DNA from: Anaerolineae bacterium
GTDB taxonomy: Bacteria; Chloroflexota; Anaerolineae; Aggregatilineales; Aggregatilineaceae
Direction: 5' to 3'
NCBI GenBank assembly: GCA_018432315.1
Contig: JAHDLB010000001.1
Span: 248,001 to 312,000 of the forward strand
Length of the DNA: 64,000 nucleotides
Shown: in pieces, positions 1 to 64,000 of the stretch
Position numbering within the stretch: position 1 is the first letter of the stretch
Layout of the letters: every line of letters starts with the position of its first letter
Program-made: the position numbers and the translations under genes
The notes under the pieces: model-generated
The model's database searches: none
What the model saw: the letters and a program-made list of their open reading frames with translations, nothing else
What the model was told of the DNA's origin: nothing

Positions 1-22
1 GGGGTGAACGGAGCCCTGGAGT

Positions 23-1939
23 ATGGATATCACGAACGTCAAGCGGGTCCTGATCGGCCAGCCTTTCCCGAACAGCCGCGAAATCCACGAACGGCTGGAC
101 CGGGTGCGCGGGCTGGCCGTCTTCGCGTCGGACCCGATCAGCAGTAACGCCTATGCCACCGAAGCGATCATGAGCGTGCTGGTCGTGTTGGGCAGCGGCG
201 CGCTGCGGCTCACGCTGCCGCTGGCGATGGCCGTCGCCACCCTGGTGCTGCTGGTGGTGTTCAGCTACATCCAGACGATCCTGCACTATCCTGATGGGGG
301 TGGTGCTTATACGGTTGCCAAGGATAATCTTGGCCGTTACCCGTCTCTTTTGGCGGGAGCAGCGCTGTTGACCGACTATGTGCTCACCGTGTCGGTGTCG
401 GTGTCGGCGGGCGTGCGCGCCGTGACGTCCGCCGTGCCGGAGGCGTTCGACTATCGTGTGATCATCGCCCTGGGTGCGATTGGGTTCATCACGTGGATGA
501 ACCTGCGCGGCGTGCGCGAGAGCGGCACGGTGTTCGCCGTCCCAACCTATGCATTTGTCGCCGGCGTGCTGCTGGTGATCGGTATTGGGATCGTGCGCAA
601 GCTGGAGCTGTTCGGCGTGGCCCCGCTGCCCGACCTGCACGGCACCATCGAGGCGGAGAAAAACCTGGTTGGCCTGGCATACATCTGGCTGCTGCTGCGC
701 GCGTTTGCCGGGGGCTGTACGGCGCTGACCGGGATCGAGGCCATCAGCAACGGCATCCAGGCGTTCAAGCCGCCGGAGTCCAAGAACGCGGCGGCGACGA
801 TGGTGGCGATGGGCATCATCGCCATGACGCTGTTCATCGGCATCTCGTTCCTGGCGACGACGATGCACCTCATCCCCGATGAGCATGGTGAGAGCATCCT
901 CTCGCAGATCACGCGCCAGATCACCGGCGGCGGCCTGCTGTATTACTGGGTGCAGATCTTCACCGCGCTGATCCTGTTCCTGGCGGCTAACACCGGCTTT
1001 CAGGACTTCCCGCGCCTCAGCTCGTTCCTGGCGCGCGACGGCTTCCTGCCGCGCTGGATGCAGAACCGGGGCGACCGGTTGGTATACAGTTCGGGAATTT
1101 TGGTGCTGGCAGTGATTGCGTCGCTGATCGTGATCGTGTTCAGCGCCAACGAGATCGCCATGCTGCCGCTGTACGCGTTGGGCGTGATGCTGAGTTTCAC
1201 GCTGTCGCAGGCGGGCATGTCGCGCCTGATGGGCAAGGTCGGCACGCTCCAGCCGGGCGAGAGCATGGATACGGACGTCACCCACATCCACTACGAGCCG
1301 AACTGGCGCACCAAACGGTACATCAACATCGTCGGCGCGACGACGACCGGCATCGTGTTCGTGATCCTGACGGCGACCAAGTTCGTCGATGGGGCGTGGA
1401 TCGTCGCGGCGGCGATCCCGCTGCTGGTCTTCATGTTCCACCGCATCCACCGCCACTATGACGACGTGGCCGAGGCGCTGACGACGGAGCGCTTCAACGA
1501 AAGCGACCTGGACGAGATCGCGAACGTGGCGATCGTGCCGATCGGTGACATTCACCGGGGCACGCTGCTGGCGCTCCAGTATGCCAAGCGGATTTCGTCC
1601 GACGTGCGCGCGGTGTGCGTCTCGACCCAGCCCAAAACGCGCAAGCGGGTCGAGGAGCGGTGGGCGCGTTTCCCCGACCTGACGCAGGGCGTGGAACTGG
1701 TGATCATCGACTACGACTACCGCGACATCATGACGCCGCTGGTAGACTATATCCAGTGGGTGAACAACGAGGAGTTCGCCGACAAATTCATCACGATCGT
1801 CATTCCGGAATTCGTGCCGATGGACCAGCTCTCGCAGCTTCTGCACAACCAGACGGCCAACATCCTGCGCCGCCAACTGCGCTCGCAGCCGGACATCGTG
1901 ATCATCGACGTGCCCTATCACATCGCGGCGGCGTCCTGA
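23..1939 (+). CDS. kimA: KimA-like APC-superfamily potassium permease
   Basis: Integral membrane protein of 638 residues expected to take up K+, probably with protons. The first 460 residues carry about 12 hydrophobic segments; residues 480-638 form a soluble C-terminal domain, as in Bacillus KimA (about 607 aa). The N-terminal motif SDPISSNAYATE corresponds to SDALSSVAYGTE of KimA, keeping the Asp (D37) and Tyr (Y44) known in that family to contact K+. The YPDGGGAY and SVSAG segments also match. GGAG at 10-13 lies 9 nt before the ATG. In other bacteria kimA is controlled by c-di-AMP, but the upstream region is outside the window. A generic amino-acid permease is the alternative. Confidence 0.82.
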   Translation: MDITNVKRVLIGQPFPNSREIHERLDRVRGLAVFASDPISSNAYATEAIMSVLVVLGSGALRLTLPLAMAVATLVLLVVFSYIQTILHYPDGGGAYTVAKDNLGRYPSLLAGAALLTDYVLTVSVSVSAGVRAVTSAVPEAFDYRVIIALGAIGFITWMNLRGVRESGTVFAVPTYAFVAGVLLVIGIGIVRKLELFGVAPLPDLHGTIEAEKNLVGLAYIWLLLRAFAGGCTALTGIEAISNGIQAFKPPESKNAAATMVAMGIIAMTLFIGISFLATTMHLIPDEHGESILSQITRQITGGGLLYYWVQIFTALILFLAANTGFQDFPRLSSFLARDGFLPRWMQNRGDRLVYSSGILVLAVIASLIVIVFSANEIAMLPLYALGVMLSFTLSQAGMSRLMGKVGTLQPGESMDTDVTHIHYEPNWRTKRYINIVGATTTGIVFVILTATKFVDGAWIVAAAIPLLVFMFHRIHRHYDDVAEALTTERFNESDLDEIANVAIVPIGDIHRGTLLALQYAKRISSDVRAVCVSTQPKTRKRVEERWARFPDLTQGVELVIIDYDYRDIMTPLVDYIQWVNNEEFADKFITIVIPEFVPMDQLSQLLHNQTANILRRQLRSQPDIVIIDVPYHIAAAS

Positions 1940-1966
1940 CGCCCCGCCAGCCCGGCGCACGACACG

Positions 1967-2001
1967 GCGCGCGGCCCGACCGGACCGCGCGCTTTTGTTT
2001 G
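1967..2001 (+). terminator. Rho-independent terminator after kimA-like gene
   Basis: A perfect 8-bp GC stem (1967-1974 with 1985-1992) and 10-nt loop, followed by TTTTGTTTG. It lies 27 nt after the permease stop and before the converging DtxR-family gene. Confidence 0.75.
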
Positions 2002-2017
2002 CGGATCGCCCGCGTCG

Positions 2018-2677
2018 TCAGACGCCGTCAGGCGCCTGGACGTACAGCTCGCTGGCGAGTTCGTTGCCGATGACGAAGCGCTCCCCGGCGCATTCCAGGT
2101 GAACCGGGCCGTTGAACGGGCTGCGCGCGATGACCGTCAGCGGCGTGCCGGGCACCAGGTTCACGCTTTGCAGGTATTGCAGCTTGTCCGGGTCGTGCGT
2201 CTTGACGCGGCTGACCTCGGCGGCGGTGGTCTCCGGCCAGTCGGACAGCGGGCCGTCGTTAAGCGCCGGCATCACGCCGTCCTTGCTGGGGATCGGCTCG
2301 CCGTGGGGGCAGCGGCGGGGGAACCCGGCCATCTCGTCCATGCGGTCCACCAGCCGGTCGTCGACGCCGCGCTCCATCGTCTCGACCATGTCGTGTACTT
2401 CGTGCCAGCCAAAGCCCATCACGGTGACCATGTACGCCTCCAGGATGCGGTGCCGCCGGATGACCTGGAGCGCGATCCTCTCGCCCTCAGGGGTCAGGCG
2501 CACGCCCTTGTACGGCTCGTGCTCGATGTGGCCGTTTTCGGCCATACGGCGGATCATGCGCGAGGCGGCCTGAAGCGACACGCCCATGCTGTCCGCAACC
2601 ATCGAGAGGGTCGGCCAGGGGTGCTCGTCTTGCAGGCGGTAGATTTCCGCGAGATAAAACCAGACGGTTGGGCACAT
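2018..2677 (-). CDS. DtxR/MntR-family metalloregulator
   Basis: Protein of 219 residues with an N-terminal winged helix, a DtxR dimerisation domain, and a C-terminal FeoA/SH3-like domain (about residues 140-215). Start chosen at 2677 because the protein then begins just before the YLAEIYRL helix typical of the family. The HRxxE pair of the ancillary metal site is present. By my hand alignment the primary site is altered: the Met/Asp ligand near the N-terminus is Phe, and the His of the usual EH pair is Arg. It is divergent from an Fe(III) transport operon, so control of metal uptake is likely, but its metal response may be unusual. Confidence 0.8.
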   Translation of the reverse strand: MCPTVWFYLAEIYRLQDEHPWPTLSMVADSMGVSLQAASRMIRRMAENGHIEHEPYKGVRLTPEGERIALQVIRRHRILEAYMVTVMGFGWHEVHDMVETMERGVDDRLVDRMDEMAGFPRRCPHGEPIPSKDGVMPALNDGPLSDWPETTAAEVSRVKTHDPDKLQYLQSVNLVPGTPLTVIARSPFNGPVHLECAGERFVIGNELASELYVQAPDGV

Positions 2678-2784
2678 GGTTGGGTGACTGTCCTGAACTG
2701 CACGCTGCACGGTGCGAGGGTGGCGGCGCGCCAGCCGGGGGAGCGCCGCTTCACGCCACAATTTCTTAAAGATTCATCTGATAA

Positions 2785-2813
2785 AATATAACCCGTCGTC
2801 TTTCGAACGGCAA
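2785..2813 (-). promoter_or_regulatory. Promoter of the DtxR-family gene
   Basis: On the minus strand TTGCCG (2808-2813) is followed after 17 nt by TATATT (2785-2790), a good sigma-70 type match about 108 nt before the chosen start codon. Confidence 0.5.
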
Positions 2814-2826
2814 GGATTTTCAACCC

Positions 2827-2859
2827 GGTTGAAACCTGGTTTTTGAACGTGGTTGAACC
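2827..2859. promoter_or_regulatory. Two short GGTT/AACC palindromes between divergent promoters
   Basis: GGTTGAAACC (2827-2836) and GGTTGAACC (2851-2859) are short inverted repeats with centres about 24 bp apart, lying between the two divergent promoters. They could be operators for the adjacent regulator; nothing proves this. Confidence 0.25.
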
Positions 2860-2878
2860 GAAATTAAACTTCAGGGCC

Positions 2879-2908
2879 TTGTTTCTGGCCGGGTACAGCG
2901 TTTACAAT
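2879..2908 (+). promoter_or_regulatory. Promoter of the iron transport operon
   Basis: TTGTTT (2879-2884), an 18-nt spacer and TACAAT (2903-2908) form a plausible sigma-70 promoter. A Fur-type palindrome begins 12 nt after the -10 element, placed to block initiation. Confidence 0.45.
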
Positions 2909-2919
2909 GAGGCTCGAAA

Positions 2920-2936
2920 TTGAGAATCATTCTCAA
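2920..2936. promoter_or_regulatory. Fur-type 7-1-7 iron box
   Basis: TTGAGAAT-C-ATTCTCAA is a perfect 17-bp palindrome containing TGAGAATCATTCTCA, which fits the TGATAATnATTATCA Fur consensus. It sits between the operon promoter and the iron-binding-protein start at 2974. It does not resemble an IdeR/DtxR 19-mer, so a Fur protein encoded elsewhere is the more likely ligand, although the adjacent DtxR-family protein cannot be excluded. Confidence 0.7.
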
Positions 2937-2973
2937 ATTGTACCCTATCTTCGCACCGTATACAGGAGTAAGC

Positions 2974-4017
2974 ATGAGAAAACTGCGACAGTTCGTTGCC
3001 ATCGCCTTGCTGACCGCAGCCGTTCTCTCTGTCGTTCTGCCGCTGCCCAACCAGAACAGCGGCCACCTGCTGACCGCCGCTGAAGCGCAGGGCAGCACGC
3101 TCACGATCTATTCGGGCCGCAGCGAGGACCTGGTGGGGCCGGCCATCGAGCAGTTCGAGGCCGACACCGGGATCGCCGTCGAGGTTCGCTATGGCAGCAC
3201 GTCCAATCTGGCGCTGACCATCCTCGAAGAGGGCGCGAACACCGAAGCCGACGTGTTCTTCGCGCAGGACGCCGGGGCGCTGGGTCTGCTCGCCAAGGAT
3301 GGCGCCCTGGCGCCGCTGCCGTCGTACATTCTGGACAGCGTCGAGCCGCGCTTCCGGTCGGCGGATGGCCTGTGGGTGGGCATCACCGGGCGCGCCCGCG
3401 TGATCACGTACAACACCGAGGCGCTGGCCGAGGCCGATCTGCCCGCCTCGCTGCTCGACTTCACCGATCCGGCGTGGCAGGGGCGCGTCGGGTTCGCGCC
3501 GACCAATGCCTCGTTCCTCTCGCACCTGACCGCCCTGCGGGTGGCCGAAGGTGACGACGCGGCCCGCGCCTTCGTGCAGGGGCTGTTGGACAACGGCGCG
3601 CGCCAGTACGAGAACAACTCGGCGGCGGTTGCCGCGGTTGCCGCGGGCGAGATCGACGCCGCGCTGGTCAATCACTACTACATGTACCGCGTCCTGGCCG
3701 AAACGCCCGGCGCGTCGCTCGCCAGCTATTACTTCCCCGGCGACGACATCGGCAACCTGGTCAACGTGGCCGGGGCGGCCATCGTCACCTCGTCGGACGC
3801 CAAGCCGCTGGCGCAGCAGTTCATCGCCTACCTGCTCTCGCGGACGGCCCAGACCTATTTCGTCGAGGAAACCTACGAATACCCGCTGCTGCTGGGCATG
3901 GACGCCGATCCGCGCCTGAAGCCGCTGGCCGAGATCGAGACGCCGGACGTGGACCTGAGCGACCTGGACGACCTGGAAGCGACGCTCGATCTGCTCGACG
4001 AGGTGTTGAATTCCTGA
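2974..4017 (+). CDS. fbpA: Fe(III) ABC transporter substrate-binding protein
   Basis: Secreted ferric-binding protein of 347 residues. The start at 2974 is fixed by AGGAG at 2964-2968 and gives a clear signal peptide (basic N-terminus, hydrophobic stretch, cleavage near AEA-QG). Mature sequence begins TLTIYSGRSEDLV, typical of the FbpA/FutA family, and NHYYMYR carries the paired tyrosines that bind iron in this family. It heads an operon with a fused two-domain permease and an ATPase, downstream of a Fur-type box. Thiamine- or phosphonate-type binding proteins are less likely given the tyrosine pair and the Fur box. Confidence 0.85.
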   Translation: MRKLRQFVAIALLTAAVLSVVLPLPNQNSGHLLTAAEAQGSTLTIYSGRSEDLVGPAIEQFEADTGIAVEVRYGSTSNLALTILEEGANTEADVFFAQDAGALGLLAKDGALAPLPSYILDSVEPRFRSADGLWVGITGRARVITYNTEALAEADLPASLLDFTDPAWQGRVGFAPTNASFLSHLTALRVAEGDDAARAFVQGLLDNGARQYENNSAAVAAVAAGEIDAALVNHYYMYRVLAETPGASLASYYFPGDDIGNLVNVAGAAIVTSSDAKPLAQQFIAYLLSRTAQTYFVEETYEYPLLLGMDADPRLKPLAEIETPDVDLSDLDDLEATLDLLDEVLNS

Positions 4018-4045
4018 CGCCGTACCCGCTGTAACGTGATGTGCC

Positions 4046-4074
4046 CGGCGCCGGAGCCGCCCGCTCTGGCGCCG
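4046..4074 (+). other. Intercistronic hairpin after fbpA
   Basis: CGGCGCC (4046-4052) pairs with GGCGCCG (4068-4074) in the 82-nt gap between binding-protein and permease genes, with no T-tract. It may stabilise the upstream mRNA or attenuate the permease. Confidence 0.4.
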
Positions 4075-4099
4075 CGTGCTGTCTGGATGGGATTGATCC

Positions 4100-5686
4100 G
4101 TGACCCAAACATCGTGGGTTGATACGCGAACCGTTCTGCTGTTGGTGAGCCTGCCGCTCACCGGCCTGTTGCTGCTCCCGACCGCCTACCTGGTGGCGCG
4201 CGCCGGCGGGGTGGGGCTGGCCGAGGCGGTCGACTACCTGGCGCGCTCCGGCACGCTGCGGATCATGGGGCGCAGCGTGTTGCTGGTGGCGGCGACGGTG
4301 GGCGCGTCGGTGTTGATCGGCGTCCCGGCGGCGTGGCTGACCACCCGCACCGACCTGCGCGGGCGGCGCTGGTGGACGATCCTGCTCACCGTCCCGCTGG
4401 TGATCCCGTCCTACGTGGGCGCGTTCGCGCTGGTCGGCGCGCTGGGCCCGCGCGGGATGCTGCAAGGCGCGTTGGAGCCGCTCGGCGTGGAGCGCCTGCC
4501 GTCGATTTACGGGTTCTGGGGGGCATGGCTGGCGGTCACGCTGTTCAGCTACCCGTACGTCTTCCTGAGCGCCCGCGCCGGGCTCCGGCAGATCGATCCG
4601 GCGCTGGAGGAAGCGTCCGCCACGCTGGGACGGTCCGGGCTGGCGACGTTCCGGCACGTCACGCTTCCGCAGCTCGCCCCGTCGATCGTGGCGGGCGCGC
4701 TGCTGGTGGCGCTGTACACGCTCAGCGATTTCGGCGCGGTGTCGATCATGCAGTACAACGTCTTCACGCGCGCGATCTACCTGCGGCTGAGCCTCAACCT
4801 GGACCTCGCCGCGCTGCTGTCGCTGGTGCTGGTCGCCTTCACGGTGGCGCTGCTGGTGATCAGCGCGCGCGCCGAGCGCCGTACCCACCCGGCGACGGGG
4901 CGCACCCACGGCGCGCCGCGACGGGTGGCGCTGGGACGCTGGGCGTGGGCGGCGTGGGCGTTCTGCGCGGCGGTGGTCGCGCTGGCGCTGGTCGCTCCCC
5001 TGGGCGTGATGGCCTACTGGCTGGTCAACGGCGTGCAGCAGGGCGAGACGCTGCGCGACGTGTTCGCCCCGTTGCAGCGATCGCTGCGGGCGGCGGCGGT
5101 GGCGGCGGGGGCGAGCGGCCTGCTGGCGCTGCCGTTCGTCTTCCTGCAGGTGCGCTATCCCGGCGCGCTGAGCCATCTCGTCGCGCGGGCGGCCTACGTG
5201 GGCTACGCGCTGCCGGGCGTGGTGGTGGCGCTGTCGTTCGTGTTTCTGGGCGCCAACACGCTGAGTGTGCTAAACGATCTGCTAGGGCTGAGCAGCTACC
5301 GCACCTTCGCGCTGCTGATCGCGGCGTACGTGGTGCGCTTCCTGGCCCAGGCCATCGGCCCGGCGCGCGCCGCGCTGCTCCAAGTGAATCCGCACCTGGA
5401 AGAGAGCGGCCTGCTGCTGGGGCGGGGCCGGGTGCACGTCTTCGCGACGGTCACGCTGCCGCTGATGCGGTCCGGCGTGGTGGCGGGCGTGGCGCTCGTC
5501 TTCCTGACGGTGATGAAGGAGCTGCCGGTGACGCTGCTGCTGGCGCCCAGCGGCTACGATACGCTGGCGACGCGCATCTGGTCGGCCAGCTCCGAGGCGT
5601 TCTACGCGCGGGCGGCGGCCCCGGCGCTGGTGTTGGTCGCGCTGTCCGCGCTTTCTCTGGTCTACGTGTTGGAGCCTGATGACTGA
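4100..5686 (+). CDS. fbpB: Fe(III) ABC transporter permease, fused two-domain
   Basis: Inner-membrane permease of 528 residues containing two consecutive six-helix modules in one chain, as in FbpB/SfuB. Each module has an EAA-type loop for the ATPase: EEASATLGRSGLATF near residue 172 and EESGLLLGRGRVHVF near residue 434. Translation starts at a GTG (4100). The stop overlaps the ATPase start by 8 bp, indicating translational coupling. It forms one importer with the genes on either side. Confidence 0.87.
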   Translation: MTQTSWVDTRTVLLLVSLPLTGLLLLPTAYLVARAGGVGLAEAVDYLARSGTLRIMGRSVLLVAATVGASVLIGVPAAWLTTRTDLRGRRWWTILLTVPLVIPSYVGAFALVGALGPRGMLQGALEPLGVERLPSIYGFWGAWLAVTLFSYPYVFLSARAGLRQIDPALEEASATLGRSGLATFRHVTLPQLAPSIVAGALLVALYTLSDFGAVSIMQYNVFTRAIYLRLSLNLDLAALLSLVLVAFTVALLVISARAERRTHPATGRTHGAPRRVALGRWAWAAWAFCAAVVALALVAPLGVMAYWLVNGVQQGETLRDVFAPLQRSLRAAAVAAGASGLLALPFVFLQVRYPGALSHLVARAAYVGYALPGVVVALSFVFLGANTLSVLNDLLGLSSYRTFALLIAAYVVRFLAQAIGPARAALLQVNPHLEESGLLLGRGRVHVFATVTLPLMRSGVVAGVALVFLTVMKELPVTLLLAPSGYDTLATRIWSASSEAFYARAAAPALVLVALSALSLVYVLEPDD

Positions 5687-6728
5687 ATCCCCTGCTGTCG
5701 AGTGTTGCGATTTGCGCAAGTCGTTTGGCGGCGTGCGCGCCGTGAACGCGGTGAGCTTCGCGCTGGCCCGCGGGCAGTTCATGGCGCTGCTCGGCCCCAG
5801 CGGCTGCGGCAAGACGACCGTCCTGCGCCTGATCGCCGGGCTGGAGCGCCCGGACGCGGGGCAGGTGCGCATCAACGGGGAGGTGATGAGCGACGGCGCG
5901 GCCATCGTGCCGCCCAACCGCCGCCGCGTGGGGATGGTGTTCCAGTCGTACGCGTTGTTCCCGCACATGACCGTCGCGCAGAACGTCGGCTATGGCCTGC
6001 CCGGCGGAGACGGTCGCGCCCGGCGCGTGGCCGAGATGCTGGCGCTGGTCGGGCTGCGCGGCCTGGACGAGCGCCACCCGGCGGAACTCTCCGGCGGGCA
6101 GCAGCAGCGCGTCGCCCTGGCGCGGGCGCTGGCGCCCCAGCCGGACATCCTGCTGCTGGACGAGCCGTTCTCGAACCTGGACGTGGCGCTGCGCTCCCAG
6201 GTGCGCGAAGACGTGCAGCGCATCCTCAAGCAGGCGGGCGTGTCGGCCATCCTGGTGACGCACGACCAGGACGAGGCGATGAGCATGGCGGACTGCATGG
6301 GCGTGATGTTCGACGGCGCGATCGTGCAGACCGGCGCCCCGCGCGCGCTGTACGACGACCCGGCGACGCGGCGCGTGGCGGAATTCCTGGGCGAGGCCAA
6401 CGCCCTGCCCGGCGAGGCGCGCGGCGACGTGGCCGCGACGGCGCTCGGCGATCTGGCGCTGCGCCGCCCGGCGCGTGGCGCGGTGGACGTGCTGATCCGC
6501 GCCGAACAGATCGCGCTGGCGGGGCCGGGGCAGGGCGTCCCGGCGGCGGTGACGCGGGTGATGTACTACGGCACGCACCAGCACGTCTGGGCGGCGCTGG
6601 ACGATGGCGCGACCGTCATCAAGGCGCGCTGCGCGCCGGACGCACCGTGGCGCGCCGGGGAACGCGTCGCGCTGCGGGTCAGCGGGCCGGTGGCGGCGTT
6701 CCCGGCAGGGGAATCCGCGCCGCCCTAG
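5679..6728 (+). CDS. fbpC: Fe(III) ABC transporter ATPase
   Basis: Cytoplasmic ATPase of 349 residues powering the iron importer. It has Walker A GPSGCGKTT, Q-loop, signature LSGGQQQR, Walker B ILLLDEP and the switch His in VTHDQDEAM. A C-terminal TOBE-like region (about residues 235-345) follows the catalytic domain, as in FbpC and PotA. It overlaps the permease gene by 8 bp. It is the last gene of the operon; the hairpin downstream is oriented mainly for the converging gene. Confidence 0.87.
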   Translation: MTESPAVECCDLRKSFGGVRAVNAVSFALARGQFMALLGPSGCGKTTVLRLIAGLERPDAGQVRINGEVMSDGAAIVPPNRRRVGMVFQSYALFPHMTVAQNVGYGLPGGDGRARRVAEMLALVGLRGLDERHPAELSGGQQQRVALARALAPQPDILLLDEPFSNLDVALRSQVREDVQRILKQAGVSAILVTHDQDEAMSMADCMGVMFDGAIVQTGAPRALYDDPATRRVAEFLGEANALPGEARGDVAATALGDLALRRPARGAVDVLIRAEQIALAGPGQGVPAAVTRVMYYGTHQHVWAALDDGATVIKARCAPDAPWRAGERVALRVSGPVAAFPAGESAPP

Positions 6729-6753
6729 CGCGCACCTGATTCGCTGCGGGGGC

Positions 6754-6789
6754 AAAAAAGCGGGCGCATCCAACCGGGTGCGCCCGCTT
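6754..6789 (-). terminator. Terminator of the galM-end amino-sugar operon
   Basis: An 11-bp perfect stem (6758-6768 with 6779-6789) is followed on the minus strand by a six-T run (complement of 6754-6759). It lies 18 nt after the mutarotase stop; the stem may also stop read-through from fbpC. Confidence 0.8.
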
Positions 6790-6806
6790 CGTCGTTGGGC
6801 TGAGCG

Positions 6807-7826
6807 TTACGAGGCGTCGGTCGAGAACGTGTACACGGTCGTCGAGCGGAACGTCGTGCCGGGGCGCAGCACCGTGCTGGGGAAACTGGGCTGGTTGGGC
6901 GAGTCCGGGAAGTGCTGCGTTTCCAGCGCCAGCCCGTCGCCCTGGCGGTAGATGCGCCCGCTGGAACCGACCAGCGTGCTGTCGAGCATGTTCCCGGAAT
7001 AGAACTGGATGCCCGGCTCGGTGGTGTGGACGTCCATCACGCGCCCGGTGGCCGGCTCGTAGACCCGCGCCGCCAGGATCAGCGAGGTGTCGTCCGGGCT
7101 GGGGCGCGACAGCACGAAGTTGTGATCGTAGCCCAGCCCGTGCACGAGCTGCGGGTGGCCGGTGCGCAGCCTGCCGCCGATGACCCTCGGCTGGCGGAAG
7201 TCGAACGGCGTGCCCGCGACCGGGGCCAGCTCGCCGGTCGGGATCAGGTTCTCGTTGATGGGCGTGTAGCGGTCGGCGTTGAGCATCAGGATGTGGTCGG
7301 TGATCGTGCCGGAGCCTTCGCCCTTCAGGTTGAAATACGAGTGGTTGGTCAGGTTGAGGATGGTCGGGCTGTCGGTGGTCGCCATGTAGTCGATCTGCAG
7401 CGCGTTGTCGTCGTTGAGGGTGTAGATCACCCACACGTCCAGGTTGCCGGGATAGCCCTCTTCGCCGTCCGGGCTCAGGTAGCTGAGCGCCAGCTCGGTC
7501 GGCGTGGCGCGGTCCACCGACCATTCGCGCTTGTCGAACCCCTTCATGCCGCCGTGCAGCGAGTTCGGGCCGTCGTTGGTCGGCAGCGTGTATTCCACGC
7601 CGTCGAGCGTGAATTTGCCGCCCGCGATGCGGTTGGCATAGCGCCCGGTGATGCTGCCGAAGTACGGATGCGCGCCGCGGTACTCATCGGGCGTCTTGAA
7701 GCCGAGCACCACATTCGCCATCTGGCCGGCCCGGTCGGGCACGGAGATCGAGCGGATGATGCCGCCATAGGAGAGAATCTCGACGGTCATGCCGCGAGCA
7801 TTCTGCAGGACGTACAACTCGGTCAC
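6807..7826 (-). CDS. galM: Galactose mutarotase (aldose 1-epimerase)
   Basis: Cytoplasmic enzyme of 339 residues interconverting alpha and beta anomers of aldohexoses such as galactose. Family landmarks are in order: GRYANRI, NSLHGG with GFDKR, the catalytic His in LTNHSYFNL, YDHNFVL, and the C-terminal catalytic Glu in TTEPGIQFYSGN. Length is normal for GalM. It ends the long minus-strand amino-sugar cluster, which fits a galactose-configured substrate for that cluster. Confidence 0.9.
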   Translation of the reverse strand: MTELYVLQNARGMTVEILSYGGIIRSISVPDRAGQMANVVLGFKTPDEYRGAHPYFGSITGRYANRIAGGKFTLDGVEYTLPTNDGPNSLHGGMKGFDKREWSVDRATPTELALSYLSPDGEEGYPGNLDVWVIYTLNDDNALQIDYMATTDSPTILNLTNHSYFNLKGEGSGTITDHILMLNADRYTPINENLIPTGELAPVAGTPFDFRQPRVIGGRLRTGHPQLVHGLGYDHNFVLSRPSPDDTSLILAARVYEPATGRVMDVHTTEPGIQFYSGNMLDSTLVGSSGRIYRQGDGLALETQHFPDSPNQPSFPSTVLRPGTTFRSTTVYTFSTDAS

Positions 7827-7900
7827 GGGAAAAACCTCTCTTTCAGTTCAGGCGCAAACCAGGGTCAAAATCTATCGCTCACCAGCCGGCGGCGCGCCGC

Positions 7901-8296
7901 TCACGCCACCTTGATCACGCGCGTGGGCTTCAGCCGCAGCACGATCATATCCAGGTCGGTCCAGTCGGCCACGTCTTTGGCGGCCTGTTCGGGTTCCTCG
8001 TAATGGTACGTGATCTTCTTGGTCCAGGCGCGGTCCGGGTCCGGCTCGATCGACCAGTGGCCTTTGAGCAGGTAGCCGCCGCCATCGTCCGGCCCCCCGC
8101 CGATGACGGCGCAGCCTTTGGCGTTGGCGGCGATATAGCCGACCTTCTTCGTGTCGCGCACGCTGATCACGACGATGTCGTCGCCGTCCAGCATGAACCA
8201 CACCGGCACCGTGTGCGGGAAGCCGTCCGGATCGATCACCGAAATACGCGCGACCAGCGGCTTGTTCAAAAACGTGCGGGCTTCGTCCGCGAACAT
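7901..8296 (-). CDS. PPOX-class F420- or FMN-binding protein
   Basis: Small protein of 131 residues with the split-barrel fold of the pyridoxamine-phosphate-oxidase superfamily. The order ARISVIDPDGFPHTVPVWF, DDIVVISVRDTKK and a final hydrophobic strand fits the F420-dependent (TIGR03618-like) branch. The reaction is not predictable. It sits between a UroD-like gene and galM with a 74-nt gap on one side and 70 nt on the other, and probably belongs to the same transcript without an obvious role in sugar catabolism. Confidence 0.7.
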   Translation of the reverse strand: MFADEARTFLNKPLVARISVIDPDGFPHTVPVWFMLDGDDIVVISVRDTKKVGYIAANAKGCAVIGGGPDDGGGYLLKGHWSIEPDPDRAWTKKITYHYEEPEQAAKDVADWTDLDMIVLRLKPTRVIKVA

Positions 8297-8366
8297 CTCA
8301 CCCCCTCCAGTGTGAGCGCAGGATCACTGCCGGTCGAGTATACCCTGTTTCGGCGCGGCGGGGACG

Positions 8367-9419
8367 TCAGAGCTGCCCGTATTCGTAGCCGGTTTCGTAG
8401 AGCGCCACCACATTCTCGGGCGGGCTGACCGCCTGGATGTTGTGGCAGGGCGCCAGGATGTACCCGCCGCCGTCGCCCATGATCCGGATGTTGTCGATCA
8501 CTTCCTGCCGCACGTCCTCGACCGTCCCGAAGGGCAGCGTCTGCTGGTTGTCGACCCCGCCGTGCAGGATGATCCGGTCGCCGAAGTCGCGCTTGAGGCC
8601 CTCGCGCTCCATGCCCTTGCAGCGCCACTGAATCGGGTTGAGCGCGTCCATCCCGGCGGCGATCAGGTCCGGGATGATCGGGCGGATCGCGCCGTCGGAA
8701 TGGGTGAACACCGTCGCGCCCGCCTCGTGGACGAGGTCCATCACGCGTTTCATGCGCGGGATGAAGATCTCGCGGATGAGTTTGGGCGAGAACAGCAGGT
8801 TCTCCTGCGCGCCGAAGTCCTCGGCCACGTACATGATATCGACCTGGCCGGGCAGCGTCTCGAAGATGCGGCGCGCGACCTCGTAGCGAAAATCGAACAG
8901 CCTGTCCAGGCAGCACTCGACCATCTCGCGGTTGGTCGACAGGTCCATGTACGCCTGGGCCATGCCGCGCATGTCGACGTAGGTGAGGAACGGCTCGCAG
9001 TCGATGTTGCGGATCGGGCGGTCTTCGTTGCCCGCGATCTGGTCCGCCAGCGACGCGACATCGAACCAGTCCGCGCTCGGCCAGGTGATCGCTGCCTCGA
9101 CCTCGTCGATGGTGGCGCAGCCCGCCAGCGGGTGATGGACGCATTCCGGGTACACGCCGGTCCCGTAATCGACGTCCTGGTAGCCGCAGCCGTAGATGTC
9201 GCGGCCAGGGGGGATCGGCGGCCCGACGTAGGCCGGCTCCAGCTTGAGCGGCTGGTCGATGTGCAGCCGCGCGAACAGCTCGCGCCCGGTCGAGACGCCC
9301 AGGTGTTTCATCAGCCGGGCGGTGGCTTCGTCCGTGGCCCAGTAGTCCATCGGAATCCGGTCCGGGGTTTCGCGGCGCAGCACCGCCAGCCAGCGTTCTT
9401 TCGAGGTCATGCTTTCCAT
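8367..9419 (-). CDS. Uroporphyrinogen-decarboxylase-fold protein
   Basis: Protein of 350 residues of the UroD/MtaA superfamily. It starts with SKERWLAVLRRETPDRIP and contains FTHSDGAIRPIIPDL, ILHGGVDNQ and LAPCHNIQ, landmarks of the branch that includes corrinoid methyltransferases. It is unlikely to make haem because no other tetrapyrrole gene is near. The partner methyl carrier is also missing. Such genes often accompany sugar clusters in Chloroflexota, where the role is unknown. AAGGAC lies 6 nt upstream of the start. Confidence 0.7.
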   Translation of the reverse strand: MESMTSKERWLAVLRRETPDRIPMDYWATDEATARLMKHLGVSTGRELFARLHIDQPLKLEPAYVGPPIPPGRDIYGCGYQDVDYGTGVYPECVHHPLAGCATIDEVEAAITWPSADWFDVASLADQIAGNEDRPIRNIDCEPFLTYVDMRGMAQAYMDLSTNREMVECCLDRLFDFRYEVARRIFETLPGQVDIMYVAEDFGAQENLLFSPKLIREIFIPRMKRVMDLVHEAGATVFTHSDGAIRPIIPDLIAAGMDALNPIQWRCKGMEREGLKRDFGDRIILHGGVDNQQTLPFGTVEDVRQEVIDNIRIMGDGGGYILAPCHNIQAVSPPENVVALYETGYEYGQL

Positions 9420-9524
9420 GCAGCCGTCCTTTATGCCAGGGAAGTCAGTCGGGCGCGCCGCCGTGGGCGCGGGCTGAGTCGATGAACCGGATCAGGTTGC
9501 GCGCGGTGCGCTCCGGCAGCGGCG

Positions 9525-10763
9525 TCACGCCGGGGCATGACCGTCCTCGAAATAGCGCAGCGCGTCGAACAGGTGGAAGGCGACGATGTAGCGCTCGATG
9601 GCGTGCGTGATCCACTCCACGACGACCTGGTGCGGGTCGCCCATGGCCGGGGCGAGGTTGGCGTACAACCGCTCGCGCGCCGCCACGACGCCGGGATCGG
9701 TCCAGATGTAGCGCGCGCCGGTCTTCAGCAGCCACTCGCGGCGCTCCGGCCTGATCTCGTCCAGCGCCAGCCCCTGCTCGCCGGGCTGGAGCCACTTCTG
9801 CCAGCGGTTCGAGGCATCGACTGCCGCCGCCAGCGCGTCGTTGAAGCCGGAGAGCGCCATGCCCGGCGCGGCGCGGGCCAGGTCGCGCTCGCGGGCTTCG
9901 AGGGCCACCAGCGCGTCGTACTCGTCGGCGGTGAATTCCGGCCCCACGTTGGCCCCGCCCATCCCGGCCAGCGGATAATCGCCGGGGTTGTCCACCCAGT
10001 CGGTGTAGTGGCCCTTGACCAGCGATCCATACGGCGCGGCGATGGCGAACAGCGCCTCGGCGGCCCGCCGGTCGAAGCGCGTGGTGTGCAGATCCGTGCC
10101 CACCTGGGCCACGACGAACACCGGCCACGCGTCCGCCAGACCGCGCCCGGCCAGCCCCTCGTGCAGCAGGCGCAGGAACCGCTCGAAGTTGCCCAGGTCC
10201 ACCAGCCCGCCGTGCACTTCCTCGGTGCCGACCTCGTAGGCGACCGGCGCCAGCCCCAGCCGGGCGCGCTCGGCCTCGGCGTGGGCGATCAGGTCCAGGC
10301 TGCGCTCGACGACCCGCTCGACGGGCAGCGGGCCGGGCGCGGTCCGGTCCACGGTGGGATCGATGTGCAGCAGGTGGTAGCCCGCCCGGAGCATGGCCGC
10401 GATCGACGCTTTGACCTCGGCGGTGGTCTGCTCGTAGGTGAGTTTGTCGCGCGTGTGGCGGTCCTTGAGCCACTGGCCGCCGTGGTCCAGGCAGGGATAG
10501 AGCGCGCCGTGGCAGTTGTATTTGGCCCGGTACGCGTTCATTTTGTCGACGAACTGGGCGGGCGTCCAGCCGGTGTAGCCGCCGTCGCGATCCACCTGGT
10601 TCAGCGTGGCGGCGAACAGCATGGGGGCGCGGTTGCGGGCCGCGGCCTTGACCGCCGCTTCGAGCACGGCGTCCGAATTGGGACAGACCGCCAGCAGCGT
10701 AAGGTGAATGCCCTGCTCGCGCAGCGCAATGATGCGCTCGATCATCGCTTTGATCTTCGCCAT
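9525..10763 (-). CDS. GatZ/KbaZ/AgaZ-like tagatose-bisphosphate aldolase subunit
   Basis: Protein of 412 residues related to the class II tagatose-bisphosphate aldolase non-catalytic subunit family. It shows the family opening [16 protein letters not shown], then [17 protein letters not shown], a CLDHGGQW segment in place of the usual GGDHLGP, and HIDPTVDRT. In GalNAc and galactitol pathways this family supports cleavage of tagatose-1,6-bisphosphate, or has been proposed as a tagatose-6-phosphate kinase. No catalytic aldolase (AgaY/GatY) is in the window. AGGAG lies 10 nt before the ATG. Neighbours make an aga-type role likely. Confidence 0.72.
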
Positions 10764-10823
10764 AGCGACGTTACTCCTGTCGGGTGGGTGCAGGCGGGTT
10801 CGATCCGTCGCCGCGCGGGGCGG

Positions 10824-11603
10824 CTAGACCTGCACGAGGTAGATATCCATGTCGCGGACCTGCCGCGCGATGTCGTCGTCCAGGTCGGTGTCGGTGACCA
10901 CGGTGTTGACGATGTTCAGCGGCGCGATGGTCGCCAGCGCCGAGAGGTGGAATTTGCTGCTGTCCGTCACCAGGATGCGGTGCTCGCCGCACTCGAGGAA
11001 CGTGCGCAGGAATTCGGCCTCTTCGGGCGTTTCGGCGCTGATGCCGCGCGTCGCCGAGACGGCCCGCGCCCCGATGATCACCTTGTCCACGCAAAGCTGC
11101 ACCAGCATCTGGCGGGCCAGTGTGCCGCGCACCGCCTGCTCGTCCGGGTTGACCATGCCGCCCAGCATCATCACCTGGTGCTGGCCCTGGCGCAGCAGTT
11201 CCTGGGTGAGCAGCAGCGATTCGGTGATCACGGTCAGGCCGGAATGCGCGTTCAGGTGGCGGGCGACGGCCTGCCCGGTGCTGCCGCCGGCGATCAGCAC
11301 GGTTTCGCCGTCCTGGATCATCTCGGCGGCGGCGGCGCCGATGCGCTCTTTCTCGGCGGCATGCTCGCCCTGCCGCTGCACGATCGGGATCTCGCTGGTG
11401 GCGACCGTCCCGACGCGCGTCGCGCCGCCGTGCGTGCGCCGGACGAGGTTACGCGCGGCCAGCGCCGCCAGGTCGCGGCGGATGGTCGTCTCGCTCATGT
11501 GGAAGCGCTCGCTCAGATCGGCGACCGTGATGCGCCCCTGGACGTTGACCAGCTCGACGATCTGCTCCTGCCGCTCGAAGGTCGTGAGGTCTATGTTCGA
11601 CAT
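10824..11603 (-). CDS. DeoR-family transcriptional regulator (AgaR-like)
   Basis: Repressor of 259 residues. The N-terminal winged helix (about residues 8-62) has the DeoR signature around ETTIRRDLAALAARNLV. The remainder is the phosphosugar-sensing domain with IGARAVSATRGIS and the LVTDSSKF segment. It lies inside the amino-sugar cluster next to the ROK kinase and KbaZ-like genes, the usual position of AgaR or GlpR types. The expected inducer is a phosphorylated sugar from the pathway. A perfect inverted repeat over the SIS-gene promoter (19184-19200) is a candidate operator. Confidence 0.85.
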   Translation of the reverse strand: MSNIDLTTFERQEQIVELVNVQGRITVADLSERFHMSETTIRRDLAALAARNLVRRTHGGATRVGTVATSEIPIVQRQGEHAAEKERIGAAAAEMIQDGETVLIAGGSTGQAVARHLNAHSGLTVITESLLLTQELLRQGQHQVMMLGGMVNPDEQAVRGTLARQMLVQLCVDKVIIGARAVSATRGISAETPEEAEFLRTFLECGEHRILVTDSSKFHLSALATIAPLNIVNTVVTDTDLDDDIARQVRDMDIYLVQV

Positions 11604-11627
11604 GCCCGGTATGCTCTCCCTTCGCGT

Positions 11628-12626
11628 CTACGGTCGCGGGCCAGGCTGCGCGCGCCCGGTGAAGGCCGGTGCGGCCTCCGTCTGGAAGATCTCCACCACC
11701 GCGCCCACCATGCCCGTCTCGCCGCGCATCTCGCCCAGCACGATCTCGACCCCGCTGTAGAAGTCGGGCGCCATGTCCGCGATGGCCCGGTGATAGTCCG
11801 CGACCAGCGCGTCGAAGCGGCGGCGGCACGCGTCCAGCAGCGGCGGCCCGGCCTCGGCGGTCCCGCCGGTGATCGCCACGCGATCCGGCAGGTAGATCGA
11901 GCACAGGCTCGCCAGCGCCTGCCCCAGGTAGTCCCCGATCTGCGCCATCACGCGGACGGCGCGCTCGTCGGCGCCCTCGCGCGCGGCGCGGATGACCTCG
12001 TGCGCGGGGACGTCCCGCCCGTATTCGCGGCGCGCCAGCCGCTCGATGCCCGGCACGCCGCACAGCGCCTCGGCGCTGCCCCGCGCCCCGTAGACGTCCG
12101 GCGGGCCGCCCGGCTCGACGATCACGCGCCCGGTGTCGCCCGCCTTGCCGCCGATGAAGCGCAGCGCCTGCCCGTTGATCACCACGCCCGCGCCCAGGCC
12201 GGTGCCCATCGCCATGCACAGGAACCGCCGCGCGCCGCGCCCGCTGCCGTAGTGGTACTCGGCCAGGGCGTGCGCGGTCAGGTCGTTGTTGACCACCACC
12301 GGCAGCCCGAACGTCTCCGCGAACAGGCCGCGCATGTCCACGCCGCGCAGGGCGGGCGTGTTGGCGCACACGATCGGCCCGCGCCGCGCGTCGTCGATGT
12401 AGCCGTGCGTCGAGATGCCGATCCCGACCGGCGGCGCCGGCGCGGCGGTCTGCACGTCGCGGGCGTTGGCGATCAGGTCGTCGAGGAACGGGCCGGGATC
12501 GGCCCCCTGGGCGCGGGTGGGGATCCGCCGGAAGGCCGAGATCGCGCCGTCCACGCTCACGAGGCCGATCTTGGCGTGCGTGCCGCCGATGTCGATCCCG
12601 ACGGCCAGCGGGGCCTGCGCGCTCAT
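11628..12626 (-). CDS. ROK-family sugar kinase (GalNAc/GlcNAc kinase candidate)
   Basis: Cytoplasmic kinase of 332 residues expected to phosphorylate an N-acetylhexosamine at C6. It has the ATP-binding GIDIGGTHAKIG at residues 9-20 and the catalytic Asp in VVNNDLTAHALAEY, but no helix-turn-helix. The zinc-binding His and CxCGxxGC cluster usual in ROK kinases are replaced by GDTGRVIVEPGGPPDVYG and ARGSAEALCG. The ATG overlaps the deacetylase stop by 4 bp, so the two are coupled: kinase product is deacetylase substrate. An ABC importer delivers unphosphorylated sugar, so a kinase is needed here. Confidence 0.82.
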   Translation of the reverse strand: MSAQAPLAVGIDIGGTHAKIGLVSVDGAISAFRRIPTRAQGADPGPFLDDLIANARDVQTAAPAPPVGIGISTHGYIDDARRGPIVCANTPALRGVDMRGLFAETFGLPVVVNNDLTAHALAEYHYGSGRGARRFLCMAMGTGLGAGVVINGQALRFIGGKAGDTGRVIVEPGGPPDVYGARGSAEALCGVPGIERLARREYGRDVPAHEVIRAAREGADERAVRVMAQIGDYLGQALASLCSIYLPDRVAITGGTAEAGPPLLDACRRRFDALVADYHRAIADMAPDFYSGVEIVLGEMRGETGMVGAVVEIFQTEAAPAFTGRAQPGPRP

Positions 12627-13786
12627 GCGGTGCTCCGTTCGCTCCGGTAGACGACGCGCCCGGCGACGATCGTGGCGCTCACGGTCAGGTCGGGGTTCAG
12701 CAGCGCCACGTCGGCATCCGCGCCGGGGGCCAGCGTTCCCTTGCGCCCGGCGAGGTTGAGCGCTTCCGCCGGGACGGTGGTCGCCATCGGCAGCGCCTCG
12801 GCCAGCGACAGCCCGGCGAACGCGATCACGTTGCGCAGCGCCGCGTCGAGGGTGAGCGTGCTGCCGGCGAGGCTGCCGTTGGCGATGCGCGCCACGCCGT
12901 CGCGCACGCTCACCGCCTGCCCGCCCAGGTCGTATTCGCCGTCGCTCAGGCCCGCCGCGCGCATGGCGTCCGTGATCAGGATCGTCCGGCCCGGCCCCTT
13001 GGCGCGGACCAGCAGCTTGACCATCGCCGGGTGGACGTGCACGCCATCGACGATGATCTGGCAGTAGATTCGCTCGTCGGCCAGCACGCCGCCCAGCGTG
13101 CCCGGCTCGCGGTGGTGCAGGCCCAACATGCCGTTGAAGGCGTGCGTCGTCTGGCGCATCCCCCAGTTGGCCGCCTCGACGACCTGCTGGTAGCTCGCGC
13201 CGCTGTGCCCGATGGCGAATTCCACGCCGCGCGCCAGCCCGGCCCGCACGAACGGCTCGGCGCCGTCCAGCTCTGGGGCGGCGGTCACCAGCCGGACGTG
13301 GCCGGTGGCGAACCAGCGCGCGTATTCGTCCGGCTGGGGCGGGCGGAAATGGTCCGGGTGCTGCGCGCCCCGGTAGTCGAGGTTCAGGTACGGGCCTTCG
13401 AGGTGCAGCCCCAGGTGCCGGGCGCCGCCGGCGGGCTGGTCGCACGCCATCACGTTGTCGATGGCCGCGGCGATCGCGCCCGCCGAGGCGGTCATGGTGG
13501 TCGGCAGGTAGCCGGTGACGCCGTGCGCGGCGAAGAAGCGGCCCATGTCGGCGATGGCTTCCGGCGTGGCGTCCATCGTGTCGTGGCCGACGCCGCCGTG
13601 CACGTGCACGTCGATGAAGCCCGGCACCACCCACTGGCCGGACGCGTCGACGACGGTGTCGCCGGGCTGGGGCGCGACCGGCCCGGCGGTCAGCGCGGTG
13701 ATCGTCCCCGCCTCCGCGATGAGCGTGTGCCCGGCCAATGTGGTGTGGGGCGTGAGAATCGTGCCGCCCGTGATCAGTGTTCGCAT
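12623..13786 (-). CDS. nagA: N-acetylhexosamine-6-phosphate deacetylase
   Basis: Amidohydrolase of 387 residues removing acetate from N-acetyl-glucosamine- or galactosamine-6-phosphate. Landmarks: HVHGGVGHDTMD, the metal-binding Glu in LHLEGPYLN, metal His in IGHSGASY and THAFNGM, substrate His in DGVHVHP, and the catalytic Asp in LITDAM. Length matches NagA/AgaA. It is coupled to the ROK kinase by a 4-bp overlap and preceded by the sugar importer. Sequence alone does not separate NagA from AgaA; context (KbaZ-like, DeoR, SIS protein) leans to AgaA. Confidence 0.9.
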   Translation of the reverse strand: MRTLITGGTILTPHTTLAGHTLIAEAGTITALTAGPVAPQPGDTVVDASGQWVVPGFIDVHVHGGVGHDTMDATPEAIADMGRFFAAHGVTGYLPTTMTASAGAIAAAIDNVMACDQPAGGARHLGLHLEGPYLNLDYRGAQHPDHFRPPQPDEYARWFATGHVRLVTAAPELDGAEPFVRAGLARGVEFAIGHSGASYQQVVEAANWGMRQTTHAFNGMLGLHHREPGTLGGVLADERIYCQIIVDGVHVHPAMVKLLVRAKGPGRTILITDAMRAAGLSDGEYDLGGQAVSVRDGVARIANGSLAGSTLTLDAALRNVIAFAGLSLAEALPMATTVPAEALNLAGRKGTLAPGADADVALLNPDLTVSATIVAGRVVYRSERSTA

Positions 13787-13823
13787 GTGCGCTCTACCTT
13801 TGGTTAGGCTCTCCGGCGGCGGG

Positions 13824-14708
13824 CTACTTCGACGAGCCCATCGTGATGCCGGAGATCATCTTCTCGGACAGAACAACGTAAATGACGATCGTCGGGACCA
13901 TGATGATCACGATCCCGGCGAACAGGCTGGCCCAGTCGCCGGTGTATTGCAGCGCGTTGCGCAGCGCATACAGGCCCAGCGACAGCGTGCGCGTCTTCTC
14001 GGTGTTGGCGAAGACCAGGGCGAGCTGGTACTCGTTCCACAGGCCGATGAAGTTGAAGATCGCCGCGGTGAGCATCCCCGGCGAGGCCAGCGGCAGCATA
14101 ATCTTCCAGTATACCTGGTAATCCGAACACCCGTCGATGACCGCCGCGTCCTCCAGCTCGCTGGGCAGGGTGATGAAGAACCCGGTCAGGATGTAAATGG
14201 TGAACGGCAGCGACAGGCTGACGTAGACCAGGATCAGGCCCGGCAGCGAATTGGTCAGGTGCAGGTCGAGCATCAGCGCGAACAGCGGGATGAACAGCAG
14301 CGGGTAGGGAATACCCATCCCGGCGGTGAAGACGGTGGTCAGCGCGTTGCTGCCGCGAAACTTGATCCGGCTGAGCACGTAGGCCGCGGGCGCCGAGATC
14401 AGCAGGATCAGGGCCACCGAGATCGACACCACGATCACGCTGTTGAGGAAATAGCGGCTCATGTCCACCGCGTTCCAGGCGATGTCGTAGTTCTCGAAGC
14501 GCGGCTCCGGCGGCAGCGCGAGCGGCTCCTGGAACAACTGGCGCGTGCTCTTGAGCGACGACATCGCGATCCAGCCGATGGCGAACAGTGTGAACGCCGA
14601 CCACAGGATCAGGATCGCGTAAGCGGGCAGTTGTTGGACGAGCTGTTGGAGCCGGCCACGTGTGCGGCGGCTCAGGACCATGGTGGTGGGTGGGGTCGTG
14701 GTCGCCAT
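13824..14708 (-). CDS. Sugar ABC transporter permease, MalG type
   Basis: Inner-membrane permease of 294 residues with six predicted helices and the EAA loop ELEDAAVIDGCSDYQVYWKIMLP near residue 190. It has the MalG-type ending in EKMISGITMGSSK. It lies 10 nt after the partner permease. With the binding protein and MalF-type permease it forms the amino-sugar importer; no ATPase is encoded here, so a shared MsmX-type ATPase, possibly that at 34261-35373, must serve it. Confidence 0.85.
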   Translation of the reverse strand: MATTTPPTTMVLSRRTRGRLQQLVQQLPAYAILILWSAFTLFAIGWIAMSSLKSTRQLFQEPLALPPEPRFENYDIAWNAVDMSRYFLNSVIVVSISVALILLISAPAAYVLSRIKFRGSNALTTVFTAGMGIPYPLLFIPLFALMLDLHLTNSLPGLILVYVSLSLPFTIYILTGFFITLPSELEDAAVIDGCSDYQVYWKIMLPLASPGMLTAAIFNFIGLWNEYQLALVFANTEKTRTLSLGLYALRNALQYTGDWASLFAGIVIIMVPTIVIYVVLSEKMISGITMGSSK

Positions 14709-14718
14709 GTCGTCCTCC

Positions 14719-15609
14719 TCAGTACTGGATCACTTCGCGGCGCATGACGCGGCGCAGGACGATGACGACCAGGATGACGGTCAGCACCAGCACGACGCCC
14801 ATCGCCGTGGCGTAGCCCAGCCGGTAGATCGGCGTGCGCTGGCCGAACCCCATCACGTACAGGTACACCGCCACCGTGTAGGTGTTGGGCGATGGCTCCA
14901 GCGCGGTGAACGCGAAGGGGAACTCGAATATCTTCAGCGCGTTGATGCTCCACAAGACGATCCCGACCGTGATCACGTCCCACAGCAGCGGCACGGTGAT
15001 CTTGTAAAACATCTGGACCTGGTTGGCGCCGTCGATCTTGGCCGCTTCGTACAACTCGGTCGGGATTTTGTCGATCCCGGCCATCAGCAGCACGACGTAA
15101 AACCCGACGTTGATCCAGATGATGGCCGCCATCATCGACTTGAAGATGTTCTGCGGCGAGGTGAACAGGATCGTCGACCACGACTCCAGGCCCAGGTAGG
15201 CCAGCCCGTTCTTCAGCAGGCCGAAACGGGGATGGTAGATGGCGACGCTCCACATGGTGGTGAGCGCGATCACCGCGACGACGTTCGGCAGGAAGATGAC
15301 CGCCCGGAACAGCTTGCGCCCGCGAATGCCGGAGTTGAGCAGGATGGTGAGGGCGAACGCCAGCCCGAAGACGATGATGCCGCCCGCGATCAGGATCGTG
15401 AGCGTGTTGCTCATGCTCTCGATGAACAGGTCGTCGCGGTACAACTGGCGGTAGTTGTCCAGGCCGGTGAACCGGGCATTGTCCGAAAACCCGGACCAGT
15501 CGAAAAAGCTGGTGTACAGCGCTCGCAGCGCCGGATAGAGGAAAAAGACGATGTAGAGCAGGCTTGCCGGGAACAAAAAGGTCAGAATGAGTCTGGTGCG
15601 CGCGCGCAT
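14719..15609 (-). CDS. Sugar ABC transporter permease, MalF type
   Basis: Inner-membrane permease of 296 residues. The start at 15609 is set by AGGAG (complement of 15618-15622) 8 nt upstream and gives a protein starting MRARTRLILTF. It shows six helices, the FTGLDNYRQL segment after helix 1 and the EAA loop LYEAAKIDGANQVQMF near residue 200. It follows the binding-protein gene across a strong hairpin. Partner of the MalG-type permease immediately downstream. Confidence 0.87.
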   Translation of the reverse strand: MRARTRLILTFLFPASLLYIVFFLYPALRALYTSFFDWSGFSDNARFTGLDNYRQLYRDDLFIESMSNTLTILIAGGIIVFGLAFALTILLNSGIRGRKLFRAVIFLPNVVAVIALTTMWSVAIYHPRFGLLKNGLAYLGLESWSTILFTSPQNIFKSMMAAIIWINVGFYVVLLMAGIDKIPTELYEAAKIDGANQVQMFYKITVPLLWDVITVGIVLWSINALKIFEFPFAFTALEPSPNTYTVAVYLYVMGFGQRTPIYRLGYATAMGVVLVLTVILVVIVLRRVMRREVIQY

Positions 15610-15637
15610 AATCGCCGCTCCTAACAAATAATAGCGG

Positions 15638-15662
15638 GGGTGGGATGTCGTCCATCCCACCC
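15638..15662 (-). other. Intercistronic hairpin after amino-sugar binding protein
   Basis: GGGTGGGATG (15638-15647) pairs perfectly with CATCCCACCC (15653-15662) around a 5-nt loop. It lies between binding protein and permease and has only an A/T-rich, not T-run, tail. This fits mRNA protection or partial termination. Confidence 0.55.
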
Positions 15663-15687
15663 GGTTCTCGTGCGACTGATCCAGGCT

Positions 15688-16989
15688 TTAGCCAGCGTTG
15701 GCCCAGTACTCGGCCTGGTCGTCCACCATCGTCTCGACGAATTCCTCGGGGGTGATCTCGCCCAGGAACAACTTCGACCAGTTGACGTACAGGATGTTGT
15801 TCACCAGCTCCGGATAGAGCGCCACGCCACCATCGGCCATGCCGAAGACGGCGGTCGCGTTCGCCGCCGCGGCGGCGCCATCGGCGATCTCCGGCGCCCA
15901 CTCGACGTCCACGCGGGTCACGCCGACCAGCGCTTCATCGGCCATCTGCTGCATGTTCTCTTGGGTGGTGGTGAACTTCAGGAAGTCGGCGATCTCGCGC
16001 GGGTGCTCGGTGTCCTTGACGACCATGAAGCTGAGCAGGTACACCATCAGGTCGTTCTGGTCGCCCGCGCCGTCGGGCATGGCCGGGAAGTTGAAGCCGC
16101 CCCATTCGAAGCTGCCTTCGACCACGTTCGCCAGCTCGATGGGCAGCCACGAGCCGACCAGCTCCATCGCGGCGAGGCCCACGCCCAGCGTCTGCTGGCC
16201 CGCCGGCCACAGGTAGCCCGCGCTCTCGGGCGGGATGTAGCCCTTGTCCCACAGCTCGCGCATGTTCTGGGCGGCCTGCAGGTAGATCGGGTCGCGCCAC
16301 ATCTCGCCGGTGGGGTCTTCGAGCGTCTGCAGCAGGAAGCCCACGCCACCATAGCGCACCGCCTGATAGGTCAGGTAGTCGATCTGGTAGAACTGGATGT
16401 CGCTCTCGGCGGCGATGGGGTCATAGCCCGCGTCCAGCAGTTTCTGGCACGCATCCAGGAATTCTTCCCAGGTCGCCGGGGGCTGCTCGATGCCGGCGTC
16501 GGCGAAGGCGTCTTTGTTATACCAGAACTGCGAGGTGTTGTAGACGTACGGCCACAGGTAAACCTGGCCGTCCACGGCGAAGAGGTCGAGCGTGCCGGGC
16601 GTGAACACGTCGCGGACCGGCATGTCCTCGTCCAGGGCGGTTTCGTCCAGGTATTCGTTCAGCGGCAGGGCCAAGCCTTCGGCCACCAGCCCGCCGGAGA
16701 TCGGGTCGGCGTCCTGGTCCACGAAATCGATCGTTTCACCGGCGCTCAGCGCGGTGCGGACCAGCGTCTGGTTCTGGCGGCCATTCCACGTGGCCTGGAT
16801 GTCGATGTTGGGGTTGGCGGCCTCGAATGCCTCGATCCAGCTCTGGATGACCTGGGCCTGGGGCTCGGTTTCGTTCCACATCGACCAGTAGACGAGCTTG
16901 ACCTCGTCCTGCCCGCTGGACACGCCCACGCCCAATGGCAGGGCCAGCGCGGCGACCAGCAGCAAAGTAAGCAGTTTGACGTTCTTCAT
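15688..16989 (-). CDS. Sugar ABC transporter substrate-binding protein
   Basis: Secreted family-1 binding protein of 433 residues. The start at 16989 follows a GGAG box and opens a signal peptide (MKNVKLLTLLLVAALALPLGVGVSSGQ). The mature part starts VKLVYWSMWNETEPQAQVIQ, typical of MalE-like carbohydrate binders, with the later TWEEFLDACQKL segment. No lipobox Cys is obvious, so anchoring is unclear. It feeds the two downstream permeases. An N-acetylhexosamine or its oligosaccharide is inferred as ligand from the deacetylase and kinase downstream. Confidence 0.87.
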   Translation of the reverse strand: MKNVKLLTLLLVAALALPLGVGVSSGQDEVKLVYWSMWNETEPQAQVIQSWIEAFEAANPNIDIQATWNGRQNQTLVRTALSAGETIDFVDQDADPISGGLVAEGLALPLNEYLDETALDEDMPVRDVFTPGTLDLFAVDGQVYLWPYVYNTSQFWYNKDAFADAGIEQPPATWEEFLDACQKLLDAGYDPIAAESDIQFYQIDYLTYQAVRYGGVGFLLQTLEDPTGEMWRDPIYLQAAQNMRELWDKGYIPPESAGYLWPAGQQTLGVGLAAMELVGSWLPIELANVVEGSFEWGGFNFPAMPDGAGDQNDLMVYLLSFMVVKDTEHPREIADFLKFTTTQENMQQMADEALVGVTRVDVEWAPEIADGAAAAANATAVFGMADGGVALYPELVNNILYVNWSKLFLGEITPEEFVETMVDDQAEYWANAG

Positions 16990-17094
16990 GGGGTATCTCC
17001 TCAAAATTATGAATGCTCATCAGGTGCGTGCCAGACAAATTTGCGGTGCGGTAGGGGTGTCACATCATAACCACTCTCCTGCCAACTAGGGTTG

Positions 17095-18003
17095 TTACAG
17101 CATGTCGTCGAGCGACCAGTGATTGCTCCAACGGGCATCGATCTCGGCGCGGACGTCCTGGTAGCGGATGTCGGTCGACAGCCGCAGCCGGCCATCGGGC
17201 GTCACGTTGTCGGTCGCGGCGTGGATCGTGTACGCGCCGTGGACCACCATGTCCCCGGCCTCGTAGTCGGCGATCAACCAGCGCGAGTCGATCTTGTCGG
17301 CCAGGGCGGGCAGGTCTTTGGTCAGCCAGCCGACCTCGCCCATGTTCTTGTTGAAGGCGCTCATGCGCTCCTCCGGCGGCAGGTCGGCGTTGCGGGCGGC
17401 GAAGTCGGCCTCCATCTGGCGGCCATACCGGTGCGAGTTCTCCAGGTAGATCAGCCCGCCCATCGCGACCGGGGTGTCGCCCAGCGGGATCCAGCTCGTG
17501 CAGACGGTATCCGTGCCGCCGCGCAGGTAGACCAGGTCGTAATGCGCGCCGGTGCTGTTCGTGTCGCCGGGCCGCACGTGGCGGATCAGCTTGCGCTTGT
17601 GCAGGTAGACCGGGCTTCCGAAGAAGGCTTCGTAGAACTGCCAGATGGCCGGGGCGAGGCAGAATGCTTCGTAGGCCGCCCAGCGCACGATCTCGTGTTG
17701 GGCGCGGCGGATCAGGTCCTGGCGCTCGCCGCCGCCGCTGTAGATGCCCTCCACCGGATCGCTGCCGGGGGCCAGCAGGCCGGTCTCCGCCAGGGCCGCG
17801 AAATAGCGCCCGCGAAAGGCCAGCACGTCGTCGCGGTTCAGGATGCCCCTCAGCCACAGATAGCCTTGCGCGCGGTACTGCTCGCGCAGGGCGCTCACCG
17901 GCGCGTGGGGATCGGACGGCTCCAGCCGGCCCAGGCGATCCGGCGCCGTGGAGAGCGTGTAGCCATTACTGACCAGCGGTCCTTGCAGCAGAGCGTGTGT
18001 CAT
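17095..18003 (-). CDS. Phytanoyl-CoA dioxygenase (PhyH) family oxygenase
   Basis: Probable Fe(II)/2-oxoglutarate oxygenase of 302 residues. The iron ligands appear as HYD in GAHYDLVYLRGG and a distal His in AYTIHAATDNV; RLRLSTDIRYQ follows with the likely 2-oxoglutarate-binding Arg. The segment SWIPLGDTPVAMGGL is characteristic of PhyH members. The substrate is unknown. It lies between the SIS gene and the binding-protein gene of an amino-sugar cluster, 66 and 105 nt away, so it may oxidise a sugar-linked group to release the amino sugar. Confidence 0.8.
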   Translation of the reverse strand: MTHALLQGPLVSNGYTLSTAPDRLGRLEPSDPHAPVSALREQYRAQGYLWLRGILNRDDVLAFRGRYFAALAETGLLAPGSDPVEGIYSGGGERQDLIRRAQHEIVRWAAYEAFCLAPAIWQFYEAFFGSPVYLHKRKLIRHVRPGDTNSTGAHYDLVYLRGGTDTVCTSWIPLGDTPVAMGGLIYLENSHRYGRQMEADFAARNADLPPEERMSAFNKNMGEVGWLTKDLPALADKIDSRWLIADYEAGDMVVHGAYTIHAATDNVTPDGRLRLSTDIRYQDVRAEIDARWSNHWSLDDML

Positions 18004-18069
18004 CGATGAGTCTCCTTGTCTGGTCGGGCGATGCGAACCGGCGGCAGGCCGTGCGCGGCGCGGGCCGGG

Positions 18070-19143
18070 TCAGTCCGAGAGCAGCGAGTCCAGCCAGACG
18101 ACCGCCTCCAGGTGCGCCGGGCGGTCCGGATTCTGCCCGTTGGCGATGGCGCGATAGTAGGCCAGCAGGTGCAGCACCGGCAGGTACAGGATGGTCCGCG
18201 CCCAGGCGGGCAGGTCGCTGGCGAGCGTGACCTCGTGGGTGCGCTCGCCCGGCGCGAGCCCGCTGCCGCGCTCCGACTCGGCCAGGATGGTCGCGCCGCG
18301 GGCGTGCATCTCGCGCAGCACTTTCGCTTCGTGCGCCTGGGCCGGTTCAGAGAGCAGGCCGGTCATGAGCGTGCGCTCGTTCGCCATCGACATCGGCCCG
18401 TGACGGAATTCCAGGGAGTGATACGCCTCGCTGTACGAGAGCGACATCTCCTTCATCTTGAGCATGGCCTCGGCGGCGATGCCGTAGAGGAAGCCGGAGC
18501 CAAGGAAGAAGAACCGCTCGATGTCCGGCGAGCCGCCCAGCTCGCGCGCCAGATCGTGATAGTCCGTCAGCAGGCGGTCGCACAGGCCCGGCAGCGGCGC
18601 GAGCAGCGATGCGACCGGCAGGCCGGCCAGCGTGCCGCACAACGCCTGCACGAGCACCGCCATGCTGGAGAAAGACCGCGTTTGGGCGACGCTCTGCTCC
18701 TGGGCCGCGGCGGCCACCAGCCGGGCATCGGCGCCCGTGCTCAGCGGGCTGTCGCCGTAGCAGGTGATGGTGAGCGCGCGCCCGCCGGTCCGCGACTTGA
18801 ACAGCGCGAGCGCGTCCAGCGTTTCGGTCGTCGTGCCGGAGCGCGAGATCGCGACGAGCAGCGTGTCCTCGCCCGCCGCGTAGACCAGGTCCGGGAACAG
18901 CACCAGCTCCGACGCGGGCCGCGCCTGGGCGGGGATGCCGGTCAGGGCCTGGCACAGGTTCGCCGCCGCCATCGACAGGTAGTGCGTGGAGCCGCAGCCG
19001 GTAAATAAAACACGCTGCGGGCGCGCGCGCTGCCACAGCGTGTTGACGTCGGGAATCTGGGCCTCGAAGTCGGTCAGCGTGGTTTCCCAGACTGCCGGCT
19101 GGCTCATGATTTCGGAATATGTATGCTTGCCGTGTTTGACCAT
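18070..19143 (-). CDS. SIS-domain aminosugar-phosphate deaminase/isomerase (AgaS/NagB-II-like)
   Basis: Protein of 357 residues with two SIS domains and no glutaminase domain, so it resembles the isomerase half of GlmS. LFTGCGSTHYLSMAA and AISRSGTTTETLDAL form the sugar-phosphate site; GSGFLYGIAAEAMLKMKEMS and EFRHGPMSM follow in the second domain. It should convert glucosamine- or galactosamine-6-phosphate to a ketose-6-phosphate plus ammonia. It is the first gene after a clear promoter and starts the aga-like cluster, followed by PhyH and importer genes. Confidence 0.85.
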   Translation of the reverse strand: MVKHGKHTYSEIMSQPAVWETTLTDFEAQIPDVNTLWQRARPQRVLFTGCGSTHYLSMAAANLCQALTGIPAQARPASELVLFPDLVYAAGEDTLLVAISRSGTTTETLDALALFKSRTGGRALTITCYGDSPLSTGADARLVAAAAQEQSVAQTRSFSSMAVLVQALCGTLAGLPVASLLAPLPGLCDRLLTDYHDLARELGGSPDIERFFFLGSGFLYGIAAEAMLKMKEMSLSYSEAYHSLEFRHGPMSMANERTLMTGLLSEPAQAHEAKVLREMHARGATILAESERGSGLAPGERTHEVTLASDLPAWARTILYLPVLHLLAYYRAIANGQNPDRPAHLEAVVWLDSLLSD

Positions 19144-19183
19144 TGGCCTTTACCGGGGAATTAAAAGGGCGCTTGGTGACAGT

Positions 19184-19200
19184 CTATGCCTGCAGCATAG
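19184..19200. promoter_or_regulatory. Candidate operator over the -10 of the amino-sugar operon
   Basis: CTATGC-CTGCA-GCATAG is a perfect 6-5-6 inverted repeat that covers the -10 element of the operon promoter. Its position fits repression, with the DeoR-family protein at 10824-11603 as the obvious candidate. Confidence 0.45.
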
Positions 19201-19223
19201 CATGATTGTGCACGAAAAGTCAA
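19194..19223 (-). promoter_or_regulatory. Promoter of the amino-sugar operon
   Basis: On the minus strand TTGACT (19218-19223), an 18-nt spacer and TATGCT (19194-19199) form a strong sigma-70 promoter about 50 nt upstream of the SIS gene start. Confidence 0.65.
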
Positions 19224-19260
19224 TATTTCGAGCGCAATCAGCCGCAAACATTCACAGAAC

Positions 19261-19280
19261 GGTCATTCTATGGTCATTCT
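19261..19280. repeat. Tandem 9-bp direct repeat upstream of the amino-sugar promoter
   Basis: GGTCATTCT occurs at 19261-19269 and again at 19272-19280, a period of 11 bp (one helical turn). It is 38 bp upstream of the -35, a position suited to an activator. Confidence 0.35.
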
Positions 19281-19319
19281 TCGAGCACGGTGAGCGGGGG
19301 CCCGCCGGCGGCGGGGCGC

Positions 19320-19355
19320 AAAAAAACCCCTCTCGCCGCTGTGCCGCGAAAGGGG
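19320..19355 (-). terminator. Terminator after the KDPG-aldolase-like gene
   Basis: A 10-bp stem (19327-19336 with 19346-19355, one G-U pair) is followed on the minus strand by seven Ts. It is 28 nt past the stop codon and separates this gene from the amino-sugar promoter. Confidence 0.8.
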
Positions 19356-19382
19356 ATCGGGGATCGAGCGGGAGCCGGACGC

Positions 19383-20057
19383 TTACCCGCCGCGCAGCGC
19401 GCGGATCGTCGCGAGCGCCGCGCTGACGTTCTCGCGGATCGTGTCGAAGTTCCCGGCTTGCAGCAGGTCTTTGCGGACCAGTTTGCTGCCCATGCCCACG
19501 CAGGCCGCCCCCGCGTCGAACCAGCCGCGCAGGTTCTCCTCGTCCAGGCTGACGCCGCCGGTGGGCATGATGCGCGTCCACGGGCGCGGGCCGCGCACGG
19601 CCTTGATGAAGCCCGGCCCGCCGACCGAATCGCCGGGGAAGATCTTGACGATCTCCGCGCCGAACTCCTCGGCCAGCGCGATCTCGTTGACCGTGCCGCA
19701 GCCGGGCATGTACGGGATCTTGCGCCGGTTGCACAGGCGGGCGACCTCTTCGTTGAACGTCGGGCCGACGACGAAGTTGGCCCCGTGCGCGATGTACATC
19801 GCGGCGGTGGGCGCGTCCTCGACCGAGCCGACGCCGATGATCAGGGCCGGATGGGAGGCGGCGCAGGCTTTGATCAGCGGCGTGAAGACCTCGATCGCGA
19901 AGTCGCCGCGGTTGGTGAATTCGAGCACGCGGCTGCCGCCTTCGGCCAGGGCGGCGGCGACGTTCTTCGCCGTGTCCAGGTCGGCGTGATAGAACAGCGG
20001 CACCAGGCCATCGGCCAGGATGGTGTTGTAAACGGTCAGGCGATCAAATCGAGCCAT
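19383..20057 (-). CDS. eda: KDPG/KHG-type class I aldolase
   Basis: Lyase of 224 residues in the KDPG aldolase family (TIM barrel, Schiff base). The catalytic Lys lies in AEIVKIFPG; the general-base Glu is in RVLEFTNRG; PTGGVSLDEENLRGWFDAGA forms the phosphate site. It would cleave a 2-keto-3-deoxy-6-phosphosugar acid to pyruvate and a 3-carbon product. It has its own terminator and lies after the AEC carrier gene, so it may be transcribed with it. An Entner-Doudoroff or uronate role cannot be decided because the matching dehydratase is absent. Confidence 0.85.
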   Translation of the reverse strand: MARFDRLTVYNTILADGLVPLFYHADLDTAKNVAAALAEGGSRVLEFTNRGDFAIEVFTPLIKACAASHPALIIGVGSVEDAPTAAMYIAHGANFVVGPTFNEEVARLCNRRKIPYMPGCGTVNEIALAEEFGAEIVKIFPGDSVGGPGFIKAVRGPRPWTRIMPTGGVSLDEENLRGWFDAGAACVGMGSKLVRKDLLQAGNFDTIRENVSAALATIRALRGG

Positions 20058-20216
20058 TGTCAGTTCTCCAGGCGAAACAGGACCAGATCGGGGCGGCGGC
20101 GTTCGCGGGCGAAGCGGGCGGTGGCGAGCGCGAGGCGGGCCGCCGCAATCGACGCGCAGAGTATACCCAGGCCGGGCGAACTTTCACACCGGATCGCCCA
20201 GCGCTCTGTCCCCGCG

Positions 20217-21167
20217 CTACAACTCCGGGTTCAGGATGAAGTAGACCGCGAACAGCAGGATCGAGACGAGGGTGTACACTGTCAGCACGTTGTTGATGTA
20301 GCGCCGCTCGTCGGGCATGTCGCTGCGCATGTACAGCGGCACGATGAACGGCGGCGGCAGGATCAACAGCGTGAACAGCGCCACCTCGAACCCCTTTTCG
20401 AGATCGAGCAGGCCGCGGATCAGCACCGCGTTGATGATCAGCGCCAGCGGGATGATCACCGCCAGCCGCGCCACGATCACGAGGCTGGCTTCGCGCAGGC
20501 CCTGGCGGTCGAGCTTGATCCCATAGCCGACGATGATCAGGATCAGGGGGATGATCAGGCCGCTGAGGAATTCGAGCGCGGCCATCACGCCGCCGGTGAC
20601 CGGCTTTTCGTAGAGCCAGTCCTGCGCCCCCGCGATGTTGAGCAGGATGCCCGCCAGGATGCCGATCACGACCGGGGACTTGAAGAACGTCCCGACGATC
20701 TCAGCCGGCTGTTGCAGCCCGTCGCGCTTCATCAGCAGCAGGGCCAGGAACACGAACCAGATGAAGATCTCGTGCCCCAGGTCGAAGATCGCGATGTAGC
20801 CGACGTTGTCCAGCCCGTAGGCGCTGCCGAACAGCGTGACGCCCAGCATGCCGTATTCGAAGCCGGTCATCATGAACGGGAAATACGTCTGCGGGACGTC
20901 TCGGCGCCGCTGGAGCGCCTTGCCGTAAAACCACAGGCCCACGCACACCAGGAAGATGGTGATGAAGATGGCGATGTACTTGGTCTTCAGCTCGGTGTGC
21001 AGAAACGAAATGAACAGCACCGATGGCAGGGCGAGGTTGGCCGCGATCTTGCGCAGGTCGCTGACGGTGCTCTCTGGCAGGAACCGGCTGCGGCGAATCC
21101 AGTAGCCCAGGCCGATCAACAGCAGGATGGGCAGCACGCGGTTGATGATGTCGGTCGTTTGATCCAC
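20217..21167 (-). CDS. AEC (auxin efflux carrier) family transporter
   Basis: Membrane carrier of 316 residues with about ten hydrophobic segments in two inverted halves, as in the AEC family. The N-terminal pattern VLPILLLIGLGYWIRR and a central loop after RQGLREASLVIVARL are typical. Bacterial AEC members move small organic acids such as malonate or malate. It lies between the peptide-importer binding protein and the KDPG-type aldolase on the same strand. A carboxylate substrate is plausible but unproven. Confidence 0.78.
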   Translation of the reverse strand: MDQTTDIINRVLPILLLIGLGYWIRRSRFLPESTVSDLRKIAANLALPSVLFISFLHTELKTKYIAIFITIFLVCVGLWFYGKALQRRRDVPQTYFPFMMTGFEYGMLGVTLFGSAYGLDNVGYIAIFDLGHEIFIWFVFLALLLMKRDGLQQPAEIVGTFFKSPVVIGILAGILLNIAGAQDWLYEKPVTGGVMAALEFLSGLIIPLILIIVGYGIKLDRQGLREASLVIVARLAVIIPLALIINAVLIRGLLDLEKGFEVALFTLLILPPPFIVPLYMRSDMPDERRYINNVLTVYTLVSILLFAVYFILNPEL

Positions 21168-21295
21168 TCTGGCTCACTCCCTCGGTTGGTGGCGGCGCGG
21201 AATGCCGGGCGTGCCGGGGGCGTGGGCGTGGCGGGCGGCGATCCGGCAACTGCCCTTCATTCTACGAGAGGCGCCGGATTTTGCCACCTGCGGCA

Positions 21296-21333
21296 GGCAC
21301 CCGGCCCGTGAACGATGTCAGGCGCCGGGTGCC
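21296..21333 (-). other. Hairpin after peptide-binding-protein gene
   Basis: GGCACCCGGC (21296-21305) pairs perfectly with GCCGGGTGCC (21324-21333), 24 nt past the binding-protein stop. There is no T-run, so it may protect the mRNA rather than terminate. Confidence 0.5.
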
Positions 21334-21357
21334 GGTGTAGGGGAGAACCGCGGAAAC

Positions 21358-22971
21358 TCAGTCGCGAATGTCCAGGCCGGTTTCCACCCCGGTGATGAAC
21401 TGGTGCTTGTTGTACGGCATCGGGATGCCGCCGCCCCAACCGCCGGGCGTGTAATACCAGTTGTCGAAGACCTGCGCGTTGAAGACGACCACCCGCGCCG
21501 TCGTGTACAGCGGCAGCACGGGCAGATCCGCCGCCAGGATGGCCTGCATCTCGTCCAGCGCGGCGCGGCGCTCCGCCGGGTCGCTCAGAGCGATCTGCGC
21601 GGCGGCCAGCGCGTCGAAGTCCGGGTTGCTGTAGCCGCGGGCGCGGGCGAAGCCGCTCATCTGGCTGTTGGTGGCGAAGGTGCGTCGCAGCAGGTCCGGG
21701 TCGCCGCCCAGGCCGCCATAGCCGACCAGCATCATCTCGTAGTCGCCCTCGACGGCGGCGGTGTCGATCGTCGCCTGGTCCATGACGACGTGCTCGATCG
21801 GGATGCCGGCGTCGCTCAGGCCGCTCTCGACGATCTCGACCACGCGCGGCGAGGCCATGATCCAGTCGGTGGAATACGCCAGCCGGATCGGCGCGCCGTC
21901 GTACCCGGCCTCGTCGAGCAGGGCTTTAGCCCGGTCGATGTCGTGGGCGTAGTCGGGCACGTCTGGGTTATGGAACGGGTTGGCGGGCGGCAAAAAGCCG
22001 GGGCTGCCCACCTCGCCGAAGCCGAACAGGACGCGCTCCAACAGGGCGTCACGGTCGACGGCGTGGGCAATCGCCTGCCGGACGCGCACGTCCTGCAGGG
22101 GGGTGTCCTGCTCCAGGTTGAAGTAGAGGAACATGCCCCATTCGCCCGGCGCGGTTTTGACCTCGAACGGGTCGGCCTGGAACGGCGCCAGCATGTCCTC
22201 GGTGACGCCGCCGAACTGGTCGAACGCGCCCACGTCGCCGTTGATCAGCGCCAGGATGTTGTCGCTGGTGGGCACGAACTCGATCCGCTCGACGTACGGC
22301 GCGCCCAGGAAGAAGTCCGGGTTGGCTTCGAACAGGTAGGTGCCCTCAGCCTGGCTGTACTCGACCAGCCGGTACGCCCCGCTGCCGGTGAATGCGTCCG
22401 GCTCGGCATAGGCTTTCTTGTCCGCGACGGTCTCCCAGACGTGGCGCGGGAAGATGAACAGCGTCTCGGCGGTGGATTGCAGGAAGGGCGCGTAGGGCTG
22501 CTTGAGCGCGATTGCGACCTGATCATCACCGACCGCGGCCACCGAGTCGATCACGTCCGTCTGCGCCATGAACCACACCAGCTCCGGGTGATCCAGGTAC
22601 GTCTGGATCGAGTACACGACGTCATCCACGGTCAGCGGCTGGCCGTCGTGCCACGTCACGCCGTCGCGCAGCGTGAAAGTCCAGGTCAGCCCGTCCTCGG
22701 ACGGCGCCCACCCGGACGCCAGCCAGGGGATCGTCTCGCCGCTGGCGTCGCGCCAGACGAGCGTATCGAACAGCAGCGAGGCGCGCATGTAACCCGGCCC
22801 GCGGCTGTAGCCGAACGGCGAAGGGTGGCCCCAGTAGCCGCCGCCGGGCAGCCGCAGCGTGACGCCGTCCTGGCGGGCGGCAGCGGGCGCTCCGGCCAGC
22901 GGGGCGATCAGGCTCAGCGCCAGGAGCAGAACCAGCAAGCAGAACGCGGCATAACGGATCGATTTGAGCAT
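21358..22971 (-). CDS. Peptide/glycoside ABC transporter substrate-binding protein (family 5)
   Basis: Secreted binding protein of 537 residues of the DppA/OppA family. GGAGG upstream fixes the start at 22971, giving a signal peptide that ends near ARQDG. Family landmarks are SEDGLTWTFTLRDGVTWHDGQPLTVDDVVYS (split here), FYFNLEQD-like region, and VRVRQAIAHAVDRDALL. The ligand is probably a peptide or oligosaccharide. Unusually it is the last gene of its set, after both permeases and the fused ATPase. Confidence 0.87.
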   Translation of the reverse strand: MLKSIRYAAFCLLVLLLALSLIAPLAGAPAAARQDGVTLRLPGGGYWGHPSPFGYSRGPGYMRASLLFDTLVWRDASGETIPWLASGWAPSEDGLTWTFTLRDGVTWHDGQPLTVDDVVYSIQTYLDHPELVWFMAQTDVIDSVAAVGDDQVAIALKQPYAPFLQSTAETLFIFPRHVWETVADKKAYAEPDAFTGSGAYRLVEYSQAEGTYLFEANPDFFLGAPYVERIEFVPTSDNILALINGDVGAFDQFGGVTEDMLAPFQADPFEVKTAPGEWGMFLYFNLEQDTPLQDVRVRQAIAHAVDRDALLERVLFGFGEVGSPGFLPPANPFHNPDVPDYAHDIDRAKALLDEAGYDGAPIRLAYSTDWIMASPRVVEIVESGLSDAGIPIEHVVMDQATIDTAAVEGDYEMMLVGYGGLGGDPDLLRRTFATNSQMSGFARARGYSNPDFDALAAAQIALSDPAERRAALDEMQAILAADLPVLPLYTTARVVVFNAQVFDNWYYTPGGWGGGIPMPYNKHQFITGVETGLDIRD

Positions 22972-23021
22972 AGGTTGTTCCTCCCAAGTTGGCATTCCAT
23001 GCGAACGGTGCGGCCCGGCGA

Positions 23022-24788
23022 TCACGCGCCGGAAGCCGGGCCGGGGTCCTCGAACCAGTCGAACGAGGGCGCGGCGCCCAGCAGCGCGCGGGTGTAGGCG
23101 TGCTGGGGCCGGGTCACGACCCGGCTGGCCGGGCCGCTCTCGACGATCGCGCCGTCGCGCATGACCACGATGCGATCGGCCACCTTGCGCACCAGCGCGA
23201 CGTCGTGCGAGATCAGCAGCAGGCCCATGCCGCGCTCGTTCTGGATGTCTTTCAGCAGGTTGATCAGCTTGGCCTGCTCGCTGGCGTCGAGCATCGACAC
23301 CGGCTCGTCGGCCACGATCAGCTTCGGCTCCAGCACCAGCGCCCGCGCGATGACCACGCGCTGAAGCTGGCCGCCGCTCAGCTCGTGGGGCCGCCGCGTC
23401 AGAAACGAGTCGCCGTCCGGCAGGCCGACCGCCGCCAGCGCCTCGCGGACCGCCGCCACCCGGTCGGCGGGTGCCCCAATGCGCTGCACGTCGAGCGGCT
23501 CGCGCACGATCTCGGCCACCGTCAGGCGCGGGCTGACCGTGTCGAACGGGTCCTGCGGGATGAGCTGTACCTGCCGCCGCACGCTTTTCAGGGCCGCGCC
23601 GGAGAGATCGCTCACGTCCTGCTCTCTGAACGCGATCGCGCCGCTTTCCGGGTCGAGCATCCCGGCCACCAGCCGCCCCAGCGTGGTCTTGCCGCTGCCC
23701 GTCTCGCCGATCACGGCCACGACCTCGCCTTCCAGCACGTCGAGCGACGCATCGCGCACCGCTTCCACGCGGAAGCCGTTGCCGTTGAGCGAGAACGTCT
23801 TGGCGATCCGGTCGACGCGCAGCAGGGTTTGCAGCCCGCCCAGGTGGCACGCGACCAGCCGGTCCCTGACCGGCTGCAAGGGCGGGTCGACCCGGCGGCA
23901 TTCGTCCACCGCCTGCGTGCAGCGCGGGTGAAAGCGGCATCCCGCCGGCGGGTGGGCCGGGTCCGGCAGGCCCCCGCGCACGCCGCGCAGGTCGCGCGCG
24001 GTGGACATATTGGGATAGGCGTTGAGCAGGCCCCAGGTGTACGGGTGGCGCGGGCGCTGGAGCACGTCGCGCGCCGGGCCGACCTCGGCCAGCTTGCCCG
24101 CGTAGAGCACGGCGACCCGGTCCGCCAGCCGCGCCACGGCGGCCAGGTCGTGCGAGATCAGCAGCAGGCTGATCCCGGTGTCCTGCCGCACGCGATCCAG
24201 CAGGGCGAGCATTTTGGCGCGGGTCAGCATGTCCTGGCCGCTGGTCGGCTCGTCCACGATGAGGATGTCCGGCGCGCAGCTCAGGGCCATCGCCAGCATC
24301 AGCCGCTGCTTCTCGCCGCCGCTGAGCTGGTGCGGGTACGACCGCAGGTGACGCTCGCCCAGGCCCATCTCCCCGGCGAGATCGAGCGCCCGCGCCCAGG
24401 CGTCGCTGCCCGACAGGCCCAGGTGCTCGCGCAGCGGCTCGGCGATTTGGTCTCCGGCGCGCTGCACCGGGTCGAACGCCGTGCCCGCGTTCTGCACCGC
24501 CAGCGCGATGCGCCGCCAGCGGATCGGGCGCCATCCCTGCTCGTCGAGCGCGGTCAGCTCGCGCCCGTCCAGGCGGATGTTGCCCGCCACCGCGCCCGCC
24601 GGGTGCAGGCCCAGCAGCGCGCGCGCCAGCGTGGTTTTGCCGCTGCCGGTTTCGCCTACAATCGCCAGCGACTGGCCCGCCGCCAGATCGAACGAGACGC
24701 CGTCCACCGCCCGGATCGCGGTGTGCGGATCGTCCGGCAGGGCGAAGGTCACGCGCAAGTTCTCGACGGCCAGCAGCGGAGCGGTCAT
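23022..24788 (-). CDS. Fused double ATPase of a peptide-type ABC importer
   Basis: Single chain of 588 residues containing both OppD-like (1-270) and OppF-like (320-580) ATPase domains. Each has Walker A GETGSGKTTL, a signature (LSGGEKQR; LSGGQLQR), Walker B (ILIVDEP; LIVADEP) and switch His in LLISHD. Between them a Cys-containing segment, CRFHPRCTQAVDEC, is the C-terminal extension seen in OppD. Start at 24788 overlaps the permease stop by 4 bp. It energises the two permeases directly upstream. Confidence 0.88.
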   Translation of the reverse strand: MTAPLLAVENLRVTFALPDDPHTAIRAVDGVSFDLAAGQSLAIVGETGSGKTTLARALLGLHPAGAVAGNIRLDGRELTALDEQGWRPIRWRRIALAVQNAGTAFDPVQRAGDQIAEPLREHLGLSGSDAWARALDLAGEMGLGERHLRSYPHQLSGGEKQRLMLAMALSCAPDILIVDEPTSGQDMLTRAKMLALLDRVRQDTGISLLLISHDLAAVARLADRVAVLYAGKLAEVGPARDVLQRPRHPYTWGLLNAYPNMSTARDLRGVRGGLPDPAHPPAGCRFHPRCTQAVDECRRVDPPLQPVRDRLVACHLGGLQTLLRVDRIAKTFSLNGNGFRVEAVRDASLDVLEGEVVAVIGETGSGKTTLGRLVAGMLDPESGAIAFREQDVSDLSGAALKSVRRQVQLIPQDPFDTVSPRLTVAEIVREPLDVQRIGAPADRVAAVREALAAVGLPDGDSFLTRRPHELSGGQLQRVVIARALVLEPKLIVADEPVSMLDASEQAKLINLLKDIQNERGMGLLLISHDVALVRKVADRIVVMRDGAIVESGPASRVVTRPQHAYTRALLGAAPSFDWFEDPGPASGA

Positions 24789-25681
24789 GGGCGTTTCAAC
24801 CTCGGGTCCAGGTGATTTTCCAGCCCGATGCCGAGCAGGTTCAGGGCCAGGATCAGCAGGGTGATGCACAGGCCCGGCGGCAGCAGCCACCACAGCCAGC
24901 GATCGGTCAGCAGCAGGCCGGGCAGGTTGAGGGCGTAGCGCATCATCAGCCCCCAGCTTTTGGCGGTGGGATCGCCCAGGCCCAGGAAGGCCAGCCCGGC
25001 CTCGAACACGACCGCGCGCCCCGCCGCCGTGACCAGCCCGAAGACGATCAGCGGGCCGATGGCGGGCAGGATGTGCCGCCGCAGGATGTAGACCGGGCCC
25101 GCGCCGAAGCTCCGCGCCTGGGCCACGTAGCCGCGCCGCCGCAGGCTGAGCACCTGGGCGCGAATGACGCGCGCCATCCCCGGCCAGAACAGCGCCGCGA
25201 AGACCAGCGCCATCTGGCCCAGGCCCGCGCCCAACAGCGCCGTGACCAGGATCAGCAGCGGCAGTTGGGGCAGGGCCATCATCACGTCGACCAGCCGCAT
25301 CAGCGCCGTGTCGAGCCAGCCGCCCGCGTAGCCCGCGACGCCGCCGACCAGCAGGCCCAGCAGCACGGCCCCGCCCGCCGCCCCGATCGCCACCGCCAGC
25401 GAGATCCGCGCCCCGACGATCAGCTCGCTCAGGATGTCCTGCCCGACGTCGTTGGTGCCCAGCCGGTGACCGGCGCTGGGGCGTTCGAGCGGCGCGCCGG
25501 AGAAGTCCGCCGGGTCGTACGGGGCCAGCAGCGGCGCGGCGATCCCCACGATGGCGAACGCCCCCAGCAGCGCCAGCCCGATCACGCCTTCGCCGCCCAG
25601 CGACGCGGCCAATCGCCGGATCGCGGCGGGGGCGTGAGGGCGCCGGACGGCGCGCGCGGCCTGCGGGAGCGTGATCTGCAC
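24785..25681 (-). CDS. Peptide-type ABC permease, DppC/OppC type
   Basis: Inner-membrane permease of 298 residues. It shows HRLGTNDVGQDILSELIVGARISL after the first helix, the DppC hallmark, and an EAA-like loop GYVAQARSFGAGPVYILRRHILP near residue 195. It lies 2 nt after the DppB-type gene and overlaps the fused ATPase by 4 bp. Together these form one importer. Confidence 0.87.
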   Translation of the reverse strand: MQITLPQAARAVRRPHAPAAIRRLAASLGGEGVIGLALLGAFAIVGIAAPLLAPYDPADFSGAPLERPSAGHRLGTNDVGQDILSELIVGARISLAVAIGAAGGAVLLGLLVGGVAGYAGGWLDTALMRLVDVMMALPQLPLLILVTALLGAGLGQMALVFAALFWPGMARVIRAQVLSLRRRGYVAQARSFGAGPVYILRRHILPAIGPLIVFGLVTAAGRAVVFEAGLAFLGLGDPTAKSWGLMMRYALNLPGLLLTDRWLWWLLPPGLCITLLILALNLLGIGLENHLDPRLKRP

Positions 25682-25683
25682 GG

Positions 25684-26652
25684 TCAGTTCTCCTGCGTGC
25701 GCGGGTCGAGCCGCGCGGTGAGCCAGTCCGCGAGCAGGTTGGCGCCCAACACCAGGACCGACACCACCAGGAACACGCCCTGAATGACCGGGTAATCACG
25801 CGCGACGACCGACTCGAAGATCAGGCGGCCCATGCCGGGGTACTGGAACAGCGTTTCGATGAACAGCGCCCCGGTGATGGCGAATGCCGCGTGCGCGGCC
25901 AGGTGGTGGACGAAGGGGACGATCGCGTTGCGCAGGGCGTGGTTGCGCTTCAGGCGGCGGGGCGGCAGGCCCTTGGCGCGCGCCACCAGCATGAAGTCCT
26001 CGCCCAGCACGCCGATCACGCTGTTGCGCACCAGCAGGAATTTGCTGCCGACCAGCGCCAGCGTCAGCGTCAGGGCGGGCAGCAGCAGGTGCGCGCCGTA
26101 GTCGCGGACCTGGGCGAGCGTGTTGTCATAGCGCGCGAACGGCGTGCGGCCTCCCGCCAGCGGCAGCCAGCGCAGTTCCACGCCGAAGAGGATCAGCAGG
26201 ATCATACCGGTGAAAAAGACCGGGGCGTTGCTCGCCACCACGCTCACCACGACCAGCGCCCGGTCGACCGGCGAGCGCCGCCGCCACGCCGCCTCCGACC
26301 CCGCGATCACGCCCAGCAGCGAGGCCGCGATCAGCGCGCTCAAGGTGAGCAGCAGCGTCCAGGGCAGGTGCTCGCGCAGCAAGTCCGTCACGGGCTGGTT
26401 GAGCCGGATCGACCGGCCCAGGTCGCCGCTCAGCGCGCCGGTCAGGTAGCCCGCATACTGCTCGCCCAGCGGGCGGTCCAGCCCGTAATAGGCTTCGAGC
26501 GCGCCGCGCACCTCGGCGTTGTAGACGTAGCTCGAGCTGTCGGGATCGAGCAGGGCGGCCAGCGGATCGCCGGGCAGCCAGCGCGGCAGCAGGAAGTTGA
26601 GCGTGAGCACGGCCCACAGGCTCAGCAGGGTGAGGGCAAAACGCGATTTCAC
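25684..26652 (-). CDS. Peptide-type ABC permease, DppB/OppB type
   Basis: Inner-membrane permease of 322 residues with the DppB start (FALTLLSLWAVLTLNFLLPR), PGDPLAALL, YYGLDRPLGEQY and the loop EDFMLVARAKGLPPRRLKRNHALRN for the ATPase. First gene of the importer transcript, preceded by a good promoter 66 nt upstream. Order is permease B, permease C, fused ATPase, binding protein. Confidence 0.87.
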   Translation of the reverse strand: MKSRFALTLLSLWAVLTLNFLLPRWLPGDPLAALLDPDSSSYVYNAEVRGALEAYYGLDRPLGEQYAGYLTGALSGDLGRSIRLNQPVTDLLREHLPWTLLLTLSALIAASLLGVIAGSEAAWRRRSPVDRALVVVSVVASNAPVFFTGMILLILFGVELRWLPLAGGRTPFARYDNTLAQVRDYGAHLLLPALTLTLALVGSKFLLVRNSVIGVLGEDFMLVARAKGLPPRRLKRNHALRNAIVPFVHHLAAHAAFAITGALFIETLFQYPGMGRLIFESVVARDYPVIQGVFLVVSVLVLGANLLADWLTARLDPRTQEN

Positions 26653-26717
26653 GGAGTCCGGCCAATCTGCCGTGTTGCCACGGGGTACTCGTCGGGAATG
26701 TGATACGGCTTGCCCTC

Positions 26718-26746
26718 ATTATCGCGCAGGCGGGCGCTTTTTGCAA
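26718..26746 (-). promoter_or_regulatory. Promoter of the first peptide-type importer operon
   Basis: On the minus strand TTGCAA (26741-26746), a 17-nt spacer and GATAAT (26718-26723) form a near-consensus promoter 65 nt upstream of the DppB-type gene. Confidence 0.6.
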
Positions 26747-26799
26747 TAACTTACATCTGTACAATTGTGGAAAAAGAGGGGGTCGCCCGCCGCCCGCGA

Positions 26800-28137
26800 T
26801 CAGGCACCCGGCCCGCCGAGCGCGGCGGCGCGGTAGGCCGCCACGTCGATCACGGTCCCGTCCAGCCGGGCTTGCTCCGCGGCGAAGGCCAGCAGGTGGC
26901 TGTCGAGCGCCGCCTCCGCGCTGGTCAGCGGCGAGCGGATTCCCTCGCGCAGCCCCTGCACGAAGGCCTGCATCAGCCCGGCGTCGCCGCCGCCGTGGAC
27001 GATGTGCGTGCCCAGCGGGTAAACCGTCTCGGTGCGCCCGGCCAGGTGGTCGTGGACCATGATCACGTTCTGGCTGTGGTTGAAGCGGCCCTCGAGCGTG
27101 GCGCGCGTGCCGTCCAGGCGCAGCGTGCGGCCCTCTTCGTGGCTGTGACCGTGCATGGTCAGCGTCACCGAGGTCCCGGATTCGGTCTGCATCGACACGA
27201 CCTGGTGATCGACGACGTCGTTGTCGCAGTGGTACACGCAGCGCCCGTAAGGCCCGGTTTCGAGCGCGTGGCGGATCGCCTCGGGCCGCATGTCGCCGTG
27301 CGCCAGCACCGACACCGGCCAGCCGCGCTCCATCGAGAAATCGTAGTAGGGCACGCGGTCCACCCCCTGCGCGATCGACCGCCAGGGGCGGCGCTCCAGG
27401 TAAATCCCCGGCGCGGAGAACGGGCATTCCGCCTCGACCGGGCAGCCGTCGGTGCAGCGCGGCGGGACGTCCGGGTGTGGGGCGCTGTTGGCGCGGAAGT
27501 GCCGGAGCGATCCCACCGAGCTGAGCCGGGTGAAGCGCTCGCCGACGATCCAGGTCAGCAGGTCCAGGTCGTGGCAGCACTTGGCGAGGATCATCGGGCT
27601 GGATTCGTCCTGGCGGCGCCAGTTGCCGCGCACGAAGCTGTGCGCCATGTGATAGTAGGCCACGTTTTCGCGGTGCTCGACGGTCACCAGCTCGCCCAGC
27701 CGCCCGGACTGCACGATGCGGTAGACCTGGTTGAAGAAGTCCGAATAGCGCAGCACGTGGCACACCTGGAGCGAGCGCCCGGTGCGCTGCGCGGCGTGGA
27801 CCAGCGCGACGCATTCCGGCAGGGTGTTCGCCATCGGCTTTTCGAGCAGCACGTCGTAGCCCGCTTCGAGCGCGGCCACCGCGGGCGGGACGTGCAGCCG
27901 GTCCGGCGTGGCGACGATCACGGCGTCGGCCAGGGGCGGGCGTTCCAGCAGGTCGCGCCAGTCGGCGAAGCGATTCTCGGCGGCGATGCCCTGGGCGGCA
28001 GCGAAGCGGTCGCGCCGCACGGCGACCGGTTCCGCGACCGCCACGAACCGCACCTCGTCGGGGTGATCGAGCGCGTATTTGCCATACGCGAAACCCCGGT
28101 CCCCTGCGCCAATCAACGCCAGCGTCACGTGCTTCAT
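26800..28137 (-). CDS. Gfo/Idh/MocA-family oxidoreductase
   Basis: NAD(P)-dependent sugar oxidoreductase of 445 residues. The N-terminal Rossmann fold has GAGDRGFAYGKYAL; EKPMANTLPECVALV supplies the catalytic-region Lys, and KCCHDLDLLTWIVG is the usual domain-2 helix with its His/Asp. The chosen start follows a GAGAGGGG box 9 nt upstream. A Cys-rich insertion (CPVEAECPF) near residue 240 is common in this sub-branch. Substrate is unknown. It is divergent from the glycosyltransferase gene and separated from the importer by a promoter, so it is probably its own unit. Confidence 0.85.
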   Translation of the reverse strand: MKHVTLALIGAGDRGFAYGKYALDHPDEVRFVAVAEPVAVRRDRFAAAQGIAAENRFADWRDLLERPPLADAVIVATPDRLHVPPAVAALEAGYDVLLEKPMANTLPECVALVHAAQRTGRSLQVCHVLRYSDFFNQVYRIVQSGRLGELVTVEHRENVAYYHMAHSFVRGNWRRQDESSPMILAKCCHDLDLLTWIVGERFTRLSSVGSLRHFRANSAPHPDVPPRCTDGCPVEAECPFSAPGIYLERRPWRSIAQGVDRVPYYDFSMERGWPVSVLAHGDMRPEAIRHALETGPYGRCVYHCDNDVVDHQVVSMQTESGTSVTLTMHGHSHEEGRTLRLDGTRATLEGRFNHSQNVIMVHDHLAGRTETVYPLGTHIVHGGGDAGLMQAFVQGLREGIRSPLTSAEAALDSHLLAFAAEQARLDGTVIDVAAYRAAALGGPGA

Positions 28138-28238
28138 CGCAGACATCCCCTCTCGGCAGCGAACGCGCCCGGCCACACCAGCCGGTCGAAACTGGCCGGG
28201 AGTATAGCCCACCGGCGCGAGTAGGGGTAGCGGCCCGT

Positions 28239-28267
28239 TCGTCAGGGGGTGCCAAACACGCTAAGAT
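28239..28267 (+). promoter_or_regulatory. Possible promoter of the glycosyltransferase gene
   Basis: TCGTCA (28239-28244), a 17-nt spacer and TAAGAT (28262-28267) lie 53 nt upstream of the start. Both boxes match 4 or 5 of 6 positions. Confidence 0.35.
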
Positions 28268-28320
28268 CGCCGCGCGCCGGGTGCACGCCGGGCAGCGCGC
28301 CCGGCAGAGAGGAGCCAACC

Positions 28321-29565
28321 ATGAAGATCGGGTTCGTCGCGACGCGTATCGCCGGGCTGGACGGCGTGTCGTTGGAGATCAACAAGTGGGCCGGCGTGCT
28401 GCGCCGCCTGGGCCACGAGACGTTCTTCTGCGCGGGCGAGCTGGGGGAGTTCGCCCAGCCGGGGATGGAAGTCCCCGCCTTTCACTTCCAGGACCCGGAA
28501 GCCATCGCGCAGCACGACGAGGCGTTTAGCGGGGCCGAGGAATCGCGCGCGCTGTACCGGCGGATCGCGGCGTCGGCGGGCGAGCTGAAGGCGCAGCTCT
28601 ACACCTTCGCGGACCGCTTCGCGCTGGACATGCTCATCACGCAGAACGCCCAGGCCATCCCCATGCAGATCGCGCTGGGCGTTGCGCTGCGCGATTTCAT
28701 CGACGAGACGCACATCCCGGCCATCGGCCATCACCACGATTTCTACTGGGAGCGCGAGCGCTTCATCGTCAACCGCATCCCCGACATCCTGCGCACGGCG
28801 TTCCCGTCCGAGGGCACTTCGCTCCGCCACGTCGTGATCAGCACGGCCATGCAGCGCGAGCTGTACATGCGCCGCCGCCTGAGCGCGACCTATGTCCCGA
28901 ACGTGTTCGACTTCCGCAACCCGCCCCCGCCGCCGGACGCGCACGCGGCGACCGTGCGCGAGGAGCTGGGCATCGCGCCCGACGAGCGGCTGATCCTCCA
29001 GCCGACGCGCATCGTGCGCCGCAAGAACATCGAGCGCGCCGTCGAGGTCGTGCGCCTGTTGGGCGAGCAGGACCCGGCGCACCGCTACGTGCTGGTCGTG
29101 ACCGGCTACACCGGCGACGAGGCGGGGACGTACACCGACTGGCTGCTGAGGCAGGTCGAGATCGCGGGCATCCGGGCGCTGTTCATCGGCGACCGCGTCG
29201 GCGAGGAGCGGGGCGCACGCGAGGGCCGGCGGACCTACACGCTGTGGGACATCTACCCGCACGCCGACTTCGTGACGTACCTCAGCTCGTACGAGGGCTT
29301 CGGCAACGCGCTGATCGAAACGCTCTATTTCCGCAAGCCGCTGATCGTCAACGCCTACACCGCCTACCGCTCGGACATCAAACCGGCGGGCGTGCGCGCC
29401 GTCGAGATCCGCGAGGAGGTCACGCCCCAGGCCATCGGCGCGGTGCTGGCCCTGCTGGACGATCCGGCGGCGGCCCGGCGCATGGTCGAGCACAACTACG
29501 CGGTGGGGCAGGCGCATTTCTCGTACGAGACTCTCGAGGCGCGGCTGGCGACGTTGCTTGCGTAA
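28321..29565 (+). CDS. GT4-type glycosyltransferase
   Basis: Retaining GT-B glycosyltransferase of 414 residues. The start at 28321 follows GAGGAG. The N-terminal domain starts KIGFVATRIAGLDGVSLE; the C-terminal donor domain has PTRIVRRKNIERAVEVV and the EX7E motif in YEGFGNALIETLYFRKPLIV. No membrane segment or signal is seen. The acceptor is unknown; glucosylglycerate- or mannosyl-type compatible-solute enzymes share this layout, but that is only a possibility. It is followed by the LacI regulator gene, which has its own promoter. Confidence 0.78.
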   Translation: MKIGFVATRIAGLDGVSLEINKWAGVLRRLGHETFFCAGELGEFAQPGMEVPAFHFQDPEAIAQHDEAFSGAEESRALYRRIAASAGELKAQLYTFADRFALDMLITQNAQAIPMQIALGVALRDFIDETHIPAIGHHHDFYWERERFIVNRIPDILRTAFPSEGTSLRHVVISTAMQRELYMRRRLSATYVPNVFDFRNPPPPPDAHAATVREELGIAPDERLILQPTRIVRRKNIERAVEVVRLLGEQDPAHRYVLVVTGYTGDEAGTYTDWLLRQVEIAGIRALFIGDRVGEERGAREGRRTYTLWDIYPHADFVTYLSSYEGFGNALIETLYFRKPLIVNAYTAYRSDIKPAGVRAVEIREEVTPQAIGAVLALLDDPAAARRMVEHNYAVGQAHFSYETLEARLATLLA

Positions 29566-29613
29566 AAGTTGGGGCCGGCGGGGCGAATTCACGCGGGCTT
29601 ACGGGATCGCGAA

Positions 29614-29670
29614 TTGACATCCAAAACGTTTTGGATTATTGTAGAATCAGGTATCCAAAACGTTTTGGAT
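29614..29670 (+). promoter_or_regulatory. LacI-gene promoter with two identical 18-bp operators
   Basis: The perfect palindrome ATCCAAAACGTTTTGGAT occurs at 29619-29636 and 29653-29670, centres 34 bp apart. The first fills the spacer between a consensus -35 TTGACA (29614-29619) and TATTGT (29637-29642). The second ends 6 nt before the regulator ATG. This is a LacI-family operator type (central CG), and the layout indicates tight autoregulation. Confidence 0.85.
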
Positions 29671-29676
29671 GGCGTT

Positions 29677-30687
29677 ATGAAAGTTACACTTAAAGATATT
29701 GCGCGCGAGTCTGGTTATTCGATCACGACCGTTTCTCACGCGCTGTCGGGCTATGGCGACGTCAACGAGAACACGCGCCAGCACATCATCGCCATCGCCG
29801 AACGTTTGGGGTACCAGCCCAACCTCGCCGCCCGGCATCTCCGCAGCAAGCAAACCAAGACGATCGGCATGGTCATCCCGCTGACCACGTATTATTCCGA
29901 TCCGTTCTTTATGGAGCTGCTCTCCGGCGTGGGGCGCCAGGCCGCCGAATACGGCTATGACCTGCTGCTCTCGGCCCAGCAGCCCGGCGAGGAAGAACTG
30001 AGCGCCTACCGGCGCATCGTCGCCAGCAGCCGGATCGACGGCGTGGTCGTGGCGCGCGTCCAGCGCGACGATCCCCGTATCACGTTTCTCAAAGAGGCCC
30101 GCCACCCGTTCGTGGTGTTTGGCCGCTCGAATGCCAACGACTACCCCTACATCGACGTCGATGGCCGCGCCGGGATTCGCCAGATCGTGCTGCACCTGGC
30201 GCGGCTGGGTCACAGGCGAATCGCGTTCATCCTGTCGCCGCCGCAGCTTGCCTTCACCACCCTGCGCTACGAGGGCTATTGCCAGGGTCTGGACGAGGCC
30301 GGGCTGTCGCTCCGCGACGATTACGTTGTGGAGGGGGACCTGACGCGCGCCAGCGGGCACGCGGCGGCCCTGCGCCTGCTGGCGCTGCCCGAGCCGCCGA
30401 CGGCCATCGTCGCCTGCAACGACTCGATGGCGATCGGTGCCATGCTGGCGATCCAGGAGCGCAAGCTGGTCGTCGGGCGCGACGTGGCGGTCGCCGGCTT
30501 TGACGACATCCCCGCCGCCGCCAACGCCAGCCCGCCGTTGACCACCGTCCGGCAGCCGATCTACGACATCGGGCGGCAGGCCCTGGACATGCTCATACGC
30601 GTGATCCGCAACGAGCCGGTCGAGAACCTGCACGTGCTGCTGGTTCCCGAATTGATTGTGCGGGCGTCGAGCGGCGGAATGATTTGA
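29677..30687 (+). CDS. LacI-family transcriptional regulator
   Basis: Repressor of 336 residues. Residues 1-55 hold the LacI helix-turn-helix (VTLKDIARESGYSITTVSHALSG) and hinge helix (NLAARHLRSKQT). The rest is a periplasmic-binding-like effector domain containing VVFGRSNANDYPYIDVD and PTAIVACNDSMAIGAM. The start at 29677 is set by the HTH. Two perfect operators directly upstream show autorepression. It precedes the sugar importer and GH125-like gene, which it probably also controls, although no exact copy of its operator lies at 30688-30867. Confidence 0.9.
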   Translation: MKVTLKDIARESGYSITTVSHALSGYGDVNENTRQHIIAIAERLGYQPNLAARHLRSKQTKTIGMVIPLTTYYSDPFFMELLSGVGRQAAEYGYDLLLSAQQPGEEELSAYRRIVASSRIDGVVVARVQRDDPRITFLKEARHPFVVFGRSNANDYPYIDVDGRAGIRQIVLHLARLGHRRIAFILSPPQLAFTTLRYEGYCQGLDEAGLSLRDDYVVEGDLTRASGHAAALRLLALPEPPTAIVACNDSMAIGAMLAIQERKLVVGRDVAVAGFDDIPAAANASPPLTTVRQPIYDIGRQALDMLIRVIRNEPVENLHVLLVPELIVRASSGGMI

Positions 30688-30867
30688 TTTTGGCCGGTAA
30701 CGCGGAGGAGGTGCAACGCGAGACAGGTTGAGGATGTGAAGATCGGACCGTGCACGTTGGGTTGACGTTGAGGCCCCGATGCCAGCCGTCAAACGGGGAT
30801 GAATCCTATCGTATTCGGTCATTGCCACCGCCTGGCAAAATAGAGTCTATAGTAGAGGAGAAAGCGC

Positions 30868-32163
<1,296 letters not shown>

Positions 32164-32203
32164 GCTGGCCGGTTGGCGTGACGATTGCATGACCAAGTTT
32201 TTC

Positions 32204-32232
32204 TCAGGGGGAGGAGCCATTCTTCCCCCTGA
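32204..32232 (+). other. Intercistronic hairpin after binding-protein gene
   Basis: TCAGGGGGA (32204-32212) pairs perfectly with TCCCCCTGA (32224-32232), in the 99-nt gap before the permease gene. The tail is CTTTACC, too weak for full termination. Confidence 0.55.
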
Positions 32233-32262
32233 CTTTACCTGAAAATAGAAGGGCAGCGTCAC

Positions 32263-33402
32263 ATGAACAAAAAGAAATGGAACCTGGCGCCCTATTTACT
32301 GATTTTGCCCTCATTCATCTACCTGGCGGTCTTCTTCGCGTGGCCGATGGTCCGTTCGCTGCAACTGGCCTTCGTGCGCGACAGCCAGATTCTGCCCGTC
32401 CTGGCCGAGGCGGACCCGGATGCCGACGTCGTGGGTCGCCTGGAAATGCAGACCCAGGTGGCGGTCGTCGACCGGACCCGGCTGGACGAAGTGCTTCCCA
32501 ATGGCCGGACGAGGCCCGTCTACTGGTTCAAGATCGTCGGCGAAACCGAAGGGGGCGAGCAGATCGAGGGGTGGACTCACCAAAAGAATGTCTTCATTGA
32601 GTCGCGGACGACTTCCGAAACGGCGCGCGTCACCAGCGGCGAGGGCGCCAAAGAATGGACGCTGGATTACGTCGAGCGCATGATCAACGATTACCGCTTC
32701 ACCAATGCGCTGAAGACGACGCTGATCCTGATCGTGCTCATTCTCCCGATCCAGTTCGTGCTGGCGATCGTCATGGCGCTGGTGCTTCAGGCGCAGTTGC
32801 GCGGCAGCACGATCTTCCTGTACATCTACGCGATCCCGCTGGGGATCTCGGACCTGGCCGCCGGCCTGGTGTGGGTGTCCATTTTCACGCAGCGCGGTTT
32901 CTTGAATACATTTCTTCAGCAGATCGGGATCATCAACGAGCCGTTCATTTACCTGTCCGCCGACCATCAAAACTGGATGATCGTCGCGATCGTGCTGGCC
33001 GAAGTATGGCGCGCCACGTCGATCGTGATGGTGATCGTGGTGTCCGGCTTGCAGGCCATCCCGCGCGAGTACCTGGAGGCGGGCGAACTGTTCGGGGCCA
33101 GCCTGTGGCAGCGCCTGCGGCACATCATCCTGCCGCTGCTCAAGCCCAGCCTGCAGGTCGCGCTCATCCTGCGCACGATCCTGGCCTTCCAGGTGTTCGC
33201 GGTCGTCGTGGCGATTACCGGCGGGCGCGTGCTCACCGTGCTGGCCTACGAAACGTACCGCTGGTACGATCCCGGCGACAGCGGGTTCAACAATCCGAAC
33301 ATGGCCGCGGCCTATGCGGGCTTCATCATGCTGATCTCGCTGGCGTTCGCCGTGTTCTACCTGCGGACCGTTCGGACTCAAGAGGAGGCGGCGAGAGAAT
33401 GA
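32263..33402 (+). CDS. Sugar ABC permease, MalF type, with extracytoplasmic SH3-like insertion
   Basis: Inner-membrane permease of 379 residues, about 80 longer than usual. Helix 1 (residues 9-31) is followed by an inserted soluble stretch (about 43-125) before helix 2 at about 146. The insertion holds TQVAVVDRTRLDEVLPNGR and FKIVGETEGGEQIEGWTH, whose strand order and GW motif resemble a bacterial SH3-like fold. The conserved core resumes with NALKTTLILI and the EAA loop REYLEAGELFGASLWQRL. Its last codons overlap the next permease start by 4 bp. The insertion may contact the binding protein or envelope. Confidence 0.83.
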   Translation: MNKKKWNLAPYLLILPSFIYLAVFFAWPMVRSLQLAFVRDSQILPVLAEADPDADVVGRLEMQTQVAVVDRTRLDEVLPNGRTRPVYWFKIVGETEGGEQIEGWTHQKNVFIESRTTSETARVTSGEGAKEWTLDYVERMINDYRFTNALKTTLILIVLILPIQFVLAIVMALVLQAQLRGSTIFLYIYAIPLGISDLAAGLVWVSIFTQRGFLNTFLQQIGIINEPFIYLSADHQNWMIVAIVLAEVWRATSIVMVIVVSGLQAIPREYLEAGELFGASLWQRLRHIILPLLKPSLQVALILRTILAFQVFAVVVAITGGRVLTVLAYETYRWYDPGDSGFNNPNMAAAYAGFIMLISLAFAVFYLRTVRTQEEAARE

Positions 33403-34250
33403 CCACGCGAACCCTAGACCCCGTACAACGCCGCGCCATCCGCCAGCGGCAGCTCCGGCGGGCCAGCGTGTACGCGCTGGCGATCCTGATCGCGCTGTGG
33501 ATTTTGCTCCCGATCTGGCTGATCGGCACGATGGCGTTCAGCACCCAGCAGGACGTCTACGGCTATCCCAAGCAGATCGCGCCGATCCCGTTCACCACCG
33601 AGACGATGGAGTTCTTCGTCAACCAGGAGGGCATCCTGGAGGCCACGCGGAACAGCGTGCTGGTGGCCGTGATCACCCTGGTCCTCTCGACGGCCATCGC
33701 GGCCCCGGCGGGCTACGCGATCTCGCGCTACTTCTTCGCGGGGCGCGACGCGTTCCGGCTGGGCATCCTGGCGGTGCGCGCCTTCCCGATCGTGATCCTG
33801 GCCGTTCCCCTGGCGGTCACGTTCATCGAGTGGGGGATGTTCGACAAGGTGTACAGCGTCGCCCTGATGCACACCGCGCTCACGCTGCCCACGACGATCC
33901 TGGTCGTGTCGAGCGTGTTCGCCAGCATCCCGCGCGAGTTCGAGGAGGCGGCCAAGGTGTTCGGCTGCAACGCCTACCAGGCGTTCATACGAGTCGTGCT
34001 GCCGCTGGTGATTCCGGGCATCGCGGCGTCGGCCATCTTTACGTTCGTCATGTCGTGGAACGAAGTCTTCGCGGCCACGCTGCTCACGATTCGCAACCGC
34101 ACGCTGCCCGCGCTCATTCTCTACTCGCTGAACAAGTCGTCGCTCCAGTTCCAGTATGCCGGTGGCTTCTTCATGCTGGCTCCGTCGCTGGTGTTTATCT
34201 TTGTCATCCGGCGCTACCTGTTCAATATGTGGGGCCAGATCACGAAATAG
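33399..34250 (+). CDS. Sugar ABC transporter permease, MalG type
   Basis: Inner-membrane permease of 283 residues with six helices and the EAA loop EFEEAAKVFGCNAYQAFIRV near residue 178. ATG at 33399 overlaps the preceding stop. It has the MalG-type periplasmic segment after helix 1. Ends 10 nt before the ATPase gene. Partner of the SH3-containing permease. Confidence 0.87.
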   Translation: MTTRTLDPVQRRAIRQRQLRRASVYALAILIALWILLPIWLIGTMAFSTQQDVYGYPKQIAPIPFTTETMEFFVNQEGILEATRNSVLVAVITLVLSTAIAAPAGYAISRYFFAGRDAFRLGILAVRAFPIVILAVPLAVTFIEWGMFDKVYSVALMHTALTLPTTILVVSSVFASIPREFEEAAKVFGCNAYQAFIRVVLPLVIPGIAASAIFTFVMSWNEVFAATLLTIRNRTLPALILYSLNKSSLQFQYAGGFFMLAPSLVFIFVIRRYLFNMWGQITK

Positions 34251-34260
34251 GGGACAAACC

Positions 34261-35373
34261 ATGGCCGAAATTCGCGTAGAAAACGCAGTCAAAACGTTTG
34301 GAAAAGTCGTCGCCGTCGACGATGTGAGCCTGACCGTCGAAGACCAGGAATTCGTCGTGCTGCTGGGGCCGAGCGGCTGTGGCAAGACGACGCTCTTGCG
34401 GGCGGTGGCCGGGCTGGGCATCGTCGATTCCGGGCGCATCATGATCGGCGACCGGGACGTGACGTACCTGGCGCCGAAGGACCGCAACATCTCGATGGTG
34501 TTCCAGAGCTACGCCATCTTCCCGCACATGCGCGTGTTCGACAACATCGCCTTCGGGCTGAAGATGAAGCGCACGCCGAAAGACGAAATCCAGCGGCGCG
34601 TGCAGTCCGCGGCGGAGCTGCTGCACATCGAGAGCTTCCTGGATCGCTACCCGTCGCAGATGAGCGGCGGCCAGCGCCAGCGCGTCGCCGTCGCGCGCGC
34701 CATCGCCGTCCCGACCGAGGTGCTGCTCATGGACGAGCCGTTGAGCAACCTCGACGCGCTGCTGCGCCTGGAGATGCGCGCCGAGCTCAAGCGCCTGTTG
34801 GCCGAGCTGAAGGTCACGACGATCTACGTGACGCACGACCAGATCGAGGCGCTGAGCATGGGCGACCGGATCGCGGTGATGCGCGACGGCAAGATTCTCC
34901 AGTTCGACTCGCCGACCACCGTGTACGATATGCCGGCGGACCGGTTCGTGGCGGGCTTCATTGGCACGCCGCCGATGAACTTCCTGGAAGGGCAGGTGCG
35001 GCGGGCCAACGGCGCGATCGAGGTCTACATCGGCGATTACGCGCTCAAGCCGATCCCCGAGATGAACGAGACGCTGGCTCGCTACGACGGCCAGCACATC
35101 GTGGCGGGCATCCGCGCCGAGAACATGGAAGCCCTGGACACACCGGCGGAGGATGCGCTCAGGGTGACCGTGCTGGTCGTCGAGCCGCTCGGCTCGCAGA
35201 ACCTGTTGACCATCCGGATCGGGGAAGACGTCATCAAGGTCGCGACGCACCCGGACTTCCGGGCCGCCCCCGACCAGGACATCTGGATCCGGTTCCCCAG
35301 CAGCAAGATTCGCTGGATCGACCGCGACACTGGCCGGGCGCTGGTGCCGGACCTGGACAAGCTGGTATCGTAG
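34261..35373 (+). CDS. Sugar ABC transporter ATPase (UgpC/MsmX type)
   Basis: ATPase of 370 residues. Walker A GPSGCGKTTLL, signature MSGGQRQR, Walker B VLLMDEP, switch His in VTHDQIEAL, then a TOBE-type C-terminal regulatory domain (about 240-365). The start at 34261 follows a short GGGGAC box. This is the only MsmX-type ATPase in the window, and two other sugar importers (15-17 kb and 52-57 kb) lack one, so it may serve all three. That sharing is inferred from MsmX behaviour in other bacteria. Confidence 0.88.
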   Translation: MAEIRVENAVKTFGKVVAVDDVSLTVEDQEFVVLLGPSGCGKTTLLRAVAGLGIVDSGRIMIGDRDVTYLAPKDRNISMVFQSYAIFPHMRVFDNIAFGLKMKRTPKDEIQRRVQSAAELLHIESFLDRYPSQMSGGQRQRVAVARAIAVPTEVLLMDEPLSNLDALLRLEMRAELKRLLAELKVTTIYVTHDQIEALSMGDRIAVMRDGKILQFDSPTTVYDMPADRFVAGFIGTPPMNFLEGQVRRANGAIEVYIGDYALKPIPEMNETLARYDGQHIVAGIRAENMEALDTPAEDALRVTVLVVEPLGSQNLLTIRIGEDVIKVATHPDFRAAPDQDIWIRFPSSKIRWIDRDTGRALVPDLDKLVS

Positions 35374-35375
35374 CC

Positions 35376-37190
35376 ATGCGCGCGTCAGACGAGGCGCTCG
35401 ACCCGGCGGACGGCGTCAAGCCGCTGGACTTTGGGCTGGAGGGCATCACCGGCAGCGTCGACCCCGCCGGGCGGCTGATCGCGCTCAACGCGGTGCACCC
35501 GCGGCACGGCTTCGTCACGCTGACCGCCGCCGTCCCGTTCCCGGAGGACCGGCGCTACGATCCGGCGGCGGTGCGCCATTACCGCGCCGGGCTGGCCGGG
35601 CTGGAAGGCTTCGGCCCTGCGCTGGCGGGAGCGGTCCGCGAGCGGGCGGCGGCGCTGGTGGGCGGGGCGCTGCCCCGCGTGCGGCTGGTCCTGGCCGATG
35701 GCTCGCGCGCCGAGATGATCGCCTGGGCGTCGGGCGGGGGCGCGTTCCAGCGCTGGACGCTCGAACGGGCGATCCCCTGGCGCGGGCGGCTGTCGCTCCA
35801 GCGCTGCGCCTACACCCAGCTCACCGAGGGCGGGCCGGTGCCGATGCCGTCCTGCGCGATCGTCGCCCGCTTCGCCGACGGCGTGCTCACGATCGAGAAT
35901 CCGGCGCTGCCGTGGGCGGTGGCGATCGCCGGGTTTCCGCCGGGCGAGCCGTGGGAGCGCCGCGCCGATGGCCCGCTCGACGTGGAGATCGGCGGGCGGG
36001 CGGGCACCACGACGCTGGTCTACGGCTTCGGGCCGGAGGCGGGCGCGGCCCGCGCGGCGGCGATGCGGCTGGCGAGCGATCCGGCGCTGGACCTGGAGCG
36101 CGCCGCCGCGGACTGGGAGCGCGTCCTGGCCGGCCTGCCGGACGATCGGCTCGTGCGGCGCGGGCTGGTCTACGGGCGGATGCTGGCCGTCCCGGTCGGC
36201 GAGGCGCGCTGCATCCTGACCGATCACATGCTGCTGCCGCTGTCGTGGAACCGCGACGCGTACTACGTTGCGCGCGCCCTGCTGCACCACGATCGCGGGC
36301 TGGCGGACCTCGTGCGGCGCCACCTGCTGTGGATGTTCGAGACAGCCGAGCGCCAGGATGGGCTGTGGGGCCGGTGTTACCTGGCGAGCGGCCAGATCAA
36401 GGACCGCGCCTTCCAGCTCGACCAGCAGCTTTTCCCGCTGTTGGAGCTGGCCGATTACGTCCAGGCGACGGGCGACCGCGCCACCTGGGACCGGCTGCGG
36501 CCCGCCGCGCTGGCCGCGCTCGACCGGCTGCTGGAACGCCGGGCGACGGGGTCGTGGCTCTTTCCCACCGACGAAACGCCCGCCGACGACCCCGTCGCGC
36601 TGCCGTACCATTTTTCGAGCCACGTCCTGATGTGGCACACCCTGCGCCAGCTCGCGCGCCTGACCGGGGATTCCGCGCATGCCGCAACCGCGGCTGCCGT
36701 CCGCGAGGCGGCGCTCGCGGCGTTCGCCGCTGACGGCGACGGCGCCCGGCTGTATGGCTACGCGGCGGACGGGGCGGGGCGCGTCCATTTCTACCACGAC
36801 GCCAACGACATCCCGCTGGTGCTCGCGCCGGTGTGGGGCTTCACGTCCGTCGACGATCCGCTGTGGCGCGCCACGGTCGCGTTCGCGTTCTCTCCGGCCA
36901 ATGAGGGTGGGTGCTATGACGGGCGGCTGGGCTCGGTTCACACGCGGGCGGCGTGGCCGCTGGGCGACGTGCAGGACCTGATCGCCGCGCGTCTGCTGCG
37001 CGACGCCGGGCGCGAGCGCCGTGCCTGGGACCGCCTGCGCCGCGCCGCGCAGTGGGACGGCGCGCTGCCCGAGGCCACGCGCGGCGACACGGGCGAGGTT
37101 GTCTCGCGGCACTGGTTCGCCTGGCCGAACGCGGCGCTGGCGTGTGTCGCGCTGGGCGTGTGGGGCGGCTCAGCCCGCCAGCACGGATAA
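35376..37190 (+). CDS. GH125-like (alpha/alpha)6-barrel glycosidase
   Basis: Protein of 604 residues, no signal peptide. The N-terminal 270 residues are beta-rich; residues 280-600 contain the (alpha/alpha)6 pattern: SWNRDAYYVARALL, FQLDQQLFPLLELADY, FYHDANDIPLVLAP, VHTRAAWPLGDVQ, LPEATRGD and SRHWFAWPNAALACVAL. The last four correspond, by hand comparison, to the MDDANvPSLLsLP, WPmsiimQAL, HESF and TRpWFaWANS segments of GH125 alpha-mannosidases. The Glu in LPEAT is the candidate catalytic base. It follows the ATPase by 2 nt, so it probably degrades the imported glycoside in the cytoplasm. Confidence 0.65.
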   Translation: MRASDEALDPADGVKPLDFGLEGITGSVDPAGRLIALNAVHPRHGFVTLTAAVPFPEDRRYDPAAVRHYRAGLAGLEGFGPALAGAVRERAAALVGGALPRVRLVLADGSRAEMIAWASGGGAFQRWTLERAIPWRGRLSLQRCAYTQLTEGGPVPMPSCAIVARFADGVLTIENPALPWAVAIAGFPPGEPWERRADGPLDVEIGGRAGTTTLVYGFGPEAGAARAAAMRLASDPALDLERAAADWERVLAGLPDDRLVRRGLVYGRMLAVPVGEARCILTDHMLLPLSWNRDAYYVARALLHHDRGLADLVRRHLLWMFETAERQDGLWGRCYLASGQIKDRAFQLDQQLFPLLELADYVQATGDRATWDRLRPAALAALDRLLERRATGSWLFPTDETPADDPVALPYHFSSHVLMWHTLRQLARLTGDSAHAATAAAVREAALAAFAADGDGARLYGYAADGAGRVHFYHDANDIPLVLAPVWGFTSVDDPLWRATVAFAFSPANEGGCYDGRLGSVHTRAAWPLGDVQDLIAARLLRDAGRERRAWDRLRRAAQWDGALPEATRGDTGEVVSRHWFAWPNAALACVALGVWGGSARQHG

Positions 37191-38429
37191 GCGGTCGAGC
37201 AGGCGATCGATCTCCTCGACCGTGTTGTAGTGCACCGGCCCCACGCGGACCATGCCATGCTCGCCGCGCCCCAGCCGCTCCATGATCTCCTGGGCGTAAT
37301 AGTTGCCGTGCCACACGTAAATGTGATTGTCGCCCAGGTATTCGGCGACCACGCGCGGCGTGTGCCCTTCGAGCGTGAAAGCCACGGTGGGCACGCGCTG
37401 GTCGACGCGCGCCGGGTCGGTGATCCCCGCCAGGGTGACGCCGGACAGCGCCTCCAACCCCGCGATCAGGTGGCGGGCCAGCGCGTGCTCGTGGCGTTTG
37501 ATCGCTTCCATCCCGCGCAGCAGCAGCGCCCGCCGCCCGACGCGGTCCGGGTAGAAGTCCGCGCCGAACTCGCTCCCGATCCAGGCGAAATAGTCGATCG
37601 CGGCGGCGACGGCATGGATCGTCTCGAAGCTGGGCGTGCCCGTCTCCCAGCGATAGGGGGGCCGGTCCTCCGCCGGGCGCACCTTGTAGGCGGGCAGATC
37701 GGCCAGCAGGTCGTAGCGGCCCCACAGGATGCCGATGTGCGGGCCGAAGAATTTGTAGGCCGAGCACAGCAGGAAGTCGCAGCCGATGGCCTGCACGTCG
37801 ATGGTGACGTGCGGCGCGCTCTGGACCGCGTCCACGACGACCACCGCCGAGGCTGCGTGCGCCATCGCCGCGATCTGCTCGACCGGGTTGATCGTCCCGA
37901 CGGCGTTCGAGGCGTGCACTGTGGCGACGATCCGCGTGCGGTCGGTCAGGGCGGCTTCGAGGCTGTCCATGTCCAGCGTGCAGTCCTCGGTGTGGATGTC
38001 CACCCAGCGCACGACCAGGTCGTGATCCTCGGCGATGCGCAGCCAGGGCATGACGTTGGCATCGTGATCCATGCGCGTCAGCACGATCTCGTCGCCGGGC
38101 GACAGCGTCTTGCCCAGCGCGCGGCTCAGCGCGAAGCTGAGCGTCGTCATGTTGGGGCCGAAGACGATCTCTTCCGGGCGCGCCGCGTGCAGAAAATCGG
38201 CGACGCGCTCGCGCGCCGCGCGGACCATCGCATCGGAGCGGCGGCTGGTGGCGAACGCGCCGCCGTGGTTGGCATTCATGGTCACGTAGTAGTCGGTCAC
38301 CGCGTCGATGACCTGTTGGGGAACCTGGGTCCCGGCGGGGTTGTCGAAGAACACGGGCAGGGTGCCATCTTCGGCGGGCCGGTTGAGCGCCGGGAAGTGC
38401 GAGCGGATGGCCTGGACATCGAGCGACAT
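37170..38429 (-). CDS. Class V aminotransferase / cysteine-desulfurase-like protein
   Basis: PLP enzyme of 419 residues. The start at 38429 follows a GAGAGG box and gives MSLDVQAIRSHFPAL. Landmarks are FDNPAGTQVP, VDAVQSAPH, and the PLP Lys in CSAYKFFGPHIGILWG. It fits the cysteine-desulfurase-like VC1184 subfamily (TIGR01976), whose reaction is not established; IscS-type active Cys is not evident. Its 3' end overlaps the convergent glycosidase gene by 21 bp. Confidence 0.82.
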   Translation of the reverse strand: MSLDVQAIRSHFPALNRPAEDGTLPVFFDNPAGTQVPQQVIDAVTDYYVTMNANHGGAFATSRRSDAMVRAARERVADFLHAARPEEIVFGPNMTTLSFALSRALGKTLSPGDEIVLTRMDHDANVMPWLRIAEDHDLVVRWVDIHTEDCTLDMDSLEAALTDRTRIVATVHASNAVGTINPVEQIAAMAHAASAVVVVDAVQSAPHVTIDVQAIGCDFLLCSAYKFFGPHIGILWGRYDLLADLPAYKVRPAEDRPPYRWETGTPSFETIHAVAAAIDYFAWIGSEFGADFYPDRVGRRALLLRGMEAIKRHEHALARHLIAGLEALSGVTLAGITDPARVDQRVPTVAFTLEGHTPRVVAEYLGDNHIYVWHGNYYAQEIMERLGRGEHGMVRVGPVHYNTVEEIDRLLDRLSVLAG

Positions 38430-38565
38430 GGCGGACCTCTCACGGATATGAGCCGGATACACGGTCTCTACTGTAGCCGACAACGGGCTATCTGGCGATC
38501 TTTTTGCGATAATCGATGCGAGTCGCGCATGCCGTTCCAACCTGCCACAGCGGACGATTTCTGAA

Positions 38566-38594
38566 TTGCATTCATCCGGTCCCACCTGTAGACT
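38566..38594 (+). promoter_or_regulatory. Promoter of the antiporter gene
   Basis: TTGCAT (38566-38571), 17 nt, TAGACT (38589-38594), located 71 nt upstream of the start codon. Confidence 0.5.
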
Positions 38595-38665
38595 GGGGAC
38601 AAGCCGCCGGGCCGCAGGCGGATCGCTGACCCGGCGCCACACTCCGCGCGAACTGGGAGCACTGT

Positions 38666-40132
38666 ATGTCGATCGAATATGCCCTCGTCGCGGCGTCATT
38701 TCTGCTGTTGGTGAGCATCGTTACCAGTAAAGTCTCCTCCCGGCTGGGGATTCCGGCCCTGCTGCTGTTCCTGGTGGTGGGCATGTTGGCCGGCTCCGAG
38801 GGGCTGGGCGGCATCTATTTCGACGATCCGCTGCTGGCGCAGTTTCTGGGGGTGGCGTCCCTGGCATTCATCCTGTTTTCGGGCGGGCTGGATACCCAGA
38901 TCGACGACATACGCCCGGTGCTGCGCCAGGGGATCGCGCTCGCCACCATCGGCGTGTTTCTGACGGCGACGCTGGTGGCGGTCGTCGCCTATACGGCCCT
39001 GGATTTTTCGCTCGAAGAGAGCCTGCTGTTCGGCGCGATCATCTCGTCGACCGATGCGGCGGCGGTTTTCGCCGTGCTCCGTGGGAAAAACGTCGGGCTC
39101 AAGGGCCGGCTCAAGCCGCTGCTGGAGCTTGAATCGGGCAGCAACGACCCGATGGCGATCTTCCTCACGGTGGGCATGATCACGCTGATCGAGCACGCGG
39201 ACAGGCCGGTGCTCAGCCTCGTGCCGATGTTCGTCCAGCAGATGGCGCTGGGCGCGCTGTTCGGCGTCCTGATCGGGCACGGGATCACGGGCCTGATCAA
39301 CCGGCTGCGCCTGGAATACGACGGCCTGTACTCGGTGGTGACCATCGCCGCCGTCATGCTGGCCTATGGCGCGACGACCGTGCTGGGTGGCAACGGCTTC
39401 CTGGCCGTGTACCTCGCCGGGGTGGTCAGCGGCAACCGGACGTTCATCCACAAGCGCAGCCTCAAAAACTTCCACGAGGGCCTCGCCTGGCTGATGCAGA
39501 TCGTCATGTTCCTGACGCTGGGCCTGCTCGTCTTTCCGTCGGAGCTCGTCCCGGTGATCCCCGAGGGCCTGCTGGTGTCGATCTTCCTGATGGTGATCGC
39601 CCGCCCGCTGGCCGTGTTCGTCACGCTGGCCCGCACGCGCCTGAGCTGGCAGCAGAAGACGTTCATCGCGTGGGTCGGGCTGAGGGGCGCCGCGCCGATC
39701 ATCCTGGCGACGTTCCCGCTGGTGGCCGGGCTGGCGCGGGCCGACGCCATCTTCAACCTCGTGTTCTTCATCGTGCTCACGTCCGTGCTGGTGCAGGGGA
39801 CGTCGCTAACGCCGGTGGCCCGCTGGCTGGGCGTCGACACGCCGGCGCCTCCCAGGCGCGCCTATCCGATCGAGTTGATTCCCGGCGCCGGGGTCAAGAA
39901 CGATCTCGTCGAGATCGTGATCCCCGACCACTCGCCGGTGGCCGGGCTGCGCCTGGTGGACATCCAGCTCCCGCACGATACGCTCGTGGTGCTCATCGGG
40001 CGCGATGATGACCTGGTGATCCCGTCCGGCGCAACGGCGCTCGAAGCGGGCGACACGGTGCTGGTGCTGGCCGAGAAGGACAGCCTGCCCCAGGTGCGGG
40101 CCACGCTCTGCGGCGTGGATGCCGCCGCCTGA
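38666..40132 (+). CDS. Potassium/proton antiporter, CvrA (NhaP2) type
   Basis: CPA-family membrane exchanger of 488 residues. About 12 helices (residues 3-395) include FSGGLDTQ, ISSTDAAAVFAVLRG and LESGSNDPMAI, the ion-binding Asp region of the family. Residues 408-488 form an RCK_C domain expected to sense a nucleotide or ion. Likely exports K+ in exchange for H+. Single-gene unit with its own promoter and GGGAG box. Confidence 0.85.
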   Translation: MSIEYALVAASFLLLVSIVTSKVSSRLGIPALLLFLVVGMLAGSEGLGGIYFDDPLLAQFLGVASLAFILFSGGLDTQIDDIRPVLRQGIALATIGVFLTATLVAVVAYTALDFSLEESLLFGAIISSTDAAAVFAVLRGKNVGLKGRLKPLLELESGSNDPMAIFLTVGMITLIEHADRPVLSLVPMFVQQMALGALFGVLIGHGITGLINRLRLEYDGLYSVVTIAAVMLAYGATTVLGGNGFLAVYLAGVVSGNRTFIHKRSLKNFHEGLAWLMQIVMFLTLGLLVFPSELVPVIPEGLLVSIFLMVIARPLAVFVTLARTRLSWQQKTFIAWVGLRGAAPIILATFPLVAGLARADAIFNLVFFIVLTSVLVQGTSLTPVARWLGVDTPAPPRRAYPIELIPGAGVKNDLVEIVIPDHSPVAGLRLVDIQLPHDTLVVLIGRDDDLVIPSGATALEAGDTVLVLAEKDSLPQVRATLCGVDAAA

Positions 40133-40138
40133 TCGCCG

Positions 40139-41059
40139 CTAGCGGCCTTTCATGCGCGGGTCGAGCACGTCGCGCAGGCCGTCACCCAGGAAGTTGAACC
40201 CCATCACCGACAGCATGATCGCCAGCCCGGGGAAGATGCCCATCCAGGTCGACTGGTTGAAGAAGTCCCGGCTGTCGGAGAGCATCCGCCCCCAGCTCGG
40301 ATCGGGCGGCTGCGTGCCCAGCCCGAAGAAGCTGAGCGCGGCCTCGGCCAGGATGGCGAACGACAGGCTGAGCGACACCTCGACGATGATCGGCGGCAGG
40401 ATGTTGGGCAGAATGTGCCGGGTCAGGATGTGCGCGTCCGAAGCCCCCAGCGAGCGCGCGGCCTCGACGTAATCCTCGTTCTTGACCGACAGCACCTCGC
40501 CGCGCGCGATGCGGGCGAAGATCGGGATGTAGACGATCCCGATCGCGATCATTGCGTTGGACACGCCCCGGCCCAGGATCGCCATGATCGCGATGGCGAG
40601 CAGGATGGTCGGGAACGACAGCAGGATATCCATCGTCCGCATGATGGCCTCGTCGACCAGGCGGCGGCTGTAGCCCGCGATCATGCCCAGCGTGGTGCCG
40701 ATCGACGCGGCGATGCTGACCGCGATCGCGCCGACCATCAACGAGATGCGCGCCCCGTACATGATCCGGCTGAGTGTGTCGCGTCCGAAGTCGTCGGTGC
40801 CCAGCGGGAACTCGCGGCTGGGGGCCGCGAACGCGTCCATGAAGTGCATCTGGTTGGGATCGTGGGGCGCCAGCGACGGTCCGAAGATGGCGACGACGAT
40901 CAAGGCTCCCGTGATCAGCGCGCCGAGCATCCCGACACGGTGGCCCGCGAAGCGCCGCGCGGCGAGCCGCCACAGTCCCGGCGATGGGGGAATGGCCTGT
41001 CCTGCCGGGCGCAGGCTGGCGGATGGTTGAGGATCGGCGGTGCGGTCGTGGGCGGTCAT
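40139..41059 (-). CDS. Peptide-type ABC permease, DppC type
   Basis: Inner-membrane permease of 306 residues. It has the soluble N-terminal stretch, FPLGTDDFGRDTLSRIMYGARISL and the loop DYVEAARSLGASDAHILTRHILPN typical of DppC. Overlaps the DppB-type gene by 4 bp. Last gene of the second peptide-type importer; its stop faces the antiporter stop across 6 nt. Confidence 0.87.
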   Translation of the reverse strand: MTAHDRTADPQPSASLRPAGQAIPPSPGLWRLAARRFAGHRVGMLGALITGALIVVAIFGPSLAPHDPNQMHFMDAFAAPSREFPLGTDDFGRDTLSRIMYGARISLMVGAIAVSIAASIGTTLGMIAGYSRRLVDEAIMRTMDILLSFPTILLAIAIMAILGRGVSNAMIAIGIVYIPIFARIARGEVLSVKNEDYVEAARSLGASDAHILTRHILPNILPPIIVEVSLSLSFAILAEAALSFFGLGTQPPDPSWGRMLSDSRDFFNQSTWMGIFPGLAIMLSVMGFNFLGDGLRDVLDPRMKGR

Positions 41060-42006
41060 CGGGCGCTCCCAATGCGCGGATCGAGCAGGAAGTAGATCAG
41101 GTCCACCGCCAGGTTGACCGCCGTCACCATGATCGCCATCACGAAGACGGTGGCCTGCACGAGCGGGTAGTCGCGGTCGAGCACGGCGTCGAGCGTCAGG
41201 CGGCCCAGCCCCGGCAGCGAGAACACGATCTCGATGACGACGACCGCGCTCAGCAAGGCGGTGACCTGCAGGCCCAGGATCGTCACGATCGTGATCAGGC
41301 TGTTGCGCAACCCGTGGCGCAGCACGACGGTTCTCTCGCGCAGGCCCTTGGCACGGGCGGTGGTGATGAAGTTCTCGCGCATCGTTTCGAGCATGGCGCT
41401 GCGGATGAACCGCGTCTGGATCGACGCGCTGATGAAGCCTGCCGTCAGGGCCGGCAGGATCATGTGCTCGAGCCAGTCTTTGAAGTCCTCCGAGATCGCC
41501 GTGTAGCCGCTGGGCGGCAGCCAATCCAGCCGCGTGGAGAAGAGCAGGATCAGCAGGATCGCCATCCAGAAGTCGGGCACGGCGATGCCAAGCTGGCTGA
41601 TGATCGAGGCGGCGGTGTCCACCGCCGAGCCCGGCTTGAGCGCGGAGATGATGCCCAGCGGGAAGGCGATGATCATGCCGATCACGATCGCCAGCCCGGC
41701 GAGCTGGAGCGTGGTGGGCAGGCGCTGCACGATCTGCGGCGTGATGTCCTGGCCGGTGATCAGGCTGCTGCCGAAGTCGCCCCGGACGGCGCCCGCCACC
41801 CACGACAGGTACTGTTCGGGCACCGGGCGGTTGAGGCCCAGGCGCTCGCGGCGCGCGGCGACGTTCTCCTCGGTGGCCTGCAGGCCCAGCGACACGCGGG
41901 CCGGGTCGCCCGGCACGAGCTGGATGATCAGGAAGACGGCGATCGTCACACCCAGGACGACGAACACCGACAGGACGAGTCGCTGCACGATGAATTGTGT
42001 GTTCAT
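41056..42006 (-). CDS. Peptide-type ABC permease, DppB type
   Basis: Inner-membrane permease of 316 residues with VQRLVLSVFVVLGVTIAVFLI, VPGDPARVSLG, ERLGLNRPVPEQYLSWV and ENFITTARAKGLRERTVVLRHGLRN. Coupled to the DppC-type gene by overlap and preceded by the binding-protein gene. No ATPase genes accompany this set. Confidence 0.87.
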   Translation of the reverse strand: MNTQFIVQRLVLSVFVVLGVTIAVFLIIQLVPGDPARVSLGLQATEENVAARRERLGLNRPVPEQYLSWVAGAVRGDFGSSLITGQDITPQIVQRLPTTLQLAGLAIVIGMIIAFPLGIISALKPGSAVDTAASIISQLGIAVPDFWMAILLILLFSTRLDWLPPSGYTAISEDFKDWLEHMILPALTAGFISASIQTRFIRSAMLETMRENFITTARAKGLRERTVVLRHGLRNSLITIVTILGLQVTALLSAVVVIEIVFSLPGLGRLTLDAVLDRDYPLVQATVFVMAIMVTAVNLAVDLIYFLLDPRIGSAR

Positions 42007-42044
42007 GCCGGGTCACTTCCGGTGGCGGCGGCGGATAGGGCGAT

Positions 42045-42073
42045 CCGGGGGACGAGCGCGGCCCATCCCCCGG
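42045..42073 (-). other. Intercistronic hairpin after second peptide-binding protein
   Basis: CCGGGGGA (42045-42052) pairs perfectly with TCCCCCGG (42066-42073) between binding protein and DppB-type permease; no T-tract. Confidence 0.5.
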
Positions 42074-42097
42074 TGAGATGCGCGTGCCGGGCTGGCC

Positions 42098-43615
42098 TTA
42101 CTGCTCCAGCCAGACCGTCCAGAAATTGTTAGCCGAATCGGGCCGGGTGCCGAATCCGTGGACGTGGGGCGCGTAGGCTTTCACCTCTTGCTTGACGTAC
42201 ATGAAGATGTACGGCGCCTCGTCGACCAGGATCTGGTTGGCCTGTTCGTAGACGGCATAGCGCTCGTCGAAGTCGTCGATCGTGCGGCCTTCGTCGACCA
42301 GCGCGTCGAACTCCGGATTGCTGAAGCCGGTGAAGTTGAACGAGTTGCCGGTGCGGTGCTGGAGATAGAAGTAGTCTTCGACGTCCGTCAGGCCGAGCCA
42401 GCTCAACATGAACGCGTCGAACTCGCCCGCGCCCTGGCGCTCCAGCCACTCGCTGAACTCGATGTTCTCGATCTCGACCTCGATGCCGACCTCAGCGAGC
42501 TGCTGCTGCACCACCTGGGCGCCGCGCAGCGTTTCGTCGAAGCCGATGGCCGTCATCATCTGCATGGTGAACCCGTCGCCAACGCCCGCTTCTTCGAGCA
42601 GCTCGCGGGCTTTGTCCAGGTCGCGATCATACGGCGCGTAGGGGAAATACCAGGGCGTGCCGGAGCCGGTGGGGCCGTGCGTCGGCTCGCACAGGCCGAA
42701 GAACGCGAACTGGCAGATCACCTCGCGGTCGATGGCGTAGGCGATGGCCTGCCGCACGCGCACGTCGTCGAACGGCTCGCGGTTCAGGTTCAGGCCGAAG
42801 TAGTCATAGGCCAGCCGCGGGGCCGTATCGACGATCACGTCTTCGTCGGCCTGCAGCGTTTCCAGGTTCTGCGGGCTGATGGTGAAGATCCAGTCGACCT
42901 CGCCGCCCTGCAGCGCCAGGTCGCGCGCGGTGTCATCCGTGATGGGGATGATCTCGACCGCGTCCAGGTAGGGCAGCCCCTCCTGCCAGTAGTCGTCGCG
43001 GGCTTCCAGCAGCAGGCGGGTCGTGCCCTCGACCTCGGCGATCACGAACGGGCCGGTGCCGATCGGGACGTTCACCGTGCCGTCCTCTTCCACGCTCTCG
43101 GACGCCATGACCGCGGTCGACTTGTTGGCGGCCAGCGAGCTGGGCAGGTTGGCGATCGGGGTGGCGGTGGTGATGGCGACGGTCGTATCGTCCACGACCT
43201 CGATCGCCGTGTCCGCGCCGCCGATGCGCCACGCGTTACCGGAGCCGATCGCCGGGTCGATCAGGCGCTCGAAGGACCATTTCACGTCCTCGGCGGTCAT
43301 CTCGCGCCCGTTGCTGAAGGTCACGCCCTCGCGCAGGGCGAAGGTCCACGTCAGGCCGTCCTCGGACCGTTCCCAGGATTCGGCCAGCCACGGGACCAGG
43401 TTCATCTCGTCGTCGAAGAAGGTGAGCGTTTCCAGGACGTTGTTCAACACCTGGAAGCTGGCTTCGGAGCTGGCGAAATGCGGGTCGAGGCTCTCCCAAC
43501 GGGCTTGCCACGCGGCGCGCAGAGTGCCGCCCGCCTGGGGTTCGGCGTCTTGCGCGATGGCGGTGCCAGTCAGCACCAGGGCGATCAGGACGAAGGAAAT
43601 GACGAGTTTTTTCAT
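42098..43615 (-). CDS. Peptide-type ABC transporter substrate-binding protein (family 5)
   Basis: Secreted binding protein of 505 residues. Signal peptide MKKLVISFVLIALVLTGTAIAQ is clear. Landmarks: LVPWLAESWERSEDGLTWTF, EMTAEDVKWSFERL, PIGTGPFVIAE, LNREPFDDVRVRQAIAYAID. Belongs to the DppA/OppA family. It is preceded on the same strand by an IclR-family regulator and followed by both permeases. The ligand is unknown. Confidence 0.88.
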   Translation of the reverse strand: MKKLVISFVLIALVLTGTAIAQDAEPQAGGTLRAAWQARWESLDPHFASSEASFQVLNNVLETLTFFDDEMNLVPWLAESWERSEDGLTWTFALREGVTFSNGREMTAEDVKWSFERLIDPAIGSGNAWRIGGADTAIEVVDDTTVAITTATPIANLPSSLAANKSTAVMASESVEEDGTVNVPIGTGPFVIAEVEGTTRLLLEARDDYWQEGLPYLDAVEIIPITDDTARDLALQGGEVDWIFTISPQNLETLQADEDVIVDTAPRLAYDYFGLNLNREPFDDVRVRQAIAYAIDREVICQFAFFGLCEPTHGPTGSGTPWYFPYAPYDRDLDKARELLEEAGVGDGFTMQMMTAIGFDETLRGAQVVQQQLAEVGIEVEIENIEFSEWLERQGAGEFDAFMLSWLGLTDVEDYFYLQHRTGNSFNFTGFSNPEFDALVDEGRTIDDFDERYAVYEQANQILVDEAPYIFMYVKQEVKAYAPHVHGFGTRPDSANNFWTVWLEQ

Positions 43616-43695
43616 GCGGTTGCCTCCTTGTGGTTCGGATTTCGACAGGCAGCGGCGCGGGGCCAGGGATGGCCCAGGGCGCGCTGCCGGCCAAC

Positions 43696-44463
43696 TTAGC
43701 TCAACTGCTGGTTGATCACGCCTGCTTCTTCTCGCAGCAGTTCGAGAAAGCGCAGGACGGTCGCATCGGTCATGCGGGACAGCGGGGCTTCGATGCTCAG
43801 GGCGGCGACGATCTCGTTGTGGCGGTTGACGAGCGGCACGGCCACCGCCCGCGCGCCCACGTCGATCTCGCCATCCGATACGCAATACCCGGTTTGCCGG
43901 ACGGTCTCGATCTCCGCCTTCAGGGCGTCCAGATCGGTGGTCGTGGTGTCCGTGAACCGGCGCAGCGGCAGTTCCAGGTAGGACGGCCATTCCTCGAAGG
44001 GGATGCCCGCCAGCAGGATTTTCGACGAGGCCCCGGCGTGCAGCGGCTGGATGCGCCCGCGCTCGATGGTGACGCGCAGGGCGGGGCGCCCCTCGATGCT
44101 CTCGATGCATACCACCTGGCGGTTGTACAGGCGCATCAGCGAGATCGACTCGCCGGCGACCTCGGCCAGGCGTTTCATGCTGGGCAGCGCCACCAGCCGG
44201 ATCTCGCGGTTGCTGGCGAGCGCCTTGCGGCCCAGGTCGATGAACTTCAGCCCCAGGCAGTAGTGCGCCGCCCCGGCTTTTTCGAGCAGGCCCTTGTCGA
44301 CGAGAATCCGGATGTAACGGTAGATGGTGCTCTTGGGGATGTGGAGCTGGTGGCTGATCTCGTCCGCGGACAGCCGCATGTCCTGCCCGTCGAACAGTAG
44401 CAGAACGTCCAGGACCTTGTGAACGGCTGAGTTGGAGGGTGCCGGGTCGCTCATAATTCTCAT
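43696..44463 (-). CDS. IclR-family transcriptional regulator
   Basis: Regulator of 255 residues: winged helix at about 12-70 (ISHQLHIPKSTIYRYIRILVDKGLLEK) and IclR effector domain at about 85-250 (LRVTIERGRIQPLHAGASSKILLA). ATG at 44463 or 44454 are both possible, with no convincing ribosome site for either. A palindrome overlaps its transcription start, so autoregulation is likely. It is next to the second peptide-type importer and probably controls it. Confidence 0.87.
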   Translation of the reverse strand: MRIMSDPAPSNSAVHKVLDVLLLFDGQDMRLSADEISHQLHIPKSTIYRYIRILVDKGLLEKAGAAHYCLGLKFIDLGRKALASNREIRLVALPSMKRLAEVAGESISLMRLYNRQVVCIESIEGRPALRVTIERGRIQPLHAGASSKILLAGIPFEEWPSYLELPLRRFTDTTTTDLDALKAEIETVRQTGYCVSDGEIDVGARAVAVPLVNRHNEIVAALSIEAPLSRMTDATVLRFLELLREEAGVINQQLS

Positions 44464-44478
44464 TCACTGATAGAAAAG

Positions 44479-44522
44479 TCTTATTTGATAAGAATTATAC
44501 CACCGGCTAACAGATCCGCAAA
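44479..44522 (-). promoter_or_regulatory. IclR promoter with overlapping palindrome
   Basis: On the minus strand TTTGCG (44517-44522), 17 nt, and a consensus TATAAT (44494-44499) are followed directly by the 6-3-6 inverted repeat TCTTAT-TTG-ATAAGA (44479-44493), which would cover the start of transcription. Confidence 0.6.
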
Positions 44523-44625
44523 CCGGGCCGCGTGAAGGGGCCGGCGGAATCGAAAACGGCAGCCGCGCGTGCCGGGCTGCCGTTGCGATCTAGTCCAGGG
44601 GTAAATCGGGGAACGGACGGTCTCT

Positions 44626-45366
44626 TCAACCGCGCTCGTAGGTGGCGCGGAGGTACGTGCTCACCAGGTAGTCGGGATAGCCGATCTTGGCGAGATTCGC
44701 CTCGCATTCCTCCAGCGTGGCGCCGTTGTCGCGCCAGAACGGCACGCGCTTGATCAGCGTCTCCACGCGCTCGCGCGGGGTGATGATCCAGGTGTCTTTC
44801 GGCACGTGCCCGTAGAAGATGACCTCCATCTCGTTGATGACGTTGGTGCTCTTGAGATAGGGGGCGATCAGCACGGTCTTGGCCGCCTTCTGCTCCTCGA
44901 CGAGGAACTGGGCCACGAAGCGCGCCGTGCCGCCCAGGTCGACGAGGTCCTCGACGACGCCGACCACGCGCCCCTCGACGTTGATCGACAGCGGGTGGAT
45001 GATGCGCGGCTCGTCCAGCGGCGCGCCCGGCCCGGCGTAATACTTGACGCCCAGCGTGCCGAACTCGATCGGCGGGATGTTCTTGTTGAGCGTCCAGGCG
45101 AGGTGATCGTGCAGCAGCACGCCCGGCAGCAGCCCGCCCATCGTGATCATGACGGCGTGCGTGATCTGCGACCTGGTGCGGATATTGTCGATCTGGTAGC
45201 GGTAGACGCGGTGGGCCAGCCGCGCCGCGATGTAAGCCGAGACGTGATCCGGGATGAACAGGAATTTGAGCGGGTCGTGGTCGACCTCGACGCCGAACGG
45301 CTCCTTCCAGAACTCGGTATCGACCTGATAGTCGTGACACTTAATTTGTTCGTCGTATAAAGACAT
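44626..45366 (-). CDS. Phosphoribosyltransferase-fold protein
   Basis: Protein of 246 residues with a type I phosphoribosyltransferase core: ITMGGLLPGVLLHDHLAW and a PRPP-loop-like GVVEDLVDLGGTARFV. A C-terminal part of about 80 residues contains YGHVPKDTWIITPRERVE. It resembles xanthine/hypoxanthine PRT-related proteins, but substrate is unclear. The start at 45366 is preferred because an in-frame Met 8 codons upstream lacks a ribosome site. It stands alone between the IclR gene and the FAD oxidase. Confidence 0.7.
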   Translation of the reverse strand: MSLYDEQIKCHDYQVDTEFWKEPFGVEVDHDPLKFLFIPDHVSAYIAARLAHRVYRYQIDNIRTRSQITHAVMITMGGLLPGVLLHDHLAWTLNKNIPPIEFGTLGVKYYAGPGAPLDEPRIIHPLSINVEGRVVGVVEDLVDLGGTARFVAQFLVEEQKAAKTVLIAPYLKSTNVINEMEVIFYGHVPKDTWIITPRERVETLIKRVPFWRDNGATLEECEANLAKIGYPDYLVSTYLRATYERG

Positions 45367-45517
45367 GCAGCATTTCCCCAACAGCATCAAGGTATCTCAC
45401 CATAAGCATATCACGGTTGGGCGCCAAAATGGAGCGCGAATCGGGCGGGCGGGCGCCAGCGCCGCGTAACTATAGCATCATCCGGCGCGGGGCTGCAACG
45501 CGACGGCGAAGGGGGCC

Positions 45518-45563
45518 AAAAACAGCCCGTCCCCGCGCGGGGTGTTCCCGGCGAGGACGGGCT
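45518..45563 (-). terminator. Terminator of the FAD-linked oxidase gene
   Basis: A 9-bp perfect stem (45524-45532 with 45555-45563) with a GC-rich loop is followed on the minus strand by GTTTTTGG. It begins 30 nt after the oxidase stop. Confidence 0.7.
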
Positions 45564-45592
45564 TTCGTGAGGAGTGCGCGTCGTCGATGTCG

Positions 45593-47008
45593 TTAGTTAT
45601 CGCTCGCGGGCGGGATGTTGAACCCGAAACGGAACAGATTCTCCGGGTCGTAGCTGGCTTTGATCGCCATCAGCCGCCGGTACGAGTCGGGCAGGTAGGC
45701 GTCTTGCGTGCGGTCCGCCGCTTCTGCCCCGTCCAGGAAGTTCAGGTACACGCCGCCGGTCATGGCGGGCCGCAGCGCGTCTTTCATGGCCTGCGTGTGG
45801 CGTTCCATGCGCTCGCGGGCTTCGGGCGTGGGCGTCGCGCCGATCAGATTGAGCACCAGCGACGCGTCGCGGTTGCCAAAGGCGCCCGCATTCTTGTCGC
45901 CCCGCGCGATCGCGCCGCCCGTGTGCCGGATCTCGGTGACGACCAGCGGCGACGAACCATCGACCGACACGCCGTACTCGATCAGGGTGTCGATCGCCGC
46001 GTCGGACAGCACGCGCATCCACGCACCGGTTGCCATAGTCGGCATCGGGTCTTCGGGATCGTTGCTGATCGTCGCGACCTCAGCGAACGGCATGGCCCGC
46101 CACATGTTCGCCAGCGGCGCCTGCCAGTCGAGCCACGGCTGGATCAGGGCTTCGCCTTCCTCGACCGGCCCGGCGTAGCAGCCGCGGATCATCACCGCCG
46201 ACTTGCCGCGCAGGAATTCGGGCACCTCCGGGATGGGCGGGAAGTTCATCAGTACGATGGCCGACGTCAGTTCGTCCGGCGCGTTGGCGATCCAGTCGCG
46301 ATAGCGCATCATGACCGCTTTTGCCATGCTGGCCGGGTAGATCAGGTTGCCGCCATAGACGGTTTCGACCGGGTAAAGCTGGATTTCCATGCCGGTGACG
46401 ATCCCGAAGCTGCCGCCACCGCCGCCGCGCAGCGCCCAGTAGAGGTCGCTGTTTTCGCTGGCGCTGGCCCGCACCAGCCGCCCGTCAGCCGTCACCAGCT
46501 CGAAGACGAGCACGCTGTCCGCGGCCATGCCGTGCTTGCGCGCCAGCCAGCCCATGCCGCCGCCCAGGGTATAGCCCACCACGCCCACGTCCGGCGACGA
46601 TCCGAGCAGGGGGGCCAGCCCGACCGCCTGGGCCTTGTCGAGGACCGCGCCCCACTTGACGCCGGCCTCGACCCACGCGGTTTGTGCATCGGGATCGACG
46701 TGGACGTTGGTCATGCGCGAGGTGATGATCAGCAGGCCGCCGTTCGCCGGGCGGACCACGCCGTGACCGGTCGACTGGATGGCGATCCCCAGGTTCTCTT
46801 CACGCGCAAAGCGCACCGCCTTGACGATGTCGGTGGCGCTGGTCGCCACCACGATCACCGCCGGGTGTTGGTCTACGGCGAGGTTCCAGGCCCGGCGCGC
46901 ATCGTCATAGTGGGCGTCTCCTTGAACCAGCACGGTGCCTTGTATGTTCGCTTGCAGGCTGTCGAGGGCCACTCTGACGGATGCGGATGAGGTGCGCAGC
47001 ATGTCCAT
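45593..47008 (-). CDS. FAD-linked oxidoreductase, berberine-bridge-enzyme type
   Basis: Flavoenzyme of 471 residues. An N-terminal FAD-binding (PCMH) domain (about 45-215) has STGHGVVRPANGG, where H82 matches the His linked to FAD in this family. The second attachment residue, usually Cys, is a Ser in LGSSPDVGVVGYTLGGG, so attachment is likely single. The C-terminal BBE motif is YDPENLFRFGFNIPP. It may oxidise sugars or alcohols with O2; no signal peptide is seen. AAGGAG lies 11 nt upstream. Confidence 0.83.
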   Translation of the reverse strand: MDMLRTSSASVRVALDSLQANIQGTVLVQGDAHYDDARRAWNLAVDQHPAVIVVATSATDIVKAVRFAREENLGIAIQSTGHGVVRPANGGLLIITSRMTNVHVDPDAQTAWVEAGVKWGAVLDKAQAVGLAPLLGSSPDVGVVGYTLGGGMGWLARKHGMAADSVLVFELVTADGRLVRASASENSDLYWALRGGGGGSFGIVTGMEIQLYPVETVYGGNLIYPASMAKAVMMRYRDWIANAPDELTSAIVLMNFPPIPEVPEFLRGKSAVMIRGCYAGPVEEGEALIQPWLDWQAPLANMWRAMPFAEVATISNDPEDPMPTMATGAWMRVLSDAAIDTLIEYGVSVDGSSPLVVTEIRHTGGAIARGDKNAGAFGNRDASLVLNLIGATPTPEARERMERHTQAMKDALRPAMTGGVYLNFLDGAEAADRTQDAYLPDSYRRLMAIKASYDPENLFRFGFNIPPASDN

Positions 47009-47192
47009 GGCGTGTTATGCTCCTTGATGGTTGTGTGTTCCCTTGTGTGACTCCTATTCAACCACCACACGGCGCAGGTTTCATCTGGCTTGAGATTGAT
47101 TTCGGGGCCGCGCCTTGTGGCGGAGGCGCATCCGACCAAAGTCGGAGACAGGCGGAACCTGTCCGGCCATGCCCGGCGGCAGGTGGGGGGGA

Positions 47193-49424
47193 TCAGCCGG
47201 TTGAGGGGACGGATACCGCGATGCGCGTGCCCTGGCCGGGCGCGCTCTCGACCTGGAATGTGCCGCCGAGGCGGGCCGCGCGCTCGCGCATCGAGCGCAG
47301 GCCGAGGTGGCCGGGGAAGGAGGCGCCGGGGTCGAACCCGGCGCCGTCGTCGGCGATCTCGAGCGCGACGCTGTCGTCGCAGCAGGCCATGCGCAGGGTC
47401 ACCTGGTGGGCGCGGGCGTGCTTGACGATGTTGTGCAGCGCCTCGCGCGCGATGCGGTACAGCGCCTCTTTGGCCGCCAGCGCGATGTCCGGCTCGACGC
47501 ACAGCTCCAGCCGCACGTCCAGCCCGTGCCGGGCCTGGAGTGACGCGGCCTGGCTCTTGAGGGCGACGGTCAGCCCCTCGTTCTCGAGCATCTCCGGGCG
47601 CAGCTCGAAGATCAGCGCGCGCATCTCGGACAGGCCGGCCTCGGCCAGCGACAGCACGTAATCGAGCGGCTCGCGCAGCGCCGCCGGGTCGCGGTCGAGC
47701 AGGGTTTGCGCCGTGCGCGTCCCCAGCGCGATCCCGTACAGCGCCTGGCTCACCGAGTCGTGCAGCTCGCGCGCCAGCCGGTTGCGCTCCTCCAGCGCGG
47801 CCATCTCCTGGGCTTTGAGGTTCAGCCGGTCCGCCTCTTCCTTGAGGCGAATACGATCGACGGCGGCGCTCACCAGCTCGCCGATGCCGACGGCCAGCCG
47901 CTTTTCGCGCTCGGTGAAGGCGCGCGGCGCCATGCACTCGAAGCCGAGCAGGCCCATGAACCGCCCATCCAGGCACAGCGGGACCGAGATCAGCGAGCGG
48001 TAGCCTTTTCCTTCGGTGGTGGCGGCGGTCACCTCGTCCATCGAGCCGCGGTCGGCGGTGTCTTCGACCACGATCAGGTCGCTGCACTCGTAGCTCCGCA
48101 CCATCGGGACGCTGTCCACCGCCAGCCGCGCGCCGATCTCCCAGGCGTTGTCCTGCGACTTGGCGACCAGCTCCATGTACTGCGCCGCCGCCAGATCGTA
48201 GTGTTCCCACACCCACAGCGCGATGCTCAGCTCGTTCATGTCGAGCCGTTCCAGCGAGTCGACGATGGCCTGGTACGAGCGCGCGGCGTTGATCCCGGCG
48301 CTGGCGCGGTAGAGCAGCTCGCGCTCGTCGCGCGCCTGTTCGGCGGCCAGGTAGGCGCGGCGGCTGGCGACGACCGAAGGCAGCGTTTGCAGCAGCGCCG
48401 GGTAGGTGCTGTGCTCGTCGCGCGAGAACGCGTGCGGCGCGGTCCATTCGATGGTGACCAGCCCCTGCCACTGCCCGTAGCTGAACAGCGGGATCAGGGC
48501 GAGGGCGCCGATGCCATACTCGCCGCTGAGGCGGCGGGTGTGCTCGTCCACGCGGGGATCGGCCTCGATGTCGTCGATGAAGACGATCTCGTTGGGGTGC
48601 GCCTGCCACAGCCGCGTCAGCCCGAAGTCGGCCACGCGGTACGTGCGGCCCAGGCGCGGATCGTCCGGGCGGATGCGGCCAGCGCGCCAGACAGCCATGA
48701 TCGTGGTCGTGACCGGCTGGTTGCCGGCGTCGCTGTCGATGTAGCTCAGGGCGAGCGAGAACGGGGCGTACCGGTCCGCGTAGAGGGCCAGCGCGGCGAG
48801 AATGCCGCCCTCGTTGGTGGCGCGCGACAGGGCCGCGTTGATCGCCAGCAGGTGCTCGGCGCGGGCCGCCCGCTCGCGGCTGATGGCGTACAGGCGCATC
48901 GAGTCGATGACCGGCCCGGCCTGTTGGATGATGGCCGTGAAGATGCGCAGGTCGTCTTCGTTGAAGTAGAACGGCACCGACCAGTTGAAGATCAGGCTGC
49001 CGATCCAGCGCCCCTTGATGTTGAGCGGCAGCAGCGCCATGCCGCGAATGCCCAACCCGGCGAACAGCGTGCGCGTCTTGCCTGTGACCACGTCGCAGTT
49101 CATCGCGTCGGGGATCAACAGCGGGCGCTCCGGCTGGGACATCCACGCCTGCGTAAACGCGTCGTGCTCGTCCAGGAACAAGCGCTCGCCCGTGGTGCGC
49201 GGCGGCGCGCCTTCGCTCGTCCAGACGGCGGCGCTCTCGGTGTACCGGGTGTTGCCGTCCGGCGCCTGCTCGATGTACACCAGCACGCCCGACGTCGCGC
49301 CGTTGTCGCGCGCGTAATCGCTCACCGCCTCCAGCCATTCGGCGGGCGTCGAGGCCTGGGTGAGCTTATTGGAGATGGCGTAGAGGATTCGGGTTTCGTC
49401 AGGCCACGTCTTGCTGTGCACCAT
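47193..49424 (-). CDS. Soluble GAF-domain sensor histidine kinase, NarL-system type
   Basis: Kinase of 743 residues without membrane segments. Three GAF-like domains are visible (about 20-175, 195-350 and 370-510), then HisKA_3 with ERNRLARELHDSVSQ (phosphorylated His about 555) and an HATPase domain ending in ADDGAGFDPG and HLGLRSMRERAARLGG. It should sense a cytoplasmic ligand or redox cue and phosphorylate the response regulator encoded 7 nt upstream. Confidence 0.88.
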   Translation of the reverse strand: MVHSKTWPDETRILYAISNKLTQASTPAEWLEAVSDYARDNGATSGVLVYIEQAPDGNTRYTESAAVWTSEGAPPRTTGERLFLDEHDAFTQAWMSQPERPLLIPDAMNCDVVTGKTRTLFAGLGIRGMALLPLNIKGRWIGSLIFNWSVPFYFNEDDLRIFTAIIQQAGPVIDSMRLYAISRERAARAEHLLAINAALSRATNEGGILAALALYADRYAPFSLALSYIDSDAGNQPVTTTIMAVWRAGRIRPDDPRLGRTYRVADFGLTRLWQAHPNEIVFIDDIEADPRVDEHTRRLSGEYGIGALALIPLFSYGQWQGLVTIEWTAPHAFSRDEHSTYPALLQTLPSVVASRRAYLAAEQARDERELLYRASAGINAARSYQAIVDSLERLDMNELSIALWVWEHYDLAAAQYMELVAKSQDNAWEIGARLAVDSVPMVRSYECSDLIVVEDTADRGSMDEVTAATTEGKGYRSLISVPLCLDGRFMGLLGFECMAPRAFTEREKRLAVGIGELVSAAVDRIRLKEEADRLNLKAQEMAALEERNRLARELHDSVSQALYGIALGTRTAQTLLDRDPAALREPLDYVLSLAEAGLSEMRALIFELRPEMLENEGLTVALKSQAASLQARHGLDVRLELCVEPDIALAAKEALYRIAREALHNIVKHARAHQVTLRMACCDDSVALEIADDGAGFDPGASFPGHLGLRSMRERAARLGGTFQVESAPGQGTRIAVSVPSTG

Positions 49425-49431
49425 GGCGCAC

Positions 49432-50064
49432 CTACAGGCTCTCGACCAATCCTATCCGCACGGCGTAGAGCGCCGCTTGGGTCCGGCTGGACACGTTCAG
49501 TTTGCTCAGGATGTTGCTCACGTGAGTCTTGACGGTCTTCTCGCCGATGCTGAGCAGCAGGGCGATCTCTTTGTTGGACTTGCCCTGGGCCAGCAGGCGC
49601 AGCACGTCCACCTCGCGCTCGGTGAGCTCCTCGGGGCTGTTGGGCGCGCGGACCTCGCGCATGAGGCGGGCGGCGGCCTGGGGCGAAAGCTGCACCTGCC
49701 CCTCCGACGCCGCCTTGATCGCCTGGACGAGCGCGTCGGCTTCGGTGTCTTTGAGCAGGTAGCCGATGGCCCCGGCGCGGATCGCGTTGACGACCGAGCT
49801 GTCTTCCAGCACGCTGGTGAGCGCGATCACTTCGGTGTCGGGGACTTCGGCGCGGACGCGCGCGGTGGCTTGGATGCCGTCCATTTCGGGCATGAGCAGG
49901 TCCATCAGCACGACGTCGGGCCGGAGATCGCGGGTCATCTCCAGGGCCTGGAGGCCGTCGCTGGCCTCACCCACGATTTCGATATCGGGATCGAGCGCCA
50001 GAAACATGCGCAGCCCCTGGCGAACCACGCCGTGATCGTCGGCGATGAGCACGCGAACGGGCAT
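49432..50064 (-). CDS. NarL/LuxR-family response regulator
   Basis: Regulator of 210 residues: receiver domain (1-120) with acidic pair in IADDHG, phosphoacceptor Asp55 in VVLMDLLMPEMDG, and Lys in YLLKDTEAD; C-terminal LuxR helix-turn-helix (about 148-205) with ELTEREVDVLRLLAQGKSN. The start at 50064 is set by GGAGG 6 nt upstream. First gene of a two-gene operon with the GAF kinase. Targets are unknown. Confidence 0.92.
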   Translation of the reverse strand: MPVRVLIADDHGVVRQGLRMFLALDPDIEIVGEASDGLQALEMTRDLRPDVVLMDLLMPEMDGIQATARVRAEVPDTEVIALTSVLEDSSVVNAIRAGAIGYLLKDTEADALVQAIKAASEGQVQLSPQAAARLMREVRAPNSPEELTEREVDVLRLLAQGKSNKEIALLLSIGEKTVKTHVSNILSKLNVSSRTQAALYAVRIGLVESL

Positions 50065-50106
50065 TCGGACCTCCGGGGATAGTAGGGACATGACGTTATC
50101 CTTACA

Positions 50107-50134
50107 ACTATAACATGCTTCATCATTTTGTAAA
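50107..50134 (-). promoter_or_regulatory. Promoter of the two-component operon
   Basis: On the minus strand TTTACA (50129-50134), a 16-nt spacer and TATAGT (50107-50112), 43 nt upstream of the response-regulator start. Confidence 0.55.
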
Positions 50135-50296
50135 TGGCGGTCTTTCTAAAGGGTTCCGCCAAAAGTCGGAGCCGCGCCTGCGCCAGAAGTCCGAGCCAGG
50201 ATCGCCGCTTCGGTGGACGCAGCGCGGCGCAATTTCCGCCACAATGAACGTGAACCGGGAGTGCCCGGTGCGGCAGTGTTGAGGACGAGCGAGGCT

Positions 50297-50755
50297 ATGG
50301 CGAATCGATTGGCACAGGCGACGGTTGTCGCGCAACTGGTGGGTTTGAAGGGGCGGGCGATCCTGACGGCCAAAAACCACCACCTGGTCGTCGACTCACC
50401 GCTGACGCTGGGCGGGCCGAACGAGGAGCTCAACCCGGTCGATATGCTGTTCGGGGCGCTGGCGACACACGTGATCTTCGTGTGCGAGCGCGCCGCCCAG
50501 GAGAACGGCTGCACGCTGTCGGGCGTCGTCGCGCGGGTGTCCGGCGCGTTCGATCCGCACACCGGGCAGGACCCCGCCGCCGTGCCCTATCTGCAAAGCC
50601 TGTCGCTCGACGTTCGCCTGACCGGGCCAACCGAGACGCAGGCCGCGATCTTCACCGAGGCCATTCGCAGCCGCTGCCTGATGTACACCACGCTGAACCG
50701 CGCCGTGCCGATCGGGCTGAGCCTGGATGTCGAACCGGTCACCAACCCAACCTGA
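50297..50755 (+). CDS. OsmC/Ohr-like protein
   Basis: Protein of 152 residues of the OsmC superfamily. It keeps ELNPVDMLFGALATHVIFVCERAAQ and a second Cys region SRCLMYTTL. In peroxide-reducing members the first Cys occurs at the position here occupied by His (ATH), with a Cys four residues on. Peroxidase activity is therefore uncertain. The start at 50297 follows GAGCGAGG. It is divergent from the two-component operon and precedes a secreted protein. Confidence 0.78.
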   Translation: MANRLAQATVVAQLVGLKGRAILTAKNHHLVVDSPLTLGGPNEELNPVDMLFGALATHVIFVCERAAQENGCTLSGVVARVSGAFDPHTGQDPAAVPYLQSLSLDVRLTGPTETQAAIFTEAIRSRCLMYTTLNRAVPIGLSLDVEPVTNPT

Positions 50756-50795
50756 ATCGTGTGAAAAGAGCGAGCGCTCACCTGGAGGGTTCACC

Positions 50796-51572
50796 ATGAA
50801 ACGCAAATTTGCCGTGCTCCTGCTCGTCCTGCTGGCGACGGCGGTCCCGGCGCTGGCCCAGGATGGCCGGACGCATACCGTCGCCTTCGACGGCGTGCGC
50901 TTCAGTTACGATGCCGCGCTGGCCGGTGGCGTGGCGATCAGCACGCAGGCCGGCAGCGCGCCGGACGTCTTCCCGCCGGACCCGTGGCGGACTGAATTCC
51001 TGCTCTACGCCGCGCGGCCTGTCCCCGAGTCGATCTGGGAGGCGGTGGCCGCCGTGCGCGTCTACGCGGCGGGGGAGCTGGCGGCGCATGACGGCACGGC
51101 GCCGGTGCTTGACCAGCTCCGGGCCCTGCTCGACGACCGGCCTGACCTGGCCGCGTTTGGCGCGTCGCTGGCCGAGGAGAACAGCCTGACGCTGCCGTTC
51201 CTGCCGGTGCTGCCCGCCGGGCAGGTCGTTCGCGCCCGCGCCGCATACGTCGACGCCCCGGAGCTGTCGGGCATTCGCTACGTGACCGCGTACAGCGAAG
51301 CGGCGGAGCCGTTCACCGCGGATTCGTTCGTCTACACCTTCCTGGGACTCAGCGCCGACCGCGAAACGGTCGTGTCGGTGATCGTCAACCTGAGCGCAGA
51401 TGGTTTCCCCACCGAGCTGGAACCGGTCGAGGACCCCGGCGCGTTCGTGGATGGCCTGCCGGGTTACCTGGCCGAGAGCACCGCCCGCCTGAACGACGCC
51501 GCGCCGGACTCGTTCAGCCCGTCGCTGGCGCTGGTCGATGCGCTGGTCGAGTCAGTGGCTTTCGAGTCCTGA
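50796..51572 (+). CDS. Secreted protein of unknown function
   Basis: Protein of 258 residues with a clear signal peptide (MKRKFAVLLLVLLATAVPALAQ). The start at 50796 follows GGAGGG. The mature part is acidic, mixed alpha/beta, with no Cys and no motif that I recognise. Similar single-domain secreted proteins with a DGVRFSYDAAL opening are seen in Chloroflexota, role unknown. It ends at a terminator shared with the LysM gene. Confidence 0.7.
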   Translation: MKRKFAVLLLVLLATAVPALAQDGRTHTVAFDGVRFSYDAALAGGVAISTQAGSAPDVFPPDPWRTEFLLYAARPVPESIWEAVAAVRVYAAGELAAHDGTAPVLDQLRALLDDRPDLAAFGASLAEENSLTLPFLPVLPAGQVVRARAAYVDAPELSGIRYVTAYSEAAEPFTADSFVYTFLGLSADRETVVSVIVNLSADGFPTELEPVEDPGAFVDGLPGYLAESTARLNDAAPDSFSPSLALVDALVESVAFES

Positions 51573-51600
51573 CGCGCCGCGCGGAATTGATTGCGAGCAA

Positions 51601-51636
51601 AACGGGCCGCTGGTTGTCGCTGACCGGCGGCCCGTT
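51601..51636. terminator. Bidirectional terminator between convergent genes
   Basis: A 10-bp perfect stem (51601-51610 with 51627-51636) lies midway between the stops at 51572 and 51666. The flanks are GTGTTTTG on the plus strand and TTGCTCGC, extending the stem-end Ts, on the minus strand. Confidence 0.65.
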
Positions 51637-51665
51637 GTGTTTTGCAGTTAGGTGACCTGTCCCGG

Positions 51666-52406
51666 CTAGCCGGTGGGGATCATCAACACCTGGCCGGGAT
51701 AGATGACGTAGGGCGACTGGATGTTGTTGACCGTCGCCAGCGTGGACCAGTGCACGCCGAACTGGTTGCCGATGCTGACCAGGTAATCCCCCTGTTTGAC
51801 CGTGTACTGTGTATACCCGGTCGGCGGCTGGGTCGGCGTCGTGCCCGGAATGACGAGCACCTGCCCGGCGTAGATCACGTAGTTCGGCGGCTGGACGTTG
51901 TTCGCCTGGATGAGCGCAGTCAGCGTGATGCCGAAGCGCCGGGCGATGGCCGACAGGTAATCACCCGCCTGCACTACGTAGGTCTGCCCGCCGGGCGCCG
52001 GGGTGACCGGGGGTGGGGTGGGGGTGATGACCGGCGGCGGCGGGGTGCCGTCCGTCACCGGCAGGATCGTGATCGGCACGGTGGTCGTGAAGGCGCTCGC
52101 CGGGCCCCAGCCCACCGCGCCATAGGACGGGGCCGGGCGCCGGAGCTGGACCCACGACGCGTCGCTGTTGCGCCCGATCATGCACACGACGTCACCCGCC
52201 ACCAGTTGCACGGTGACCGCCGAGCCATAGCCGGGCTGGGCGCGGATGATCAGGGAATCGTACATCGTGATCAGGATCGGGCAGTCGGTCGTGCCCTGGG
52301 CCCGAGCCGGGACCGGGGCTGCAAAGGCGATCGCCGACACCAGCGCGATGGCGATCAAAGCGGTGACAATCCAACGTCTCGCGGGCAAAAAGCTGTCGAT
52401 AGTCAT
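51666..52406 (-). CDS. Secreted SH3-like and double LysM protein
   Basis: Exported protein of 246 residues. After a signal/anchor segment (about 12-36), residues 40-115 form an SH3-like domain (SLIIRAQPGYGSAV, GAVGWGP). A Pro/Thr linker leads to two LysM domains (TYVVQAGDYLSAIARRFG; YTVKQGDYLVSIGNQFG), each ending in GQVLxIP. LysM modules bind peptidoglycan or chitin-like glycans, so a cell-wall role is likely. The start at 52406 follows AGGA; a Met 9 codons upstream is possible. A good promoter is at 52465-52493. Confidence 0.82.
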   Translation of the reverse strand: MTIDSFLPARRWIVTALIAIALVSAIAFAAPVPARAQGTTDCPILITMYDSLIIRAQPGYGSAVTVQLVAGDVVCMIGRNSDASWVQLRRPAPSYGAVGWGPASAFTTTVPITILPVTDGTPPPPVITPTPPPVTPAPGGQTYVVQAGDYLSAIARRFGITLTALIQANNVQPPNYVIYAGQVLVIPGTTPTQPPTGYTQYTVKQGDYLVSIGNQFGVHWSTLATVNNIQSPYVIYPGQVLMIPTG

Positions 52407-52464
52407 AGGGATATCCTCGCGCGTGTGCTTCATGTAAGGGCCATTCATGATGCTGTTATGCTGA

Positions 52465-52493
52465 TTTATACAGCATAGCCAACGCGTTGGCAA
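52465..52493 (-). promoter_or_regulatory. Promoter of the LysM-protein gene
   Basis: On the minus strand TTGCCA (52488-52493), a 17-nt spacer and TATAAA (52465-52470). The 7-bp inverted repeat at 52450-52476 overlaps the -10. Confidence 0.6.
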
Positions 52494-52588
52494 GCGGGTT
52501 TGGTGAGCGCGGTTGTCACGCCAGGTCGATTCCCGCTTAACAGGGTGGGGCGCTGCCGGGGCGGGCGTGAGATCGGCGCGCGAGGGGC

Positions 52589-52644
52589 TTGACAGGGTGG
52601 GCGGTTTGGTGATACGCTCTGGTTAGTAAGTAATTCTTCCTAAC
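52589..52644 (+). promoter_or_regulatory. Promoter region and near-palindrome of the GH3/GH18 operon
   Basis: A consensus TTGACA (52589-52594) has a poor -10 (region GATACGCT, 52611-52618). Just downstream, GTTAGTAAG-TAATT-CTTCCTAAC (52622-52644) is a 9-5-9 inverted repeat with one mismatch. TTAG/CTAA ends are seen in operators of XylR-type ROK regulators, and the operon encodes a ROK regulator at 59670-60830. Confidence 0.5.
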
Positions 52645-52774
52645 TATCTAATCGCGAATTTTGTCAGCTTCCAGCCCGCTTGTTCGACAGGAGGTGACCC
52701 TGCCCCCGGAAAAACCACGCACCCTCGTCCGACGATTGCATCCGTTGTTTAGAGTTTTCAGGAGAAACCATACG

Positions 52775-54037
52775 ATGAAGCGCGCCCTTATTCTGGCTCT
52801 GGTCCTGGTGATGAGCGTCCTGGCGGTCCTGCCCGGCGGCCCGGCGGCCCCCGCCGAAGCCCGGCAGACCCAAGTGCTGGAGATCTACATCACTGGCCTG
52901 ACCGAAGACACCATGAACTGGTTCAATGACGTGGCCTTCCCCGCCTTCGAGGCGGCCAACCCCGGCGTCGACTGCGAGATCATCACCGGCGGGTGGGGCG
53001 ATTTCGACGTGACGGTCGCGGGCTGGATCACCACCGGTGATGGCCCGGACATCATCTACCTCGGTTCGGAATACGCCGCGACCTACGGCGACCTGCTGAT
53101 GGACCTCGACCCCTACTTCCAGGACTGGGAAGACTGGGGCCAGTATCTGCCCGCCGCGATCGACACCGTGACCTATGACGGGCACGTGCGCGGCCTGCCC
53201 CTGCTGATGAGCCCGCGCCCGATCTTCTACCGCGCGGACCTGATGCAGGGCGACGTCCCGCTGACGTTCGCCGACGCGCTCGAATTCTACGCGGCCAACA
53301 CCGTCCTCGAAGCGGGCGCGGCCAAGCAGTGGGCGTTCATGGACATCGGCAACGACCTGTTCGACGCCCAGGAATTCATCGCCTACATCTGGTCGGCGGG
53401 CGGCGAACTGTACTATGAAGACGGCACCAGCGCGTTCGACAGCGAGCCGGTCGCCGAGGCGATGCAGTACATGTACGACCGCCGCCGCATCATGCGCCCG
53501 ACGGAAGACACCGCCGGCCTGCCGCCCATCGAGGGCACCGCGTTGGAGTCGGGCATCGTGATCAGCGGCATCTTCCCCATGTGGGCCGTGCCGCCGACCA
53601 GCGACCCGATCTGGGACAACGTCGCGATCGCGCCCTATCCGGCAGGCGCCAACGGCAGCCCGCTGATCCAGGTGTTCATCGACTGGCTCTCGGTTCCCGC
53701 CTACGTCGACGACCCGGCGCTGGCGGTCGAATTCCTGAAGTTCATCGGCAGCAACGAGAACGCCGTCGCGCTCAAGGACGTGGCCGGTTTCACGCCGACC
53801 CGCCAGGATGCCTGGGACGCGATCAAGGCGAGCGACCCGGTGTGGTCGAAGCTGCTCGACCTGGCCGTCGACTATGGCCGCGCGTTCTCGGACATCCGCG
53901 CCAGCGCCGAGCTGCGCCCGCTGATCTTCGAGCAGATGACGCTCTTCCTGACCGACCAGCAGAGCCTGGAAACCACGCAGATGCTGCTCAAGGAAGAGTA
54001 CGACTACATCCTCGAAGAAAACGGGTACCTCGACTGA
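52775..54037 (+). CDS. Sugar ABC transporter substrate-binding protein
   Basis: Secreted family-1 binding protein of 420 residues. AGGAG (52760-52764) supports the start at 52775, which opens a signal peptide to about PAEARQT. The mature sequence has VLEIYITGLTEDTMNWFNDV, GDGPDIIYLGSEYAA and DGHVRGLPLLMSPRPIFYRADL, typical of carbohydrate binders. First gene of a plus-strand operon with two permeases and glycosidases; an amino-sugar oligomer is the inferred ligand. Confidence 0.87.
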   Translation: MKRALILALVLVMSVLAVLPGGPAAPAEARQTQVLEIYITGLTEDTMNWFNDVAFPAFEAANPGVDCEIITGGWGDFDVTVAGWITTGDGPDIIYLGSEYAATYGDLLMDLDPYFQDWEDWGQYLPAAIDTVTYDGHVRGLPLLMSPRPIFYRADLMQGDVPLTFADALEFYAANTVLEAGAAKQWAFMDIGNDLFDAQEFIAYIWSAGGELYYEDGTSAFDSEPVAEAMQYMYDRRRIMRPTEDTAGLPPIEGTALESGIVISGIFPMWAVPPTSDPIWDNVAIAPYPAGANGSPLIQVFIDWLSVPAYVDDPALAVEFLKFIGSNENAVALKDVAGFTPTRQDAWDAIKASDPVWSKLLDLAVDYGRAFSDIRASAELRPLIFEQMTLFLTDQQSLETTQMLLKEEYDYILEENGYLD

Positions 54038-54065
54038 CCCTCTGAGTTGGCGGGGTGAGGAAGCA

Positions 54066-54089
54066 GGGGAGAGCCAGCGCGCTCTCCCC
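54066..54089 (+). other. Intercistronic hairpin after binding-protein gene
   Basis: GGGGAGAGC (54066-54074) pairs perfectly with GCTCTCCCC (54081-54089) around a 6-nt loop in the 116-nt gap before the permease. The following sequence is only moderately T-rich. Confidence 0.6.
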
Positions 54090-54153
54090 ACCACCATTTG
54101 ATTTTCTGGTATTGGCGGCAAAAATACGTTCTTGAGAACGAGGCGAGCGCACA

Positions 54154-56118
54154 ATGGCCTCTGAGGCACGATTTCACAACCTGGAATGGGCGCTGTATAC
54201 GGTCATCTTCATCGTCATCAGCAGCGTGCTGTTGGGCGCGCTGGCCCGGCTGGTCGCCCGGCTGTTCCGGCTCTCCGGCGCGGAGCAGCGCAAGATATTT
54301 TGGGGATTCACCTTCGCCGGCCCCTGGATCATCGGGTTCTTCATCTTCGTGCTCGGCCCGGCGCTGGCTTCGCTCTACTACAGCTTCACGGACTACCAGC
54401 TCGGCCAGAGCATCGAGTGGATCGGGCTGGACAACTACCGCGCGCTGCTGCTGGGCGAGGGGCGCCAGGGGCGCATGTTCAACACGTCCATGCTCAACTC
54501 GTTCTACTACGCGCTGTTGGGCGTCCCGCTGCAAATCACCGCCGCGCTGGCGATGGCGATGCTGCTCAACAACGAGCTGCCCGGCATTCGCGCCTTCCGC
54601 ATGATCTTCTACATGCCGGTGATCCTGGCGGGCGGCCCGGCAATCTTGCTGGCGTGGCGCTACATGCTCGCCTCGAACGGCGGTTTCGTCAATGAGGCCA
54701 TGCGCAAGCTGGGCGACCTGTTCTTCGTGTTCGACTATCTCTACCGCCTGTTCATCTACGGGACCGAGGCGTTCAACGGGTTCTACATCGGCATCATGCG
54801 CGGCGACCCGCTCGGCCCGTGGAAGTACACGCTGCCCGCGCTGCTGGCCGGGCTGCTGCTGTTCGCCCTGATCCGGGGCGAGTGGTCGGAAGGCAAGCGC
54901 GTGCTGGCGTGGCGTGGCGCGACGATCATCGGGATCGCCGTGGCGTTCCGCCTGATGTCCAAAGGGCTGATGGCCCAGCCAATCGACCCGGCGTGGATTT
55001 ACGCGGGCGGGGCGGCGGCGTTGGCCGGGATCATCCTGCTGGCGCACGAGCGGCGCGGCCTGGCCCGCCTGATCCAGGTCGTGACGGCGCTGGCCGCGCT
55101 CGCGGTCGGCGCGCTCGTCCTGGACCGCGCCGGGTTCGACGTCGCCAGCCGCGAGTCGGTGCGCTATCTCGTCCCGCTGGGGCTGGTGGCGACGGCGCTT
55201 GGGTTCTCGGCGGTGGGCCCGTGGACGCGGCGCAAGTCGGCGGTCTTGTGGGCGGTGGTGGGCGCGTTCGGGCTGATCGCGCTGGCCCGCCACGCGCCGG
55301 GCGAGATGGGCGGGGATCGCCTGGAGGTCGTCGCGCGCTACCTGACGTTCGGCAGCACCATCGAGACGAAAACCGACCTGGACTATCTCCAGACGGCGTT
55401 CCCGGAATGGCTGATGTCCGCCACGTGGTTCTACGGGCTGGCGGTGGCCGTGCTGGCCGGGATCGCGCTGTTGGGGGACCGCTGGCCGCGCGCGCGCCGG
55501 GCGCTGTCGATCGGCGCGGCGGCGTTCTTCGGCCTGATGGCGATCGGCTCGTTCCTCGACGGGCGGGCGTATTTTGGGGCGTTCGTGGACCTGGCCGAAG
55601 CGACCGGCAAGACCAACTACCACTTCGCGATGTTCCACCAGGCGCTCAACCAGTTCCCGGACCGGACGCGCGTCCCGCTGTGGATGAACAGCGAGCTGTG
55701 GTCCAAGCCCGCGCTGATCCTGATCACGATGTGGAGTTCCGGCACGGGGATGCTGATCTTCCTGGCGGCGCTCAAGAGCGTGCCGCGCGCGCTGTACGAG
55801 GCCGCTGAAGTGGACGGCGCGAACACCCTCCAGCGCTTTCTCAAGATCACGCTGCCGATGATCTCGCCCGCCATGTTCTACAACATCGTGATCGGCGTGA
55901 TCGCGGCGCTGCAAACCTTCGAGATCATCTACATGCTGCAGACGCCGCTCACGCGGGACAGCCTCTCGTCGGCGGCGTTCCTGCTCTACGCGCGGACGTT
56001 CAGCGAGCTGCGCATCGGCGAGGGGGCGGCCATGTCGTGGATTCTGGTCGTGATCATCCTCACGCTGACGGCGCTCCAGTTCCGCTACAGCCGCAGTTGG
56101 GTACACTACGAGGCATAG
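54154..56118 (+). CDS. Sugar ABC permease, MalF type, with large membrane insertion
   Basis: Permease of 654 residues, twice the family norm. Residues 1-180 match the first half of a MalF-type permease (WIGLDNYRALL, RAFRMIFYMPVILAGGPAILLAW, GGFVNEAMRKLG). Residues 510-654 match the second half with EAA loop ALYEAAEVDGANTLQRF near 545. Between them, about 185-505 holds an extra block with about eight hydrophobic segments (near 224, 253, 280, 305, 335, 361, 418 and 449). The reading frame is open throughout. It partners the next permease 6 nt downstream. Confidence 0.83.
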   Translation: MASEARFHNLEWALYTVIFIVISSVLLGALARLVARLFRLSGAEQRKIFWGFTFAGPWIIGFFIFVLGPALASLYYSFTDYQLGQSIEWIGLDNYRALLLGEGRQGRMFNTSMLNSFYYALLGVPLQITAALAMAMLLNNELPGIRAFRMIFYMPVILAGGPAILLAWRYMLASNGGFVNEAMRKLGDLFFVFDYLYRLFIYGTEAFNGFYIGIMRGDPLGPWKYTLPALLAGLLLFALIRGEWSEGKRVLAWRGATIIGIAVAFRLMSKGLMAQPIDPAWIYAGGAAALAGIILLAHERRGLARLIQVVTALAALAVGALVLDRAGFDVASRESVRYLVPLGLVATALGFSAVGPWTRRKSAVLWAVVGAFGLIALARHAPGEMGGDRLEVVARYLTFGSTIETKTDLDYLQTAFPEWLMSATWFYGLAVAVLAGIALLGDRWPRARRALSIGAAAFFGLMAIGSFLDGRAYFGAFVDLAEATGKTNYHFAMFHQALNQFPDRTRVPLWMNSELWSKPALILITMWSSGTGMLIFLAALKSVPRALYEAAEVDGANTLQRFLKITLPMISPAMFYNIVIGVIAALQTFEIIYMLQTPLTRDSLSSAAFLLYARTFSELRIGEGAAMSWILVVIILTLTALQFRYSRSWVHYEA

Positions 56119-56124
56119 ACCGGC

Positions 56125-57030
56125 ATGGCGACACAGACTCAAACCCAGGATATAAACCGCGCGGCCCGGCTCGACCTGGCCCGGCTGACGCGCCACGGCG
56201 GGCAGCGGCTGCGCGTGCTCCTGTTATATGCCCTGTTGCTGGCCGGTGCGGCGTTCTTCCTCTTCCCGCTGGTGTGGATGGTGGGCACCTCGCTCAAGAC
56301 AATCGAGGAGGTGGGGCGCTCGCAGCTTCACCTGCTGCCGGCGGAGCCCCAGTGGCGCAACTACGACAAGCTGCTCAACGAAGAGGCGTTTTACCGCGCC
56401 TACGCCAACAGCATCTTCATCGTCACCATCGTGCTGCTCGGCACGGTCACGTCGGTGTCGTTGGTGGCGTTCTCGTTCAGCCGCCTGGAGTGGCGGGGCC
56501 GCAACGTCGTCTTCGCGCTGATGATGAGCACGCTCATGCTGCCGTACCAGGCGACGCTGGTCCCGCAGTACGTGATGTTTCACGAGTTGAACTGGCTGCG
56601 CACCTTCAACCCGATCACGCTGCCGGGGTTTTTCGCGGGCGGCGCGGCGCTGATCTTTCTGCTGCGGCAGTTCATGCTGGGCATCCCGCGCGAGCTGGAC
56701 GAGGCCGCCATGATCGACGGCGCGAACCCGCTGCAAATCTGGTGGCACATCATCATGCCGCTGTCGCGCCCGGCGGTGGCGACGATCTCGGTGTTCCTGT
56801 TCGTGGGGCAGTGGAACAACCTGATGATGCCGCTGATCTACCTGCAAAAACCGGCGCTGTACACCATGCCGATCTACGTGGCCCAGAAGCTCAACCTCCA
56901 GGAGTCGCCGCTGCCCTGGCAGGACATGATGGCGGCCAGCGTGTTGTTCGTGATCCCGGTGCTGGTTGTGTTCCTGTTCACCCAGCGGTATTTTATCGAG
57001 GGAATCACGACGACCGGCACCAAAGGATAG
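56125..57030 (+). CDS. Sugar ABC transporter permease, MalG type
   Basis: Inner-membrane permease of 301 residues with six helices and EAA loop ELDEAAMIDGANPLQIWWHII near residue 192; ends RYFIEGITTTGTKG as usual. It begins 6 nt after the long permease and ends 6 nt before the GH3 gene, so all are one transcript. No ATPase is encoded in this operon. Confidence 0.87.
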   Translation: MATQTQTQDINRAARLDLARLTRHGGQRLRVLLLYALLLAGAAFFLFPLVWMVGTSLKTIEEVGRSQLHLLPAEPQWRNYDKLLNEEAFYRAYANSIFIVTIVLLGTVTSVSLVAFSFSRLEWRGRNVVFALMMSTLMLPYQATLVPQYVMFHELNWLRTFNPITLPGFFAGGAALIFLLRQFMLGIPRELDEAAMIDGANPLQIWWHIIMPLSRPAVATISVFLFVGQWNNLMMPLIYLQKPALYTMPIYVAQKLNLQESPLPWQDMMAASVLFVIPVLVVFLFTQRYFIEGITTTGTKG

Positions 57031-57036
57031 GCCACC

Positions 57037-58545
57037 ATGCAGCAGTTGATGCACAGCTTTCCCGGCACCGAGCCGCCGGCGGACATTCTCGCCGCCGTCG
57101 AGCGGGGCGAGATCGGCGCGTTCTGCCTGTTCGGGCACTGGAATTTCGCCAGCGTGGCGCAGTTCCGCGCCCTGACCGAGGCGCTCATCGACGCGGCGGC
57201 GCGCGGCGGGTTTCCCCCGCCCCTGATCGGCATCGACCAGGAGGGCGGCCAGTTGATGGCGGTCGGCCAGCCGGCGACCGAGCTGCCCGGCAACATGGCC
57301 CTGGGCGCGACGCGCTCGCCGGAGCTGGCCGAGCAGGCCGGGCGCGTGCTGGGGCGCGAGCTTCGGGCGCTGGGCGTCAACATGAACTTCGCGCCGTCGC
57401 TGGACATCAACGTGAACCCGGCCAGCCAGGCGGTCGGCGTGCGCTCGTTCGGCGCGGACCCCGCGCTGGTGACCGAGCTGGGACTGGCGATGATCCGCGG
57501 GCTGGAGGCCGAGGGCGTGATCGCCACGGCCAAGCACTTCCCCGGCCACGGCGCGACCGAGAGCGACTCGCACCACGTCGCCGCCGTGGTTCCGCACACG
57601 ATGGCGCGCATGAACCGGGTCGAGCTGGCGCCGTTTCGGGCCGCGATCGAGGCCGGGGTGCGGGCCATCATGACGACGCACGTGATCTTCGCCGCGCTCG
57701 ATCCTGCCAACCCGGCGACCGTGTCCCCGGCCATCCTCGATGGGCATCTGCGCCGGGCGATGGGCTTCGGCGGGCTGATCGTGACCGACGCGATGGACAT
57801 GCACCCGGTCGCCCGCCTGGGGGCCGAGGCGAGCGTGCGCGGGGCGCTGGACGCGGGCGCCGATCTGGTGCTGCTGGCTCATCTGCCGGACCAGCTCGCC
57901 CTGAGCCGGAACCTGCGCGATCGCGCCCGGCCCGGCGCCGTTGCGCGGATCGACGCGCTGCGGGCGAGCATTCCGCGGGCGCTGCCCCCGCTGGACGTGC
58001 TCGGTTGCGCGGAGCACCACCACGTCGCGCAGACCATCGCCGACCGGGCGATCACGCTCGTGCGCGACGGCGGGCGGCTGCCGCTGCGCCCCAGCCCGGA
58101 CCAGAGGATTGCCGTGATCACGCCGGAGCCGCGCGACCTGACCCCGGCGGATACCTCGTCCCACGTCCGGATCGATCTGGCGGGCGCGATCCGGCGGCGG
58201 CACCCGCGCACCGACGCGTTCACCCTGCCGGGCGGGGCGTCCGGCGCGGACGTGAGCGCGATCCTGGCCGCGTGCCAGGGCGCCGATCGGGTCGTCGTGG
58301 GGACCGTCGCCGCCGATCAGGACCCGTCCCAGGCGGAACTGGTGCGGGCGCTGCACCGGCGCGGTCAGCCGCCGATCGTCGTCGCGCTGCGCACCCCGTT
58401 CGACATCACCGCGTTTCCGGAGGTCGATACCTACCTGTGCGCGTACAGCATCCGTGCCGTTTCGACCGAGGCCGTCGCCCGCGTGCTGTTCGGCGAGATC
58501 GAGGCGGCGGGCGCGCTGCCCTGCCCGATCGCGGCCCAGGCGTAG
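57037..58545 (+). CDS. nagZ: GH3 beta-N-acetylhexosaminidase (NagZ type)
   Basis: Cytoplasmic glycosidase of 502 residues. The NagZ signature KHFPGHGATESDSHH is at 166-180 and supplies the acid/base pair D177/H179 used by NagZ; the nucleophile is D251 in IVTDAMDM. A C-terminal domain of about 170 residues (LVRDGGRLPLRPSPDQ onward) is longer than E. coli NagZ and like Gram-positive NagZ. It would release N-acetylglucosamine from imported chito- or muropeptide fragments. It lies between permease and GH18 genes. Confidence 0.88.
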   Translation: MQQLMHSFPGTEPPADILAAVERGEIGAFCLFGHWNFASVAQFRALTEALIDAAARGGFPPPLIGIDQEGGQLMAVGQPATELPGNMALGATRSPELAEQAGRVLGRELRALGVNMNFAPSLDINVNPASQAVGVRSFGADPALVTELGLAMIRGLEAEGVIATAKHFPGHGATESDSHHVAAVVPHTMARMNRVELAPFRAAIEAGVRAIMTTHVIFAALDPANPATVSPAILDGHLRRAMGFGGLIVTDAMDMHPVARLGAEASVRGALDAGADLVLLAHLPDQLALSRNLRDRARPGAVARIDALRASIPRALPPLDVLGCAEHHHVAQTIADRAITLVRDGGRLPLRPSPDQRIAVITPEPRDLTPADTSSHVRIDLAGAIRRRHPRTDAFTLPGGASGADVSAILAACQGADRVVVGTVAADQDPSQAELVRALHRRGQPPIVVALRTPFDITAFPEVDTYLCAYSIRAVSTEAVARVLFGEIEAAGALPCPIAAQA

Positions 58546-58629
58546 GCCGCGCCTGCGCGACACTGCCGGGCGGGGGCGGGCCGCTCGATCTTCATGTGCG
58601 AGAGATGATCCATCAGGAGGGACACAGCG

Positions 58630-59673
58630 ATGACGACCCGGCTGGTAGCTGTGATTCTGCTTGTCGTGATCCTGGCGGCGGGGAGCGCGCCAACCGCGCG
58701 CGGTCGCCAGGACGATGCCCCGCGCCGGTGGTGCGTGTCGGTCTGGTACCCGTCGTCGGAGCACCCCGGCGGCGCCCAGTCGATCCGGGACCATCTGGAC
58801 GTCATCGACGAGGTGAACCCGTTCTGGTATGCGGCGGGCCCGGACGGGTCGCTGCTGTCGCTGCCTGGCGCCGAGGACGCCGCCAGGCTGGACGAGTGGC
58901 GCGACGCGGGCCTGCTGATCCTGCCGACGATTGCCCACGCCTCGCCGGACGCGATCACCGATCCGGACGTGCGCGCCCGCCACGTCGCGGCGATCGTGGC
59001 GCTGGTCGAACGGCTCGACGTGGACGGGATCGACATCGATTACGAGGAATTCCCGCTCGACACGCGCGACGCGTTCTCGGCGTTCGTCGAGGCGCTGGCG
59101 GACCGGCTGCACACCGACGGGCGGCTGCTGTCCATCGCCGTGCACGCCAAGACGACCGACCGCCCCGGCTGGGACAGCGCGGCGGCCCAGGACTGGGCGC
59201 GGCTGGCGGCGGCGGTTGACGTGTTCCGCATCATGACCTACGACTATCACAGCCGGGCGAGCCGCGAGCCGGGGCCGATTGGCCCGCCGGGGTGGTCCCG
59301 CGAGGTGCTGGCCTATGCCGCCACGGTGACCGACCTGAGCAAAGTGCGCCTGGGCCTGCACTTCTACGGCTACCGCTGGCAGCGCGGATCGGCGGCGGTC
59401 GTCACGTGGGAGAGCGCCCAACGCGCCATCGACAGCTACGGGCTGGCGTTCGAGCGCGACCCGGATTCGATGGAGGCGATCCTGCACGTGGACGTGCGCG
59501 GGCTGCCCCGGCAGACGATCGTGGTGGCGGATGCCGCCGGATTGGCGTATAAACTCGATCAGATCGCTGCCGCGTTCCCGGACCTGGGCGGGGTGGCGAT
59601 CTGGGGGCTGGGCGGCGAAGACCCGGCCAACTGGGACGTCTTGCGCGAGCAGCGCCAGGGTGAATGTGAATGA
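58630..59673 (+). CDS. Secreted GH18-family glycosidase
   Basis: Exported protein of 347 residues (signal peptide about 1-25). The GH18 catalytic motif DGIDIDYE at 132-139 contains D135, D137 and the acid E139. RIMTYDYHS, YGYRWQR and GGVAIWGLGGEDP follow in normal order. The overall pattern resembles the spore-germination/YaaH branch that cuts N-acetylglucosaminyl bonds in peptidoglycan, but chitin is possible. GGAGG precedes the start. The stop overlaps the ROK regulator start by 4 bp. Confidence 0.85.
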   Translation: MTTRLVAVILLVVILAAGSAPTARGRQDDAPRRWCVSVWYPSSEHPGGAQSIRDHLDVIDEVNPFWYAAGPDGSLLSLPGAEDAARLDEWRDAGLLILPTIAHASPDAITDPDVRARHVAAIVALVERLDVDGIDIDYEEFPLDTRDAFSAFVEALADRLHTDGRLLSIAVHAKTTDRPGWDSAAAQDWARLAAAVDVFRIMTYDYHSRASREPGPIGPPGWSREVLAYAATVTDLSKVRLGLHFYGYRWQRGSAAVVTWESAQRAIDSYGLAFERDPDSMEAILHVDVRGLPRQTIVVADAAGLAYKLDQIAAAFPDLGGVAIWGLGGEDPANWDVLREQRQGECE

Positions 59674-60830
59674 GAGCCAGCACGGCGAATAAGGCGACGC
59701 ACAGCCAGCTTCGCCAGCACAACCGGCAGCTTCTGCTGCGCGCCATCTACGAGGGTGTGGCCGACAACCGCGCGGCGCTCGCCCAGGAGACACAGCTCGC
59801 CAAGCCGACCGTGTCCGAGCTGATCGGCGAGCTGATCGACGAGGGGCTGCTCGTCGAGGAGGGCCGGGGCCAGTCCACGCGCGGCGGTGGCAAGCGCCCG
59901 CGCCTGCTGCGGTTCGTGCCGGCGGCGCGGCAGGTGATCGGCGTGTCGATCAGCGAGGATCACATCATGGCCGCGCTGGCCTATCTCGACGGGCGGATCG
60001 TCGCGCGCCACTACACCGACCTGGGCGGCGCCCGGGGCGAGGACGTGATCGCCGCGGTCGGCGAGACGATCAACGGCCTGATCGCCCAGCTCGACGCCCC
60101 GCTGTTGTGCATCGGGCTCGGCGTGGCGGGCGTGGTCGATGCCGGCGCGGGGACGGTGATTCACGCGCCGCACCTGGATTGGGCGCAGGTTCCGCTGGCG
60201 CGGCTCGTTGCCGGCATGTACGACACGCCAGCCTACCTGGCGCACAGCACGGCGCTGGTCGCCATGGCCGAGTACGTCTATGGCCCGACCGAGCCGGTGC
60301 ACTGCTTCGCAGTGGTGCGCGTGGGGAGCGGCGTCGGCGTCGGGCTGGTGATCAACGGCGCGATCTATCACGGCGGCGGCGAGATCGGACCTCTGCGCGT
60401 GGGGGACGGGCTGGGGAGCCTCGATACGCTTCTGGGCTGGCCCTGCGTGCGCCAGCGGGCGGAAGCCCTGCGCCGCGAGCACACGCCGAGCCTGCTGCCC
60501 GGCGAGGACGAGCCGCTGTCGTACCTGCACATTCGCCACGCGGCGGACAACGGCGACCGCGCCGCGCTGGCCCTGCGCGACGAGCTGAGCCGCCATCTGG
60601 CGCAGGTGTTCGCCTGGATCACCGGCCTGCTGACGCCCGATCACGTCGCGCTGGCCGGGCCGATCACCGACCTGGGCGAGCCGCTGCTGGAACAGGCGGC
60701 GGCCTATACCCGCGAATGGGTGGGCGCCGGCCCGCTCCGCCCGGTGAGTTTTTCGCTGGCCGAAGCGCCGAGCCTGGTCGCGGTGGGCGCGATCGCCCAG
60801 GCGCTGCATCGAGAGCTGGGGTTGGTATGA
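59670..60830 (+). CDS. ROK-family transcriptional regulator
   Basis: Regulator of 386 residues. A winged helix (about 12-70; RAALAQETQLAKPTVSELIGELIDEGLL) precedes a ROK sugar-binding domain (about 90-380) with GLGVAGVV and VRVGSGVGVGLVINGAIYHGGGEIG. The zinc-binding His and Cys cluster are missing (PLRVGDGLGSLDTLLGWPC), and kinase activity is unlikely. It probably represses this amino-sugar operon through the near-palindrome at 52622-52644. It overlaps both neighbours by 4 bp. Confidence 0.86.
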   Translation: MRASTANKATHSQLRQHNRQLLLRAIYEGVADNRAALAQETQLAKPTVSELIGELIDEGLLVEEGRGQSTRGGGKRPRLLRFVPAARQVIGVSISEDHIMAALAYLDGRIVARHYTDLGGARGEDVIAAVGETINGLIAQLDAPLLCIGLGVAGVVDAGAGTVIHAPHLDWAQVPLARLVAGMYDTPAYLAHSTALVAMAEYVYGPTEPVHCFAVVRVGSGVGVGLVINGAIYHGGGEIGPLRVGDGLGSLDTLLGWPCVRQRAEALRREHTPSLLPGEDEPLSYLHIRHAADNGDRAALALRDELSRHLAQVFAWITGLLTPDHVALAGPITDLGEPLLEQAAAYTREWVGAGPLRPVSFSLAEAPSLVAVGAIAQALHRELGLV

Positions 60831-61669
60831 GCGCGACACACCTGGGCGTGATCACGAACAACCAGCACCAGGTCTTCCAGCGCGCGGTGATCGCGGGCAT
60901 TCGCCAGGTCGCCGGGGCGCATGGCTACGATCTGGTGATCGATTCGTACGCCGACGACGAAACCCAACCGCGCCCGATCACGCTGGACTACCGCGCGGTG
61001 GCGGGCGTGTGCGTGATCGCCGACGCGGCCCCGGCGGGCCTGCTGCGCGAGATGGTCGACGCCCGGACGCCCGTGTCGCTGGTCAGCCATCAGGTGTCCG
61101 GCCTGCCGATCCCCTCGGTGAGCGCCGACAACTACCAGGGCATCGCCGAGCTGATGCGGCATCTGGTGATCGAGTGCGGGCGGCGCCGCGTGGTGTTCAT
61201 CCGCGGGGTGGGCGGGCAGTGGGACAGCGAAGGCCGCAAGACGGCGTTTGGACGCGAGGTAATGCGTTATAATCTGGATGTCCCGCCGGAGCACCTGCTG
61301 CGCGGCGATTTCTCGGCGGAGGTAGCCGCCCGCTCGCTCCAGGCCCTGATCGCGTCCGGCGCGCAGTTCGACGCCGTGCTGGCGGCGGATTATCGGATGG
61401 GCATCGCGGCGGTCGACACCCTGCGCCGCGCCGGGTATGTCGTGCCGGGGAGCGTGTCGGTCGTCGGGTTTGGCGATGCCGAGGAAGCCGAGGCGGCGGG
61501 CCTGACGACGGTCGCCGCCGACATCGCCGAACAGGGGCGGCGCGCGGCCCGCCAGTTGATCAGCCAGATCGAGGGCCTGCCCATCCGGGGTATGACGGTG
61601 CTCAGCGTGCGCCCGGTGATCCGCGACACGTCGCTGCCGGATGGCCCCGCGCGCGCCGGGCGGCGTTAG
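60827..61669 (+). CDS. LacI/GalR-type sensor domain without DNA-binding domain
   Basis: Cytoplasmic protein of 280 residues that aligns with the effector domain of LacI/GalR repressors but starts directly at its first strand (THLGVITNNQHQVFQRAVIAGI). SVSADNYQGIAELMRHL, VLAADYRMGIAAVDTLRRAG and VSVVGFGDAEEA are typical of that domain. There is no helix-turn-helix and no signal peptide. It is coupled to the ROK regulator by a 4-bp overlap and ends the operon. It may modulate the ROK protein or be a decayed repressor. Confidence 0.82.
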   Translation: MSATHLGVITNNQHQVFQRAVIAGIRQVAGAHGYDLVIDSYADDETQPRPITLDYRAVAGVCVIADAAPAGLLREMVDARTPVSLVSHQVSGLPIPSVSADNYQGIAELMRHLVIECGRRRVVFIRGVGGQWDSEGRKTAFGREVMRYNLDVPPEHLLRGDFSAEVAARSLQALIASGAQFDAVLAADYRMGIAAVDTLRRAGYVVPGSVSVVGFGDAEEAEAAGLTTVAADIAEQGRRAARQLISQIEGLPIRGMTVLSVRPVIRDTSLPDGPARAGRR

Positions 61670-61709
61670 GATTGGCCTGCCGCGTTTCATCTCGCCACCG
61701 AAGCCGCAG

Positions 61710-61741
61710 CGCCCGTCGATTAACGCGGGCGTTTGTTGTTT
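61710..61741 (+). terminator. Terminator of the GH3/GH18/ROK operon
   Basis: CGCCCG (61710-61715) pairs with CGGGCG (61726-61731), followed by TTTGTTGTTT, 40 nt past the last gene. Confidence 0.6.
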
Positions 61742-61878
61742 GGGCGGGAATGGGCTGGCCGGTGCGCGCGGCAATACCTGATTGACGGCAGACGGCATGC
61801 CGATTTAAACTAGAGTAGGTGCCGCTTTAATATCCGGCGCGGGCTATCGGGTTGAGCGGTTCACGTGTGGGAGTCACT

Positions 61879-62439
61879 ATGTCCTGGCAGAAGCGAGTCG
61901 CAGATCTGTTGACCCTTTCGCGGGTGTTTTTGGCGCTGGCCGTGGTGGCGGTGGCCGTTCGGAGTGGCAAAGATGGCATCGAAACGGCGCTCGTGCTGCT
62001 GATCGTCGCGGCGACGTTCGACACGCTCGACGGCTACTTCGCCCGGCAGAGCCAGGACGCCCGCCAGACGTGGGTTGGCGCGCACGATCTCGAGTTCGAC
62101 GTGATCTTCAGCGTGGGCTTGCTGGTGTACCTCGTGCTGGCGGACTACGTGCCGCTGGTGTGGGGCGCGGCGCACTTCCTGTTCTGGATGTGGGTCTTTC
62201 GCCAGCAGGACGAAATCCCCAACTCGTACGCGATCCTGTTCCAGGCGCCGATGTACGCCGGGATCGCCCTGGCGGCGGTGCAGAACAACCCCGGCGTACT
62301 GCTGCACCTGGCGGTGTGGCTGGCCGTGATGTTCACCTTCGCCCGGCGGCGCTTCCTGTACGTGCGGCTGCCCCGGTTGGTGCAGGACTTTCACCAGAAT
62401 GTGCTGGACGTCTTTCACCGCCGCCGCGCCCGCCAATGA
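61879..62439 (+). CDS. CDP-alcohol phosphatidyltransferase family protein
   Basis: Membrane enzyme of 186 residues with about five helices. The family motif is seen as DTLDGYFARQ followed by GAHDLEFD: the first two Asp, AR and the final DxxxD are kept, but spacing between the second Gly and third Asp is one residue short of the usual GxxxD. The start at 61879 follows GGGAG. It would transfer a phosphatidyl group to an alcohol such as glycerol phosphate or inositol phosphate; acceptor is unknown. Confidence 0.75.
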   Translation: MSWQKRVADLLTLSRVFLALAVVAVAVRSGKDGIETALVLLIVAATFDTLDGYFARQSQDARQTWVGAHDLEFDVIFSVGLLVYLVLADYVPLVWGAAHFLFWMWVFRQQDEIPNSYAILFQAPMYAGIALAAVQNNPGVLLHLAVWLAVMFTFARRRFLYVRLPRLVQDFHQNVLDVFHRRRARQ

Positions 62440-62479
62440 CCCGGCAGCGTGGCCCAGAAACGGGGCGGGGAGTGTGAAC

Positions 62480-63337
62480 ATGGCCGGCGAGCTACCGTAC
62501 GTGTACGTGACCACCACCGGCTGGAAGACGGGCAATCCCCACACGATCGAGGACTGCGGCGTGGAGATCACCTTCGAGGGCCCGGAAACCGAGGCCATGG
62601 TCGATAAGCAGTTAGAGATGCTCCAGACCGCGCTGGATAAGGACCCGGACGCGATCGCGTTCGCCGCCCTGGATAGCGTGGCCGCGATCCCGCTGCTGGA
62701 ACGCGCCGATGAAGAGGGCATCCCGGTCGTCGGGTTTGACTCCGGCGTGGACAGCGACATCCCGGTGACGACTGCCGTGACCGATAACGTGGCCGCTGCG
62801 GCGTACGCTGCCGACATGATGGCCGAGCTGATCGGCGGCGAGGGCCAGGTGGCCGTCATCGCGCACGACCAGACCAGCCGCACCGGCATCGACCGCGTGA
62901 CCGGCTTCACCGAGCGCATGGAAGAGGAGTATCCCGACATCGAGATCGTCGATGTGCAGTATGGCGGCGGCGATCATCTCAAGTCCACCGACCTCGCCAA
63001 GGCGATCATCCTGGCGCACCCGGACCTGAAGGGCTTCTTCGGCGCGAACGAAGGCTCGATCATCGGCGTGCTGAATGCCGTGATGGAACTGGGCATGGAA
63101 GGCGACCTGGTTGTGATCGGCTACGACTCCGGCCTGCTGCAAATGGACGCCATCCGCGCGGGCACCGAGGCGGGCGCCATCACGCAGAACCCGGTTGGCA
63201 TCGGCGATAAGGCGGTCGGGGCCGCGGTTATGGCGCTGCGTGGCGAGGAACTGGAAGAGGAGATCGACACCGGCTTCTTCTGGTACGATGCCGAGAATAT
63301 CGACGACGAAGAGATCGCGGCGCTGCTCTACGAGTAA
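62480..63337 (+). CDS. Chimeric ORF: nitroreductase-like start fused to beheaded RbsB-like binding protein
   Basis: ORF of 285 residues with a good GGGGAG box 7 nt before the ATG. Residues 1-24 (containing PYVYVTTTGWKTGNPHTIE) resemble the start of deazaflavin (F420)-dependent nitroreductases. From residue 26 the sequence is a type-1 sugar-binding protein (GVEITFEGPETEAMVDKQL onward) complete to its C-terminus, but lacking signal peptide and first strand and helix. The product should stay in the cytoplasm and is probably not a working transporter component. The junction is at about 62551-62557. Confidence 0.72.
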   Translation: MAGELPYVYVTTTGWKTGNPHTIEDCGVEITFEGPETEAMVDKQLEMLQTALDKDPDAIAFAALDSVAAIPLLERADEEGIPVVGFDSGVDSDIPVTTAVTDNVAAAAYAADMMAELIGGEGQVAVIAHDQTSRTGIDRVTGFTERMEEEYPDIEIVDVQYGGGDHLKSTDLAKAIILAHPDLKGFFGANEGSIIGVLNAVMELGMEGDLVVIGYDSGLLQMDAIRAGTEAGAITQNPVGIGDKAVGAAVMALRGEELEEEIDTGFFWYDAENIDDEEIAALLYE

Positions 63338-63364
63338 TCCCGCCGCGTGATCGCGTCTGGCTGT

Positions 63365-63406
63365 GCGGGGTGGTCGCCCGTTCGAGGGACCGCCCCGCGT
63401 ATTTTT
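63365..63406 (+). terminator. Terminator after the chimeric gene
   Basis: An 11-bp stem with one G-U pair (63365-63375 with 63388-63398) followed by GTATTTTT, 28 nt after the stop. It may also serve the converging mutarotase gene. Confidence 0.75.
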
Positions 63407-64000
63407 ACGCCACGACCTCGACCTGCTGGCCGCCCTGCCACGCGCCGCCGGGCGCCAGCGCGACGGGCTGGCCGATGACCGCCGCCTCGATGCACACCAT
63501 CCGGCGATAGCCGCCCGGCTCCAGATCGGCCAGCGCCGCCGCCCGTTCCGGCCCCGGATTCCAGACCACGACGTCGGTGAATCCCGTCTGGCCCACCCGC
63601 AGGGTCTGGCCGGGCTCGGCCAGCGTCACCGGGCCGGGGACGTCCCAGTAGATCCGGTCGATCTCGCCCGCGATGCGCAGCGGCGACTCGCGCTGGACGC
63701 GGTCCGCGCCGTGTTCGGTATACGCCAGCCCATCCAGGCCCGCGATGCTGGCGGCGGCCACGTCGCCCACCCGCAAATAGGTATGCAGCGCCGCCGCAAA
63801 GGTGAAAGGCCGGTCGCCGGAGTTGGTCACCTGCATGTCAAGCGCCAACCGCGCCCCGCCGACCGTCACGCGCAGGTCGAGCCGGAAGCCGTAATCCCAC
63901 ACGGCGCGCGTCGCCGGGCTGCCGTCGAGGCGGAAGTGCGCGGTCGCCGTGCCCGTCCCGGCCTGCGTGGCGACGTGCTGCCAGGGATTGACGCGCGCGA
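63405..64000 (-). CDS. Hexose-6-phosphate mutarotase, YeaD type (partial)
   Basis: C-terminal 197 residues plus stop of an aldose-1-epimerase-fold protein; the frame stays open to the window edge, so the start lies outside. Landmarks of the YeaD branch are FTFAAALHTYLRVGDV with catalytic His, GFTDVVVWNPG and the catalytic Glu in MVCIEAAVI with PVALAPGGAWQG. It is distinct from the GalM-type enzyme at 6807-7826. It would interconvert anomers of hexose-6-phosphates. Confidence 0.82.
   Translation of the reverse strand, partial: ARVNPWQHVATQAGTGTATAHFRLDGSPATRAVWDYGFRLDLRVTVGGARLALDMQVTNSGDRPFTFAAALHTYLRVGDVAAASIAGLDGLAYTEHGADRVQRESPLRIAGEIDRIYWDVPGPVTLAEPGQTLRVGQTGFTDVVVWNPGPERAAALADLEPGGYRRMVCIEAAVIGQPVALAPGGAWQGGQQVEVVA

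Follow-up and report, generated by a model that had tools for sequence, protein, structure and literature searches.

The gene at positions 54154–56118 (+ strand) of the window, by which we mean the whole 64,000-nucleotide stretch of Anaerolineae contig JAHDLB010000001.1 that was analysed, encodes what is, as judged from its sequence, the MalF-type membrane subunit of a type I ABC sugar importer. The extracytoplasmic loop of this permease between core TM3 and TM4 appears to have grown in two steps, the first a helical extension of approximately 50 residues that is found in the class, and the second an eight-TM block that is found in a single order and that itself evidently arose by tandem duplication of a four-TM unit. 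We are highly confident of this anatomy and history. Importer permeases of type I typically contain six to eight membrane helices; here an entire polytopic unit has been inserted and doubled inside a conserved permease, and the permease has been left unbroken. Moreover, the stages survive in living relatives as an ordinary loop, an extended loop, four helices and eight helices, a natural series that is suited to testing what accessory membrane domains give ABC importers and, equally, to the study of multi-helix insertion tolerance in membrane proteins.

Results

The frame from 54154 to 56118 is open, without a stop, and specifies 654 residues with approximately 15 predicted TM helices. Its N-terminal core (residues 1–186; 54154–54711, + strand) consists of an extra N-terminal TM and core TM1–TM3 and is 77–84% identical in close orthologues, while the C-terminal core (residues 508–654; 55675–56115, + strand) carries core TM4–TM6 and the EAA loop YEAAEVDGAN (residues 548–557), which serves the ATPase coupling helix and is nearly invariant across the family. 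PF00528 (BPD_transp_1) matches residues 519–641 with 46 bits, where the cut-off is 26.4. Similarity to UgpA/MalF-type permeases is seen in both halves, the UgpA/MalF models match the C-terminal part, and the MalF-type chains of solved structures (PDB sequences) align to residues 507–636 with weak additional matches at 44–183. Many other MalF/MalG-type permeases of the same genome match as well; these paralogues align to residues 26–187 and 508–654 without a large gap between, such that in the closest of them residue ~187 is joined straight to ~508. The nearest paralogue (L002; 44% identity in the C-terminal half) has neither the loop extension nor the block. The extra sequence amounts to approximately 320 residues (187–507) with eight hydrophobic segments, and the original prediction of two recognisable permease halves split by a polytopic insertion is borne out by these matches. 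Its placement of a single insertion at residues 185–505 was correct in that extra sequence does lie there, but the region actually holds two nested insertions, of which the eight-helix block occupies only ~219–489.

The same prediction held that the open frame and uniform base use speak against an artefact of two genes, and with this we agree. GC3 is even along the ORF (0.92 in the N half, 0.95 in the insert and 0.94 in the C half), GC by codon position is coding-like over its entire length, and homologues of similar length occur in 27 genomes. An assembly artefact or a fusion of two genes was rejected, since 27 homologues share the block at one site.

The two insertions are told apart by sister operons of the class (L066–L074 and L079), which were recovered by a class search with the binding protein (~40% identity). 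Like the present operon, these have a solute-binding protein, a MalF, a MalG and often a GH3 in the same order, and their homologous permease core (41–55% identical) shares the extension of approximately 50 residues and E205; unlike it, they are without the membrane block, and those of their binding proteins with a readable N-terminus have lipoboxes. The sister MalF proteins (380–405 residues) align to residues 1–218 and 490–653, and relative to ordinary paralogues they contain the extension with its conserved glutamate. The first part of this older extension (residues 187–218; 54712–54807, + strand) is a long helix whose E205 is conserved in the block clade as well as in the sister clade, and the second part (residues 490–507; 55621–55674, + strand) is delimited by alignment with the sister permeases. 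Placed within it is the order-specific eight-TM block (residues ~219–489; 54808–55620, + strand). That all permeases of the family might normally be this long, a possibility entertained beforehand, holds inside the block clade only, as the sister clade and the paralogues do without the block.

A profile restricted to the insertion gave hits in 29 of the 154 genomes searched in this Chloroflexota order and in 10 of the 396 genomes of a class-wide sample, all ten belonging to that order; when a profile built from 23 diverse members was run on 400 genomes of the phylum, it gave no convincing match elsewhere. Among close relatives, a scan recovered 654-residue orthologues from two MAGs, at identities of 74% and 71%. 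Besides the window's own, 27 readable homologues were extracted (in G803, a 28th is broken across two frames), and the insertion site is identical in all 27. The binding protein is present in 30 genomes of the order, and every readable permease among them has the block except that of G852, where the binding protein is only 35% identical and the permease belongs to the sister type without a block; the G572 contig stops before the permease could be read. Outright loss of the block was not seen in any readable close orthologue of the operon within the order. In its own genome the permease at 54154–56118 is the only one with the block, and many other importers there are without it. When a tree was built from the core without the insertion, the block-bearing rows formed one clade (100/97), its sister being the extended-loop rows (95/84), and ordinary permeases fell outside (100/100), a topology that fits a single gain of the block.

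Within the block, unit 1 (residues 219–330; 54808–55143, + strand) comprises helices a (224–241), b (250–268), c (280–298) and d (306–324), and unit 2 (residues 331–475; 55144–55578, + strand) comprises helices e (337–355), f (363–381), g (423–441) and h (450–468), the latter unit having a longer outer loop (382–422) between f and g. The family-averaged K+R content per residue is 0.26–0.41 in turns a-b, c-d, e-f and g-h and 0.05–0.11 in the outer loops. By the positive-inside rule the block would thus begin and finish outside, and its even number of helices would keep the orientation of the core. AlphaFold returned a pLDDT of 43 with one sequence and 38 with three, values too low for a usable model. 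The order-wide conservation, the eight helices, the consistent positive-inside topology and the purifying selection described below are all in keeping with the earlier proposal of a second membrane module.

Evidence for the duplication comes from alignment of the two units by hhalign (a–d with e–h), which gave a probability of 96%, an E-value of 3e-9 and a score of 55.2 over 102 columns. One hundred column shuffles within hydropathy classes scored 16.2 ± 3.3 (maximum 27.7), and controls with reversed units and core helices scored 10.7–16.9. Taken separately, helices a-b pair with e-f, and c-d with g-h, each above its own null, while the remaining pairings are at or below the maximum of theirs; a finer repeat, in which successive hairpins would be copies of one another, was rejected because it did not rise above the null. 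Ungapped identity peaks sharply in the register of the duplication (0.21 at +113 and 0.20 at +144). With a profile of the unit as query, every readable block-bearing permease, including ones that had not contributed to the profile, proved to contain two units, and that of G634 one; no free-standing unit protein was found in 61 genomes. The G634 permease (L048, 4376–6061) is a natural four-helix form of the block in which helices a, b, g and h are retained. G634 is nested within the block clade in most bootstraps, but with AU p = 0.325; its four-helix form may represent either an in-register loss or a single-unit ancestor.

The permease lies in an operon. Upstream is an SBP_bac_1 solute-binding protein (52775–54037, + strand) with a signal peptide and without a lipobox, and downstream, all on the + strand, are a MalG-type partner permease of ordinary length (56125–57030; 301 aa), a GH3 glycosidase of the NagZ type (57037–58545), a GH18-family protein (58630–59673), a ROK-family regulator with a winged-helix N-terminus (59670–60830) and a LacI-type ligand-binding regulator (60827–61669) that is conserved in the operon and whose start was taken from an ATGA overlap in L015. 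The GH3 carries KHFPGHGATESDSH at residue 166, in agreement with the NagZ motif KH(F/I)PG(H/L)GxxxxD(S/T)H, is without a signal peptide, and scores 191 bits with the NagZ-type NCBIfam model, slightly below the cut-off of 207; the GH18 protein has the catalytic DxxDxDxE motif (as DGIDIDYE) and an N-terminal signal sequence. Wherever the contig reaches, homologues have the binding protein upstream and MalG and GH3 downstream, and the GH18, ROK and LacI-type genes are usually linked further downstream as well. No ATPase gene is present among the operon genes examined; shared ATPases are common, and transport would presumably involve one of the MalK type. The genomic context supports a beta-N-acetylhexosamine-containing saccharide as the substrate of the importer, which would be cleaved by the cytoplasmic NagZ-type GH3. 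The operon is likely to be set in the uptake of beta-N-acetylhexosaminides that derive from chitin or cell walls; we regard the substrate class as probable. By inspection of one sister operon (L079, from ~4784 onward; G852), a GH20-like hexosaminidase gene after the transporter replaces the GH3. The LacI-type gene begins at the ligand-binding domain, seemingly without a DNA-binding head, and overlaps the ROK gene, which has such a head.

Discussion

The explanation that we favor has the block packing beside the permease core, off the translocation path, where it would serve as an accessory membrane platform. Such a platform would hold the conserved outer segments (187–223, 382–422 and 469–507) above the transporter mouth in the manner of a cap, and this cap may aid the docking or orientation of the solute-binding protein, in this case one without a lipid anchor. 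Taken as a whole, with the history of the permease, the substrate and the platform together, we hold this explanation to be evenly balanced between right and wrong; the docking-platform role by itself is tentative, somewhat short of even, and the full proposition that a four-TM module without known relatives was duplicated and acts as a new accessory domain, with a cap that docks or gates an unanchored binding protein, is more tentative still.

Precedent for the docking reading is available in E. coli MalF (MalFGK2-MalE; PDB 2r6g), which likewise belongs to a type I sugar importer with an EAA loop, a MalG-type partner and a binding protein, and which likewise has a large insertion in an outer loop. 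This insertion, the periplasmic region P2 (MalF residues 91–271), contacts MalE (PMC3150292). However, the block sits just ahead of the part that aligns to MalF residue 358, and hence in a different loop, and it consists of eight membrane helices whereas P2 is soluble; a sequence relation between the two was not detected.

The readable binding proteins of the block clade are all without a lipobox, whereas the readable ones of the sister operons have it, and compensation for a lost lipid anchor may as such form part of the background to the block. Nevertheless, a lipobox is found in none of the 30 best SBP_bac_1 proteins of the same genome (G000, L080–L109), and other importers there are without the block; the missing anchor is thus a trait of the lineage and is not specific to the block. 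On this ground, replacement of the lipid anchor by the block was rejected as a specific link. Furthermore, these other importers manage without a block in spite of having no lipid-anchored binding proteins, which counts against the docking platform. Two Lgt-family genes are present in the genome; release of its binding proteins seems to depend on signal peptidase I. A few of the 30 look to be of the Tat type, and the absence of lipoboxes from all of them would be unusual if the cell is single-membraned.

Of the alternatives to the docking platform, the one that fares best, although we think it somewhat unlikely, is that the block entered a permissive outer loop and spread by descent as a tolerated insertion, with little function of its own beyond the need to fold harmlessly. 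The patterns of selection and conservation bear upon this directly. The block is under purifying selection that is looser than that on the core: dN/dS between close pairs is 0.12–0.33 for the block and 0–0.16 for the core, and is well under 1 in all pairs, while at the protein level the block changes several times as fast as the core does. The middle helices c–f are the loosest in most close pairs (dN/dS up to 0.52) and the lowest in conservation. This relative laxity is what a tolerated insertion would be expected to display, as are the sister clade, which has the operon without the block, and the four-helix variant in G634, from which it follows that half of the block is dispensable, at least in that species. 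The rapid protein evolution and this variant count against the docking platform as well. Against it are the dN/dS values themselves, the want of any readable close operon orthologue in the order without the block, and the outer segments of the block, which are conserved across families (Y396, L397, Y411, L412, D469, Y473 and F474). Conservation in at least 85% of members is seen at 36 of the 140 outer positions, 4 of the 30 inner-turn positions and 9 of the 151 positions within the TM helices, and none of these nine is charged. As the conserved positions cluster outside, the conserved surface is the outer face, which favors a structural or docking role and speaks against an ion path, against catalysis and against a cytoplasmic output.

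The block has outer loops of approximately 40–50 residues, which might instead provide a docking site for the secreted GH18 protein or another wall-degrading enzyme, such that products would be released at the mouth of the transporter. This we consider improbable. A linked GH18 gene is seen in most members with a long enough contig, but none was detected downstream in G634, which still has four helices. The earlier suggestion that the block is a partner for the downstream glycosidases has genetic linkage as its evidence; it fits poorly with the GH3, which, having no signal peptide, would face the wrong side of the membrane, and less poorly with the GH18, which has a signal sequence.

That the 4+4 helices constitute a second transporter or channel, moving a substrate or ion of their own in a manner coupled to the ABC importer, is very improbable. 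Many transporters contain helix bundles that were duplicated in tandem, and scattered weak HMM matches to SMR models were obtained (1e-4 to 0.007), each from single members only. The four-helix unit does resemble the SMR proteins and other four-TM drug exporters (EmrE, BcrB) in its length of approximately 105 residues. However, SMR proteins need a conserved membrane glutamate, and no acidic residue, nor indeed any charged one, is conserved at 85% in the eight helices, which are moreover embedded in a permease. Neither the block profile nor the unit profile finds an SMR protein or any other transporter in the PDB, and an assignment to SMR or another known family was rejected for want of a match across members or of a profile match in the PDB. 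Nor was a homologue of the block found in Pfam, NCBIfam, PHROGs, PDB sequences, plasmids or the sampled Chloroflexota genomes, or a free-standing ancestor in the same genome, the class and phylum samples, plasmids or relatives; a few matches in G371 and G063 (E about 1e-4) were set aside, as they cover only part of the block and did not match the permease by BLAST. Beyond Chloroflexota, where relatives may exist, the search consisted of one pattern scan of genome contigs, plasmids and viral contigs; the viral contigs held no relatives. No description of such an insert was found in the open-access subset of the literature.

Least probable of all is a sensor, a role that the original prediction gave as an example; in the form considered here, the block would sense substrate flux or the membrane and signal to the ROK and LacI-type regulators encoded downstream. 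Although these are conserved in the same operon, the four cytoplasmic turns of the block are only 7–8 residues long and there is no soluble cytoplasmic domain, and the ROK regulator looks like an ordinary sugar-binding one.

The outer loops of the block also vary in length. The insertions in L044 (G752) and L046 (G764) are 357–364 residues long, with longer outer loops near 405–410 and 485, and their number of helices, as judged by eye, is the same as usual.
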